Source: Apiospora phragmitis (Eukaryota > Ascomycota > Sordariomycetes > Amphisphaeriales > Apiosporaceae). From it: a stretch of DNA of 64,000 bases. Made by a program: the position numbers and the translations under genes. Every line of letters begins with the position of its first letter. The first letter of the stretch is position 1. Below the pieces are notes generated by a model. That model had not been told where the DNA came from, did no database searches, and saw nothing but the letters and a program-made list of their open reading frames with translations. The DNA lies in contig JAQQWL010000011.1 of assembly GCA_038363925.1 (NCBI GenBank), forward strand, positions 5,952,001 to 6,016,000, in the 5' to 3' direction. Positions 1-64,000 of the stretch are shown here, in pieces.

Positions 1-1552
1 TAGGCACATCGATCATCCCACCGCATGCATAGGCATTCCGGTCTCGCCCCGCCCATTTGCCTGCAGTCGGACGAGAGAAGCCATCATGCCTGCCCCTCTC
101 ACGCTCCGACGAAACAATAATGTTCGCCCAAACACCACAGCGGCGGGCAACGTCCCCCAAAATCCCACGGTGCCAGACACGCCGTCCCAACAGCAGCGGG
201 GTGGCATCCGCTTCAGTGGAGAGGAGACGCGTCTCAGTACAGGGCCGCGCGGCGATCGGACCACGGTGGTGATAATGTTTAAGGGGGACGAGGAGCCACC
301 ACAGGTTCCGCCAATCTGAACCACCAGCCGTGAATAGATGGCTCGCTGCAACGTGTTATTCTTCTTCAAATTTAAGTTTATACTCACTTTATAGAGACTT
401 ATCTTGTTTTCTCTTTGTCTGTTTATCAGGGCCATGGCAATTTATATCCAAGGCGGAGTTTCTGTGGGAGGAGGAGCCATCCTGTTAGAATTATCAAAGC
501 GTATAACGAATGACGACAATAAACAAAACATGAACCATATTGGTGTGACGAAACGAACCAGTGAGATGAGTGTTAAAACAGTTAAACTTGGGGTTAAATC
601 TCGTGATCGTTAAGTTGAAGCAGACGCGACCAGCGGACGCTAAGTACTGTGTGGTCCTACCCGTGGGATCGAGGCAGAGGGGCAGATAATATCTCATAGA
701 ATACGAAAGGACACAGGCGGTGTCGAAGCCGTAGTGTGCCGAGTAAGTCGGCCAAGTAAGGATACGATACGATAGTTGAACGAGATTTTTCTTTCTTTTT
801 CTTTCTTTTTCTTTCTCAAACAATGCCTCCCTCTATTGCTGCTTTTTTCTTCCTCTTTTCTTTCTCTTTTCCCTTTGGGGATCTGTTCCCCGTTTCTTCC
901 TCCTCAAACGATAAAAGAGCGTCGACAGTAATGATGACTGAGTTTCGTAATCCAAAACAAGTGTACAAAACAATAACCACCCAAACAATTGCAATCTGAA
1001 AGAACAGGCAGGAGAAAACGACTGGTAGGCTCCTCCAACGACAACCTCAAAACCTCAACATCGCAGCTCGAGCATAGATGCCAGCAGCAAGCCTCAAGCT
1101 CACATAGCTTGGCTAATCCCCTCCAAACCACGGTTGTGGTGTTCTGGCAAATCGCTCTTCCCCGGCGATGGTGCCTCGCTCATTCTATCCAACCGACTCC
1201 AGCGTTCATAAGCGCTGGCGTCCACGTCCTTGGCATGCCTTTTAGGCTCATCAGTTCCTGGGATGATTCCGTTCCTTGGCTTGGGAGATCGTGGCAGATG
1301 GCCTAATTCCATGGATTCTATTCCAGTCTGCGTATCCTAGCCTGGGCGGCAACATTGGCCTGGCCACTGTGGCTTACGCGCTATGGAGCATGCGGAAGTT
1401 TCGCAAGGCTCAATAATGAATTCAGAGGGAAATGTGCACTTGCAAACCCATGAGTGTCGTCAAATGAAACTTATATATCCACGCTGCTGCAACTGGGCGT
1501 AAGCTTATGTTCCAAAAGACTCGGAAGATGATCGTCTACTTACGTTGTTCAT
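1..1552. other. Intergenic / 3' flank, no supported gene
   Basis: No reading frame here shows a recognisable family or convincing splice pattern. The right part is the 3' flank of the minus-strand C2H2 gene that ends at 1553. A pyrimidine-rich CTTT run lies at about 785-880. Several short frames occur on both strands at about 13-435 and 494-823, but their composition is unremarkable. Confidence 0.5.
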
Positions 1553-3362
1553 CTAGCCAGAGTGGTGGTATGCTCGTCGGTGGGACTCGCGAGACTTCTT
1601 AAGCTTGCGAGAAATCTTCTCCATGGAAGTGAAGTGCTCTCCAGCCTCGCCAGTTTGGTCCAGCAACTCAAAGGCCGCTGGGTTATCGTAACGCTGCAGG
1701 TACTCCTGGAGCGCAGAGCGGTGCTCATACCATTGCTCAATCAGAGGCTGCTCAGCTGCTCGGGCAGCAGCTGCTGCATCATCAGCGGCGGAGGTCTTGG
1801 AGACGGGCTTCCGGCCGTGGCTTGACAACTCCGTGGAATCCTTGCTCTTGCGCTTACGGCCCTTAGTCGAGTGGGCTGTTGATCCCCGACCGGAGGAAGA
1901 AGATGGGGCCCCAGAGCTCAGGGATTGTCCGTTGTCGTTGTGAACCCGTCTCATGTGGTCCCTCAAGTTCCAGTTGCGGGGGAATCCGCAGCCAGGAACA
2001 GCACGGTCGCATCCTTCGTAGGTGCAAAGGTAGGGCTTGTCTCCGTGGCCATGCATGGCGTGGGCCTCGCGCTCATGTCGAAGGAGACAGGCAGTAGAAG
2101 AGAAGCGGGCGTTCTCGCAAGAATCAATCTTGCATCGGTACGGCTTCAGGTGGGAATCCACGAATTTGCTAAAATTTGGGTTAGAGGCCAAACCAAACAG
2201 AATAGGGAGAAACATGAAAACCAGGGAAAACTTACTCATAGTTGCACTTGAGCTTCTCGGCCTTGTGGTTGCAGGATGAGTTGCCCTCCCAGGGGCAGTG
2301 GAAAAGTCCGTCGGCTTTGGGCATGGCGTTCTTGTACAAGGGATGGTCCCGGGCAGAAGACTCACCGTCGCCACTGGAACGACGAGTGAATGCGGGGGGC
2401 AAGAACGAATTGTCCATGAGGTCAGTGCCATAGGAATCCTCGGAGCCGATAAGTCCACGGTGAAGGCTGGTGTCCGAAACTGTTAGAAAACCACCTATTG
2501 CTTGATACATCATCCATTTCACAACATACCTTGGGGATTGTCCATCCATGATAGGCGAAGATGTGCCAGCTTGTGGCGATGTGCCGAGGGGGACATTGGC
2601 CCACGAGTCCTCAGGGACTGCGGGAGAAGACATTCGCGACTCCTCGCCGGGGCTGAACGAGGACGCCCACGAAGCAGTGGGTGAGTTACCCAGACTCGCT
2701 TCGAAGTCCAGTTGCATGTGTGTAGGATCCATGTGTTGCTGCGGCATTCCTGTGGCAATCACCTCCGGGGAATAGGGCAATCCGTCACTGGCCATCCCAA
2801 CTCCCATAGGCAGAGAAGGATAGTACATCTGAGAGGTCACCGAGTGGGCATCCGAATCAAGCAGGTATGCTTCCATGTGCCCATTACCTAAAATGTCATA
2901 GCTTGACATGTGTGATCCATGTGACACGCCAGATAGGATAGTCGGGCGGTTCTTCTGCTGTGAAGCTGCCTTCAGCGTCCTGTGCTTGTGGCTGTGGCTG
3001 CCGGCAGAGCTGCGAGAGCTGATGCGACGCATGGGTTCCGAAACAACCGCGGGGGCTTCTTCAGCGGCAATCCATTTACTTGAGATGTCATCCACGACAT
3101 CAATGTGATCCTGTCCATTTCCTCTGGGAGTAATGTGGCCGAAAGAGAAAGGGAAGTCCTCGGCATCTCCATGGAAGTTCTGTGTACCTTCTGCTGTTGT
3201 CGTGTCCCATACTGAACCGTTCAGGTCCGATGGTACTGTTTGAGAATAAAGAAAAGGTCCGCTGGCAAAGTTCCCATGGGAGAATGAGCTGTAGTCACTA
3301 GAGGGTTGGGTTAGTGTGTGCTGTTTCCCACTACCCATGGCAGAACTGTATACGCCAAACAT
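1553..3362 (-). CDS. C2H2 zinc-finger transcription factor
   Basis: Likely sequence-specific nuclear regulator. Exons run 3362-2530, 2479-2236 and 2168-1553. The N-terminal half is Ser/Pro/Gly-rich and of low complexity. The zinc-finger region begins around FHCPWEGNSSCNHK and continues across the second intron into KFVDSHLKPYRCK. Two clear C2H2 fingers follow: one around YRCKIDSCENARF ending RHEREAH, one around YLCTYEGCDR ending RDHMRRVH. A basic Ser-rich linker (KGRKRKSK) and a charged helical C-terminus end the protein. The finger block resembles a C2H2 family common in Pezizomycotina, but I cannot name an orthologue. The 50-nt intron 2480-2529 has good GTATGT and CTAACAG signals, yet splicing it leaves a length of 3n+1. 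One extra base in the GGGG run at 2533-2536 would explain this; otherwise the intron may be retained, because it is open in frame. After correction the protein is about 563 aa. Confidence 0.85.
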
Positions 3363-4760
3363 GATACAAAAGAAAGATCAGCAGCTGGTGCAACTTTGTC
3401 CCTGTATTGGCAACGCGGTTAGTACATACATTCCTACGCACGAATGAGGGCCATGTTGCACAAACCAAGCTGTAATATAGCATCGCTGATGATCCGTACC
3501 ACCAGCGATGCCGTGGTCCGTAATGGACAGTCCTCGAGAGTATTCCATGTGGGAGCAGGCTGCCCCATTTCGAAAACATGATTAAAAGAAAATCCATAGT
3601 CCGGCAAATAAATCCATGGGTGGTATAGTGTCCAGTGTAGAAAGAAAAACAGGAAGCAAAGCAAGTAGCATAACGCAATGGCCGAAATGAAGTCGATTGT
3701 GTCCATTCATGGTAAACCATGTCGCAACAGAAAATGTCGACAGCGTCAGGTATCGAAACTCATCCAGGCGGTAGCAGTTGATCCACGTCACGGCGACGTA
3801 TGTGACGGGCTTGAGTCAAAGAGTGCATCCAGAGAACGATCCATGGCAGGTCAGTCGTTATCCTAAGGGAATCCTGTTGGTTCTCCGGTGGTGGGTAATT
3901 CGAAAAAGTCCTCTGGCGGGCAAAACAAAGGCCTGAAACATTGTCGGTGTCAAGAAACGCGATGACCTCTGGGCAGCGAGGAATCCTGATTGAAAATGAA
4001 TCCGGTCACAAGTCCTGGTTCGAAAAGTATTTGGCAATTGCCATCCAGATGTAAAGTCCCCTTGGGTCGCATTCCAGGAAGATTTGTCCTTGTCCATTTG
4101 GGTCCATACAGAAAGAAAAAAATCCATGGGAACGTCAAGCTTCTATATTCTTGTCACATAAAACTGTCGTGGGCGATACTCACCGTAGAGACGACGAGGT
4201 CTCTGGTGTTTTGGTTTCTGTTTGATCCGCTGAGAAGACGAAGGCTTATCTTAACTCAGATATTGATGTATCCAGGGACTAATACGGTCCTGATCCGGGG
4301 CGATCCTGTGTGGCTTCCATGGTATCCTTTTCCGGGCAATTGTAGTAGTAATGTCCTTTGGGTTTGAAAATAGTCCTCGGTTGAAGCCAAGCACTTGCTG
4401 GCGGTCGATTGAACAGAATAGGAAAATACATGACTTCTCGCGCAACATGACTTGTGGTAAACATATCGTAGCCAACCCCGGTAATGAATAGAAAGCATTG
4501 CAATATACCTCGCGGGAGTGTGGACAGAGTCCATGTCTAGAGATGAGCCGTAACTAGGCATTCTCTCCTGGTGAGAAACAACAGTGGCAGTCATTTGAGG
4601 CCTGGCAGCAATCCTGTGGTATGTTCCTCGAGACTGGAATCCTTGTGGGATGCAGTAGAAGGGTCCTCTGAAGCGAGGAGCCGTGATCCTTGGGTAGCAG
4701 AGCTGTAGTTGACTAGGTGTCGCACAGTGATGATCCTGGAAGATACACTCAAGTGTTGAG
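3363..4760 (-). promoter_or_regulatory. Long 5' leader/upstream region with sense-strand GGAY motif enrichment
   Basis: Upstream of the C2H2 start there is no convincing coding exon for about 1.4 kb. On the sense (minus) strand the tetranucleotide GGAC/GGAT recurs about 38 times between 3481 and 4740, against about 4 on the other strand (counted by eye). Chance expectation is about 10 per strand. Eight or so occurrences are ATGGAY, so the leader also carries many upstream AUGs followed by G. Such strand bias suggests a transcribed RNA leader with repeated binding sites rather than a double-stranded promoter. The factor and the transcript boundaries are unknown. Confidence 0.5.
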
Positions 4761-6334
4761 GTGAGTTGGCTTGAGTGTAGGTAGTAGGAAGCTGTTGTGT
4801 AATTCTAGAAGTGGCGACAGTTGGGAGTTGATAAGAGGCTGACGGGGTGAATTGGATCGGCTTGGGCAGAAATGATCTTCAGGCTGAAAGAAGAAGTGGG
4901 AAAATTGTGGTGAGAAGGAAGGAAGTTGGGCATTCATCAGGTAACTGGGCATCGGGCGGGTTATATGGCACACGAAATTCATGGGCTGGGCAGAAACCGG
5001 GGGCCTGTCCTTGTTTGATGTGATGAGAACCCCGCTTCATTTCCCTGGTCGTGATGGACTCATTCGCTGGCGACGGCAGACCGCTGCTTGTCGACCAACA
5101 CCCGCCAAGGCTCCTTCTCCTCACCATTGGCCCATCGTGTGGTCTTCAATTTGGCCGTCACACTGGTCGCATGCTTTAGAGCTCTGCGCTGGCCCTCGGT
5201 GCTGCACTTGCGATAGGCTCGCATGGCGCGACTTGTCAGACATTGCGTCCGACTGGCCGGCGGCCATGGTTGGCGAGAGGTGAGGAGGGTCTCATGAGGA
5301 CTGGGGTGGAGCTGGGCAACGATGCCCCTAGCCTATCAAGCACGGAGCACCGCGCTCGCAATGTGACGAAGGACGACCGGCTGCAGATGAAGGATGCAGC
5401 GACAACGCACTGGCACCGACAGGCCAGGAAACCACGGGAAAACACTACACCCTCCATCGATCGCATCATTCCTCCCTTCGCTCATGGACAGCACAGCATC
5501 ACTCACGAGCGTTGGCAATGTGATCGAGATACTGACCCTCGCTGGTGCAGGGCGTCCTTGACCATGATTACCGAGCCTGCAAGTGCCCAGCCACGCTGCG
5601 TTGCGTTGCGCGCTGTGAGCATTTATTAATTGCTTTTTGGACTGAAGCGTGTATGCCTGCAGGTGTTGTAGTAATCCAAGAAAGTGTCCAGGAAGTGTCC
5701 AAGGAAGTGGGTGGTGCCAAGTGGAGACCCCAAGGACGCAAGCGTCGGCAAGCGTAGCAGCGTAGAGTCGTCGCGGTCAGACCTTCCCTCCCGACGCCAA
5801 ACGGGGAATCCGCAACCACCAGCCAAGCCTGCGTCGGCCACCTACACTGCCCTTGTCAAATGTCCATCCAAATCTCACCACCAGATGAAAACCAGAGCGG
5901 TGAAAAAGTTAAAGTCGACTAGGGACAGTAGTGAGTCACTGCAGATTTTTTCCGGTGGATTTCTTCCCCTCACGATCCCGAAACGCTGGAACATCTTGCA
6001 AGTTCTCCGTAGTAATCCCACTTTCGTATGACCAGACAACGAGCTGGAGGGGCTAAACTTCAGCCGCTCACGATACTTCCCTATTATATGCCAATGGTTA
6101 TACTCGAGAACCGTAGATCATTCTTTGCCTGTAGTAGTATATTGAGCAAGTGGCTCTGGAGGTCCTAGGAGAACAGATGATTGGGTCTGCCATCATCTTT
6201 TCCTGCTTCTAAGGGTTGCCCTGTGAACCATCTTACTGCTCTAGCGCCATGAATTCAAAGGGCTCCAAAATCTTGTAGATGGAAATCATAATGATACGTT
6301 GATGGTAATGATTACAAGTATACCACTGGCTTGT
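4761..6334. other. Intergenic, no supported gene
   Basis: This holds the promoter side of the C2H2 gene and the 3' flank of the Zn2Cys6 gene ending at 6335. Open frames at 5243-5629 and 5684-6031 (plus) have no domain, no splice context and an uneven composition. I do not call them. Confidence 0.5.
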
Positions 6335-8334
6335 TCACCAACCGACAAGCTGGGGGTCGATCGGGCTAAAGCCCATTACATCCTTAACGCCGCCACAAGA
6401 CACGCCCGACCGACTCCTGTCCGCCCTCCGTGTCGCTTCCTGCCAGAGGGCCTTGATTTCGTCCTCACCGTCGAAGTCGTTCTGCCAGGCGAACAGCCTC
6501 AGCACCGACTTAGCCCCCTCCCATGTCTTGATGCCTAGCACCTGGTTTGCCAGAACAATCTTGGCCATATACACATCCTTCACCGCCTGCATCTGTTCAC
6601 TCTCCAAGCTGGACACTACTCGGGCAACAGAGACAGCACAGGCGCCAAACATGACGGTCCAGAACCATAGTGGCTGCGAATACTGGCCCTTCTGCATCAT
6701 CGCCTCGGTGCGGCACACGTCCGCGATCAGTTGTTCGATGAACCAGTTCAGGACAAAGGAGTCAACCCGCTCCTCACGAAGGATAATGTAGAGATAGAAG
6801 TAGCATGCGATGAAGCCGGACCTGCTACAGTCCACCGAGCGCAATGGTGCGATCGGCCCGTTATCGGTTGCTTCAGGATGAGGTGAACGCCGTCCTAGAA
6901 TTTCCGACAAAGGCTCAGAAGTATCGTCTGCGCCACTCAGCGTAGCGATGCTGTATATGGGCCGCAGAGCGACTCGGAGTAGCGATATTATCATTGATTG
7001 GTGGATGTAGTCGGTCCTGCTGATATCAAGGATATCCCAGATTGGTCGGCTGGGTACACACCGGGCAGCCCTGCAATGTGTTAGTCAAGTCAAGCCGACA
7101 GGTGACGCTGCGTATCGAACGTACATCAGAATCATGCGCTGGAGAAGCCCCGTGGTTTGTGGCGCTCCAGATCGATCTCGCATCTCCTTTATTCTGGCGA
7201 GGCCCTGGAGATGTGATGCTACAGCGTCGATCGTGCCCAACGAGTTCTACGGACAGACAGTCAGTACCACACGCACGACAAGTCTTTGCCCGGGTAATGT
7301 TTACCTCTACTAGAGCAAGACTGGCCACCGCAGCAACGGTCCCATCGTTCACAGCCATCTCTGGGTCCGCTAATTGTTCTTTGACGAAACGCATAGCTTG
7401 GAGCTTGTGATATAAGTACGGTATCCTGAATTGTTCCCCGTCGCCGGTGGTCCAAGCCCACTGTAAGGTTGTCATGAGCAGGGCTCCATGAAGGAAGCCA
7501 GGATGTGAGAGAGCCCTATGAACACTAAAGCTGCATGTCAGTATAGTCAGAGGTGTTGGTCTTCGATTCGAAATGTACTCACACGAATGAGTTCTGGTCT
7601 CTTTGTACGGGCGTATTGTAATAAAACTTGGTATTCATGACTTAAGGCAAACCATGGTCAGTTTCACTTGAGCAGGCGTTATAGAGTTCCTTGGCGGGCT
7701 ACTTACAAAGCTGGAATAAAGATCTCGACTTATACGGCATGTTGATGCCAGTGCCGGCGAAAGGATCTTTTGGGGTGGCATCGTTCAAACCAAGGTAACT
7801 CAGAGCATCCTCAGGCTCTTGCGATCCGTCATGGGAGCTGCCTCCGGTACAAGAAGGCGTAGAATTCTGATCCTCCGCATAGCCGCATTCACCACCGTGC
7901 CGTAGACAATATGTGCTGTGCCGCTGTTAGTAGGAGGGTCCATCAAGGGAGCAGGCGATGGAGTTCTAGGGTGCCGTGCCATCGGAACCGAGCACCGATG
8001 GATCGGGCCCTAGTTCTGCATCTATCGTATGCGTATTTGCGTATACGCATAGATGCATCACCGATTTCCAATAGACTGGAGTCTCGTATATATTGGACAA
8101 CCTACCATAAAGGTTTTCTTTCGTCGCAACGAATATGCTTCTGTTTGCACACGAAACAACCTACAAAACGCGCGCGCGTTGTGTCGGTCGCCACAGCGGG
8201 CGCCTCGAGCAACGCGCGATTCCGTCAGCGCCCATATCAGAGGTGATTGCATGCAGACATTACTCACCATTCCGGGACCTCCTATGGAACTTGCGCTGCC
8301 TTTGCCGCTGTGAAGCCGTGCTCTGATCGTACAT
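6335..8334 (-). CDS. Zn(II)2Cys6 fungal transcription factor
   Basis: Nuclear regulator with an N-terminal zinc cluster. Seven exons join in frame: 8334-8268, 8160-8106, 7915-7707, 7640-7583, 7530-7305, 7246-7125 and 7070-6335. They total 1473 nt, or 490 aa with no frame conflict. A basic N-terminus (RQRQRKFHRRSRNG) leads into the cluster CFVCKQKHIRC, DERKPLC, TYC, LRHGGEC, which fits Cx2Cx6Cx5Cx2Cx6C. The cluster is assembled from three exons, the middle one only 55 nt. The C-terminal region (SHPGFLHGALLMTTLQWAW, and WEGAKSVLRLFAWQNDFD near the end) matches the fungal-specific factor domain of the DUF3468 type. The 190-nt intron 7916-8105 contains a 9-bp inverted repeat. Target genes are unknown and no biosynthetic cluster adjoins it. 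Confidence 0.88.
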
Positions 8335-11300
8335 GGTGAGTAAGGTATCGGGAATCTCTTTTGCTAACCGTTTCGCCTTTGCTTATAAGACTGGAAAACT
8401 TCTACTTTGCCGATGCACTTGCTTCGAACTCCCCGCTTCCATTATATCTTGAACTGTTCCCTCAAGGCACCCGCATTTCTCTCAAGGGCATAATATGGGA
8501 TGCATCGAACAGGTGTGGCAGCACCTAGAATGGAACCCAGAATGACGGGCCAGGGCTTGTGATCCTTCCCGCATCAACAGCAGAAGCATCGCCTCCCTCT
8601 TGAGGTCAGACTGGCGGGCGCAGATAATATCTGGGCCCTAGCATCAAAGTACCATGCGTACAATGCAGCCAATGTTTAGAGCGATATGGTCCGGAACTCG
8701 CTATAGAAGGAAACCCGCATGGTGGTAGATTGCAACTTGCACCCGCCGCCCTCCTTCAGGGGTAGCAGATTGATCAATCTAGTTTCCCAATTTCGCCAAA
8801 GACGGCGGGAGAGACTGAGACCGCCGAGCACCGAGCTTTGGGTAGGAGACGCATGATTGGTCAGCTTTACGACAAAGATGTTGGTAATCAGCCCTATAAA
8901 CCTGCAGAACAGCTTGGAGGGTTTCCCGTCTAGGTAAGGTGGGCGAGGAGCGATGAAACCAGACTACGTGATTTTCCAATAATAGGCCCAGGAGCAGATA
9001 TGCGCAGCGGGGAAATAAATGGGGAGCTGACATGAAAAATGATCAATGGGGTTCAGCCATATTATTGTGATGATACAATTAGAAACGAGGTGGCTTGCTG
9101 GCCCTCCAGGCATCCGAATAGAATTGGCGCTAGACGGGGCTTTCCCTGACGGCTGAAATAGTGCCCAAATTAGGTAGGAGGGAAGCGGGTAGGTAGGAAT
9201 CTGACGGGCTTTTTTTGTTGTGTCCACCCACGTGGGAAACAAACTCGGGAGTCAGTTTCTTCTGGATTACTTAAGAATTATCCGATTGTGGGGAGACTTC
9301 CAACGTATGACAAGACTTGAGCCTCACAGGTGGGCTTTCTCTCACTCACGGCTGACTCGAGGGCTTTGATTGGCAACGGGTTATGACGAGCCCGGCACTA
9401 CGGTTCAAGTCCAGCAAAATATGAAGCTGAAGGTCAGCATGCCGTTACGTACATGAGATGGACGGGGGACGATTGTCAGAACTATATGCAGTATGGCCTG
9501 TTCTTTTCTGGCTAGGCGGTTGGGCGGGTCCGCCGGGTTTCGGCGCTGTCGGCGGCTTACGTTGCTGCAACCGAGGCACATCGAGCTATTGATCTATCTT
9601 AACATCTTTTTGGTATCGGCTTAGATAAGACTTGAGCCATAATCAGGACACCCAATTTCCAATCCATAATACGCTTTGTCGTGACCGGAGTTCCTCAAGC
9701 ATATCTCCAGCCGAATTCGCTTGTTCCATTTCTTTTCATCCCGAAAATATCAATGAGCTTGCTTTCGCACCTCCTGTGGTCTTTTGCTTTTTCAACTCTT
9801 CGTTTCTGGTATAGTTACTATACTGGAGGGAGTGCCTGCACCAGCCCACTACAGCACGACCCTCACAGCACTCTATACTGGGATTGCTGTATCTAACACT
9901 TCCCGACAGACCGAAGATCCGACAAGGCTGCCATGGTACATTGATCTCGCGTCGCTCTCCCTCACTCATCAGGGGCAAACTTATTACAGTGCATGCACCT
10001 GCCAACCTTAATATATCTCCTCCATCTCCCCTCTTCCTTGGCCGCGCCTGCTGTCTAAGGTCTTCTCCTTTCGACCCGCCCGGCTCCTTGGGTGAGAATA
10101 ATACGTCGGTGGTGAGATTGGTCCAAGTTGGGCGTGTGTCCTTGTGCAACCCCCCCTTTTTTGTGCCCAACTGTTTTGTTTTGACACCGCTCATTCGCTG
10201 GCCAGGCTGTCCCTGCGATTGCCGTGTCTAACCAACCCACTGGTGTATCTCGTCTTTTGGCCCAAACCCGGCTCAGGGCTGCCCAATCGCTGCCTTATCG
10301 TCTTCACAACTTGGTGAAGGGTGACAATTGTCTCCGCAAAGTCGGGATAGCATAGTCCCCAAGCAGCATAGTGCCAGACTGATGTTGCAACATGTCCCGG
10401 GATACACCTGGTAAGAATGCCAGCAACTCTTTGTGGTCTGCATAGGCTTCCTTCTTTTTGGGCGCAGTGCCCAGCGTAGATTCTCTCCCATTCTAGGCGC
10501 GCTTCCGCTGCCATATGCCTGCCAGCACTGAATCTTCTAGTCGCGCGCACTCAATCGGGCTGCACGTCACCTGGCCAGAAGTTCCATCGCGCTCCATTTC
10601 AGGGCAACGATCATCCTAGCCTATTCTGCTCGGTTGCTCTGTTGCTGACTTGGATACGTCCAGTATCAGAGTGGCGAAATCATGGCATTCTCGGTGCATT
10701 GAATCCACGGTGCGGATGGAACATAAAGCGCCAGCGTCTCGAAGAAATTTCTTTATAATATAATCGACCCCAGACCGAGCTATCTCCCTGCCGAAAAGGA
10801 CATCGCTGGACCTGACTGTCGAGTAAAGTCTAGTGACGCTCAACATTCATCCTCTACAGCCCCCAAGGACAACTTTACCCTGAGAGCGTTGGTGATATCC
10901 CCAAGGATTGTTCGTCCATCCGGAGTCACGATACCACACCGCTATAGGATCTATACCAGTATATCCCGGATAAAGACACATTTCGACCGTGGATCCTAGG
11001 TCTCCTGGACGTTCTAGCACGGAATATTTTTTCATTGTTAATTTTCTTCTCGTCAGAGGGAAGCGCAGGACCTAGCTTCCCCTCCAAGAGGAGTACTTCT
11101 TCAGCCCATCTGTAGAAGCGGACTTTGAAGCCATTTTATCTCTCGGACTAGGTTCGAGGTGGCGCAATTTGATTTCCAGGATTCATTAGAGGAATGGCCA
11201 GAGCAGACGTGCTGTATCAAACCATGTCGAACGGATTTCGAACAGATTTGTGGAATTCCTCCCGCAGGTGCGACCAGAAAGCATTGCCTATTGGAGTACA

Positions 11301-11348
11301 TGTCAAGACTAACCGGTTCAAGTTCTGTCTATGATGACCCTTATATGA
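8335..11348. other. 3-kb intergenic region
   Basis: This is a divergent promoter region between the minus-strand Zn2Cys6 gene and the plus-strand gene starting at 11349. Short frames at 9736-10194 and 10191-10550 have no recognisable domain or coding character. No tRNA or transposon structure was seen. Confidence 0.5.
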
Positions 11349-12431
11349 ATGGTGGCTACCACAGATCAAGGTAAGGCTCTCTCTGCAGAGACACCCTCCA
11401 TCGCTACTTGGACTGCAGGAAGTAACCGTGCATCTTGAAGTGTCTCCTATCCTCCCGCAACAGGCTCTTCGTATGGCGTACCTGCAGCTGTCAGTACAGC
11501 TGGCCCAATCGGACGCATCGAGCCTGCATATTCATCGTCACCAACCTACAACTCACGGCCGATCTCCGCGACCTATAGTAACTCAACGGCAACGTTCGGA
11601 TCGTATGGCGGCCCAAGTCCCCCAGGGTGGGAGGCCCGAGGCAGCTATTCGCCACACGACTCCCTGGACGACCTAGTTGTCTCCCCCAACGGCCTGGATG
11701 GCGAGCTGGGAAGTGCGACAGCCGGCTCCTCGACAAGGAACAGCGGAAAGGGACGCCCCCAGAGGCGACCTTCCAACCGAGACGAGTTTGATGGCCCGCA
11801 CCAGTTCCTGAAGCGACCCCATCCCGAGTACATCGCATCGCAGGAGCGAGAGTTGCCCCATCTCCCTACGCACCTTCTTGTGCAGGAGCAGGACCACATT
11901 CTCACTCAGGTCAACGACCGGCTGTCCCAGTGTGCTTTTGACTTTGTCGCAAAGTATCAGTTTCCCATCCCCTTGACACAGGATGTTCGGCCTGTGGAGC
12001 GACCCTCGGACCGTAAGTTGTGATAGCCGCTTCATCCCATCATGACCCGTCATGCTGGATGTTTCGGGCGAGTCCTTGTTGGTTGAGTAAAGAAGCTGAC
12101 AGCAGACGGCACAGGTGAATGGACCGAATGGGTCTACCTTCTGAAAAGACTGGCGACCAAACGGAGAATACCGGCTAGAGTCCTATACAACGGGCAAATC
12201 AAGCAGTTTGTGACCATCTTGGAAAACTCACTAGAGATGAGGCACGCAGCGAAGCATCAATCGCGCCCTCTGAAAGACGACCGGAACATCTTGCAACTGA
12301 TCAGCGCAGGCATCCAAGTTGCCAAAATCCTCAAAGACGCGGCGGCCATGGACTTTTTGGACCACCTTTACGTTTCTACCCAACGTCAGATTGACGAGCG
12401 TAGTGCCGCAGCTCAAGCTCGGTTTCGCTAA
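11349..12431 (+). CDS. Conserved fungal protein of unknown function
   Basis: Three exons, 11349-11370, 11464-12012 and 12115-12431, give 888 nt or 295 aa in frame. The start exon is only 22 nt (MVATTDQ plus one base), before a GTAAGG donor. The first ~115 residues are Ser/Tyr/Gly/Pro-rich and probably disordered. From about residue 125 a helical, well-conserved-looking region begins (HQFLKRPHPEYIASQERELP, then QEQDHILTQVNDRLSQCAFDF). It continues across intron 2 into WTEWVYLLKRLATKRRIPAR and a C-terminal helical block (ILQLISAGIQVAKILKDAAA). No signal peptide or membrane segment is present. The helical half looks like a conserved Pezizomycotina family, but I do not recognise a function. Reading frame and intron signals are strong; the start is good but not certain. 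Confidence 0.75.
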
Positions 12432-13697
12432 ACATGGGCACATGGGCACCCAGGACCATGAGATGATGCTCATGATGATACCACAACGTTATTCCGATTC
12501 ACGGAAATGAAGAATTATGATATTTTTCACGGGCTTCACCGATGCACACGATACACACCCAATGGGGCGTGACGAATCACAGATGTGCGCAATGCGTATC
12601 TGATGGATGGATGGATGAATGATGGGGTTGGGCGTTCGGGATGAAGTTTCAACGAACCTTTTTGTTTCATCACACACACTCAGTCGAGTGGTTGTTTTTT
12701 TGTTTGACTGAATGGAGCGCTTACCCTCAAGGACAGAAGCCAGAGCCAGGATTAGGATGGAACAGATTATATGGAAACCAGCACAAGGGGTTGCCCGGCG
12801 CAATTCGACGATTCGCTACATCGTGGACTAGAGGTACAGCCAAACCAGCCTCTACAAGTGTCTCTCTAGGCTATATGAACTGCCTGCATAGCCAGCTGGA
12901 ATGGAGATTTTTATTCGGTAGTAAATGTATAACAGCGTGTTTGTGCCATCGGGCGCTCACCAACATGACAGATGTGATGGGTATGTAAGTACTTATGGCA
13001 AAGTACCTTGCCCGACGAGCGCATGGCTTGAGACCTGTCATTGGACCAGAATGAACACGTGCTTGACTCGGACTATTCCCACAGCTGTGAAGCCCGGTCA
13101 AGGGCATGCGGGAGAGGCACTGCCTGGACGATCGACCGAATCCCGACTGGGCTTAGCGTGCTCTGCCATCCGCAACATCGGTGATCCCTTCGAGTTAGGC
13201 GCATCATGGCGGAGTCTGCTGTCTGCATCTCAGGAAGCCTTAAAGGTGAACAGGCCCTCGTCCTCAGATGTTCCAAGAACAGCAGTGCGTACATAGTTTT
13301 GAATACTAGTATAAAGAGCCCGTTGCATCAATTCAGTTCCCACCTGATATCTATCTATATGAAATAGCTGGCCTTTCTGAGGACTCGTTTACTCCTTGCA
13401 GACTGCAAGCTGGTATATGCCCACATTGGGTGAGGCTATCAATTGATTCACCCACATTGCGCAGCGGCTCTCTCTCGACAACGAGCGTCACATACGATAT
13501 ACTTACCTTATTTATCCCGACCTACCTGATCGAGCCCTGGTTTTCGCCAGTCGCTATCTAGAATCTCAAGCTCCTCGAACCCGGTAAGAACAGAAAGAGG
13601 GTTAAGAAGACGGCGACTTGTATTCTTGTATTTAGATGATACATCCGTTCCTCGCCAAAAGTCTCCCGTCTTCTACGCTCAACCAGGCCAGTCAATT
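12432..13697. other. Intergenic region
   Basis: This is the 3' flank of the gene ending at 12431 and the upstream region of the gene starting at 13698. A short GATG-rich tract (gatggatggatgaatgatgg) lies at about 12602-12621. A pyrimidine-rich leader precedes the downstream start. No gene is supported. Confidence 0.5.
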
Positions 13698-16226
13698 ATG
13701 GCTTCGGTCGCGTCTGCATCGCCCTCCGGGAGCAGCTTCCAACAGCCTGACTCGGCGGATGAATCAGAATCATGGCAGTATATTGAGTCGAACCCTGGAT
13801 CCGTTGCTTTCTTCCCTAGCCCTGCCAGCGGTAGTCTGAACAGCTGGGGTCTGGTGGGCTTCCCGGACCAGCTCGAGAACTCCTCGCCTGGGTCCGCCGC
13901 CGTCTCGCCGCTCCAGCTGAATGACCACCACCAGCAATCGCCGCAGTATCAGCAGCAGCGGCAGAAACAACAAGTATTCTCCGGCTCATATACTGACCAG
14001 GCCAATGCTTCAATGATAGCATCCGCAGGCATGGAGGGACAGTTCTTCGCGAGCCTGGCGAGCGACCCTCAGCTGGCAGCAGCCGCAGGTCAGGACTTCA
14101 TGTTCAACGACCAATACAACCCCGAATTCGACCTGGCGCCCTTCTATGATGCGTTCCCGAACAACAACATGGGCGCGCTAGACGGGATGGGAGAAGACAT
14201 GAACACCCCTCAGCAACCCATGGACCTAGACATACCCCGGCAATTCCGCAACACCTGCGATGTGCCGCCATGGGAGCCGACAAACCTGAAGACCGATGAA
14301 AACCCCTTCGTCATGCCCGGATTCAACGCTTCGCCTGGCGCCTCTAGCTGCTCTCCTCAGACCTCGCCTGCTCCAAGCGGTAGCTCACAACTATCACTCA
14401 GTCCACAGTGGGCTGACATCAAGCCGGAGCCGGCCGGCAAAACGCCGATTCGCAGGATCAAAGGCGCGGGTAAGATCGAGAAGAAGAAGCCGGAGCCGGT
14501 GAACAAATTCGTCATTATGACCCCTACCCTCATCAACGCCTCGGCCGGGAAGCCGAACCCTTACGAGTGTTTCGACGCCATGCGGACGACGGCAAGGGGG
14601 AGAAAGGGGCCTTTGGCAAACGATACGAAGGAGAGCGCTCTTCAAGTGAGGAGGCTAGGTGCCTGCTTCTGTTGTCACAGTCGAAAAGTGAAGGTATGAG
14701 CCTTACATTATTATACCAGGCCCCCCATGGGAAGTTCATTCGCTGATCGATCCCTGCCATGTCCAGTGCGATAAGGAACGGCCCTGCAAGAACTGCAAGA
14801 AGCTCACACACCAGCTACCCCAGATCGTATGCTGGCAATTCCCGGACTTCCTCCCTGTTCTGTTTCCCGACTTCATCCGCAGCCACTTCAAAAAGGACCA
14901 GATGGCCAAGTTCATCAGCGAGAACGTGGATGGTTTCACTGTAGGCGGCTCGGAAAAGACATGCAGCATCGAGCTCTTCTCCGGCCACCGCTTCCAATCG
15001 ACGCTCACCCTTCGGGCCTCGTTTTTTACGGCGAAAAGCCCCGAGGTCCTGCAGCATTGGCACTTGAACGCTGGCGTGAACTCACTCGAGCTCGAGTCGA
15101 GGGGCGCAGTGCCGATTGGCATTGATCTCGACAACACGACGATCCGGGAGGACGTGAGGCGGAAAGCCAGAGACTACGTCCAGTCTTTAATCTTCGATCC
15201 TCAGTACGCCGAGCAAGTCACCGACTCGGTCCGCCATACGGAGTTACCGCGAAAGATCCTTAGGGCCGTCCAGATTTACGGACAGCGATCCGATGTGAGT
15301 AATTGCGAACACAAGAGCTACCGTTTCTTTGACTTTGACACTGACACGTACATCTCTGCATGGGACAGTCCCCTATCGTCAAGAAGGCACTGTCTATTTA
15401 CGCCATGCATTACGTCTTGACGCGACACCTATGCATCACGCATGCCTCCATGGCGGAGCTCCAAAGCACCAACCTCGTGCCCGCAACATCCCCTGGGTGA
15501 CGCCGCGGCTGCTCAACCGGCAGGTGAAGGCGATGCTGGACGAGCACCTGCTCAAGGAGGTCACGACGCTGTTCGAGGCCTTCTCCAAGTCGCTGAAGCC
15601 CAAGTCGCGCGCCGGGTGGGCGCCGTGCCTCGCGGCGTTCCTGGTGCTCTGCCTCTTCATGGAGTCGGTCGAGACGGCGGCCGACGTGTTCGTGATGTCG
15701 CAGAACGAGGTCGACCTGCGCAACTGCCACCGCGCCGGGTCCGGGACGCCGCTGTCGTACCAGCGCGCCTTCGCCCGCCCCGTCTGCCGCGAGATCGAGA
15801 ACATGCCCTTCAAGCAGTTCGCCTACCAGTTCCACCAGATCTACCAGACGCACTCGCGCGACGCGTCCACCAAGCCCTTCAACCCGCTGGTCGACGACAG
15901 CTTCGCCGAGCTGGGCGAGCTGGACGCCGCGTCGTTGGAGCTGGTGATGACATTGAGGGAGCTGCTTCAAGGCGATTCATGTGAGTGTCTTTCTTTCTTC
16001 CTTCCTTGGCGCTTTGTTCTAGACGATGTATGCAATAGAGCTGATTAGGTCTCCTCGAACGACCATAGACTATGAACTGGATTTCCTTGTGGCGGACCTC
16101 ATCTTGCCAAACGAGGAGAGCCATCCGTATCCCCGCGATGTATCGATCAGCTACACGGGCCGGCTGGTGTCAAGATTCCTGCTCTCTTTCCTGGATGAAA
16201 AGTACTTGTTTGATGGCCAGTACTAG
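13698..16226 (+). CDS. Zn(II)2Cys6-type protein with internal zinc cluster
   Basis: Probable nuclear regulator. Exons are about 13698-14693, 14767-15294, 15369-15980 and 16049-16226. A long Gln/Ser/Pro-rich N-terminus of ~300 residues precedes a basic stretch (IRRIKGAGKIEKKKPEP). The cluster then spans the first intron: ACFCCHSRKVK, CDKERPCKNCKK, with a last Cys after HQLPQIV. So it lies near residue 320 rather than at the N-terminus, and its last loop is 11 residues, longer than the usual 6-8. The C-terminal region is long and helical. Two frame breaks are implied. One lies near 15480, where the CCC before GCAACATC probably lacks a C. The other is at the exon 3 donor near 15980, where TCATGTGAGT probably lacks a G. 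The spliced length of 3n+1 fits two lost bases, giving about 771 aa after correction. An upstream in-frame ATG at 13626 is possible. Confidence 0.8.
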
Positions 16227-18491
16227 CGGTGAACGGCATATTGTGTTGATGTGTTACGAGGTATGAATATGTGACTGGAGTGAATGCGCATATGAACAAG
16301 CAGTTATGGATGGATATGTAGATCCCGAGATATGACGAGACACGAACAGCTTTTGATCTAGTGGTATACACTTATACATGGTATGGTGCAAGGCAAACGC
16401 ATCGAAATAATTATATAAGTTCAACGGCTTGGTATCCAGCAGTTGCTAACGTTCTATCTATGTATGGAGATGTATGTCCGTATTAGTCCCGTTACCGCAC
16501 TTAAGCAATCTACGGCAGCAGGGTGGAATGGACCGGCTGTCTAGGCCGTTGTGTTTTTCTTCCACTTGAACGATAACCTGTAAAACAGAAGTTTTGACAC
16601 TCCAGCGCACCAAGAGTCGCGGAGGTAGGCATTTTGTGGGTTTGGTTTGGTCTGGTTGTGTGCCATCTCGTATCCAGACAAGATCCAGATTGGAGCACAC
16701 AGAGCCATGATACATATACCAAGAAAAAAACAAAGGAAATGTAGATACCTAACCTTCGTGAAGCATACAAAAGCCATCCCCATGAGGTCTCCTTTACCTG
16801 CACTCTCGACGTCGTCAGGGCATCGAGGAGGTTTTACCTGGGCTCTGAATGTTTGTTTTTGGGTGATGAGAAAATAGGTTGGTTGGAAGGAAGAGGCTTT
16901 GGGCGGAAAAAAGTTCGCAAATAAAGAAAACCCAGCACTGGATAAAGGCACGTGACCTGGAAAAGCCTGGCGGGGCTGGGACAAGCTGGACAAAACTCTG
17001 TAGCATCGCCGAGATGCCTCTTTTCTTTTCCTTTTTCTTCTTTACACTTTCCGCACGATTAATCAACCGGTTTCGAATCGCTCACTTGCTACCGGTCATA
17101 TTTGCGTGCCAGACTAAAATTTCTCGTGACCGCTGCCAATTATTAATTTTGCGTGATGCCTCCTCCGAGGTGTTGCGCAATGGTGGCACCCGTACATCTT
17201 CCCTCGTTCTGTCTCTTGTATGTATGTTGTGCTATGAGGTTCTTCGCTGATTTGCCCAACTAAGCGGCAAAGCTGAGCCAACCGATTGAGAGTCTCGTAA
17301 AGGACTTGGGTAGAATCTGCGTCTCGTCGAAGCATGCCAATTTGCTATGGCAATGCTAAGGTAAGGTCGAGGGTGTCAAGCATAACTGCCAACAAGCCAA
17401 CGCTTCTTGATATCTTGTCGCAGTTGCGTTTAGGCTCATATTGTCTGCGTGTGTTCATAATCCGAGTAGTGCGAAGCCTGTTCTTGTCAGCTTATCTTGG
17501 ACAGCCCTGCATGCGATTTCTCATCATCCCTCGGGGCGCCCTGACGAGATATGGCGGGCGACCTTAAGATATTGGCTCGGCTGAGTTGAGGGATGCCCAG
17601 GCAATCAAGCCTCTCGGTTATTGACTTTGCTTGGGGATGGAATTACCCGTTCGGCCCCTATATTCCAAAGGGCAGTCGCCTTTTCGGTCAAATCTGAATA
17701 AGGTTGGTTTTCATTGCCTCGGGCCAGGGCAGATAGAGTCAATATACCACTAGTTGGCGTCCAGACAAGGCCGTACGTAATTCATTAAATGGCTGCAACG
17801 ATAGTCTGCTTTGCACCAAGTAGGTTGGACGACGCCTGATCACCGGTTTGTGATCTTTCATTAGGCACTTTAGCGCTGGCATTCTCAGCATGCCAGCAGC
17901 GAATAGCGAGGACCATCGTCAGCCCAGCTCTCCGTTGAAGTGTGGCATGTAGGCAACTGTATAATATACAATATAAGTATATACTTTCATCGAACGGTGG
18001 TCATTTTCTCGACTGCCGCCGCTAATCTCGGATGAGAGAGCGTCCGGACAATGACAGGCGCGTAGAAGACCCTTGTCTCACTATGGTTTCCTCCTGGCTA
18101 CCCTGTTTGTTCACAGCACCCCGCATTCGTGTGTGTGTCTGCCCACCTTCCTGCTGGGGCAATCCAAATGTAAGCGGGAGAGCTTCGTCCTGTGAGCGAG
18201 TGGCAAGCGAGCACGTCGTTCTATTGATTTGTTTGGGTGTGATTCTTTCAGAGTCTCGTACTCTTCTCCTCTTTTCACACTTTCCTAGGCGTCCGCGCAA
18301 TTACAAGTTACTTTACCTGCCTGTCCCTCCACGCCGTCGACCAAGCGTTGACTCGATCATTCGGACTCGCTACTACCTCGAAATCCCGACTCGCGCCCAC
18401 CATCCATATATTTAAACCGAGCCATGGTCACCACCCGTTCTGGCGCCGCCGCCGCAACGCCGCAACCATCCACTCCCCCTCCTCCTCCACC
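16227..18491. other. 2.2-kb intergenic region
   Basis: This lies between two plus-strand genes. Open frames on both strands at 16458-17250 are short, lack domains and overlap each other. The last ~250 bases before 18492 are pyrimidine-rich and look like the leader of the downstream gene. An in-frame upstream ATG at 18348 and an out-of-frame one at 18424 precede the chosen start. Confidence 0.5.
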
Positions 18492-19379
18492 ATGGCGCCG
18501 ACTTCGACTTCGACTTCCACTGCTGCGAACAACCCCGCCGCCGCCGGCGTCCGCTGGCTGCACGCCCCGGACCGCACGACCCTGTTCTGGTTCGCCGTCT
18601 CGCTGCCGCTGGTGATCTGGGACAGCGTGTACGTGCTGGGGCGGCCGCACACGATGGAAGGGGGCTGGCTGTTCTGGCCGCTCTACGTGCCCTACAAGCT
18701 CTACGGCGAGGTCGACCATGTCTACGGCTGGAAGTCGTACCACGCCCGCAACGGCTTCACCGCCGCCCAGGGCTCCCTCAACGTCGTCGAGACCGCCATG
18801 TACCTCGGCTACCTCTGGCTCTGGCTCACGCGCGCCCGCGGGGTCAACGTCGCCGGCCGCGGCGCCGCCAAGGTCTTGAGCGGGCGCCCGGCTGCGATTG
18901 CCGTCCTGCTGGCGTTTACGGCGGCCGTCATGACTGTCAGCAAGACGGTGCTTTACTGTACGTTTGGCTATTTCTTCTTTGGCGGCGTTCTTCGTGGGGG
19001 TTAAAGGGAGAGACTGTGTTTTATGCGCATGACTTTGGCTTCTCCGAGAAGTAGCCTAGAGAAATGAGAGGACCAGATCATTGTGCGGTGCTTGACTAAC
19101 CAGGGTGCTAGGGTTGAACGAGTACTATTCGGGCTTTGACAATATTGGCCACAACTCGATCCAAGATCTGATCCATTTGTGGATTATTCCCAAGTGAGTT
19201 CACCACTTACAAGAACTCCATTTGTGTGCGTCGCGTTCTCGAGACTAACAAGAGGGTTCCTCCTTTCCAGTGGCGCGTGGCTCATCTTCCCATCGTATAT
19301 GATCTATGTGATGGGCAATGAGATCATTGAGGGGCTGACGGCAGCCTCTAGCGGATATGCTGGCATCAAGTCTGAATGA
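18492..19379 (+). CDS. EXPERA/emopamil-binding-protein-like membrane protein
   Basis: Polytopic membrane protein resembling the EXPERA domain group that includes sterol isomerase-type EBP. Exons 18492-18957, 19112-19193 and 19271-19379 give 657 nt, or 218 aa in frame. The start ATG lies in CACCATGGCG, a near-ideal fungal context, whereas ATGs at 18348 and 18424 are less convincing. Visible hydrophobic segments include TLFWFAVSLPLVIWDSVYVL, a central WPLYVPYKLYGEVDHVYGW region, AAIAVLLAFTAAVMTVSKTV, and a last segment GAWLIFPSYMIYVMG. After the first intron comes LNEYYSGFDNIGHNS. Location is probably ER, by family. Function could be sterol-related, but the isomerase catalytic residues were not verified. 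Confidence 0.75.
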
Positions 19380-20055
19380 GGCTACATATGTTATACATGT
19401 ACGTATGATCAGGGTTCGAAACGAAACACAGACAAACAGGTAGCGTGGGGTGGCATGACATGTAATACCATTATGTACGCTTTTCGAGATACTGATACGT
19501 GTAGCCACCTTTATCATGTAACATGATGAGACGGACGTCCCAGGCGAAGTATACAACGAAAGTCCCTTTTTTCTAAGTGTCCTACATCCATATAGTCAGG
19601 TCGCTTTTGGTATTTGTTGGTACAGCCTGAGAAGTCTCAACGGCACCATGCCCCCGAAAATGTAAAGCAATAATGTCCATCAGACGTGAGATCCCGTGCT
19701 CTCTTTGAATGATAGTCCAGCACCCTCCCAGCATCGGCTCCTCCTGACCTTCCGAGAACGCCCTGCCACAATAAGCGATGAGAAAAATGATGACATATTG
19801 AGTAAATTAACTACTAAATGAGTGGGTTATGGGTATCACGATATAGATGTGTAATAGAAATAAAAGGTTCGAGTGTGTAAGTGTGTGATATGGCGCAGCA
19901 TACTCTCTTCCAACGGGCCTGCCTGTCTGGTCGTTTCCTTCCACCTGGTGTGGAATTTCTATTTTCTTTTTTCTCTTTTTGCTTTCTCACCCTTGCAATT
20001 GGGGACGAGCGTCGTGGTTATGAGGAAGGTCGATTTGAGATGGCACGCCCAGCCA
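19380..20055. other. Convergent 3' intergenic region
   Basis: This separates two convergent genes, EXPERA-like (plus) and DUF8004 (minus). It presumably holds both polyadenylation regions and is AT-rich around 19780-19870. No gene is seen. Confidence 0.5.
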
Positions 20056-22898
20056 TCAAGGTTTTGGCTCCGTCAGACCGCCGAGACCATACATGTCCCA
20101 TTCCGGGAGGATGTCATCCCCGGTGCCGCTCGGAAGCCCAAGCCTCGAGGCACGCACTTCCATGAGCGCCTTGATGTCATCCCACACCGTGGGATTGGAG
20201 GGCACAGGCATCTGAAGGGCATCGTTATCACTGGAAGTTGTAGCAACAGTGGCAGTAGTAGTGGTAATGGTAGCATCTGACTCTCCCTGGGCTTCCAGCA
20301 GGGGCCGCGGGCGCGAGGCCCTGAAGTTCGCCTCGGCTTCCTCTCTAGACGTCTTCCGGATCTGGAGAGGCGGCGGCTCCATGGACTTGCGGTAGTCGTG
20401 ATTTTGAACACTCTGCGATCGCTGTTTCGGCAGACCCGGCCTCGGAGGCAGCTGCATATGGCGGTGTAGACGGGGTGGCGATTTGGCGCATACGGTCAGA
20501 GATCGCGGTGGTGGGCTGACACTGTCGAGGTTGTCCGCAGCCCTAAAATGGGCCGGGACGCAGATGCTACTTCGTCGACTGGCCCAGGAGAAGTGGTTGA
20601 GATTCGCCGGAGGCAAAGTAGGGGTCATGGGAACCGGGCTCTCCGCACACGAGGAATCGGCGATTGAGGTGCCTTTCGTCGAGACTGTGCCATGCTCAGA
20701 ATTAGTCCCATCATTTGATCCACCCGTTTCGGACGCGGTGGATGGCGTTCGAGTGCTATAGATGTCCGGCCCAATCTCTGCTGCAGCCGGTGGCTGTGAT
20801 GCGAATTCGACATCGTTTGTACCGTTACCGTAGCCGTGAACGACAATCTCATGATACTGAACCGACTTTCGGTTGGCTTGCGGCGATGCGGTCTCAGTCT
20901 GGGACGCCATAAAGAGGCCCAATGAACGACGTTTATCACGTAGGCTCTTCGTGATTGATGATCTCTTCGTTGGCGTCCTAGGGCTGCTGGAGGCAAGTTT
21001 GGTGTCTGAAGCGTTTCTTTGACGACTCAGTGCGAAATAGTCGATATCTGGCTTGATCTCCGTCTTCATATCTGGACTATGGGGTGTTAGGGGAGGCGTC
21101 TGATACCCTGATAAGGTACTCCAGCGTAAGGTCGAAATAGACGGGTTGCGCGTAATTTCGGTCAGGTGTACCTGGAAGTCGGGGTGCACTGGCAGTTCGT
21201 CCTTCCAGGGCGGAATGTTGGTAGTCGAGATGCAGAGGTGATACGAGGTATCGGATGCATCCTTGACTTCTGGAGGCGGCTGCGTCACCTGCTTAAGGCA
21301 TTGGTGGACAGTATATACCAATATCCATCGTATCTTCCGGGCGTCTACTGGACTCAGATTCTCCAATCTGTCGGCCTTCATCGGGTTATAAACTGTGTCT
21401 TCCTCGAACTTCCGATAAGCTCTCACCAAGTCATTGTCGAGCAACTCCATCTTGTTCTGATTGGTGGCCTGGAGCAAAGCCACGTGGACTTTCGCCTTTT
21501 GTGTTGTCCCAGGTCGAACATATATGCCGAACCATGATGTCCTCTTGGATACAGTAGTTGGCTGAAGCCGGGGCAATAGGGGAAATGGCTTCAACAGGGT
21601 CGCGAACCTGTAGCGTGCATCGAATGCCTGTACGCTTTGAAGTGTACATATCCCTCCTTGTGACACTATAGGGACGGCTTGGGTAGAGTCTAGATCCTCA
21701 TTGACGAGATAGTGGTAAAGTGCTTCAAAGTCGCGACTCATGACGCGGAAGACATCTAGCTCAAAGACCGTGGTCGGGGATCGATCGAAGGCGGTGGGTA
21801 GTACCCAAACTTTGTTGCATACACCCCTTGGAGAAGCGTTCGGAATCGTTCGAGATGTGCTCTTGCGCCCGGGTTCAGCCCGAGGTGGGCTTCAGAGAGC
21901 TCATCCTGGAGAAATGTCTTCAGCATGCTTCCCATCTGCCCGAGCCTCAGCTCCATTTCCACTTTGGCGCGTCTGATCAAACGTCGTGTGACGGACGATA
22001 CAAGCTGTGGAATATGTTAGCTGATTTGCTGGTTGCCCACGTAACAGAGACGTGTAATTACCTGGTACTCCGGCCCAAGAAACAACTGATCGCTCATGCC
22101 ACAGCAGTGGGCAAAGGCATTGATGTACAGATCTCGAATTTGGAGGACCTCGGCGAGGTGTAATATGGCCAACACGTGAGATGGCTGGCTCTTCAGATAT
22201 AGGTAGCCTTCTTCGTCCATATAACTCATGAGGTCCGCGAGATTGTCCACATCGGCCGTCCGAAATAGGTGCATCGTTTCAGCGAGGGTTATTAGTGCAC
22301 TACCCAAATGTTCTCCTACTAGGGAGCGCCTGAAGAGAAAAGCGAAGAAGTTTCGCGTTGCAAGATGGAACTGATATGCCTGCCTCTTGTCCAAACCAGG
22401 AGGAGCAGGAATATAAAGATCGGTCCGGCCATGCCTGTGTCGTACATGCCGTGCGTTATAATCACAACCCGGCAAGGTAGATATTGACGGCTCGGCCACA
22501 TCTTGCCATATGTACTTTTCAACAAGCGGGTAACAGTCTGCCTTGAGCAAGGTGGAAAATGGGATTTTGAAGGCCGGTCCTCGCTGCGACTGGCCTTTTC
22601 CGTAAAGATGCACATAACAGTCGCCCTCCCGATACCACAGCTCCGGATCCTAAGTAGTTTGTAAGCATGCGTTCTATGGACATACGAGTAGGCAAGGAGG
22701 AAAAAGGCCGGCCGAGCAGCTACCTACCCTTCGAAGGCTGTCCCAGGACGAACTCGATCGTGCCGCACCATCCCACCTCATGACTGCTGGGTTCGTAGAC
22801 AGGTGAGCCCTGACATTCGGGTCCGATTTCTTCGACTTCCACCCCCGTAGACGTTGAGAGACCCCATTGTATAGTGATGAATCTCGGTGCAACGACAT
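20056..22898 (-). CDS. DUF8004-type fungal protein
   Basis: Large protein of unknown function, with a family resembling DUF8004 proteins of filamentous fungi. Exons are 22898-22728, 22649-22062 and 22004-20056. The chosen start gives MSLHRDSSLYNG, followed by HLSTNPAVMRWDGAARSSSS and, after intron 1, DPELWYREGDCYVHLYGKGQ, the region I take as family-typical. A helical middle (LATRNFFAFLFRRSLVGEHL) precedes a long Ser/Thr/Pro-rich C-terminal half that looks disordered and phosphorylatable. Spliced length is 3n+2. A base is missing near the GGGG run at 21776-21779, where the frame must change between YYPPPSIDP and TTVFELDVFRVMSRDF. After correction the protein is about 902 aa. No membrane segment is evident. 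The role is unknown. Confidence 0.8.
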
Positions 22899-25800
22899 GT
22901 CCCTGGATTGTTGTGATGCCAAAGATGCCGCAGAAAGGCTGAGGCAAGCGGCTGGGAGCGCGCGGTTGGCGGTACTTGAGTGTTTATCTAACAGTATAAA
23001 GCACGGCCAAGGTTCAGTCCGAAAGCAGTTGATCGAAGGTAAACTCGCAAGGAATGTTGGTAGACGGCCATCCAATGGGCTCTTCCAACACAAGTTGACA
23101 GGGGTCCTTTTCAGCGGCGAGGTTCACTGCGTCTGCCGGCCACCGACTGGCTAGAACAAGTTAACGAGCTGGGAGCCTCATCGGATTTGAGTTCTCCAGG
23201 AGTAAGAAGGGTGAGTCAAAAAAGATCAGGTAGACGTCAGGTCTTGTTTACAGAGACTCCACCCCCAAACTCAAGACGACGCAGTACATGTTGGCAGGGA
23301 GGCTTCCCAAGATATAGCAAACCAGACGTCAGCAAGTCTCTGATAATAAATAACACAAGGGCACTGATCCCCGCCTCGCTCGCTTGGGAATTAGCAAAGC
23401 GTGGGCTGGGCGGCTCTCGACTCCCCGACGGAAGACCATAGTGCCAGGCAGACGCTAATACCCAAGAGAAGTTGAAGAAAAAATCGACGGTATCACCGAT
23501 ATGACCTGGGTGTGCTGGATTGGATTGGACTGGGCTGGACCCGGCGTGAGTTGCTGGCAAGGCGCCTCAGGCGCCACGGACTCTAGCTCTCTAGCTGCAG
23601 GCGGCGATCCCTGTTAGACCCTGTTGGAGTCTTCGAGATAGTTTCCCTTGGGGCTCTACGACTCTACATGCATATGTTTAACTCCCCAAGCCAGGTATTA
23701 CAGTAGTGTGAAGCATAGCTTTCGCACCAAAATACAGTGTGTGACCGATGTTTTCCAAAAACACCGTCCCATCTGTTTGAACCTATCTGATGTGCCGAAA
23801 GGCCTGAACACCGGTAGGTTGACCAATCCTAGCAGGCTGCTTTCGATCCCAGGGCTCACTTGGTATGTTTCCAGTCAAATACAGTCATTTAGCGCAATAC
23901 TTCATGCAAGAGTTAAACTTTGCCTTGCTGGGTCGTAAAGGTCCATGGGTTGTCCGAGCTGCACGAGAATCACACGCATTAGTCTTTAGCGTAGTCGATA
24001 GCCCGGACCTGCGCTGAAATCGCAGCTGAAAGGCCCCGAGCCATGGTGCGGTAACCAAGACGTATGTGTTCCAGGCCAGGGAACTCTCTGTAATTGTTGT
24101 TCAAATCTTCAGAAACGGACGAACTGAAGGTCGCCAAAAGGACCCCTAGACCCGTGAAAGTCTGTTGGAAGGAGCCTCTGGCATGTATGTTGCTTTTTCT
24201 TTCTTTCCGACGGCACCCTGTGTGGTGTGGTCATGGATGGTAGCGTTCACCTACATACATGAAATCTGGTAGTTGTTTATGATGAGTGCAAGCCAATGGT
24301 ATGCTTACTTGTACAGCTACTGCTTGCAGGCCATCCGCATTGGCTATTCGGGACGGTCCTGGTCCCCACCCACTCTTCGGTTCCCGGAGTGATCAACATT
24401 ACCTTACAGTAATGTGCATGACATATCTATGCAGCCCTCGGCCGATTGAAAGCATGCTCGGCCAATCAGCTGTAGGTTGATGCTCGCATCGAGCATCTCG
24501 CAGGGGAAGCATGCTTGGCACTTGGCCGGCAGTGAAATTCCGGGTTCTTGTTGTTGACAGCAATGTTTGTCTACCTTCATAGTAATTAAGCCTAGCCTGG
24601 CATATCTTTTCGTCGCGTCATGATACAGTACTGCTGTCATTACTCGCTGCAACTATTCCGTTCCATGATGATGTTTGTAGGTATGTTTGTACGCATGCAG
24701 ACAGCCACGTCGGCGACAACGTCTTTAGCTTGCGCCATGGAAAAAGGATGCGGCTTGGCATTATCGTATTCTCGGGTAGTAGCAGGTGCGATGGGAGGAC
24801 AAAGCGCTTGTGCGACACGTAATGATATTCCAGCCACGATCCCGTGCAGTCGTCAGCATCTTGTTTGGTGAGTATGTATGGTGTGCAGAAAGGAAGGGGT
24901 CACGATGGCTCGTCAAAGGCCAAAGACGGTGACAGAGGAATGGGGATGCCGCCCCCTAAATCTAGGTACACATATCATCTGTGAGGATTTCGGCGCAGTA
25001 TCATCAAGGTTTGGACGGCTTCTAAGAAACGCGTTTCATCCTCTACGTTGGTAGATCGAGTTGCCCCAGATTCAGTTGGTCCTGGCATCTTTGAACGTGT
25101 ATCAGTTGGTCCTGTTATCCCACTGGTATGTGCTATTGATTTCGGTATGATCTCATCACCTCCATTGTGGAGTGTCTGTTAGTGATCTTGTGATGCGATG
25201 GGATCGGCGGGTGTCTGGTTCGAAAACGGATATCCGGGTATTGGGCAGCAAAGAAACGAGGACTCATGGGCAGTATACTTACCCGTCGATGGTAGTGGGA
25301 AGAGAAATAGAATATCGAATGCCTTTTGGTTCATGATGCTTTTCGTGTGTAATGTGATAAAACTGAAAAGCTCTAGGTTCGTTCGCTGAGATGATGAACT
25401 ACCTAATGTCCCCTCGAGTACACCAGATACAAATCACAATTTTTAGTAACCTATATACATATGTATTTACGTAGCTACATAACGTACTTTACCTGACCTA
25501 CCTACCTAAAGTACGTTTATGATGAGAGACTGTAGGTCAAAACAACCCGAACCAGCCTTATACTGTTTCGATTAGCGTACCAGCAAGTCGGATCTGGCTG
25601 GTTACCTAATTGTCAGTGCCACATCCGTACGTACAGAGTGGGCATCTCAATGTCCTGTGCAGTAGTAGGTAGCTGTAGTGCAGCAGTATGCTTGGCTGTG
25701 GAAGTTATAGTCAAAAGGAACCCGACAATATGTTGCCTGGGTACTAGATCGCTTCCGGTTAATCCCACTATGAGGCTGTGAAAAGTTTATCTAGGGCGAA

Positions 25801-26382
25801 CCTATCTTGAGTAGTGCCTCTAGGGATCTACCTCATCCAACACTTGTTCATTTCACTTGGCGCGCTGGATGCTCGAGGTGCCTTGATAAATGGCCCGTCC
25901 GACTTTAGTACATAGCCCTGGAGTATTGTAGTGGGGGCTTTTCAGGTTCTGACTGCCCACGGCCATAGCTTCTGCTGGTTGCCCGCACGTGATTTTCCAG
26001 CTCTGCGCAATAGCAATTGAATGGGTGTTCACGGAAGAAGCCCCCGAAACGAAACCAAACACATCTTGCCCTACCGCGCAGACTTGACATTGACATTTCT
26101 GAGATTTGATGAAAAGTTGAAATCGACCGTATTGGCTCTAGGCATAAGGTGCGAGTACATGCAGAGGTCTGCCAATGACGATATGGGCATCCTGTAGTGT
26201 AGGATGTAGGCAGCGGGAGCTGTGCAAGCAAGCACCTAAGCTTCCAGTCCAGTTCTGCCCGTAGCGTACATGATTGTCAACCTTCAACTTGCATACCCTG
26301 AATTCAGTCTGCAACCTTACGCCGTTCCCGCCCTCGCTGCTATGTAGCATTAGGTCGTCACTGCGAAACCAGATCAGATCCA
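22899..26382. other. 3.5-kb intergenic region (divergent)
   Basis: This lies between the DUF8004 gene (minus) and the dynactin subunit gene (plus). The many short frames on both strands show no domain and no supporting splice sites. Around 25434-25700 the sequence is rich in ACCTACC/GTAGGTAG motifs, as in many filamentous-fungal intergenic regions, and contains an 11-bp perfect inverted repeat (25481-25517). The motif CAGTTGGTCCTG occurs twice near 25072-25115. Confidence 0.5.
25481..25517. repeat. Perfect 11-bp inverted repeat (hairpin)
   Basis: AACGTACTTTA at 25481-25491 and TAAAGTACGTT at 25507-25517 are exact reverse complements. They flank a 15-nt loop containing CCTACCTACC. It could be a protein-binding palindrome or a hairpin. 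No flanking target-site duplication was seen, so a mobile-element origin is not supported. Confidence 0.55.
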
Positions 26383-28226
26383 ATGGCGTCTTTTACACCC
26401 TACACGTACATACAGTGTCCTTGCTACGACTTGTCCAACCAAACGCGCCACTCTGACGGCTCACCCTCCCCCACCTCGCAGGACCTGCCCGATGATGATG
26501 ACGAGGACCACGCCTTCGACCCGCGCTCCCCACGCTTCAACTACAGCTTATACCCTCTCGAATACCTGCTCTACTGTGTCGATTGCCACCAGATACGTTG
26601 TCCCCGCTGTGTCTCGGAGGAGCTAGTCACCATCTACTGCCCGAGTTGTCTGTTCGAAGTCGGCAGCAGCAGCGTCAAGACCGAGGGCAACAGGTGAGTC
26701 TCTCAAAAAAGCCCGTCCTGCTCACTTGCATGGCGCATTGCCTTGTGCTTGAACCCCAGTTGTCAAGACGTCCCTCTACGTGCCTCTGTGCCGTGCCAAT
26801 GCCCTAGATTGACGCGTTTCGGGGTTGCAGGTGTACGCGCAGTTGTTTCCAATGCCCTATCTGCGTCGGCCCTCTGGCTGTCCAGTCTCTCGAATCCGCG
26901 CCCGAAGCCTCACTTCTCTCAGTCGATAATGCAGCCGCATCTGGTCCCACGGGTCCTTGGGCGCTGACTTGCTCCTACTGTAACTGGAGTTCCGCGGAAG
27001 TTGGTGTCAAATTCGACAAACCGCAGGGTATCTTTGCCCAGCTGTCCAAGCTTCGCAATGGCAGCAGTACCGGCACAGATGTCTCTCTGACATCGGGCGA
27101 CGTGTCTCCTACGAAACGGGATGCCAACATCCCCAAACCAGAGTCTACGAGGGCGCGATTTTCCGCCTTGCGAACCTTTAATCAGTCGCAGCTTGCCAAT
27201 TCGAACACGGGGTCTTCCATGGCGGGAGGCATAGGGGATTATGGATTCAGCTCGCCAGCTGCCTTGACCCGTATCATGAGCATATATTCGGGCAGTACGT
27301 CAAAGCCCAAGAACAAGGCCTCCGTCATGCGGGAGGCGGACGTCCCCAATGAAGGGTTTCGTACGAGTAACCTCGACGAGTCGGAGTCCATACTGAAACT
27401 TCGAGCTGGGGGGTATAAGGGGACGGTGACGATGGAACAGGCTGCTTCACAAGTAGAGGAAGGCGCCCATTTTGCGGACGAGCTATGGCCGGTGGCGTCG
27501 CTGCTTCGCACGAAGCGAGCCAAGCGGTGCCCCGCGTGCCGCCATATTCTCAGCAAGCCCGAGGCGAAAGTAAGCAACACGAGATGGCGAATACGGCTTG
27601 TAGCCGGCAATCACATCCCTTCGGTCACCATCAAGCCTCTACCTACTCCCGGCGTACCGCTTCTGTCCGCCCTTGCCCCACTGAAGCCCATGCAATACCT
27701 CCTGACGTTTAAGAACCCCATGTTCGACAGCATCAAAGTCACACTCGCCACGCCTGCTACGACGCCGGGTAGGTTTTCCTCCAAGGTGACTATTCTATGT
27801 CCGCAGTTCACCGTTGGGGCCAATTCGGACGACTACGACTTGAACGAAGTCCTCAAGGCCGAAGACAGGGACCAGCGGGACCGGCGACGGGAAGATGACG
27901 GGTCGCACCAGGTCGAGGCGGGCAAGGTCTTTGAGCGCGGTCGGAACTGGGTCAGCATTGTAGTCGAGGTGATTCCCGCCTCTCTGCAGATCCAGCCCGC
28001 ACCGTCCTTGCTGCAGAAAGCAGGCGAGCCCGAACCGGACTTGGCCCCGCTGAGAGAGGATGAGGATATCCTTGAGATACCCATGTTTGTGCGGCTCGAG
28101 TGGGAGAGTGAGCCCTCGCAGGACCAGGTCGGCGTTGCGCCTAGCAGCAAAGAGAAGGATGCCAAGGAGAAGAGGGAGCTGGCTTATTGGAGTGTTCTTG
28201 GCATTGGTCGGATCAGTCAGGAGTAA
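26383..28226 (+). CDS. Dynactin subunit 4 (p62)
   Basis: Subunit of the dynactin complex, which sits at the pointed end of the Arp1 filament and helps dynein carry cargo along microtubules. Exons 26383-26693 and 26831-28226 give 1707 nt, or 568 aa in frame. The N-terminal part has the p62-type cysteine pairs: YCVDCHQIRCPRC, then IYCPSC, and after the intron CTRSCFQCPIC and LTCSYCNW. A second pair set (RCPACRH) comes in the middle, followed by RWRIRLVAGNHIPSVTIKPL and a beta-rich C-terminal half (PMQYLLTFKNPMFDSIKVTL) typical of this family. An acidic and a charged stretch (RDQRDRRREDD) lie before the C-terminus. The length is usual for fungal p62. No damage was seen. The start is the first ATG of the frame. 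Confidence 0.9.
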
Positions 28227-28718
28227 GGCAGGGAAAGGAACGTGATGTTACAAAGCCATTTTATGAGATACCCCTATAAGAAAAGGAATTGGTCATAGAT
28301 AACATGTGTGTAATCCGGATGCTGATCCAATTAAACTTGCTCAAACTTTATCCATCTAAGTTGCGAAGTCGAGGAGTAACTAGTGGTATGGGACCATAGG
28401 CCTTGGGGAAGTTAACCTCTAAACGCCAAAATAATCAAGATCAAACGTAGGTATCACATCTATATAATAGGAGAACAAAGTAGTTGGTGTGTCATCAAAG
28501 AACCGAGCTTGACATTAACCTCATGTGGAATGTATCAAACTATCTAGACGCCATACCCTTTTTGTGTGATCCGAATGTGGCCTGCCAGGAGGGAATCCCA
28601 AACCTTTCCATCCATGCTGCTACCGGAAAACAAATGCAGGAAATTTCAGAACGACCACATTATCGTAATCATTGCATCCCTTCATCGTTCAACCCCAACT
28701 CCGGTCCTCCGCTTAGCC
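28227..28718. other. Convergent 3' intergenic region
   Basis: This is the short region between the 3' ends of the dynactin gene (plus) and the eS7 gene (minus). It is AT-rich with no gene and presumably contains both polyadenylation signals. Confidence 0.5.
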
Positions 28719-29763
28719 CTAGTACTCGGCGGCACCGGACTGGGGGAACTCGAAGGTAACACCACGGCCCGTAAGGCGGCGGTAGACCTCAGAGTAGGTG
28801 TCGAGGCGGTAGTCAACGCCACCACGCTCCTTCTCGTCAAGGACAACCTTGAGGACCTTGCTGCCGTCCTCCTTGGTGCGGAGACGCTTGCCGACAATCT
28901 CGACGGGGTAGACAAGATCGGTCAGGATGGCGTCGTGGACAGCAGTCAGAGTTCGCGAACGGGGGCGCTTCTGAGTCTGGGTGTTGCGAGAGCGGGCAGA
29001 TCGCTTGGGGCGGGGCAAGATGCGGCGCGAGGCCAGGATCAGGACGTGGCGGTCAGAGAACTTCTTCTCAAGCTCACGGGTGAGGCTGTAGAACGGAATT
29101 AATACATTTGTCGGCCAAAGAGCCAATGGCGAAAACGGGTGAACTTACCGCTGCTGGACGCGGTGGAAGCCCTGCAGAAGAGGAACGGGGACAAAGATGG
29201 CAATAGCCTTCTTGCCGTGGCCGACTTCGATCTAATTTGAGACCCAAAGTCAGCAGGCGAGCTCCAGGATATACACGTAATGTGCTTCCTTGGACCGCTT
29301 CCCGTCCTATTCCCACTATTTGGCATACATCTGCTGCATGTGTATTGTACGTGTGGTCTACGAAGATTGCTTCATCTTATCGTTCGGCTCGACTTTTCCT
29401 TCAATCAACCCGTCCATGATCGAGCGATGTCCAAGCGAGCCGAAACCGACCAGAGTCGGCAAGAGCAGGAATTGTGCGCGCAAATGTCGGCAACAAATCT
29501 TCCTCGGGCGTCGTCGCACATATGTAGCAGGCAGAGTGTCGTGAAGGAATAGGTACAGATCGCGGTCTGGTAGAAGGTTCATCGCAGGTCAATGGCAAAT
29601 CTCACCTCACGGGCAGAGACGAACTGCAGAGGTCGGAGAGCGACCTTGAGGTCGGCAGTGTTTGTCTGAGATCGTACAGAGCACCAGCAATGCTAGTCTC
29701 CAACTCGGAGGGGTTTTGCCGCGAAGGGCTGTTGGGGGCGATCTTGTTCAGAGAGGCAGACAT
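28719..29763 (-). CDS. rps7: 40S ribosomal protein eS7
   Basis: Small-subunit ribosomal protein. Exons are 29763-29606, 29231-29149 and 29085-28719. It begins [20 protein letters not shown]. After intron 1 comes [20 protein letters not shown], and after intron 2 [20 protein letters not shown]. The middle carries [20 protein letters not shown] and the C-terminus ends [17 protein letters not shown], all typical of fungal eS7. The first intron is long (374 nt). Exon lengths sum to 608 nt, one short of 609. The break is near 29664-29670, where the sense strand reads GATCTCAGACAAAC and the family needs a Glu codon between Leu and Thr, so one base appears lost. The gene is normally essential, so this is most likely a sequence error. 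The corrected length of 202 aa is the family length. Confidence 0.93.
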
Positions 29764-30692
29764 GCTGGGCAACGTGGTGAAGGGAATTGTCGACAGGAAT
29801 TCGGACTGTTTCTCGATGGGCGGCACGAAGTAGAGAAAAGTCCTGGACTGGATCGCGAATTTCGGGGTACAAGCTTGTAAACTGCAATTCCACAAATTCT
29901 GGCAGGGCAAGCAAAAATTCCCAAATCAAAAGTGTGGGAAAGAGTGATTGGGGGGAGGGGGAGGGTTTTGCCGGGGTTAAGCCAGAATGCTCCACCTTCT
30001 CTTGCCCGCCTTCCTGATTCGGCTTCCATCGAACAAGCACTCGAAGGTCCACTGAGATACCTACATGTGGACGCAATACAAAACATTCAATGAACCAGAA
30101 TATTCAGTCTATCGTAATTAAATAGATTACTTATATATAAGTGTTCGTATGATCGTAACGCTGTATCGTTGAGACCGTTTTGCATGTTGGTGTTGTAAAA
30201 GTATAAGAGGTTTTGCACCTCACTGAAGCTGCCCATTAGATTGGGTTGTCTTTGCTTCCAAACATACAACTAGGCGGATGAATATAAGGCTCAACCATAC
30301 TAGGTTCCCGTATGTAACCTAGATGAAGCCCATTCTCTGTGGAGGGCCCTTTTCTTACTGATACTCTCCTGATATGATAAACGAGTTGTACAGTATCTGG
30401 GAGGATAGTGTTAGACCATACGTGCTTGTTTAATACCAGACCTACTGACAGACAACATGAATATTCCCACTTCTTGGTAGGCTAACCCGGGTCTTTCACC
30501 AACCAATGAGATCACCACCAACAACTGAAGACCCCCTGGCATCAAAGTGTCAGTAGTTGGCTTTATCCAGCAAACATCAGACGATACGTTACTGTAAAGT
30601 GCGACGACATAGCACAAGTCATTCCGGTGAAGCCGAGTTTCTGTTTTATCATTAAGCACCTCCCAGCTCTCCCTTAATACAAGCTATAAGCC
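29764..30692. other. Divergent promoter region of eS7 and the DUF7704 gene
   Basis: This is 930 bases between the eS7 start (minus) and the DUF7704 start (plus). A purine/pyrimidine-biased tract with GGGGGGAGGGGGAGGG lies at about 29951-29966. On the eS7 sense strand this is a CT-rich leader, usual for highly expressed fungal genes. No gene is supported. Confidence 0.5.
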
Positions 30693-31196
30693 ATGGCGAG
30701 AACCAAGTCCACCGCAGCTTTTACGCTCCCACTGCCCTACCGGCTCTTCTTCCTGGTGATTGAGCCCATATCGGCGCTCGTCGGCGCCTACTACGCACAC
30801 TTCCGCAAGGCGGACTACTTGACGCTGACGCACGCGCCCACCGCACCGTCGGGGGACGCCATCCTCGCAGGCACCTCGATCGTGCTGTCCCAGCTTGCCA
30901 ACCTCTACCTGCTATTCGCCCTGAACGAGGCCCTGGTCCTGCGCGCCACCTCTGACATGTTCGTCTGGAAGACGGTCCTCTTCGTCCTGCTGCTGGCCGA
31001 CCTGGGCCACCTTTACTCGGTCGCCGCGCTGGGGCCCAGGGTCTACTGGGACGTGGCATCCTGGAACGCCATTGACTGGGGCAATGTCCCCTTCGTCTAC
31101 CTCGGGGCGTCGATGCGCCTGGCTTTTCTGCTTGGCGTGGGCATTGGTGGTGGACGCCCGGTAAAGACGGCCACAGCTACGAGGAAAAGTGCTTGA
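30693..31196 (+). CDS. DUF7704-type integral membrane protein
   Basis: Small four-span membrane protein of unknown function, 167 aa, single exon. The start is in GCCATGGCG. Hydrophobic segments are YRLFFLVIEPISALVGAYYA (about residues 16-35), ILAGTSIVLSQLANLYLLFA (about 57-76), WKTVLFVLLLADLGHLYSVA (about 91-110), and VYLGASMRLAFLLGVGIGGG near the C-terminus. The motif WDVASWNAIDWGNVP lies between the last two spans. The pattern of an IEP motif in the first helix plus a W-rich loop matches the fungal DUF7704 family as I know it. The gene has high GC and strong coding composition. No role can be stated. Confidence 0.78.
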   Translation: MARTKSTAAFTLPLPYRLFFLVIEPISALVGAYYAHFRKADYLTLTHAPTAPSGDAILAGTSIVLSQLANLYLLFALNEALVLRATSDMFVWKTVLFVLLLADLGHLYSVAALGPRVYWDVASWNAIDWGNVPFVYLGASMRLAFLLGVGIGGGRPVKTATATRKSA

Positions 31197-32039
31197 GTTT
31201 GGACGCCTCCTAGAGTCTGGCTTCAAGCGCCACTCAAAACGGTGAACCTGCGTGCGGCAAGGGGTCCATCGTTAGCTTCCAAAGCCCCTGAGGCTTGCTT
31301 TGCAGAAGACGCCTCTCGGGATTTGATGGAATGTTATTCAGCAGACAATTTATTTGTTATCCGCCAGCAGAGGCTGATCAACCAGGCTTTTTACATAACC
31401 TATCGGAGAAGAGCCGCAACAATTCGAAATCCACAACCTCAGACACTCCTACGAGTCGAGCCAAATCTCTTAGATAAGTCTATATAGAGTCGTATCCGGC
31501 GCCGTCGCATCCACAAGGATAACATATTCTTGTAATCAGTCGCATTCTTCCTGGCTGCACGATGATCCGGCGGGTGCCAAGACTTCGTACGGTCGGCACA
31601 AATAGGAGCGCTTGAGTGGTGGAATTCTCGGTAGCATTTGTCCGATTCATCGCTTACCTGTGTCGTAATCAGCTCGTTCATCTGACATGCGTGGAGACCG
31701 GGGAAGTGAGTATGGAGTCATCCTGCATTTGCTAGGATCTGTTAACGAATTCAAGGCCATTGGCATTGCTCATTGGCCCTGCCGGCTGATATCGCAATGG
31801 GGAAGTTGGAGAAGCCCCCCTCGTGCCCCTCGTGCCCCTCGTTTATCCTGAGCAGCATCGTCGGGAGACAAACACATGATGGTGGGGCTGCTGTAGGATC
31901 GCAAAATTCATATAGCTCCTATCTTACCGGACTTCCTACTGCGGCTATATTCTGTTTTTTGCGTGATTTGTCCTCCGCAGCATTCACTCCCGCAAAGAAA
32001 GAAGGCTAATCTGTCCTTGAGCAACCTCCCGTTCCTACG
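31197..32039. other. Intergenic / promoter of the alcohol dehydrogenase
   Basis: No gene is seen. A small tandem repeat of CCCTCGTG (three near-copies) lies at about 31817-31841, in the presumed promoter of the dehydrogenase that starts at 32040. Confidence 0.5.
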
Positions 32040-33249
32040 ATGGCTAAGTACGACAAGTATGTTGGCTTCCAGGTCAACTCACCTGATTCCTACAAGTCAT
32101 TCCACAAACAGGAGTTCGATGTGAAGCCCTTCGGAGACAACGACGTTGAGATCAAGATCGAAGCATGTGGTGTGTGCAGTTCAGACATTCACACCATCTC
32201 TGGTGGCTGGGGTGATCAAAAGTTCCCCCTGGCCGTCGGTCACGGTGAGCAACTTATCATTCTTACTTATCAGGAAAATCATTAACATCTGATCCTGTGG
32301 CAAAGAAATCGTCGGCCGAGTCCTTCGCGTTGGCCCTAAGGTGACGCTCGCCAAAGAGGGGATGCGCGTTGGCGTAGGCGCTCAGTCTTGGTCCTGCCTG
32401 GAATGTAGACAGTGCAAGAACGACAACGAGACGTACTGCCCAAGCAGATGGATACCTATGGTGCCGTCTGGCCCGATACGGGCATCGTCACCCAGGGTGG
32501 CTATTCATCTCACGTCCGCACACATGAGTACTGGTACGCAGCTTGAACGAGTCTAGCCTCCATATAGGACAAGATACTTATATAGAATTGATGACAGGAC
32601 CTACCCTATCCCAGATGCGATCCCGAGCGCAAGCGCCGCGCCGATGCTCTGCGCCGGCATCACGACCTACTCCCCGCTCGTGCGCAACGGCTGCGGCCCG
32701 GGCAAGAAGGTGGCCATCGTGGGCCTCGGCGGCTTGGGCCACTTCGGCGTGCTCTGGGCCAAGGCACTGGGGGCCGAGACGTGGGTGATCTCGCGCTCGC
32801 ACAGCAAGGAGGCGGACGCCAAGAAGATGGGGGCCGACGGGTTCCTCGCGACGCAGGACCAGGGCTGGAACGAGGCGCACAAGATGACGTTCGACCTCAT
32901 CATCAGCACGGCCAACAGCTTCGGCGAGGGGTTCGACATGGCCGCCTACCTGGCGCTGCTCGACGTCCACGGCAAGTGGATCTCGGTCGGCCTGCCCGAG
33001 GAGGCCACGCTGCAGATCAGCCCCCAGGACTTCATGGAAAACGGCTGCCTCATCGGTGCCTCCCACCTGGGCAGCCGCCGCGAGATGCTCGACATGTTCA
33101 AGCTGGCCGCAGAGAAGAAGATCGACTCTTGGGTCGAGTCCGTCCCCATCAGCGCCGAGAATCTGGCCAAGACTATTGAGAGGCTCGAGAAGAACGACGT
33201 TCGATATCGGTTTACTATGGTTGACTACGACAAGGAATTTGGAGCTTAG
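32040..33249 (+). CDS. Zinc-dependent alcohol dehydrogenase, Adh6/cinnamyl-type
   Basis: Cytosolic medium-chain dehydrogenase, probably NADP(H)-dependent and acting on aldehydes or alcohols. Exons are 32040-32244, 32306-32533 and 32598-33249. Exon 1 carries the catalytic-zinc cysteine (ACGVCSSDIHTISGGWG) and ends in VGH; exon 2 opens with EIVGRVLRVGPKV. The structural-zinc Cys region is WSCLECRQCKNDNETYC. The Rossmann motif VAIVGLGGLGHFGVLWAKAL follows, with WVISRSHSKEADAKKMGADG after it and an Adh6-like C-terminus. Spliced length is 1085 nt, one short of 3n. The break is at about 32440: after TGCCC the frame must shift so that AAGCAGATGGATACCTATGG is read as KQMDTYG, so one C is probably missing. 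The corrected length is 361 aa, normal for the family. The substrate is not deducible. Confidence 0.88.
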
Positions 33250-33583
33250 GTTTGTCTACGTATATGGAGACCAGTTCAGAATAACTTTTCGCACTTCAAG
33301 CACAAATGATACCATGCACAACATCTGTCGAAGACGGGAGAGATATTAAGTTCCATTGAACCGTCACGTCATTTTATTCAATGCCTGACGATTAGAGAGT
33401 GTGTATGAGATTGCGAAGATGTGAGCAGCATATCCAGCAAAGTCAGCCTCTCAGCACTAGACCTAGTTTGCGCGACTGTACGCCGTTCTTGAGGGCTGAT
33501 TGTCGAGTCATGACATTCCCGGAAGTGACCGAAGATCCATTCCATTTCTCCGATATATCAGCCACGCTCATAGACAATTCTGT
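33250..33583. other. Convergent 3' intergenic region
   Basis: This lies between the dehydrogenase (plus) and the first tandem-family gene (minus). Nothing is recognised beyond the presumed polyadenylation regions. Confidence 0.5.
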
Positions 33584-34048
33584 CTAGTAGTTGGAAGATT
33601 CATCGCTGGGGTTGGCTGGAAGCGATTGCGTGGAATCAGCATGCGCAAGATCAGGGAGGACAAGGGGGCATTGTGAGGCTGGATGATCGTTGCCACCTTG
33701 GTAGGCGGGAGCAAACGAAGGTCCAGAGGGATCAGGCTGTCGCGCCTTCTGGGCGACAGGGGGCGGCGTCAGGAAGGGGTACGGCGCTCTATCGGGCAGC
33801 GGGGGTGGCGGGATGACCAGCGGAAGATCTTCTCTTATAGCAAGAGCCACGTCTCTTGGATGTGGCAGACCCATTATCACCATAGCCTTCACTATCTCAT
33901 CGTGTTTATTGGCGTTGGTCGGGGGCGGCGTGGACCTGTCGGTGTTGAACGACGACTCGTACGCTCTCCAGATGCATTCAAAGAGCCCCTTGTGGCTTGG
34001 ATGGACCCGGACGATGTAGGTCCCAGGGCAGATTTGTTTCATCGACAT
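33584..34048 (-). CDS. Tandem family member 1, unknown function
   Basis: Single-exon protein of 154 aa with no recognised domain. The start is set at MSMKQICPGTYIVRVHPS because paralogues begin at the same point (MSLLKMSPGVYIVAIPPS; MSLIKLNSAGAYVVEVMP). An in-frame ATG 93 bases upstream (34141) exists but lies outside the shared block. The conserved N-terminus ends in HKGLFECIWRAYESSFN. The rest is Pro-rich (LPLVIPPPPLPDRAPYPF) with a polar C-terminus. There is no signal peptide or membrane span. A TATA-like TATATAAA lies about 120 bases upstream on the sense strand. It is one of three same-strand members within 3.5 kb, so the set probably arose by tandem duplication. Confidence 0.6.
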   Translation of the reverse strand: MSMKQICPGTYIVRVHPSHKGLFECIWRAYESSFNTDRSTPPPTNANKHDEIVKAMVIMGLPHPRDVALAIREDLPLVIPPPPLPDRAPYPFLTPPPVAQKARQPDPSGPSFAPAYQGGNDHPASQCPLVLPDLAHADSTQSLPANPSDESSNY

Positions 34049-34168
34049 GGTGCTTGAGGCTGCTGGGAGGGGGATTGTTGGAGTGCCGTTTAGCATGCAA
34101 AAGTGTGGTTGATAGGAGCTGTGGGAGTGGTTTGTATGCATCTAAAAACCCAACGACGGAGCCCTGGG

Positions 34169-34176
34169 TTTATATA
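34169..34176 (-). promoter_or_regulatory. TATA box of tandem family member 1
   Basis: Sense TATATAAA about 120 bases before the ATG at 34048. The two sister genes have TATA-like elements at similar distances (about 103 and 124 bases), which supports the chosen starts. Confidence 0.5.
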
Positions 34177-35055
34177 GAATTGTCTGCATACGTACAAGTG
34201 CGTACCGAGTTACTAATGAAAGAATGATTAGTTGGCTATGCTGTCAGTCAGGGGCTTTTTATGCTGAGTCGAGATCAGATGTAACGGGCGTATAACAAAG
34301 AGAGTATGCCACCATCACCAATCAAGGCTCGTGCCACGAGACAAGCCCCTGTGTGTTGTTATCATTAGTGTTTGGCCTCTTACAGAAACTCTGCAAATGG
34401 TTGAGCTGTCTGTCCTGATAGACTCCAGTACCTACATTGGCACCTTCATTCAGATTTGTATCTCCACGCACCGGATGACCAGTTTGAGTGGCATATGAGT
34501 GGTATATGCGGTTCATCATAGAGAGCTCTTAAAGTACATTAAGACTACGGATAATCTCATTTACAAGGACAAAGACACAGTACTATAGCGCTCAGCAGAC
34601 TAGCTGATGTCAATTTTTAGAGCATATCACGGTCAGTAGGCCCTATGTTTTGAGAAGCCAATATGAACGAAAGTCATGTCTATTCATTGTTGCTGCGACA
34701 ACTACAGCCAGGTAAAAATATCAATAGGAGACACAACCTGAAGAGAGAGTGTGTACTAGCTACTGATCGAGTAAGATTCATGAGAAAACCCCCCTAATTC
34801 CCATCGCCGATATCCGATGGTAATGAATGTAATGAACTGAATGCCAATGAGGAGTCTTCGAGTAATTCGCGCCTGGATAGGACAGCCATCGAGTAAGACC
34901 GTGGCGATGCCCTCCCTCTCCCGCATCATCCCGTAGCTTTCCTGTCATCCAAGCAATGAAAACGACGTTGGCTGGTTATAGATAGAAGTCAAGCATGCCG
35001 TTGGCACCGGATCTCTAGCTCAGTCGATTCCATAGCAAGTAGCTCCGATCATGCT
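34177..35055. other. Intergenic region between tandem family members
   Basis: This is upstream of member 1 and downstream of the damaged middle copy. CTCTAGCTCAGTCGA at about 35013 recalls a tRNA D-arm, but no complete cloverleaf could be drawn. No gene is supported. Confidence 0.5.
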
Positions 35056-35656
35056 TTAGAGAGAAGGAGAGAGCGGAGTAGGTTCGATAACCACCCTTCG
35101 GTGGCGCTTACTCGGCAGTCCAGGCCGAGGGCGTGGCTGGTTGGGCCGGGGCTGTGGGTTCGGCGGCGGCGGAGCAGGATAAGGGGGGTAAGGGCGGGGA
35201 TGGCGAATATGAAAAGATCCATTTGAGTTGTACTGGCGAGGGCGCTAATCAGCCTCTGGTTTGGCTAGCTCTCTGAGTTGTTCTTCGAGTCTGAGAATCT
35301 GCAGTCTAAGACCATTGCAGCGAGCGATCTTCGGATAATCCAGAGTCGAAGTTTTACGAGGATCTGGGATGGACAACTCCTCCAGGAAATTGCGAGATCA
35401 GCTAGCTTGGGATCAGAGGAATCAGACTGCTCGTTGTCTTTGGCTCGCTTTCCATCATCGTCGTTCTTGTCGAGCTTGTCGAGGTCGATTAAGCGGCTTA
35501 GAATCGACTGGCCAGAGGGCAATGAAGATGACGATGATGGTGACAGGGCATTGAACTGGGGAGCATAAGATTTCCAAAGAGCTTTAAAGTCCGGGCATCG
35601 GGAGGCATGACCTCAACCACATAGGCGCCGGCGGAGTTAAGCTTAATCAATGACAT
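35056..35656 (-). pseudogene. Tandem family member 3 (middle copy), disrupted
   Basis: Third copy of the family, recognised by MSLIKLNSAGAYVVEVMPPD at its start (35656). To follow the family's F-x-x-x-W-x-x-Y helix, the frame must shift at about 35583-35588 (one T lost), giving FKALWKSYAPQFN. A charged segment follows (LIDLDKLDKNDDDGKRAKDN). A second lost base near 35395 (AA run) restores NFLEELSIPDPRKT and a coiled-coil-like RLQILRLEEQLRELAKPEAD. A TAG stop sits at 35245-35247. Beyond it the same frame stays open for 62 codons and is strongly Pro-rich (YPPYPAPPPPNPQPRP), ending at TAA 35056-35058, much like the sisters' Pro-rich tails. The copy is either a decaying gene or a gene with two sequence errors that ends at 35245. 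Confidence 0.5.
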
Positions 35657-36265
35657 GATGAGTGGTTGGTTGGTATTCTTGTATGGGACTGTGCAGAGTA
35701 TCAAGTTGAGCGAGGTTCTGATAGATAGAAGTATGATGATGAGTTGCTCGCCCATAAATCCGGAGCGGGAGCTCTTCATCTATATACTCTACAGAGACGA
35801 ATTCGTTGACCGCAGGGTCTTTGTCACCATTGGCAGCAGCATACTGAGTTGGCTGAGGATGTCGCAGATTGCTCATATGTTGTCTGTCAGAAATAGTGAA
35901 GAATGATATATGTCATCTGCCAATTCATACCATAGAATTAACTATATAAATGAAATATGTCTAGAATCTAGTGCTTTGCAATATGTATTATGGCCTGAAG
36001 TCAAGATATGTCGCTTGCTGGTGTGCGTCAGGGGCAATACTCTTTTGAGCGTCCAAGACACTGGTAATACGAGCAGTAATGTGGGATTGGGGGGTGAACT
36101 ACCCTTCATGTCGGGCTTCCAGATATCATTATTCAATCAAACTAAGTAGTTACTTTTGACTAGTTCTCTATGGAATCTAACCCAAGACCACATACAACAC
36201 ACACTACTCCATTTGAGACGAGGTAGCTTCATCGAGAAAGAAAAGAAAACCTCTTGCTGCTCGTA
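35657..36265. other. Intergenic region with TATA element of the middle copy
   Basis: A sense-strand TATATAG at about 35780-35786 lies 124 bases before the ATG at 35656. The rest is AT-rich with no gene. The frame at 35643-35876 (minus) shows no similarity to the tandem family. Confidence 0.45.
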
Positions 36266-37003
36266 CTAACCAGGCATCTTGAATCGATCGCCACAAAAGA
36301 CACACTCAACAGCAGACGACTGCCCCGCCTCCGGAGCGGGTGCTGCGGCCTCCCAGGCAGTTGTTGTTGTTGAGGGCATGCCAGATGACGAGGGCGTAGC
36401 CGACGACCCGGTCTCGAACGTATTCTGCTCCGTGGTAGAGCGCTGCGGGGACGTGCTCCGGGGCGAGCGAGGGGGCTCCGACGCGTTGGTAGCAACGCTA
36501 TGTCCTTTGGGGATGCATGGATCGGGCCTTGGGGGAGGCGGCGGCCGGTTGCCGGGCCCCCCTTCTTCATCCTCCCCGGGAATTACGATAACGACGTGGC
36601 ACTGGAAGCCTGAGGGTCTAGGTCCGGGCGGTGGGATGTTCTTGGGCGGCACCGCGGGCATCATCACGACGACGTGACCCTTGGGTGTGCAAGGGTCGGG
36701 TCTCGCGGATGGAGGACCGGGCCTGGGAGGCCCTCCCGCCCGTCTGTTGAAGGTATAGGTAACGAAAAGACCCCTACACTGGGTCGATTCATGAGGTGGA
36801 GGGGAGCGGGAGCCTGGATTCGATCCGGGGTAGTGGCTGTCGGGATCCGTCGACGACTCTTGAACCAGTGCACCCCCAGCCTGACCAGCTGGAAGGTGGT
36901 TCCAAGCTCCAGCGAAGTTCTCGCACATATCCTCGAAGCAATGCTCCATAGATGGAGGAATGGCGACGATATAAACGCCGGGGCTCATCTTGAGAAGCGA
37001 CAT
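36266..37003 (-). CDS. Tandem family member 2, Pro-rich, unknown function
   Basis: Single-exon protein of 245 aa. It begins MSLLKMSPGVYIVAIPPSME, aligned with its two neighbours, followed by HCFEDMCENFAGAWNHLP, which occupies the place of the sister's W-containing helix. The middle is Gly/Pro-rich and holds an internal repeat: RPDPCTPKGHVVVMMP and RPDPCIPKGHSVATN, with a related CHVVIVIPGEDEEG between them. The C-terminus is Ser/Thr/Ala-rich and ends with a CxxC pair (VECVFCGDRFKMPG). No signal peptide or membrane span. A TATAAA lies about 103 bases upstream (37106-37111). Family and function are unrecognised; likely lineage-restricted. Confidence 0.62.
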   Translation of the reverse strand: MSLLKMSPGVYIVAIPPSMEHCFEDMCENFAGAWNHLPAGQAGGALVQESSTDPDSHYPGSNPGSRSPPPHESTQCRGLFVTYTFNRRAGGPPRPGPPSARPDPCTPKGHVVVMMPAVPPKNIPPPGPRPSGFQCHVVIVIPGEDEEGGPGNRPPPPPRPDPCIPKGHSVATNASEPPRSPRSTSPQRSTTEQNTFETGSSATPSSSGMPSTTTTAWEAAAPAPEAGQSSAVECVFCGDRFKMPG

Positions 37004-37718
37004 CTTTCTGTCGTTTGGTGAAGTAAAGTTTGATTTCTTTGCCTAGATCTTGTCTGTATTGCGTTGGGATAGGATAGCTGCTACGAGAGGGGTGGGATGA
37101 GATGCTTTATACCCCTTTACAGAGATGCAAAGGAGAAGTTTGGTACTACCTTGTCATAGGGAGTCATCGCCAGCAGCACGGCTGCCGTTGACTGTAAGTG
37201 ACTTACAATGTTCTGGAACACCGCCAGCGCCCGCGGTTTCATCTACGCGGTTCAGCAAACCTAGAATCGACATCCGAATGTACTGCGATGAGATCCGTAC
37301 ACCCAAGATGAACTTTTGTTTTTGTTTTCCTGTCGTAGCCAGCCAACTGAGGTGTTATACATAAAGCCGGAGAATTAATATAGTCTCCGACTCTCCTCGT
37401 TTGCTGGACAACTCCTGGAAGAAATGCTCAAATTGCACGCTATACTTGGGAAACGCAGCACTGTTTTCAGTTATGCCCTAAGTCTGTAGGGGAAGAAGAT
37501 CTACACGGATATGAAATAAGTGTTCACCCAATACCCGGCCCAAATAAATAGCCAGTAACCGCATTCTCTAAACGCCAGACTCCAGTCGCATTACCCATAA
37601 GAGCTCTCGAATGCTGCATTGCATTAGACCCCCTTTAACTTGAGGACACTGAGCGGGACAAGAAGACGTTTGCCGAAGCCGTCAGGCTTTCGTCTAGTTG
37701 TGGGCTTGGAATGCTTCA
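37004..37718. other. Promoter of tandem member 2 and 3' flank of Arp8
   Basis: This holds the TATAAA element (sense minus, 37106-37111) and the 3' flank of the Arp8 gene, which ends at 37719. No other gene is supported. Confidence 0.5.
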
Positions 37719-40074
37719 TCACCAAGCCCATAAGACCTTATGATGTAACACCCTTGCGCCCAACCTCTCATGCTCAAACGGCGTGATCCAACTGTCATTA
37801 GCCGGTAGTTTAGCGAATACACTAGCGCCTTTCCAGGTGACCACCTGCTCGTCCATATCACGAGCACTGCGGGAGACCAGAATTCGATCAAACAGGTCTG
37901 GGCGGCGGGCCTTCAGCTTGTCCTCGAGTGTTTGGGTGAAAGCGGGAGTCTTGGAGCCGCCGCCAATCACCATGATCGAGCCAAGGTAGTCGCGGAGTTT
38001 CTTATCGTCGCCCTTGGCAGCGTTCTGGATCGACGTAAGGATAGCAATATCAAGAGGTGCAACAGGCAGCACGGCATCGCGCTCAATAGCCAGCGTTTTG
38101 GCACTGCGAGCTGTCGAATCGACAAACATGCCCGGGGGTGGCGGGGCGGGTGATAGACCATTACGCACACCATTGGCACCGTTCGCACCCGGTGCGCCAC
38201 TAGGTGCCGGTGACGCCGTACCGTTGCTGTTAGCAGAGAAGAGGAAGGGGCCGGGTACAGGGGTGGAGGTGCCCTCCGGGGCGGGGGAGGGAGCATTGGA
38301 GCCCATGGGAGTGCCGTTCTCACGAGACAAGAAGTTGAAGGACTGTGACTTCTCTTTCATGGGAGTAGCAAGGTTCGGGTCCGAGGCAGAGGGCTGGAAT
38401 CCATTAGCACTGGAAGCAACCGATGGCTGAACCAGGGCCAGGATGGCTAGTTGAGCTGCCGATTGGGGGTCGTCAGGCACATCAACATCGTAGGAGTTGT
38501 ATGAACGGTCCATCAGCTTCCGGCGACCACGCAGTTTTGTGCTGTTGTCGAAGATGCTGGGCTCAAAGAAACCCATAGGGGCGAGGATCACCTCATCGTA
38601 GGTCTTGAACTGGTATTTATGGGTCGGTTGGTTGGGAGCGCGCAAGTGGAACTGGTACAGCTGTACGGATATGTCTGCTTGTTGCATGGTGCAGTGCTTG
38701 ATCTTGAGCTCCTCGGCCAGCAGGAAGTCATACCGTCGACGGAGATTGATGTCCTGGTAGGGGAAAGTTGTCGTAGAGCATCATCCTAATGAAGGTATCG
38801 GTGACATCAAAACCGCCGTACTTCATGTTGATCCTCGAGTCTTCTACCATAAGACCGTCCTCAACACAGGCAATGGATGTCTTCTGCGCACCAATATCTA
38901 CTACGCAAGCTTGGGTGTAGCCAGCACCGAATGCGGCAGCCATACTCTCCTGGATGAAGCAGACCCTGTTGAACTCAAACCAGGACATACAAGACTTCAG
39001 CACTTGCTCCACATAGCGCTTGTCGTATAGGTCCGGAATGACGAAGACGCAGCTATAGTTCCTCCAGCTACTGCTCTTGGTCAGTCCAAGTTCCTGTCGG
39101 ATTGCGCGATCTAGCAAGGTCTCGAAATCATCGCAGAGATGCTCGGCCGTAGTGTATTCGTCTTCGTTGAGCCATCCGTAATGCATGGGCCACCAGACTT
39201 TGAACTTGGGGTTTGAGTCGTCAGGCACTCGTAACGCAGCTTGGCCGATGAAGCAGGACGCGGCTGAGTTGGGGTCTTCGAGGTTCTCGAGATCGGTCCA
39301 TTCAACCTGCAAAGGATCATTGTGCGTCGGAATCTTCTCGGCCTCCGTCCTACGGTTGTAGTTCACCACCAGCTCCTTGGAATTGGGCAGAACCTTGCGC
39401 TTGTTGGCGCGCATTTCGACCTTGAGCTCGCTGCACATCTTCTGGTACTTCTTGGACCACTCTTCTCCGTACTGCTCGTCGGGGGTCTTCCCCTCGAACT
39501 TGCGGCGCGGCAGGGCCTCGTGCATCTCGGATTCCGTCTGCGGGAACTTGGTAGCGAGGGCTGTCGGTATCGTCTTGGGCAACGCATCACTGGCGAAGCC
39601 TATACGCAGGTTCTGGCTGCCTGGGTGTATGACGATAATCTTGGAGGGGTCCAACTGGCCATCGGCGGTCGCGGTGGCATCCTCAGCCCCTGGGAGGTCA
39701 AGTATGGGTAGTGGCACCTCGGCATGGCCGTTTCGGGCGAGGGCTCGGTCGCGGTCTTTCGCAGTCTGGACCAGCCGGTCTCGTGTTGCTTCGGCCTGGG
39801 GACGCAGGGCTAGGACCTGGTCATCGCGCTTCATGTAATCGGTATAGTAGTTCTTCTGGTTAATGGCGGGCACATCAGGCCAGTTGGTTTGCTTCATGCC
39901 ATTATCGGTTCGTTCGAGCCCTGGATAGAAGCAATACGCGTAAGCAGGCATTGCGTAGAGGGGACAGCAATCACCATCACGTAGCATAGCGACAGCGAAT
40001 ATGGCGATGATGGGATTTGATCAATGGGACTTACCTTCCCGAAGGAGAACGCGCTCGCTGACTTTGCCGACCAT
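37719..40074 (-). CDS. arp8: Actin-related protein 8 (INO80 complex)
   Basis: Nuclear actin-related subunit of the INO80 chromatin remodeller, which forms the Arp4-actin-Arp8 module that senses linker DNA. Exon 1 (40074-40035) encodes MVGKVSERVLLREG. A 114-nt intron follows, then exon 2 (39920-37719) opening LERTDNGMKQTNWPDVPAIN and NQKNYYTDYMKRDDQ. Actin-fold motifs include IIVIHPGSQNLRIGFASDAL, ACVVDIGAQKTSIACVEDG, GGFDVTDTFIRMMLYDNFP and near the end IMVIGGGSKTPAFTQTLEDK, finishing ARVLHHKVLWAW. A low-complexity Ser/Pro/Ala insertion lies in the middle, as is usual for fungal Arp8. Spliced length is 3n+1. One extra C in the run at 38760-38763 (GGGG on plus) breaks the frame between DNFP and the expected YQDINLRRRYDFLL. 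The corrected length is 746 aa. Confidence 0.93.
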
Positions 40075-40432
40075 GGTTGCAGAAGAATTGGATTGTGCGA
40101 CGTCCACGGAGGGAAAATGGTTACAACATTACCAACCCAAAGTTTTGAGCGACCTGACGTTTATTTTCAACTCCAGGCATTCCGCGCCTTGCATTGTTCG
40201 AGCTTCATCAGACTGCGCCAATCCACTTGCACGCCCCAGACCGACCCAATCGATAAGCGACAAGGTTGGGGGATGCACTGGCCCCCTGCAATTCCACTGT
40301 CATCAATTGATTTGTCCGCTAAGTAACTTATCATGACTCTCTGGATAAGTACATCCCGTGATCCATATTACTTTATCAGCTCACTTAGCCAATACCCCAT
40401 GGGCAGTATCTTGAAGATGACTGCCTACACAC
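40075..40432. other. Intergenic, Arp8 promoter
   Basis: 358 bases between the Arp8 start and the 3' end of the upstream minus-strand gene. No distinctive site was recognised. Confidence 0.5.
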
Positions 40433-41389
40433 TTATCTATTAAACCCGGCTTGAAGCTCTATTGGCGAGCGCCGTGGCTGGTCTGCCTGCAGCTCACTGG
40501 GTGATACCCAGCTCCCCATCTGTTTGTTTTCTGCCTCTGCCCATCTTGGCTCTGTTACTGTGGTCACAGCTGAGGCGGATGGCTCTCTGCGACGCCTGTG
40601 CCTGTGTCTCAGGATCAACCACAGCGCAGCTACTCCGGCTCCCACCAGTACTGCAAGCCCTCCGACAACGCCGCCGAAAATTACGCCAGTGTTGCTGGTA
40701 TTGTTGCCTGTGCTGTTGGCGCTGTTTCTTGTGCTCATGGCGTTTCCTGCACCCTGTGTCTCCGTCGTTGTCTCTATAGCTGATGTCGGAGATGTTTGGG
40801 TCAGTATCGAGGAGCTTGGTAGTTGTGTTGCTGGGTACCCAAGCTCGCCCCGGATGTCCCTGGAACTGAATTTGATTTCGGAGTAGCTGAAGATGTGGTG
40901 ATGACGACTGCTTTGGGCGACAGCATATAGTGAGCGGTATTAGCCTCGGGCCCGCAGTGGAAATATTCGTACGTCTGGTCCAGGCCAACGGTGAGTATCG
41001 CCATGGAGCAAAACCGTGATTGGGGATCTGAAGGTGTGCTACATGAAACTCGTGTCAGACCGTGGGTCTATTTGTAGTATATGTTGTATGGTATCTGTGG
41101 TTCACACACGGGGGGGGGCATACCATGTCCACGTCGTTATACTTGGGTTATTACTCAGGCTGCCACAACCATCTGTGCATGTGTTCGTGTCAAAGCAGTA
41201 GCCTCCAAGGCCGCAGTCCGACACTGCGAGGACGGTAACAGGGCAAAACCCCCAAAGTCCATGGGACGTGTCGACTCGACAGCCATATCCCGACGGAGCC
41301 AACCAAGGCTCGGACGGATTTCCGTCATGATAACCACATGTCGAAACGACGCTTAGAGCTTCTCGAGGGGCTACAGTGATAGTGGACAT
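40433..41389 (-). CDS. Single-pass S/T-rich membrane protein with Cys-rich ectodomain
   Basis: Resembles the many fungal cell-surface proteins with a Cys-rich outer domain, Ser/Thr stalk and one membrane span. Exons are 41389-41124 and 41038-40433, with an 85-nt intron. The ectodomain has CGYHDGNPSEPW, CRVDTSHGLWGFCPVTVLAV and SDCGLGGYCFDTNTCTDGCG. The stalk is Ser/Thr-rich (SSSILTQTSPTSAIETTTET), then comes the span VIFGGVVGGLAVLVGAGVAA followed by LWLILRHRHRRRR and a short cytosolic tail. Spliced length is 3n+2. A base is probably missing near 40833-40841 (GGGTACCC on plus), where the frame must change before the stalk. The start is uncertain: no clear signal peptide precedes MSTITVAPREAL, so a further 5' exon or the ATG at 41464 is possible. 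Confidence 0.6.
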
Positions 41390-41944
41390 GCTCGCAACTC
41401 GGCGGTGATTTGAACAAGGACGAAGATGAATGCTGTCGGTGTTGAACCAGCTGCTCAGCCACAAGATGGCCTCAAGGCTTTGCTACGGTGCACTGCTTTA
41501 AGACTACATGAAGAGGCGTTACCATCCCTTCGGTTCAACATTTCTACCAGTACGTGCTATATATAAGAAGAAAGGCCATCGCGGCTAATACATGCTTCTT
41601 TCCAATTAGCATGAGATGGAAGATGCAGGGGCCCAAGATGTTGGTTCGAAGTTTTGATGCTTCGACCAATAGCACACTGTTGGGGGTGAAGGCCAAATGT
41701 TACAAAGACGGGGATTGGTCGTGGTCAATTGATGACAGGGGCTCTACGATGCAGGCGCCCTACCCGAGCACTTGGGACCATGATAAAATAAGCGCTGGTT
41801 CGGGTGCCTGCCATGAAGCAAACCAACTGCTATTTTTTTAATGAAAGTGTACTTAAGGCGCCTTCGACCGACTACTTTCATTCTTGAGTATAGACCCCAG
41901 CGTACCTACTCTGTTGGAAAGGCACATAGCCCGTATTTACATCA
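41390..41944. other. Divergent intergenic region
   Basis: This lies between the surface-protein gene (minus) and the GT69 gene (plus). A plus frame at 41554-41841 has no domain and is not called. Confidence 0.5.
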
Positions 41945-43234
41945 ATGATGATTGCCACGAGAAGGTCGGTGAACTTTGCCAGTTGCCTCATCTTCCTGGC
42001 TCTTGTGCTATACATTCTGCACCGTCAACAGGGCGAGTCTTCGTCTTCTGCCCTCGATGAAGTCCATACAGGAGTTGAGACTGTGGCAACCTCCGAATCA
42101 GCGGAGCCAAAGGTGCTTTCGCAGGCCGAAACCATAGCCTATGTTGCGTCTATTCTTGACCCGAAGGACGTACATATTCCTCGACTACGGTGCCCATTAC
42201 CAGATTCAAAGAGGTATAAACACCTGAAGACCAGGCGTACTCGAAAACCGCCAGTCCAATACCACTTTGCCTTGAACTTGCGGCAGTGCCTAAAACTGTT
42301 ACCTCAGCTGCTGGGAAGCGTGGTGGAAGCCATCCGGTTCTTGGGCCCGGAGAAATGTGCCTTGTCCATCATTGAGGGGAACTCGGAAGATGGGACTCCA
42401 GAGGTACTGGCAGCCCTGCAGAGGGAGCTGGGGAAGCTCATGGGAGACCGCGTGCGCAGCGTCCTAGGCGACAACATTGACCCTGTTTCTCTGGGTTCGC
42501 CAGGAGGAGCAAGATTCAGCCGGCTCGCCGAGCTGCGCAATATGGCGCTTCAGCCACTTGTCCAACACGCAGAGCGATACGCAGACGATGCCACTGTCAT
42601 CTTCATCAACGACGTCGCCATCTGCACGGAGGACATCTTGGAGTTGGTGCACCAGCGCCGCGCTCTACGTGCCGACATGACGTGCGCGATGGACTGGATC
42701 GTGGGCGATGACGGCCGCTCTCTCTTCTACGACTCGTACATCGCCCGCGCCGCGAACGGCGATCTCTTCTTCGACATCCCGCCCGAGACCGGGAGTTTCG
42801 GGCACGGGGTGAACGGGCTGTTCTGGAACGAACCAGTCGCCCGGGCCCGGCTCGAAGCGCGCCTGCCGTTCCAGGTCTTCTCGTGCTGGAACGGCGCCGT
42901 GTCGTTTGCAGCCAAGCCGATCCTGGAGCGCAAGCTGGCCTTCCGTGTCGCGCGGGAGGATCTGGGAGAGTGCTATGGCGGCGAGCCGCAGCTCTTCTGT
43001 AAGGACATGGCGTTCCAGGGGTATGGTAAGATCGCGGTGGTGCCCAGCGTCAACCTGGAATACTCGGTCGAGAAGGGGGAGATGCTCAAGAAACTCAAGG
43101 GGTTCGTATCCTCCTCAGTGAAAAACGACAGCGCGAAGGAGGCTATTACCTGGCAACCGCCGCCTGATCAGGTCAAATGCATGCCGACTTTCAACAACCA
43201 GTACTGGAGGCCCTGGAACGATACCTTAGTATGA
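41945..43234 (+). CDS. GT69 family (CAP59/CMT1-like) mannosyltransferase
   Basis: Type II Golgi glycosyltransferase, likely alpha-1,3-mannosyltransferase by family. Single exon, 429 aa. The N-terminal anchor NFASCLIFLALVLYIL spans about residues 10-25 after a basic start (MMIATRRS). The catalytic region begins YHFALNLRQCLKLLPQLLGS and continues CALSIIEGNSEDGTPEVLAA. The candidate metal-binding acidic motif is in VIFINDVAICTEDILELVHQ, followed by DMTCAMDWIVGDDGRSLFYD and SCWNGAVSFAAKPILERKLA. The C-terminus has GECYGGEPQLFCKDMAFQG. These are the hallmark blocks of GT69 proteins such as cryptococcal Cap59 and Cmt1. Codon use is GC-rich and undisturbed, with no frame break. The acceptor glycan is unknown. 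Confidence 0.85.
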   Translation: MMIATRRSVNFASCLIFLALVLYILHRQQGESSSSALDEVHTGVETVATSESAEPKVLSQAETIAYVASILDPKDVHIPRLRCPLPDSKRYKHLKTRRTRKPPVQYHFALNLRQCLKLLPQLLGSVVEAIRFLGPEKCALSIIEGNSEDGTPEVLAALQRELGKLMGDRVRSVLGDNIDPVSLGSPGGARFSRLAELRNMALQPLVQHAERYADDATVIFINDVAICTEDILELVHQRRALRADMTCAMDWIVGDDGRSLFYDSYIARAANGDLFFDIPPETGSFGHGVNGLFWNEPVARARLEARLPFQVFSCWNGAVSFAAKPILERKLAFRVAREDLGECYGGEPQLFCKDMAFQGYGKIAVVPSVNLEYSVEKGEMLKKLKGFVSSSVKNDSAKEAITWQPPPDQVKCMPTFNNQYWRPWNDTLV

Positions 43235-46164
43235 TGCAAGTGTTCCCCATGCAGCCTATGAATGAGAGAATATTCTATAAACAATAGCTTTTGATGTGAA
43301 CTCTCCCCCTGAAACTCCTAGTAGTTGACCACTTCCTGGGGTGTTTGGCGGATTGATACCGAACTCGTAGAACCAACGCTCTTTCTGACTGGCGATGCGC
43401 ACTGCCATTGTTCTCTTCACATTTCAAGTGACAATCCGTACATAAGAAGTATAACGCCATGGTAGTAAGCAAGTATGCTATAACGAATAAAAAGGCATGG
43501 CGGAAATCGTGCATGCGTGTGACCTTGAGTGATATGAGCGCTTGGCGCCTGCAATTTCAAGCCAGACTCTATCTCTCTCACTTTCTCGACCTACTTAATC
43601 GGGAAACCCGTCATAAAGTAGCGGTCTCTAGAGCGACCAGGCCCCCCACCCTTTGATGTGTTATATGGCGATGCCGGCGACAAACTGTACATATATAAAG
43701 TAGGTAGATCATACATGCGCAACTAGTAGGGCGACAATAAATACAAGCGAAGGATGGTGCCGGTTTCCTCGGCGTTAAGCAGATGAAATCGCCCCAATAA
43801 AAAAGCCTGACTATTAGTATCGTACCAGCCCGCTCGGATCTGCCCAGCAGGCAGAAGAGCAAGGCTGGTAGAGCAGAATGTGTGTTGCAATTGGCAATAA
43901 CATTATCAATACATGCACTTGCTGCAAGACAGGGGTTGCTTGGACATGCAAAGGAAAACTCGGTAGGCCTACGATTGGATGGCAGGTGGAGATAGGGAGA
44001 TGCAACCACCCAGCCAGTCGGATCCGAGTGCAGACCGGTAGTTCGATTTCACTGCAGTGGAATGCATCCGCCCGTATTGCGGTCTGTCTTTTGGAAGGGG
44101 GTGTCAGAATGTCTTGCATGCACCAACCCTCGATCCTCAAAGCATGTAGGGAGCGAATACCAACACACATTCCTTGGAAGGACGGCGAACTTCCGGAAGG
44201 GACTGGGAAGGGGGGAAAACAAAAGTTAGAGATCAGGGGTCCAGCCAGCTATGCTGCATGCTTACATACAGTCGGGCTTTGAGCCTTTAACCTGCGCGAG
44301 TCAGAGTTACCCAGGTACCTCTGCGTGTATTGGTCCGGTTTTTGTCTGTTGAGCCGGAAGATCTCTATCTTTTAATTAGTGAATCCGTAGCCTCCGGGGG
44401 CCTCGGCTCCCCTGATGGCTGTTTATTGAAGAACGAACAACACGTTTTTCTTTTGATGCACAAGTGCCATGGTAGGACGAACATGTGTGAGGAATCTGCG
44501 GTGAGACGGAGTATAAAAACGCACCGGGCAGAAAGGGTAGAAAGGGCAGCTGACCGCAAAGTGTTCGGTCCTATTAGATCAGCAGCTCTTGTTGGGTTTG
44601 GTTGCTTAGGGATGCACCGGGATGAGCAGTTAGGTATGAGATCATCGCCAGTTAGGGAATGGGGGCAGCATGGGGTTCTTGAGCAGAGCAAGGGTCTCTG
44701 TTGCGAAAGCAGAATTCCGCTTGCGTCGGTCGCTGTACTGTAATGAGCAAATATCTATGCACATACTTTATTTTCTGGAGCGAAATCCTTCCCTGTCAGC
44801 ATTATTATTGTCATCCAGTCTTAATTCCTCTACTCTAACATTCCCGTGTCTCGCTTCGCTCCACTGGGACTGGGCCGCCTGTCTCTTTCGTCTGCGATAT
44901 TACATGCCTCTAACCTAATGTATGATTGATTGATTGATTTATTCTTAGCATCCCGCCCAGTTCCATTCATTCATTCCACCCACTCATAGGGCGCCCTGTC
45001 GCTTATCTGAAGTTGCTTGCTTCCGTCAGATCTAAAATATCATCACAAAGACAGCATACCTACCTACGGGCCTCGGTCAATCCGCAGATGACTTCTGCTT
45101 GTCCGTTCCACAGTCATTGCCATGTCTTGACTCAAGATCCATTCTTCTGTATGCTCTTGAATCGCTCGTTGCTCGCTCCCTCCGTTACCGATATCTTCCC
45201 ACTCTTCACCGCCTCGCAGGCCAATCCCCTTTTGCCCATCTTCTTATGTACATGCAAACCCTTCCCAACTTCCAGTCCAGGTTAAGCCAGGTTTTAAACC
45301 TAGTGCAGGAACCAACTTTACTAGACGCCATAAGTCGGAACTCTCTGACTGGTGGCCGACCAACGGACCGCCCAATCCTCTCGCTGGACCCTGAACCAGC
45401 GCCCAGACGAGCCGAGTCGGGCGACGCTTCTGATCCCATTGTTGTGGGTTAAGCCGCCTGTGTGTGCGATTTCTTGTGGAATCCGTGGGACGTGCTAGCC
45501 TATACCCACCGCAGCACGATTGCATGTGTGAATCGCCCCCATTAGACTATAATATATTTCCCCAGTCTCCAATTATTTCTCTAGCCTGCCCGTGGTCTTC
45601 CCAGTCTTTCGAAGAAGAAGAAGAAGAAGAATCGCAGTGGTGCATATCGGTCGGTATGTATCCTTCTCGTATCAATCCGGACTAACGTTCGTTCTCCTTT
45701 GCCGCCTCAAGACGCCATCGGCGCAGTCGGGCTAGCTTGGTGGAGAAAAAAAAGGGTTTCGATACATACACGACTCGCTCTGTCAACGCCCCGTCAATAA
45801 GATTGTCTGTCGCTGGCGCTTGAAGAGAGATCATAGTCGGTTGTGTAGATCCGCTTGTTTTTGGTGTTACCCGTTACTCGTCCTGGAATACTTAGATCCT
45901 GCGTTGCTGACTAGCTAGCAACAGCCACTGTTACAGATTCGCCCGTCCTTTTATTGTATCGCTTTGTTTCGCAAAAAGGGGCTTGATCGTTTATAAACCC
46001 CTCCGTCCCCCGATCTTTACGTACCAGCGACCACGAGAAATTGATTATTTGACCGTGGACTGATCAAAACGTCACATCGAACACCTGTAGTCGATTCACG
46101 GCCGAGCGCACAAGCAAGCTTTCATGATCATTGCGCCTTCAACGCGTCCAAATACACTGGCGTA
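43235..46164. other. 2.9-kb intergenic region / long upstream region of the F-box gene
   Basis: No gene is supported. Simple repeats occur at about 44926-44943 (TGAT)n, 44964-44977 (CATT)n and 45607-45632 (GAA-rich). CT-rich tracts near 45000-46140 suggest a long leader for the F-box/WD40 gene. Confidence 0.5.
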
Positions 46165-48415
46165 ATGCCGAGTACAACAACACCTTCGGAGCGGACATGT
46201 CTCCCTCCAACAACAGCCGCCGTCTACCTTCACAACGTCCCTTCCACATCAAGCGCTAGCGCTTTCTCATACGACACAGGAGCAGGCGGGATGGAGAAAG
46301 AAGGAGCGGTGGACCACTGCAGACCGACCGCAGCACACCCTTTTCGGCGCAAGCAGAGCCTCAGCTCGTCTGTAACATGGCGCCAACGACCGAAATCCTT
46401 AGTGCTGGGCTTCGATGGCGAGGGAATGGCAACGGCGAAGACACAATCCCGAACGATGTACGGTTTCAGGCAATTCAAGAGGCAGGCCCAAGCATGGATT
46501 TCGAACCGGGGCATAAGTCAGGCACCTCACTCAAGGGCAGAATACGTCGAGCGTCGATGAGCCTTGTAAAGGGCATCGTACAGCGCCGCGACCGCCGCTC
46601 ATCAGAACCCAGCAACGCCCTTCTCGATTGCCAGGACGATCAGCAACCACGGCCAACGACGTCTCACTCTGCTTGGCACAAGTTGCGCCAAGCTACCAGT
46701 TTCCGACATCCGAAGTTTGCAACCAACAGCCGGGGGAACCTGGAGACTATCTATTCGCCTTTGGAGTCCAACTTCTCGAATGTTCCGGTTCCTGGGCGCG
46801 GTCTTGAGCCTCCTATCATCCCTCGTCACACCGGCGCTGCTGCTAAGGCCTCGGCTGCCCTCCAAAACGAGTACTTGGCCTTTGCGCTCCAGCACGAGGA
46901 CTACTGGGTTGAATATTCTCAAAATGACCGCGAAAGTGGCATTGGCATCAATTTGGGTTCTTCCACTGAGCTTGGTCTCAGTCAATCCAATATCGCCCAG
47001 GACCCTGCCATCAGCAGGGTCGACTTCATTTCCCGGCTGCCTTCGGAACTCGCCATCCAGGTACTGTCGTATCTGGGCGCAACGCACCTCGCTGCCGCGT
47101 CCAGAGTTTCTAGGGCGTGGGGGTGGTCGTTAACGACCAACAAATTTGGCGTGATTCTTTCTTGAGGGAGAAAACCGTGACGTTTGCAACCGGTGCACCA
47201 GTTCCGGCTGGGATGGGATTGGGCGTGCCGCGAGTCCAGCCGGGTAATGACTGGCAGAAGATCTATCGGGCCAAGCATGAGTTGGAGAAGAAGTGGAAGC
47301 AGGGCAACAAAGCTCGCCCCGTCTATCTAAATGGACACTTCGACAGCATTTACTGCTTGCAGTTCGATGAGTGAGTTATATGAAAGTTCCGCGCCGCGTT
47401 CCTTGGCTGACTCGTTTCTAGATCTAAAATCATCACTGGCTCACGGGACAAGACGATTCGCATTTGGGACATGCGGACTTTCGAGTGTCGGCTTGTGATT
47501 GGACCCCCGGAAGTGGTCAACGACACCTCGGTTCTGTTTGATGCGAATGGCAGACCAACTCATTACACATCTGGACCGGATGCCGAAAGAGCACACGAGT
47601 CCTTCCCGGCCACTGTGTCATTTCCAGTCCACCACAAAGCATCCATCCTGTGCATGCAGTACGACGATGGCATCTTAGTCACGGGCTCGTCTGACTCCAC
47701 TTGCATTGTGTACAACATCAAGTCCGGCTACCGCCCAGTCCGCCGCCTTAAACACCACACAGCCGCCGTGCTAGATTTGGCGTTTGACGATAGGCATATT
47801 GTCACTTGCTCCAAGGATATCACTATATGTGTTTGGGATCGTAACACTGGTGCGCTCTTAAGGCAACTGAAAGGCCACACTGGACCAGTCAACGCTGTTC
47901 AGCTGCGTGGCAACACCATAGTCTCGTGCTCTGGCGACTTCCGTGTCAAGATGTGGAATATCGACAGCGGCAAAGTGATCCGGGAGTTTTCTGGCCACAC
48001 CAAAGGCCTTGCGTGCAGTCAGTTCTCCGAAGATGGGCGGTACATTGCGTCCGCTGGCAGCGACAAGGTCATCCGCATCTGGGATGCCAATACGGGAGAG
48101 TGCATTCGTGAGATGCAGGCCCACGAGAGCCTGGTCAGAAGTCTGCACATCGACAGTATCAGCGGTCGTCTTATCAGTGGCAGCTATGATACGGACATGA
48201 AGGTATTCGACATGGAGTCTGGAAACCAGCTCTTGGACTTCCCTCGGTGGCACGCAAGCTGGGTACTGAGCGCCAAGAGTGACTACCGCCGCATCGTCAG
48301 CACGGGACAGGACCCCAAGATCCTCATCATGGACTTTGGCGCGGACGTGAGAGACGTGGATCTGTTGGAGAGCGCTCATATGGAGGATATGGCGAAGGGG
48401 GCAGGTTTCATCTGA
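46165..48415 (+). CDS. F-box/WD40 repeat protein (SCF substrate receptor)
   Basis: Probable substrate-recruiting subunit of an SCF ubiquitin ligase. Exons are about 46165-47370 and 47422-48415. The F-box is SRLPSELAIQVLSYLGATHL with AAASRVSRAWG after it. A linker (YRAKHELEKKWKQGNKARP) leads into seven or so WD repeats: YLNGHFDSIYCLQFDE, ITGSRDKTIRIWDMRTF, HHKASILCMQYDDGILVTGS, HHTAAVLDLAFDDRHIVTCS, LKGHTGPVNAVQLRGNTIVS, FSGHTKGLACSQFSEDGRYI, and later ones ending ILIMDFGADV. The frame breaks at the G run 47119-47123, where one G appears missing between SRAWG and VVVNDQQIW. A second lost base is implied upstream of about 46500 if the start is 46165; otherwise the start may be 46377. Neurospora FWD-1/Slimb-like receptors are a plausible comparison, but orthology is not established. 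Confidence 0.82.
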
Positions 48416-50656
48416 GTAAAGTTTCCTTTGGAGCTTTCCGATGCTTTGCTTTGTTCAGGATGTTCCGTTCGTCATCTTCACCTGTTTTCCTCGTTTACAT
48501 TTGACTTTGGCCGTGCTGTTCACAGGAGTGGCAGCCCTTTGCATTGCATGATATAGCGGAATTTGGGGGCTTGAAGGTTGAGGCTTCAGCATATCTGGGG
48601 TAGAGGTGTTATTCGCCCCCCCTTTATTTCCGAAGACGACTCGTACAACTGCTTTATGGCCGGTCTGGTTATGATCCATGGACAGAGGAGTTCGTTAGAT
48701 GCTTGGGGCGTTCTGTTTCCTTCTTGGGGCATTGCGTAGCGACTGGTTTTTTTTTAATTATAATAGCGACTGCATATAGATATGTTGATGCATCATAGAT
48801 TTCAGGTTTCCTCAGCGCCATCAAGTTGCAGTATCATTGGCCTCTTCTTACTCTAACATCCCAACTTTGTACGACGTGGGTGGGCATTGTCATGAATCAC
48901 ATTTTGGATGCGATGACCGTCATCAAGCTCAAGATATCTCTACCTCCCCCTTCATCTTGCCCCTAAACGGCCTTCCCACGTGCAAAATCAAGTTGTCTTC
49001 GCGAACGACTATCTGTCACAGTGCTACTGCGATATCCCAGGCCAAAGTTCTACTTACTCGACATTGCAGTAGGGTCAGCATTGATATCGTCAGAGCTTCA
49101 AACGCTGTCTTCCAGAAATCCAAAAAATCTTCCCATGTCAGGTGTCTGCAGCGACAGCCATGGGAAATCCAGATCACATGCAGGCCTCCAGCTACCGTTA
49201 CTGTCACGGGTTTCACGAGTCACATATACCTTTTTATATTTTACCGTGGTGCACACCTGCTTAAGATTATAAATAACATTGCTTACGTAGACACTGGCCG
49301 TGTGAACGAAAGCTTGTGTCAACCGCCATGATAGGTCGTCCATTCCCTCCACCCCGTCTGTGCCCAGCCAAGGTTGCCTTGGCTTCTCGATCATGCTTAT
49401 TTCCTTACCCATTACGGCTTATGATCCCGAAAGCTTCAATCCAACCTATTATTCTCACTCCAACAGAAGAGGTTCGGGAGCTGAAAGAGGCTTCGAATTT
49501 CCTCCAATTGTGTCACGCTACTCATCTGATCTATCGACGGCCGGCCCAGGCTCCCAGCAGCCGTACCCTTATTCCCACCAGTAACTTGGTATTTCCACAA
49601 TGGAGCTTGATTCCCAACATCTCACTACGAGTACCACCGCCGAATCGGGCGGTTATCCATTCGTCGAAGCGCCTCAGTCCGGCCTACCTCTTGCTCGTCA
49701 AGTGCTATCGGGGGTGCGGCTCGAGATAAAAGGACTTTTCGAGCCCGTACTGGTCTTCCCAAGATTGTTACGCCAAGGGCTAGTCATCTCTAATATCCCG
49801 CGGTCAATGGGACCACTATCGGACGGAGTCTAGAATACGGTAGGACCCAGTTCAAGGGCTCGAAGTTTGCAGTAAGTCATGAACGGAGGCGTTTGAACGT
49901 CATCGATGATAAGCAACTGCGGACCGAGCATCTCGGGATCTCGTTCGGCTTTCGTGAGCATATCATATCATTTACTCATTTGGCGCGCCTGGTCAGGAGA
50001 TTTATGAGTCCAGAACATAGGCGCTCAGACCGATGGCATATTCAACGTCGTTCTTCCGAGCTCAAGATCATTCGTCAGCATCCGCGTCAGAGAGCGGGAG
50101 TTTGGGTTGGAATAGCCTCTGGTTGATGGCGGACCGGCGTCAGACCAAGAGATAGGGCGAGGGCTCTGGGCATCTCATGATGAGACGAACATGCCTGTCT
50201 AGGAGAGGAAAATCGGAGAAGCATAGACTTACTCGCTCGACACCTTAGTTTGCATAGTCGAACTTCCTCTCTTCCATGTAGGTCGGGCTCAGGGTCTCAG
50301 CGCAAAACAAATAGCGTACGATGAACATCGCCAGAAAGGAACAGCGGCTGAAGAATCAATGAACGAGCAAGAATCTGGAAACGAAAGTGTTGGCCTTGTG
50401 GAAGAATAAGTGGTCCTTGCCCACTGTCTGCGAGCATATAAACCCGCCGGTCTCCTGGAGTTTTCCCTCGATTCTCCTGACTTTCCTTCATCAGCAGCAC
50501 ACGATCAGTATCAGTGTACCTTTTTTGCCCATACCTTGTGAACAACTTCCAACTTCATCACCAAATCACCTTTCTCCTCGTAGGGGTTCTATTGGCAATA
50601 CAATTGCACCTCTTGTTACATATCACAAACCTGACCTCCACTCCTGAACCAACAAG
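48416..50656. other. 2.2-kb intergenic region and promoter of the RG-tail precursor
   Basis: Frames at 48837-49331 and 49316-50126 (plus) are Ser/Arg-rich, change frame repeatedly and match nothing I know; they could be gene debris but are not called. A TATAAA at 50437-50442 lies about 215 bases before the ATG at 50657. It is followed by a CT-rich leader with many short pyrimidine tracts, the usual form of strongly expressed fungal promoters. Confidence 0.5.
50437..50442 (+). promoter_or_regulatory. TATA box of the RG-tail secreted precursor
   Basis: TATAAA in GCATATAAACCC, about 215 bases before the ATG at 50657, followed by a pyrimidine-rich leader. This implies a 5' UTR of about 180 bases. 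Confidence 0.45.
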
Positions 50657-51821
50657 ATGCAGAACTTTCTTGCCGTCATCCTGCTCGCCGTTGCCGCCCT
50701 GGAGGGTGTCGTAGCCGCGCCTCTCGCCGATGCCGCTGCGGTTGATGTCCGTACCAATGACAAATTCCCTGATGCCCCTGCCTTCGACGGTGTTGAGAAT
50801 ATCTATGGTGAGTTGTTCGTCTGGTGACCCGCCGCCCACCCCCCCTTCCTAACCATCACCTGCATCGGAGCTCTATTCCCATCTTCACCAAAGATCTGAT
50901 ATTTATCCACTTTCACTGGTGCCCAATTAATGTGCGCACATATCCTGAAATTTGAGTTAACACTAGGTGTTAGGACGGGATCTCGCCGAAGCTGAAGATG
51001 ACGAGAAGCAGAATAGTAGGCTACCAATTCAAGACTCTTTATGACCCCCTCATGCACATTGATACAGTCAGCAGCAGCTAACCTTCTCGTCGATCCAGGT
51101 GCTATCGGCGGCGGTGCCCCAGCCACCGTAGCAGATGCGATCCCCTTGGACTCGGCGCCAGAATTGTCGGAGGAACCAGCCGCTCTGGGGCCAAGGTCCG
51201 CCGACATCGAGGAGAGAGACCTCGACAGTGAGGATGATGGTCAGTTGGAGGCCCGCGATGTCGAAGAGGAGGATAACAGTGGCCTCGAGAAGAGAGTAGG
51301 CTAACCCACTTCCACATTCCTGTGACGACGTTCTCTGACTTGGACTGATATAGCAACGACGTGGTGGCCGCCGCGGAGGTGAGTTTGTGGCCTGAAGAGT
51401 GGTTCGCTCCACAATAGGAGACTACTAACGCTGGGTACTAAAGGACGCGGGGGTGGCCGTCGTGGAGGTGGTAAGTTCACAGTCTCGTTATGATTGGCGG
51501 TACAATAGGAGAATACTAATGCTAAGTGTTGAAAGGACGTCGGGGCGGTGGTCGCCGAGGAGGTACGTCTAAATTCCCAGAAAAGTCTGCTTTACAACAG
51601 GAATACTAACGCCAAATGTCAATAGGTCGAAGGGGAGGAGGTGAGTCCGCAGACACGGCCGGAGTTGCTCCTTAAATGAGTGATACTGACTCTTAGTGTC
51701 ATAGGACGCAGGGGTGGCCGAGGCCGAGGTAAGTAGATCGCCCCCTTGCTCCTTTCATCCCGATACCCTCCCCACGGATATAAACTAACGACAAACATTC
51801 ATAGGTCGCGGAGGATGGTGA
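50657..51821 (+). CDS. Secreted precursor with kexin site and Arg/Gly-rich tail from microexons
   Basis: No known family. Nine exons: 50657-50807, 50974-51015, 51099-51295, 51354-51378, 51444-51470, 51536-51562, 51626-51640, 51705-51728 and 51805-51821. They total 525 nt, or 174 aa in frame. The first ~21 residues are a signal peptide (MQNFLAVILLAVAALEGVVA). The pro-region is acidic (EERDLDSEDDGQLEARD, DVEEEDNSGLEKR). Exon 3 ends exactly after Lys-Arg, a Kex2-type site, and exon 4 starts the tail with QRRGGRRG. The tail is 44 residues: 18 Arg, 24 Gly, one Gln and a final Trp. Exons 5-8 are 27, 27, 15 and 24 nt, all phase 1-1, each adding a GRRGG-like unit. Every junction has GT-AG ends; introns 4-7 are 63-65 nt with matching branch-site sequence. 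If processed, a very cationic peptide would be released outside the cell. The function is unknown; an antimicrobial, wall- or nucleic-acid-binding role is only inference. Confidence 0.75.
51354..51821 (+). repeat. Tandemly duplicated microexon-intron units
   Basis: Exons 4-9 of the RG-tail gene with introns 4-8. Introns 4 and 5 share ACAATAGGAGA followed by ACTACTAAC or ATACTAATG. Intron 6 has AATACTAACGCCAAATGTC, and intron 7 has GATACTGACTCTTAGTGTC. Each unit is about 80-92 nt. The shared sequence inside introns, their near-equal length and the symmetric phase together point to repeated duplication of a unit made of one intron plus one microexon. Confidence 0.7.
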
Positions 51822-52320
51822 TGGTAGCACGAGAAAAGGGGCACCAGTGGTATCGGAAACGGTCGCTGAGAAGGCAACTGACCGAGTACTAAGCGCAGTA
51901 TAACCATTATGGGTTTAGGTAGTTTTGCCATGGGAGGGAAGCCGCTTGTGGACAGAAAAAAGAAAAAGGGGGAAGAAAAAAAGAAGAGAGAGGGGCGGGA
52001 TGTGACTTGAATCTGAGTCTGAGAGTGCAATGGGAGAAATGTTCATGGTTCTCGTCATTCCTTCATGTATGATATTAGGAGAAAGGCATTTTGCCCCTTC
52101 GTTTCCTTCCCTTTTGCCCGAGGGACGATCATTTCAATTTTATTTTTTGCTTTTTTACTTTCCCGATATGAGATATTCCTTGTGCATTGTCCAGCAACTG
52201 GGATGTGCCCATTGGCAGACCAGCATACATGAATCCTCGGCTACCAAGCTACCCATGGCATCAGCCCCTGAATCGTCAAGACTATATGTGCCAACCCCCT
52301 TCCCACGCGCGCGCCCCGCA
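51822..52320. other. Convergent 3' intergenic region
   Basis: This lies between the RG-tail gene (plus) and the MFS gene (minus). A purine-rich A/G tract lies at about 51953-51993. No gene is supported. Confidence 0.5.
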
Positions 52321-54216
52321 CTACATGCTGCCGTCTTTCCCCACTGCCCTCAAGCGCGGGCCCCCGTACCAAAGCACAACGACCGAGGGGAACCCGAGGG
52401 CCACGAAGAGGATCGCCGGCAGGCTGTTGCCCCAGCCGTAGCCCAGCGGCCCGCCGTACAGCTGCGGCGCGAACAGGGGAAGGCGAAGGCGAGCAGATTG
52501 CTCAGCATGCGCACGGCGGCGTTGGCCGAGGCCGCCTCGCCCGCGCCGAACTCGTCGAAGAGGTAGGCGTAGAAGCCCTGGCTCAGCATGAAGGAGGCGC
52601 AGCAGAAGACGCCGACGCCGATGTCGGCTACGGGCCACGACAGGCCCCGCTCCACGGCCCAGCCGTACCACAGCAGGCCGGCGGGCATGATGACGGTGGG
52701 GGCGACTAGGAAGGGAACATGGTATTCGGGTACGGCCGTATCCTCGTCGTCGTTCTCCTCGCTCACTGCTGCTGCTGCTGCTGCTGTTTCTGCTGTTTCT
52801 GCCGCCTTGGGGCTCGAGGGCTGCCCGGCCGAGGTTATTGTCAGCTGCTGCTTGTGCTTGTTCCTTTGGAGCCTCCATAGCCAATCCATTAGGGGCCCCC
52901 CTGTCTGCGTGCCTATGATGGCTCCCGCTGCGATGGCGATGTAGTTGAGAGAACTTTCGGTCGGTGTCTGGCCACGATCAATCCACATCTGCGCAAAAGC
53001 CGAAAGAACAAGGAAGTAGATGCTGAAGTTCAAGGCAATATTCAACGAAAGGAAGATCACGATAGGTCGGTGCCTGAGGAGCTTAAGAGGTCGGAGCAGG
53101 GCGATCTGGATGGGGCGCAGGACGTTTCGAAGATAGACCATTTTAAAAGGCTGTGGCGGAGATGTCGATGACGATGCTGTCCGAGATATGCGTTGAAGGA
53201 GGATTTTGCCATTTGTTTCTCTGAGCAACAAGAAGCCCAAGACGGTGATGACGGCGCTCGCGGCCGACATGATCCAAAAGAGTAGCTGCCATCGAAGATG
53301 CTGAGAGACTAGACCCCCGACTATGGGCCCCAGGGCCGGGCCGAGATATGGGAGCAGAGAGGCAATAGCCAGCGATCTATCGACTCGGGGGCGTTAGTAT
53401 TGCTCTTCCAGCTAAACCAAGCCGCACGTCTCAGGGAGGGGATGTGTTGAAAATAAACCCGCAATGGGCTGCAAATTCAACTCCGAAAGTCGCTTACTTG
53501 CCACGATCGCTTGGGCCATACATATCCGCAAGTATCGGTCCTGTGAGCTTGAGAGGAGTTGGACACCAGTTCACACAAACACACACACAACCATCTGCTA
53601 CCTCGGACACCACACAACGCGGACTCTCTAGTTGGACACATACCGAAATTCCCACAGATGAAGCAGAGCCCGTAAGCAACCGACCAAGTATCATTATGCC
53701 CTTGCTATTTCCGACGGGGCATAGCGAATTCCACAAGACAAACCACATATTGCAGGCAACCCATACAGGCTTCCTGCCAAAAATTTCTGACAGGGGACCG
53801 ATGATGAAGGGGCCGAAGGCCAATCCCAGTGTATACACCGAGAAGGCGATCTGCATAACCGACTCTGACATGCGGAGATCTTTTGCGATGCGCCCCAATG
53901 CAGGTGCTACGATGCTCACAGACATGAGGCCCACCAGGTGCCCCAACGTGATGATCAGAGCGATTGTGAGTTTGCGGGAGGTAGGCCAGTTATAGGGATT
54001 TCTTGGGTCGTCAGGGCCCCAGCATGTTTCGGTGGCCGTCGCGGGCTGTTTGTTGATGACCAACGGTCAGCTCGGTCGGTGGCCTATGTGGAAAGAGGCG
54101 GGGAGAGACTTTACCTGCTGCCTCTCGGGGTCTTCCCCTGCCGTGGCTGGCATGGAGAGTACTTCACCAATCGGCTCGTCTGGCGCATTATGACTCTTTT
54201 GTCCAGGGCCTGACAT
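52321..54216 (-). CDS. MFS transporter, DHA1 (drug/polyamine) type
   Basis: Plasma-membrane proton antiporter by family, with 12 predicted spans. Exons are 54216-54115, 54045-53644, 53547-53498 and 53376-52321. The cytosolic N-terminus leads into WGPDDPRNPYNWPTSRKLTI, the usual DHA1 entry. Span 2 and the signature loop are APALGRIAKDLRMSESVMQI and LGLAFGPFIIGPLSEIFGRK. A 50-nt exon encodes LTGPILADMYGPSDRGK, and the next opens LAIASLLPYLGPALGPIVGG. A central loop follows the sixth span (SSSTSPPQPFKMVYLRNVLR), and a second, low-complexity loop contains poly-Ala and EENDDEDT. Spliced length is 1610 nt (3n+2). One C is probably missing at 52476-52479, where the frame must change between LAFAFP and LFAPQLYGGPLGYGWGN. 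The corrected length is 536 aa. The substrate is unknown. Confidence 0.88.
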
Positions 54217-55210
54217 CATTTTCGAATATTCTTCTATTCTGCTCTGTTTGAGAGTTGCGTTACATACATACGTTGGTCAAGAAACCCATTCGAGGGGATC
54301 ACCAACGCCCGCCTTTGGTGGCCTACGAACTATTTATGGTGCGACAGAATGCTTCCTGACTCCGGCCTCTGGCTGAGCTGCTGTGCCGTGCCGCAGTGGG
54401 ACGGATCAGATAAGCCAGGGCCCCGGATCTGATAAAGTCACCGACAGGGGAGTCGCATGCTTCCATTGGTCACCACCGGCTCGGCTAATGATTTGTTTGC
54501 ATCCATGGCCGGACAATAGAATAGATTAGGCCGGGGGAGGCCATGCCGCTTTAGTAAGGACGTACGCGGCAATGTCGCATAGATGACTCACTTTTGATGG
54601 TGAAGTCATGGGATGGTATGCAGAATGCAAGCCCTGAAGGATTTCGTGTAGTATCCGAGCTGTCGTGCCCCGGCGGAACCTGACCTGTTTGTTTGGAACT
54701 CATGCTCTCTCTACCTAGACTCGTCGATTCAAAAACGAAGGCGCCTTTCCCCCTAAGGCTTATGCGTTGAGCGTAATAATAACACATGCTCAGACTACTA
54801 CTCTTCATCAGCCAAACGAAAGTTCCAGCTTGACTGTGCCACAGATGCCAAGCCAGCCACGGCCCGTGAGCCCCTCCCCTTTTCCTTATCAAACACTAAT
54901 AAGGAGGTAGTTAGTGGCTTCTGCCGCTCAGACTTATATAAACTAAAGAAGCTGCCCATCTTTGAGTTCGCCGATATGTTGCTGGGCGGTCTCCGCCTCC
55001 GCCTAGCTTAACTGTGACCTTTGGCCATCAAAGAGTATCACGAACGTTTGGACGATTAGGAGTCGTGGATCTAGGTTCAGGGGATGAGAAGCCACTATTC
55101 TTAGCATCCAAGTACATCATATATATATAGAGAGAGAGAGAGCATGTGTGATGAGCCTCTTCTCCAGCCGACGATGATACCCAAATTATATCGCGTGCAC
55201 GCTATCTTCT
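54217..55210. other. Divergent intergenic region
   Basis: This lies between the MFS gene (minus) and the LtrA-like gene (plus). An (AG)n run sits at about 55130-55142 after (AT)n. The minus frame at 54551-54892 shows no domain. No gene is called. Confidence 0.5.
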
Positions 55211-55225
55211 ATGTGCATCCTCGTT

Positions 55226-57626
55226 ATGCCTACTGGATCCGACCTTGACTATGCTGGTGAGCGCATCCGGCTCATTAGTACGCGTATCCAGGATTGCAAC
55301 AAACCTCCAAACCACGCACTTGGCCATGATGATGACCATCATACGGCTTCCGTAATCACGCCGTCGGATCTAGACATACCAGTATTCAGAAAGGCAAGTG
55401 ACAATACTGGCCGGGCTTTAAGGCGATGTTAACTTACCAGCGAGTTACAGAGTCATGCCGCGTCCAACTTCGAGGTAAGCAGGAGATCTCCTCATATTAT
55501 AGAGGCATCTTATCTTGGTCCTGGCTCTAATCCGACTCTAGCTATTCTACGACCTGTGGTTTGTCGCGAACCTCAGTGTTTTCGCAAGTGTAAGCCAAAC
55601 TAAGCCCCCTCCATCCCCCTGGAACCATGCCTTCAACTGGAGACTTACTAGGCCAGATCCATGCCATCGTAGACGGTGCCGCTTTGCGGTCCTTCGTCGG
55701 TTACATACTGTAGGGCTTCTCCCCAATCCTTATTATCGGCAGAAACAAAGCTGATCCCGAACAGGCTGCTTTGGACGACCTGGCTCGTCACTAGTATATA
55801 CGATGTCCGGTTCACGTCGGAGAGCATCCTCGAGCGATGCTGCCGAGGAGCCCATCTCGGCGTCATGACCGGATTCGCCGTCATCGCGACCAAATTCAAC
55901 CCGGATAAGCAGATCATGGCCGTCTACCGTGCCATGTCGCTTTTCCTCGCCGTCTCGCGGCTCATCCTGACCGTCCAGTACGGGCTGTCGGCGTGGCAGG
56001 TCCGCAAGTTCAAGCACGGGCGGCGTCCGCTCCTCGCCACCGCGGCCTTCCACTTCGTGGCGGCCGTTGCCTACATCGTCATCGCCTTCCGGTACGGGGT
56101 GGGCAAGAACAGCCGGGGCTACATCGCGTGGTACGTCATCGGCCTGGCCGAGATGGCGCTGCACCTCGGCTGCTCGCAGTTCTCGCCCGTCCTGACCTTC
56201 ATCGGAACCCACTTCGGCGAGCGGCTCAACCTGCTTACCCTCATCGTCATGGGCGAAGGCGTCATTATCTTGGCCAAGAATATCACCTTGGTAGTGAAAG
56301 ATACGTACTTGAAAGATGCCGCCCTGACAGTGTGGAGTGAGTGTCAGCCCCTATTCACATTCACGCCCCTGGGAGGCACACGAATGCTGACGTGGTTCCC
56401 AAAGACCCTGACCTGATTGGCATCGTAACCTCGGCGCCCGCTCTGATTTACATCATCTTTCAGCTGTACTTTGACTGGATGCACGGAGAGGATGAGTCCA
56501 TGTCCACGAGACATCAGGTCTGGTGGGCGGCCCTGCACCTCCCCTTCCATATCGCCATGCTCCTGCTCGTTGAGGGAAGCAACCAGTTCATCAGCTGGTG
56601 GCGCATGCTTGAGTCCATTGAAAAAGCAGCCAACAAACTCCTGGATCTCAGCGACGTGGATCCGACGTCCGAGGCGGTGGCCGACGCACTGAGCAAGCAG
56701 GTCTTGGCCTGGCTTAAGAAATACCCGCCCCTAGATATCATCGATTCGTATAAAGACGTCAATACGACGCTGGAAGATATCCGGGGGTTACCCGACAGCC
56801 TCTGGGGTAACACGACCATAGCCGACGACGATCCCACGGCGCTTAGATGGTCAAACGACGTTACTGAGCTGTTCATGACGATGATCAATGGCATCTTCAA
56901 CAACTTCAAGGTGGAAGCACCCGAGAAAGAGAAAGGGGGCGATAAGGTTGCTGCTAACGGCTCCAGCGGTGTGTTACCCCAAACGGCCATGGTAGACGCC
57001 ATGGCTCAAAGGTTCGGACTCGTGGTAAGTTCTTGGATCTGCGGCAAGACAAGTGCGTCTCTCTCTCTCTCTCTCTCTCTCTGACCACGGACGCTAGTTC
57101 ATCTACACCTTTATCTGTGCCGGCATCGTGCTCCTGTTCCTAACCACCATGCACATCATCTCGAAACAGCGAGGCTGGTCGCCCTTCAACATCTTCCGCA
57201 CCGCCATTTGAATTGCCCTCTCCATCGGCCTGGCCCTCATCACCACCGTGGCCACCAACGAAAACGCCGTCGACACTTTCATGGGCAGCCCTGAATGCCC
57301 CGACCATCACCCTCAGCTACTTGACCGCTCTGATTCTCACCCACCTGCCGCACCCGCGCCGATTCGGACTGGGGAAGTTTGGGCGGGGCACTTATGAGGG
57401 GGTCTATAAGCGGCAGCATGGCGAGGAAAACGTGCCGCTCAAGCATGTGGTGACCGATGTCATCATCACGCGTCTCGGCCAAGACTACGAGCCGTACGAA
57501 GGCAGAACTGGGGTCTTCATGCCCACGGGAGCGGATATGGCACCGAGCCCCGGCTACAACGTTACTGTCGATGCGCATCATCCATTACAGAGCTCACCGC
57601 ATACTGGTGCGTTAGGATACATGTAG
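55226..57626 (+). pseudogene. LtrA-like (low temperature requirement A) membrane protein, C-terminus disrupted
   Basis: Multi-span membrane protein of the LtrA family. Supported exons end and start at introns 55475-55541, 55588-55651, 55710-55764, 56337-56404 and 57025-57097. The 5' end before 55440 is unresolved, with no good donor found. Joined pieces read ASNFELFYDLWFVANLSVFA, QIHAIVDGAALRSFVGYILL, LWTTWLVTSIYDVRF, GFAVIATKFNPDKQ, TFIGTHFGERLNLLTLIVMG and, after an intron, NPDLIGIVTSAPALIYIIFQ. FELFYDLWFV and GERLNLLTLI are family blocks. After FNIFRTAI there is an in-frame TGA (57209-57211), inside what looks like the next membrane span (IALSIGLALITTVAT). A further frame change at about 57285-57302 is needed to continue into TITLSYLTALILTHLPHPRR and a cytosolic tail that ends at 57626. 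It may be a decaying gene, or the region may hold several sequence errors. Confidence 0.65.
57059..57082. repeat. (CT)n microsatellite inside intron
   Basis: About 12 CT units lie within the last intron of the LtrA-like gene, forming part of its pyrimidine tract. Confidence 0.8.
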
Positions 57627-57891
57627 GTTCTCTGAGCGTTAGGGCTCGAGGTTAGGGGTGTGAAGGTAGAAAGGAGAGGGAGCAAGGAGGGAAAGGAGAA
57701 GGAACAAGAGAGGATGGAGTGTGGAAATTTTCGGGAAATCCTGTAAAATTCCGTGCAAATGCGCACAAGTGTTGATTGATAGCATATTGAGGAGATGATT
57801 GCATGGCGAGCTGGAAGAAGTGGCGTAAACGGCTACCCCTATTTGACCGCCACACCAATAGGGGTAGCTCGTATGTCTGTTTTATCCCAAC

Positions 57892-59502
57892 TCAGAAAGA
57901 TTTCCAATCCACCGTCTGTTCCCATGCATAAGCTGCCTTCAGCACCGTCATCTCATCCCAAAACTTCCCCACAATCTGCAGGCTGCACGGCACCATGGTG
58001 CTCGGATCCGCCTCCGACGGCACGAAGCCAATCGGCACGGCCAGGGCCGGGTGGCCGGTCCCGTTGAAGCTGGCCGTATTCTCGGTCATGCCGCGGCCCG
58101 CGTCCATGTGCGCGACGGGCAGCGGAAACGTCGCGCGCAGCGTCGTGGGCAGGACCAGCAGGTCGTACCGCCGCAGCGCCGCGTCGTAGTCGTCGCGCAG
58201 CCGCCGCGCCAAGTTGACGGCCTTGCCGTACACGAGTGGATAGTCCGACCAGCCGAGCTCGCCCGCCAGCAGGCCCTCGCGGCTGAAGGCGCTCATCTTG
58301 CCCAGGGCGTCCGGCGTGTACGGCAGGCCCTTGCGCGCGGCCAGGTCCGTCAGCATCACCTGGCGCCGCCCCGTCGCCCGGCCCAGCATCCCCATGTGGT
58401 TGCCCATCTTGCTCAGGACCGAGTAGATGGCGCGCGACGACGCGTGCATTGGCACCGACACCTCCTCGACCACCGCGGCGCCGAGCTTCTCCTTGAACAC
58501 CTTCGCCGCCGCCAGGAACTTGGCCTTGACGGCGGCATTCATCGCCGCGCCCTCGAGGCCCTCCTTCAGGATCCCTATGCGCAACCCCTTGGCGCCGTCC
58601 GCCCTGCTGGCCTCCAGCTCGTCCGCATAGCGGGGGACCTGGCCCGGAAAAGGACACCCGGCCCCCTGGCGGTCGTCGAGCCCGTCGGCGCCGGCCAGGA
58701 CCCCGAGCAGCGTCGCGCACTCGAGGCAGGTGCGGGTGAGGGGCCCCACGAAGTCGACGCTCGCGTCGTTGCTGGCGATACCGGTGTAGGGCACCAGACC
58801 GAACGTGGGCTTGAAGCCGTACAGCCCGCACATGGCGGCGGGGATGCGCACGCTGCCGCCCTGGTCGCAGCCGATGCCGAGGTCGACCGCGCCCGAGGCC
58901 ACGAGCGCCGCCGTGCCCGAGCTGCTGCCGCCCGCCGAGTACCCCGGGCAAAGGGGTTGTGGACGGGGCCCGTCGCCGCCGTCACGGACACGGCGCCGCG
59001 CGACAGGTTCTCGCACACGGCCTTACCCGCGATCCGGGCCCCGGCTTCGAGCACGCGCGTCGCGACGGTGGCGTCCATCTGCGGGGTCCAGCCCGTGAAC
59101 GACTCGGTTCCCAGCAGACAGGGGACCTGGGCTAGCGCGATGTTGTCCCTGAGGCACACGGTCTTGCCCTCCAGCGTGGTCGAGGACGGGCTAGCGTGCG
59201 CGCACTCGCACCTCCACGCCCAAGCGCCCAGGGGATTTTCAGCTTCTTGTGGGAAGTAGACGTTGAGCCTAGGCGTAAGGTTGAAGTCAGGTGCTGGCTG
59301 GTAATCTTTTGAGTGAGGGGTAAACAGTTAGTTGATGAGGTCAAAGGAGATGGTGGACCGAAATACCATCCATTGCTGAGACAGCCTCGAAGGTCTGTCG
59401 TGCCCTTTCGAGCAACGTGGTAAAGTCGTCTACATCTTGCTCGGGTATTTCATAGCCGACTGCAGTCGCAATCCTTCCCAAATCTTCCTTGGTAACCGGC
59501 AT
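57892..59502 (-). CDS. Amidase-signature family protein, catalytic Lys replaced
   Basis: Cytosolic amidase by family. Exons 59502-59367 and 59305-57892 are joined by a 61-nt intron. The start gives MPVTKEDLGRIATAVGYEIP. The amidase-signature Ser region is intact: GYSAGGSSSGTAALVASGAV, then LGIGCDQGGSVRIPAAMCGL, giving the Ser and cis-Ser. The expected catalytic Lys in the GK-x-V-x-x-K-D-N block is Arg98 here (KTVCLRDNIALA; AGG at 59148-59150). Spliced length is 1550 nt (3n+2). One base appears lost at the CCCC run 58942-58945, where the frame must change between GPVHNPFARG and YSAGGSSSG. The corrected length is 516 aa. The Arg change is not explained by that indel, so the protein may be inactive or altered in activity. 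Confidence 0.85.
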
Positions 59503-60581
59503 GTCGCTGCTTTTGATTGAGAATGTTGTAGTTACAACTAGAAGGAGAAGACAATTACCACCGAGTTTCGATCCTTCGTGATATTGGCGATCGTCGGGCT
59601 ATCGACAAATATGCCGGCGTTCGGCATGCCTATTTTCGGACCTTTACCGGGTGCATCCGATTACTTCGGCGCACATCCGATACTACTAACTAGGTACATG
59701 CACCTAAAGCGGCACAAGTGTTTCTCATATGGACGCGGATCTTATTCAACAGTCAACTTTACAGCAAGCAGTCAATCACTCTTGGGAGATCACTAGTTTG
59801 GGGCCGGATGATTTAGACGTGTGTAGGATTGCAAATCTTCGCATTTTCTGACTCGGAGCAGGAGCCTTTGGTTACACCCCAACCATGCGTCTAAAGCAAC
59901 GTCTACCGTCTCTGCTTGATTCGCGGCATGAACCATCCTTTTTCCCAGCCTCTCTTGGCAAGCCGTGCAGTTCTTCCCACTGCAATCCCTCTGCCTGCTG
60001 CCTTGTTTCGTTTTCGTCTTGTGAAAGTAAGCGAAACTGCTCCATGGGTATCTCAACAAACTATTGAAAGGGAAGCCGATATCGCTATTTTGCCGCCCTG
60101 CAAAACAAACGCCGAACCAATGCAAAATGGAAGCCGAAAACGTCCTGTGCTGTATGACATGACCATGCCTTCCTTCTACTTGCCAAAATCCACACGGAAA
60201 TTACCGAGCAAATTTTGCCAGGTAGACACATCACCGCCAACATAAATCGTGAAAGGTGTGGTGGCATCACTGAAAGGGGTTTTTGGCGTGGCGCTTTCTA
60301 GGAGCCGACTTTCCATCTCTCTGGAGCCTGTTATCGTTTTGGCCCATGATGGCAGCCTGCTGCTGATTTGCCCGTTGCTGGTTTGACCACTCTTTTGCGC
60401 CCTAAACTCTTCAAGGGCGATCTGGTCATTTTGCCGGTGTATGTTCCTAGGCTGTGCGCTGGATGAAACAGAAGGACGCCCCGGCCCATGATTGACCTAG
60501 TGGTTGTGTTAGGTTAGCAAGTGTGGAAAGGAGCCGCTGCCTTTAGACCGTGAATGTTGTAGACCCGTACTGCAGGCCCAA
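59503..60581. other. Intergenic region
   Basis: This is the upstream region of the amidase gene and the 3' flank of the SNF2 gene, both on the minus strand. Short plus frames at 59578-59796 and 59885-60245 have no support. Confidence 0.5.
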
Positions 60582-63500
60582 TTATTTGGACGTAGAAGAA
60601 GCAAACGAGAAGGCTGAATGGGGGTCTCCTACTGTGGTGCCGTTATTGTGACGGTAAGTGGAAATCTCGTGATCCCATGATGCTTGGGGCAGGCTCTCCC
60701 AGATTTTCCGTTTAGCCACGATCTCGCCAGCTTCCATCTGAGCAAGCTTGATCGGTGCTAACAAGCCAGTCACTATGGCCTCGACGAACCTAGACGAAGC
60801 TGACGAGTCCATAACTGCCCACTTTGCCTCACGGACAGCTTGTAATTGCCTCCGGTTTTGCTGCTGTTCAAACGCCGCGGCCACTTCCCGAGCTACCGCT
60901 CGACATCTCTCAGTACCAGCGCCAGTTCCTTTCACCGAGAAGACTCTACCAAGCTCACCCTTAAAGGCCTGGAGGTTGTCCCAGTAGCCAGTTGCCTGCC
61001 GTAGCTGCGTAGTGGCACCGGGAACAGGCGCGATAGACCCACCTCCTGACACCTGCTGGACAGCCGGTGCGGGCAATCTGGATGACGCCGACTGGTGCAC
61101 CGATTGATTGAGGGCCTGTGTGTGGGAAGTGCCATTCGTTATTACACTTTGACTAGATGCGGCAGGTGCAGGAGCGGTGCTCCGGATACCAACAGGAAGG
61201 GCTTGAGATGAGTTCACCATAAATGAACCTGTCTGCTGAGCACTTGGAGCGGCGAACATGGGGCCGAGCTGGGGCTGCGCAATGGCGGCAGCTAGAGACT
61301 CCGGCATGCCGATACCAGTGGGCAAAGGCCGGCCTCGTCGTGCATGGAACTCATGGATCAATCTCTGTACTTCTACCTCTTCTTCGTGCACCAGTGTCTC
61401 TTCTTCAAGGGCTTCTTCCTCAAAAGTGTCCGTCATCACAATCGACTTAACGTGCGAACCCAATTCCGAGTTGAGTATACCATCAAGTACGGCATCCTTG
61501 CCTACATGCTCCATCACCTCTCCAAGTTCTGGATCGCTTGGCATATTAAAAAGCTCGGTGAGACGTTGTGCCTTGGGGATCGGCTTCTGGTCGTCAACCA
61601 CGCGTTGCGCCAGTTGCATCTTGAAGATTTGCCTATGATGCAACATCATCTCAAGGGTCCCACCGCAAAGGATGCGGTAAACGAAGACGGGCTTGGTCTG
61701 GCCGATACGATACGCTCTGCCTACTGCCTGCTGCTCTTGTTGCGGATTCCACTTAGAATCCATAATCACAACCCGGTTGGCACTGGTGATGTTCAGTCCC
61801 AGCCCTCCTGCCGTTGTCGAGATCAAGAACACCTCGTAATTCGACTCCATGGCGTTAAAATCTCGCACCATACCCGGGCGTTTGCTAGCTTGCGTTTTCC
61901 CATCGAGCCTTAGATAGTGCCGGCGCCTGGAGTATAGCTTCTTCTCCAAGTAGTCCAGCGTTTTCATGGACTGAGAGAAGATCAGAACTTTGTCGCCTTT
62001 ATTCTTGCTCTCGTCAAGGATTCTATCAAGCAGCAGCATCTTCGACGAATAGGAAGCCTCTTTGAGGTCTCCAGCAGGCATCATCTGCAGCAACTCGCTG
62101 ACCAGCACAGGGGGTAGATTAATGCGTCCCGCATCGTCAAGTCCATCTTTTGCGGAACCTTGCTCCTTCTGTTCCTTTAGTAAAGCCCTGAACGCATCTG
62201 GGTGGTTACAAAGTACTGTCAGAGTTGTGACACTGGCAAGAAGCTTCATTGACCCCTTGTCATCTGACTGGTTGAACCTGATGTAAGTTTCGTAGAGTGC
62301 GCGTTGGAGTTTGGTAAGCGGAACACTAATCACAAACTCCATTTTCGGTGGTATGTCGTGTTGCAGAACTGCGATGGTTTTTCGATGCACCTTTGGTGCA
62401 ACCGTCTCCCTGAGAGCATGGAGTTTTGTCAGTGCCTTCCTCCTTTGGGCATGGCTGCTGTCCACAGACAGACCCTCTTCAATCGGTCTCGCATAATCGT
62501 GGTCGAACTCCTTCCTATTGGAAAGATACCCAGGACAGACCCAATTCAGCATCGAATGATACTCCTTGACGTTATTTGCTAAGGGCGAGCCGGTCAAAGC
62601 GATCCGGGTCCGGGTTCTGAATCTGATGGCTGCGTTGTGCAGCTGTGAAGTCTCGTTCTTCAGCATGTGAGCCTCATCAGCTACCACGATATTGGCCTCA
62701 TCAAATAAATGACCAGCCAGCAAGGTATTTTGGGCGCAATTCTTAAAAAGACTATAACCTATAACCAGGATTCCGCCATACTTTGCCCAGTCAACAATCT
62801 GGTTATGACGATCATGAAGCGAGGTGTCTGCGTCGATTTTGTACAGATTCTCCGACTCACTACCGAGTATTGGATGCCTGTCTGGTATCCAAATCAGAAG
62901 CTCGTCAGTCCAGTTATTGATGAGTGCTGGTGGCGCGAGGATCAAGGTTCTGGATTCTTTCAATTCGTCCGGAATCTGTTTGGAAATCGACGGATCGTCA
63001 GATGCGGCCGCATCCGCAATCGCGACTAACAGAGTGATGATCTGCATCGTCTTGCCTAGGCCCATGGTGTGTGCTAGGAGACAGCCTTGACGGCTCTGGG
63101 AGTCTGCAACTAACTGGTTCCACATGAAACGAACTCCTTCGACCTGGTGCTTCTTAATACGACTCGCAATATTATCAGGGACGTAGATGAAGCCCTGGTC
63201 ATCTTCCTTGCTCTCGTTAATTAGAAGATGCGAGTTTTGACTAGCCTCTGAATGTCCTTGCGCAGCAAGTTTGGCACGAAGCAACTCTCGCCGTTTCGCT
63301 TGCTCCTTAACACGAGCTTTGTCACTGTCTCTCAGATGCTGGGCAGCACGATCCCTTTGGATTGGTCTCCGCTTCTTGGTCGGGGACACGGTGGGTTCCT
63401 CCTCAGTTTCATCATCAGTGTCTTCCGAGATTACTTCTGGTTCCTGAGGGTGTTTGAGATCAGGTGCTTCGCCGTTTGACTTTGTACTTGCAGGACTGTC

Positions 63501-64000
63501 GATGGCGGTGGACGATGGCGGTTTCCTACCGGATGATCGCCTGAGTTCTTTGACCAGTTTGCAGTAAACGTCCATAAACTTCCTAAACTGGTCTTTTTTG
63601 GAGCTCAGAATGAGTTTCTGCTCCTCGGTCACCTGCCAGTACTTCCGCAAGGGAGCTGCCCGTCCATCAGTATAAATGTCAAATAGCCGCGCCATGAAGC
63701 AGGCCACATAATAATGCTTATCGTTTCCCTTATCGGATGGACGACCGGACCATTGGTGACCAAGCTGAGGAACAAGGTAATGTACCCAAAGGTCGAGTTT
63801 ACCCTCCTCTAGTACTTTCTTATGAACGTTGCACATGTTGAAAGCCCAGTCTCGGTATTCACCAGTAAGTTCTTCGAGGATCTTCCTCACTTGCTGCTCA
63901 TGACAGTTTTGAGGGCTTGGTGAGAAACCGGGAGATTGTTTCATCAGCGGTTTATGGGCTAGAGACGATTTCTTGAGGGTGGAAGTCGGTTGTGATGATT
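60582..64000 (-). CDS. SNF2-family ATPase, ATRX/ARIP4-like (5' end outside window)
   Basis: Chromatin-remodelling or DNA-translocating ATPase. The frame is open from 60582 to the window end. The first ATG inside is at 63944, but in-frame coding (SSQPTSTLKKSSLAHKPL) continues upstream, so the true start probably lies outside. Counting from 63944 (1120 aa), Walker A is LLAHTMGLGKTMQII at about 289-303. DEAH (IVVADEAHMLKN) is at about 423-426, then RIALTGSPLANNVKEYHSML. The helicase C-terminal lobe has KVLIFSQSMKTLDYLEKKL at about 652-670, ISTTAGGLGLNITSANRVV and QQAVGRAYRIGQTKPVFVYR at about 740. The C-terminal 300 residues are low-complexity. HTMGLGKT and the Asn-rich region after DEAH suit the Rad54/ATRX/ARIP4 side of SNF2. 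The unusual N-terminal region (EYRDWAFNMCNVHKKVLEEG) is not a domain I recognise. No frame break. Confidence 0.88.
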   Translation of the reverse strand, partial: SSQPTSTLKKSSLAHKPLMKQSPGFSPSPQNCHEQQVRKILEELTGEYRDWAFNMCNVHKKVLEEGKLDLWVHYLVPQLGHQWSGRPSDKGNDKHYYVACFMARLFDIYTDGRAAPLRKYWQVTEEQKLILSSKKDQFRKFMDVYCKLVKELRRSSGRKPPSSTAIDSPASTKSNGEAPDLKHPQEPEVISEDTDDETEEEPTVSPTKKRRPIQRDRAAQHLRDSDKARVKEQAKRRELLRAKLAAQGHSEASQNSHLLINESKEDDQGFIYVPDNIASRIKKHQVEGVRFMWNQLVADSQSRQGCLLAHTMGLGKTMQIITLLVAIADAAASDDPSISKQIPDELKESRTLILAPPALINNWTDELLIWIPDRHPILGSESENLYKIDADTSLHDRHNQIVDWAKYGGILVIGYSLFKNCAQNTLLAGHLFDEANIVVADEAHMLKNETSQLHNAAIRFRTRTRIALTGSPLANNVKEYHSMLNWVCPGYLSNRKEFDHDYARPIEEGLSVDSSHAQRRKALTKLHALRETVAPKVHRKTIAVLQHDIPPKMEFVISVPLTKLQRALYETYIRFNQSDDKGSMKLLASVTTLTVLCNHPDAFRALLKEQKEQGSAKDGLDDAGRINLPPVLVSELLQMMPAGDLKEASYSSKMLLLDRILDESKNKGDKVLIFSQSMKTLDYLEKKLYSRRRHYLRLDGKTQASKRPGMVRDFNAMESNYEVFLISTTAGGLGLNITSANRVVIMDSKWNPQQEQQAVGRAYRIGQTKPVFVYRILCGGTLEMMLHHRQIFKMQLAQRVVDDQKPIPKAQRLTELFNMPSDPELGEVMEHVGKDAVLDGILNSELGSHVKSIVMTDTFEEEALEEETLVHEEEVEVQRLIHEFHARRGRPLPTGIGMPESLAAAIAQPQLGPMFAAPSAQQTGSFMVNSSQALPVGIRSTAPAPAASSQSVITNGTSHTQALNQSVHQSASSRLPAPAVQQVSGGGSIAPVPGATTQLRQATGYWDNLQAFKGELGRVFSVKGTGAGTERCRAVAREVAAAFEQQQNRRQLQAVREAKWAVMDSSASSRFVEAIVTGLLAPIKLAQMEAGEIVAKRKIWESLPQASWDHEISTYRHNNGTTVGDPHSAFSFASSTSK

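Follow-up and report, generated by a model that had tools for sequence, protein, structure and literature searches.

The region between positions 50657 and 51821 of the window (the whole 64,000-nucleotide stretch of Apiospora phragmitis DNA analyzed here) raises the question as to whether a fungal gene encodes the Arg/Gly-rich tail of a secreted peptide in a series of microexons, and whether these microexons are copies of each other. The sequence of this region and those of its relatives indicate that it is very probably a real nine-exon gene, located on the plus strand, as are all the parts described below. The nine-exon model gives a coding sequence of 525 nt and a predicted protein of 174 residues without any in-frame stop, while stops occur in all three forward frames if the introns are not removed. 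A candidate TATAAA-like box, picked out by eye, is present at 50437–50442, approximately 215 bases upstream of the start codon. Exon 1 (50657–50807, 151 nt) carries the start codon, a signal-peptide-like stretch and the beginning of the pro-region. Exon 2 (50974–51015, 42 nt, phase 1-1) encodes a further part of the pro-region and matches the deposited protein PG994_011583, the match extending up to the LEKR motif. Exon 3 (51099–51295, 197 nt) encodes the acidic pro-region and ends with LEKR, the presumed Kex2 site. Exons 1 and 3 together hold 348 nt, and exons 4–9 contribute 135 of the 525 coding nucleotides.

The six microexons measure 25, 27, 27, 15, 24, and 17 nt. Intron 3 (51296–51353, 58 nt, donor GTAGGC), which shows no similarity to the introns after it, is followed by exon 4 (51354–51378), which encodes QRRGGRRG and, being entered in phase 0 and left in phase 1, sets the frame of the tail; the LEKR-QRRGG junction is also found in the A. 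arundinis protein P0005. The array then consists of intron 4 (51379–51443, 65 nt), exon 5 (51444–51470), intron 5 (51471–51535, 65 nt), exon 6 (51536–51562), intron 6 (51563–51625, 63 nt), exon 7 (51626–51640), intron 7 (51641–51704, 64 nt), exon 8 (51705–51728), intron 8 (51729–51804, 76 nt), and the coding part of exon 9 (51805–51821), which includes the TGA stop codon and encodes the tail end RGGW. An alternative acceptor for intron 7 may exist at 51711. The donors of introns 4–8 (GTGAGT, GTAAGT, GTACGT, GTGAGT, and GTAAGT) all fit the pattern GTRNGT, and each of these introns contains a branch-like hexamer ending 14–15 nt before the intron end. The exon sizes given in the original prediction, the 44-residue tail with its 18 Arg and 24 Gly residues (the other two being one Gln and one Trp), the phase 1-1 of exons 5–8, the lengths of which are all multiples of three, and the near-equal lengths of introns 4–7 were all obtained again when recomputed.

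The chance occurrence of such an array was assessed in the window and in 20 segments of its contig (10 kb each), making up 264 kb and 42 strands in all, by searching for chains of introns having a good donor, a branch motif and an acceptor, joined by exons of 9–36 nt consisting of Arg and Gly codons only. The present array, with five introns, was the only chain of at least two introns detected. When any stop-free exons of 9–51 nt were accepted, the chain in the array comprised six introns and used the acceptor at 51711 instead of that of the gene model (51704), whereas the longest chains on the other 41 strands comprised at most two introns (one in 34 strands, two in four and none in three). 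The array is not a chance pattern, since no other Arg/Gly-only chain of two introns or more exists on either strand of these 264 kb.

Relatives were compared at the protein level, the microexon array itself being seen in A. phragmitis only. Two profile searches, in which the candidates sharing most words were scored (7,991 and 7,986, so that distant relatives may be missed), and a search with residues 1–131, which retrieved PG994_011583 (P0001) with 99% query coverage and 100% identity, were included in this comparison. Among the 14 database relatives, the genus is given for ten, and all ten are Apiospora; within the range searched, the gene is restricted to this genus, and it most likely encodes a genus-restricted cationic peptide precursor. 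The N terminus encoded by exon 1 is similar in 13 of the 14 relatives, P0013 being without it. The tail is read in frame in P0005 and off frame after LEKR in P0001, P0002, P0003, and P0013; P0006 keeps the presumed intron 3, P0004 stops inside it, and the seven others (P0007–P0012 and P0014) end before the tail. That a single one of the 14 has the Arg/Gly frame as annotated counts against the reading favored below. In the deposited A. phragmitis model (P0001), exon 4 is missing, exons 5–7 are read one base off, and the reading runs into intron 7. P0002, P0003, and P0013 show similar off-frame tails, which suggest from the proteins alone that exon 4 is skipped in their models as well. Gene finders can miss exons as small as 25 nt. 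The case illustrates how genes of this kind can be lost in annotation: because the 25-nt exon is dropped, the character of the tail is no longer visible in the deposited A. phragmitis model.

In the A. arundinis protein PG990_005768 (P0005), LEKR is followed by a 41-residue in-frame tail (QRRGGRGG...RGRN), and P0006 reads the DNA of this tail one base off, the two readings being compatible over 42 codons without conflict (six of them ambiguous). When the A. phragmitis tail is aligned with that of A. arundinis, 34 of 40 residues are identical in the Arg/Gly frame, which is a generous figure because two-letter tails align by composition, and 19 of 40 one base off; this comparison is supportive rather than decisive. 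The second codon position is G in 43 of the 44 tail codons, and the third takes all four bases. The fact that codon position 2 is G, that P0005 is in frame, and that P0006 fits the same DNA makes the Arg/Gly frame look like the conserved one. The five spliced junctions of the array match the A. arundinis coding sequence deduced from these proteins at 17, 18, 18, 15, and 20 of 24 bases, the last value being that of junction 8-9, versus 13, 12, 13, 14, and 14 of 24 in the case of intron read-through. Junction 7-8 is hardly supported (15 versus 14), and the same caution about composition applies. The genome of A. arundinis AAU 773 was annotated using RNA-seq (public reads, BioProject PRJNA891674) and FunGAP, as described in the part of the publication considered (PMC10999098), in the main text of which, to the extent covered, the prefix PG990 does not occur; no paper on the PG984–PG998 gene models was found in the literature. 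Just downstream of the Arg/Gly stop, the off-frame reading remains open across 51822–51903 (to VSETVAEKATDRVLSAV) and is similar to the SETTAEAR end of P0002 and P0003; this similarity may correspond to ordinary 3' UTR similarity or to a second coding frame.

According to the original prediction, every unit composed of an intron plus a microexon looks like a copy of another. The local alignment scores of all 21 pairs of introns 2–8 were compared with those of 276 pairs formed by 24 computed introns of this genome, which are candidates picked for their branch motif and for C or T before AG. The intron finder gave sets of 23, 7, and, depending on the setting, 24, 24, 26, or 16 candidates, and the similarity tests were based on a set of 24; a looser set of 62 candidates was used for acceptor use and length only. 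The score of pair 4-5 was reached by none of the 276 control pairs, with or without masking of the branch hexamer, and by none of 2000 shuffles. That of pair 5-6 was reached by 1/276 control pairs (52/276 after masking) and 1/2000 shuffles, that of pair 4-6 by 2/276 (12/276) and 9/2000, and that of pair 6-7 by 9/276 (206/276) and 5/2000, introns 6 and 7 thus being weakly similar. The scores of pairs 5-7 (57/276, 117/276 after masking, 265/2000 shuffles), 7-8 (83/276, 25/276, 104/2000), and 3-4 (258/276, 199/276, 1735/2000) were reached more often. Pair 2-5, for which no copying had been claimed, was reached by 48/276 control pairs and by 9/276 after masking. Since 21 pairs were compared without correction and this unclaimed pair scored so well when masked, only pair 4-5 is firm. 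It also ranks above all 120 pairs formed by the 16 controls of 55–80 nt, in four settings.

Introns 4 and 5 have a block of 33 bases in common (79%), and both end with AAG, an acceptor used by 4 of the 62 candidate introns in the looser set, the scoring of which disfavored A at this position. The repeats within the array are spaced by 89, 90, 90, 91, 95, 166, 179, and 261 bp. With the branch site masked, the best self-match of the intron bases among lags of 60–129 was found at lag 91, and 12 of 2000 shuffles reached the maximum observed at lags 88–94; with the branch site unmasked, lag 91 ranks fourth. The near-equal intron lengths are weak evidence alone, because they are close to the usual intron size (the median lengths in the candidate sets being 64, 69.5, and 75.5 nt). 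We conclude that the middle of the array has undergone at least one duplication, and probably two, of a unit of approximately 90 bp composed of an intron plus a microexon. Duplication is firm for introns 4 and 5 and suggestive for intron 6, and it is not supported for introns 3, 7, or 8; the claim made about every unit thus holds for part of the array, and among introns 4–7, the alignment of which had been proposed as a check, pair 4-5 exceeds all 276 control pairs and pair 5-7 is reached by 57 of them.

Other accounts of these introns and exons have to be weighed against constitutive splicing of partly duplicated units. The common 33-base block might suggest that the introns are introner-like elements spread across the genome, which we consider extremely improbable: such elements exist as many near-identical genomic copies, and the 21-base pattern shared here occurs without mismatches at only two places, in introns 4 and 5. 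The candidate spread was rejected, as matches with three mismatches were found at four other places, versus three in the case of the reversed control pattern. The symmetry of exons 5–8 and the minor AAG acceptors of introns 4 and 5 would also be compatible with regulated skipping of these exons, by which tails of various lengths would be produced, a mechanism proposed for the micro-exon genes of schistosomes. This is unlikely in view of the nearly identical tail lengths in the two species and of the RNA fold of the region, which is not unusual (z 0.62). The readable tails, of 44 and 41 residues, also give no support to the idea that tail units come and go. A special RNA structure over the array was rejected on the basis of the same z value, and no Rfam match was obtained at positions 50600–52100.

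Exon 4 is a separate case, because its 25 nt are not a multiple of three, so that skipping it would shift the frame of the rest of the tail, a point absent from the original prediction. It might therefore serve as a frame switch, its inclusion giving the positively charged Arg/Gly tail and its skipping an Ala/Val/Glu/Asp-rich end running past the Arg/Gly stop. The length of exon 4, when those of exons 5–8 are multiples of three, fits this idea, as do the off-frame tails following LEKR directly in four deposited Apiospora proteins and the resemblance between the SETTAEAR end of P0002 and P0003 and the A. phragmitis SETVAEK (10 of 24 aligned residues over the whole end). We nevertheless find it very unlikely, as the tails of A. 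phragmitis and A. arundinis agree less well off frame (19 of 40 residues), the off-frame ending in A. arundinis looks unrelated, and the variation would then lie at the second position of the codons. The boldest combination, in which cassette duplication and splicing would let the fungus adjust how long and how charged the peptide is and where Kex2 cuts it, exon 4 would switch it between positive and negative forms, and the gene would be the first fungal micro-exon gene for a secreted peptide, is distinctly unlikely as a whole. Constitutive splicing is the default reading, the symmetric exons allowing in-frame skipping.

The predicted precursor consists of a signal-peptide-like N terminus (recognized by eye), the acidic pro-region, LEKR, and the 44-residue tail encoded by exons 4–9, and in these respects the secreted-type precursor originally proposed is borne out. 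The net charge is +18 for the tail and -23 for the pro-region (109 residues); the corresponding values in A. arundinis P0005 are +17 and -19. No Pfam match was obtained with the predicted protein, nor any match among solved structures with the pro-region, the part compared. With its putative secreted polycation placed behind an acidic pro-region and a LEKR site, the protein has an architecture like that of cationic peptide precursors. It is likely to be secreted and cut after LEKR. The signal peptide would direct the precursor to secretion, the acidic pro-region would offset the charge of the tail, and a Kex2-type protease would cleave after LEKR. The cationic peptide released might bind negatively charged surfaces or nucleic acids and, most simply, might act as an antimicrobial or an antagonist of neighboring microbes; we put forward such a charge-based antimicrobial or surface role only tentatively. 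The tail is encoded by six microexons lying between short, ordinary fungal introns, and the middle units at least arose by tandem duplication of some 90 bp of intron plus microexon. We are inclined to favor this reading, that of a secreted precursor with an acidic pro-region, a cut at LEKR, and a polycationic Arg/Gly peptide encoded by partly duplicated microexons.

The tail also contains seven RR pairs, which are possible Kex2 sites and were not mentioned in the original prediction; because of these pairs, the existence of an intact 44-residue peptide is doubtful if Kex2 cuts efficiently. The product might instead be a Kex2-processed repeat protein cut after each RR into short Gly/Arg peptides, the main one being GGRGRGRGGW. 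In silico cutting at KR and RR gives QRR, GGRR, GGRGGGRR, GGGRR, GGGRR, GGRR, GGGRR, and GGRGRGRGGW in A. phragmitis, and QRR, GGRGGGRGGRR, GGRGGRR, GGRGNRGGRR, and GGRGRGRGRN in A. arundinis, the last pieces being similar, and putative KEPs are reported in nearly all fungi, according to the part of the survey considered (PMC6339444). We regard this reading as rather doubtful, since the GG and GGG cores are very short and, apart from the last one, the pieces differ between the two species. An ustiloxin-type RiPP or other cyclised-peptide cluster at the gene, which was considered as a candidate, is also unlikely, because UstYa (DUF3328) has no match in the ten neighboring frames scanned (37.7–64.0 kb) and the nearest UstYa among the matches found on the contig is approximately 110 kb away. 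At least 31 exon-level matches with UstYa (PF11807) are present in the genome, on several contigs, several of them lying close together, and ustiloxin-type clusters are likely to exist elsewhere in the genome.

The favored precursor can be compared with several known systems. The gene layout resembles that of schistosome micro-exon genes (MEGs), of which the present gene is not one. As in the part of PMC4350168 considered, the product is of the secreted type, the short exons are symmetric, and skipping could occur in frame; the microexons of MEGs measure 6–36 bp, as given in the corresponding part of PMC12998952. The symmetric microexons typical of MEGs are represented by exons 5–8 (phase 1-1, 27, 27, 15, and 24 nt), whereas most of the coding region of a MEG consists of tiny symmetric exons, versus 135 of 525 nt here, in a single gene of a fungus, the comparison being one of layout. 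Aphid bicycle genes, as presented in the portion of PMC9168663 considered, likewise encode putative secreted effectors in many small exons of one phase, but their internal exons, in genes with about 17 exons on average, are almost all in phase 2; the present gene has nine exons, an array entered in phase 1, and an exon 4 starting in phase 0, the comparison again being one of layout. If the splicing is as read here, a fungus has also reached the symmetric-microexon layout that blood flukes and aphids show in their secreted proteins, and it could be tested in a culturable organism whether splicing has been put to use convergently in secreted peptides.

In fungi, this microexon design is unusual. 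A functional microexon has been reported in Xlr2 of Trichoderma virens, none having been described in a filamentous fungus before according to the part of that paper considered (PMC11121469, 2024); Xlr2, a transcription factor, has one microexon, in contrast to the array of the present secreted-type precursor. A signal peptide, dibasic sites, and repeats characterize fungal KEPs (PMC6339444, in the part considered), and the present protein resembles them with its signal-like stretch, RR pairs, and repeats, but the cores of the A. phragmitis pieces mostly consist of two or three glycines. With regard to the definition of Le Marquer (2019), which involves at least four fragments of at least two residues after KR or RR, nine fragments were counted without the signal stretch; as to the at least three similar fragments that should make up at least 15% of the protein, GGRR-like pieces recur and 4 × 6/174 amounts arithmetically to about 14%, slightly under that threshold. 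The definition also involves a signal peptide according to SignalP and no membrane helix according to TMHMM, for which a signal-like stretch is discernible by eye. The words exon and intron have no occurrence in the main texts of two KEP surveys, including PMC6339444, where gene layout is not treated. The SP7-like effectors of Rhizophagus also combine a signal peptide with hydrophilic imperfect repeats, the first of which is preceded by a conserved intron, the comparison resting on their description in the part of PMC11333574 considered, where no microexon array is described; this repeat-bearing secreted family of mycorrhizal fungi can act on host splicing (PMC11333574, same part). In the literature on fungal microexons and on secreted-protein genes with short exons, screened by title or beginning of the abstract, with most subscription papers falling outside the screen, no such array was found; in PMC5094085 and PMC4014442, microexon is only a read-mapper setting.

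The gene is single-copy in the A. phragmitis genome (52.7 Mb), where DNA searches detected the gene itself only and sequence comparisons give no convincing paralogue: a protein search retrieved three exons of the gene and a weak match on C13 (37% over approximately 53 residues, E 0.85). In the window, a frame on the plus strand at 41930–43231 matches Cryptococcal mannosyltransferase 1 (CAP59, E 7.2e-65), and frames matching the major facilitator superfamily (52353–54066, minus strand) adjoin the peptide gene tail to tail.
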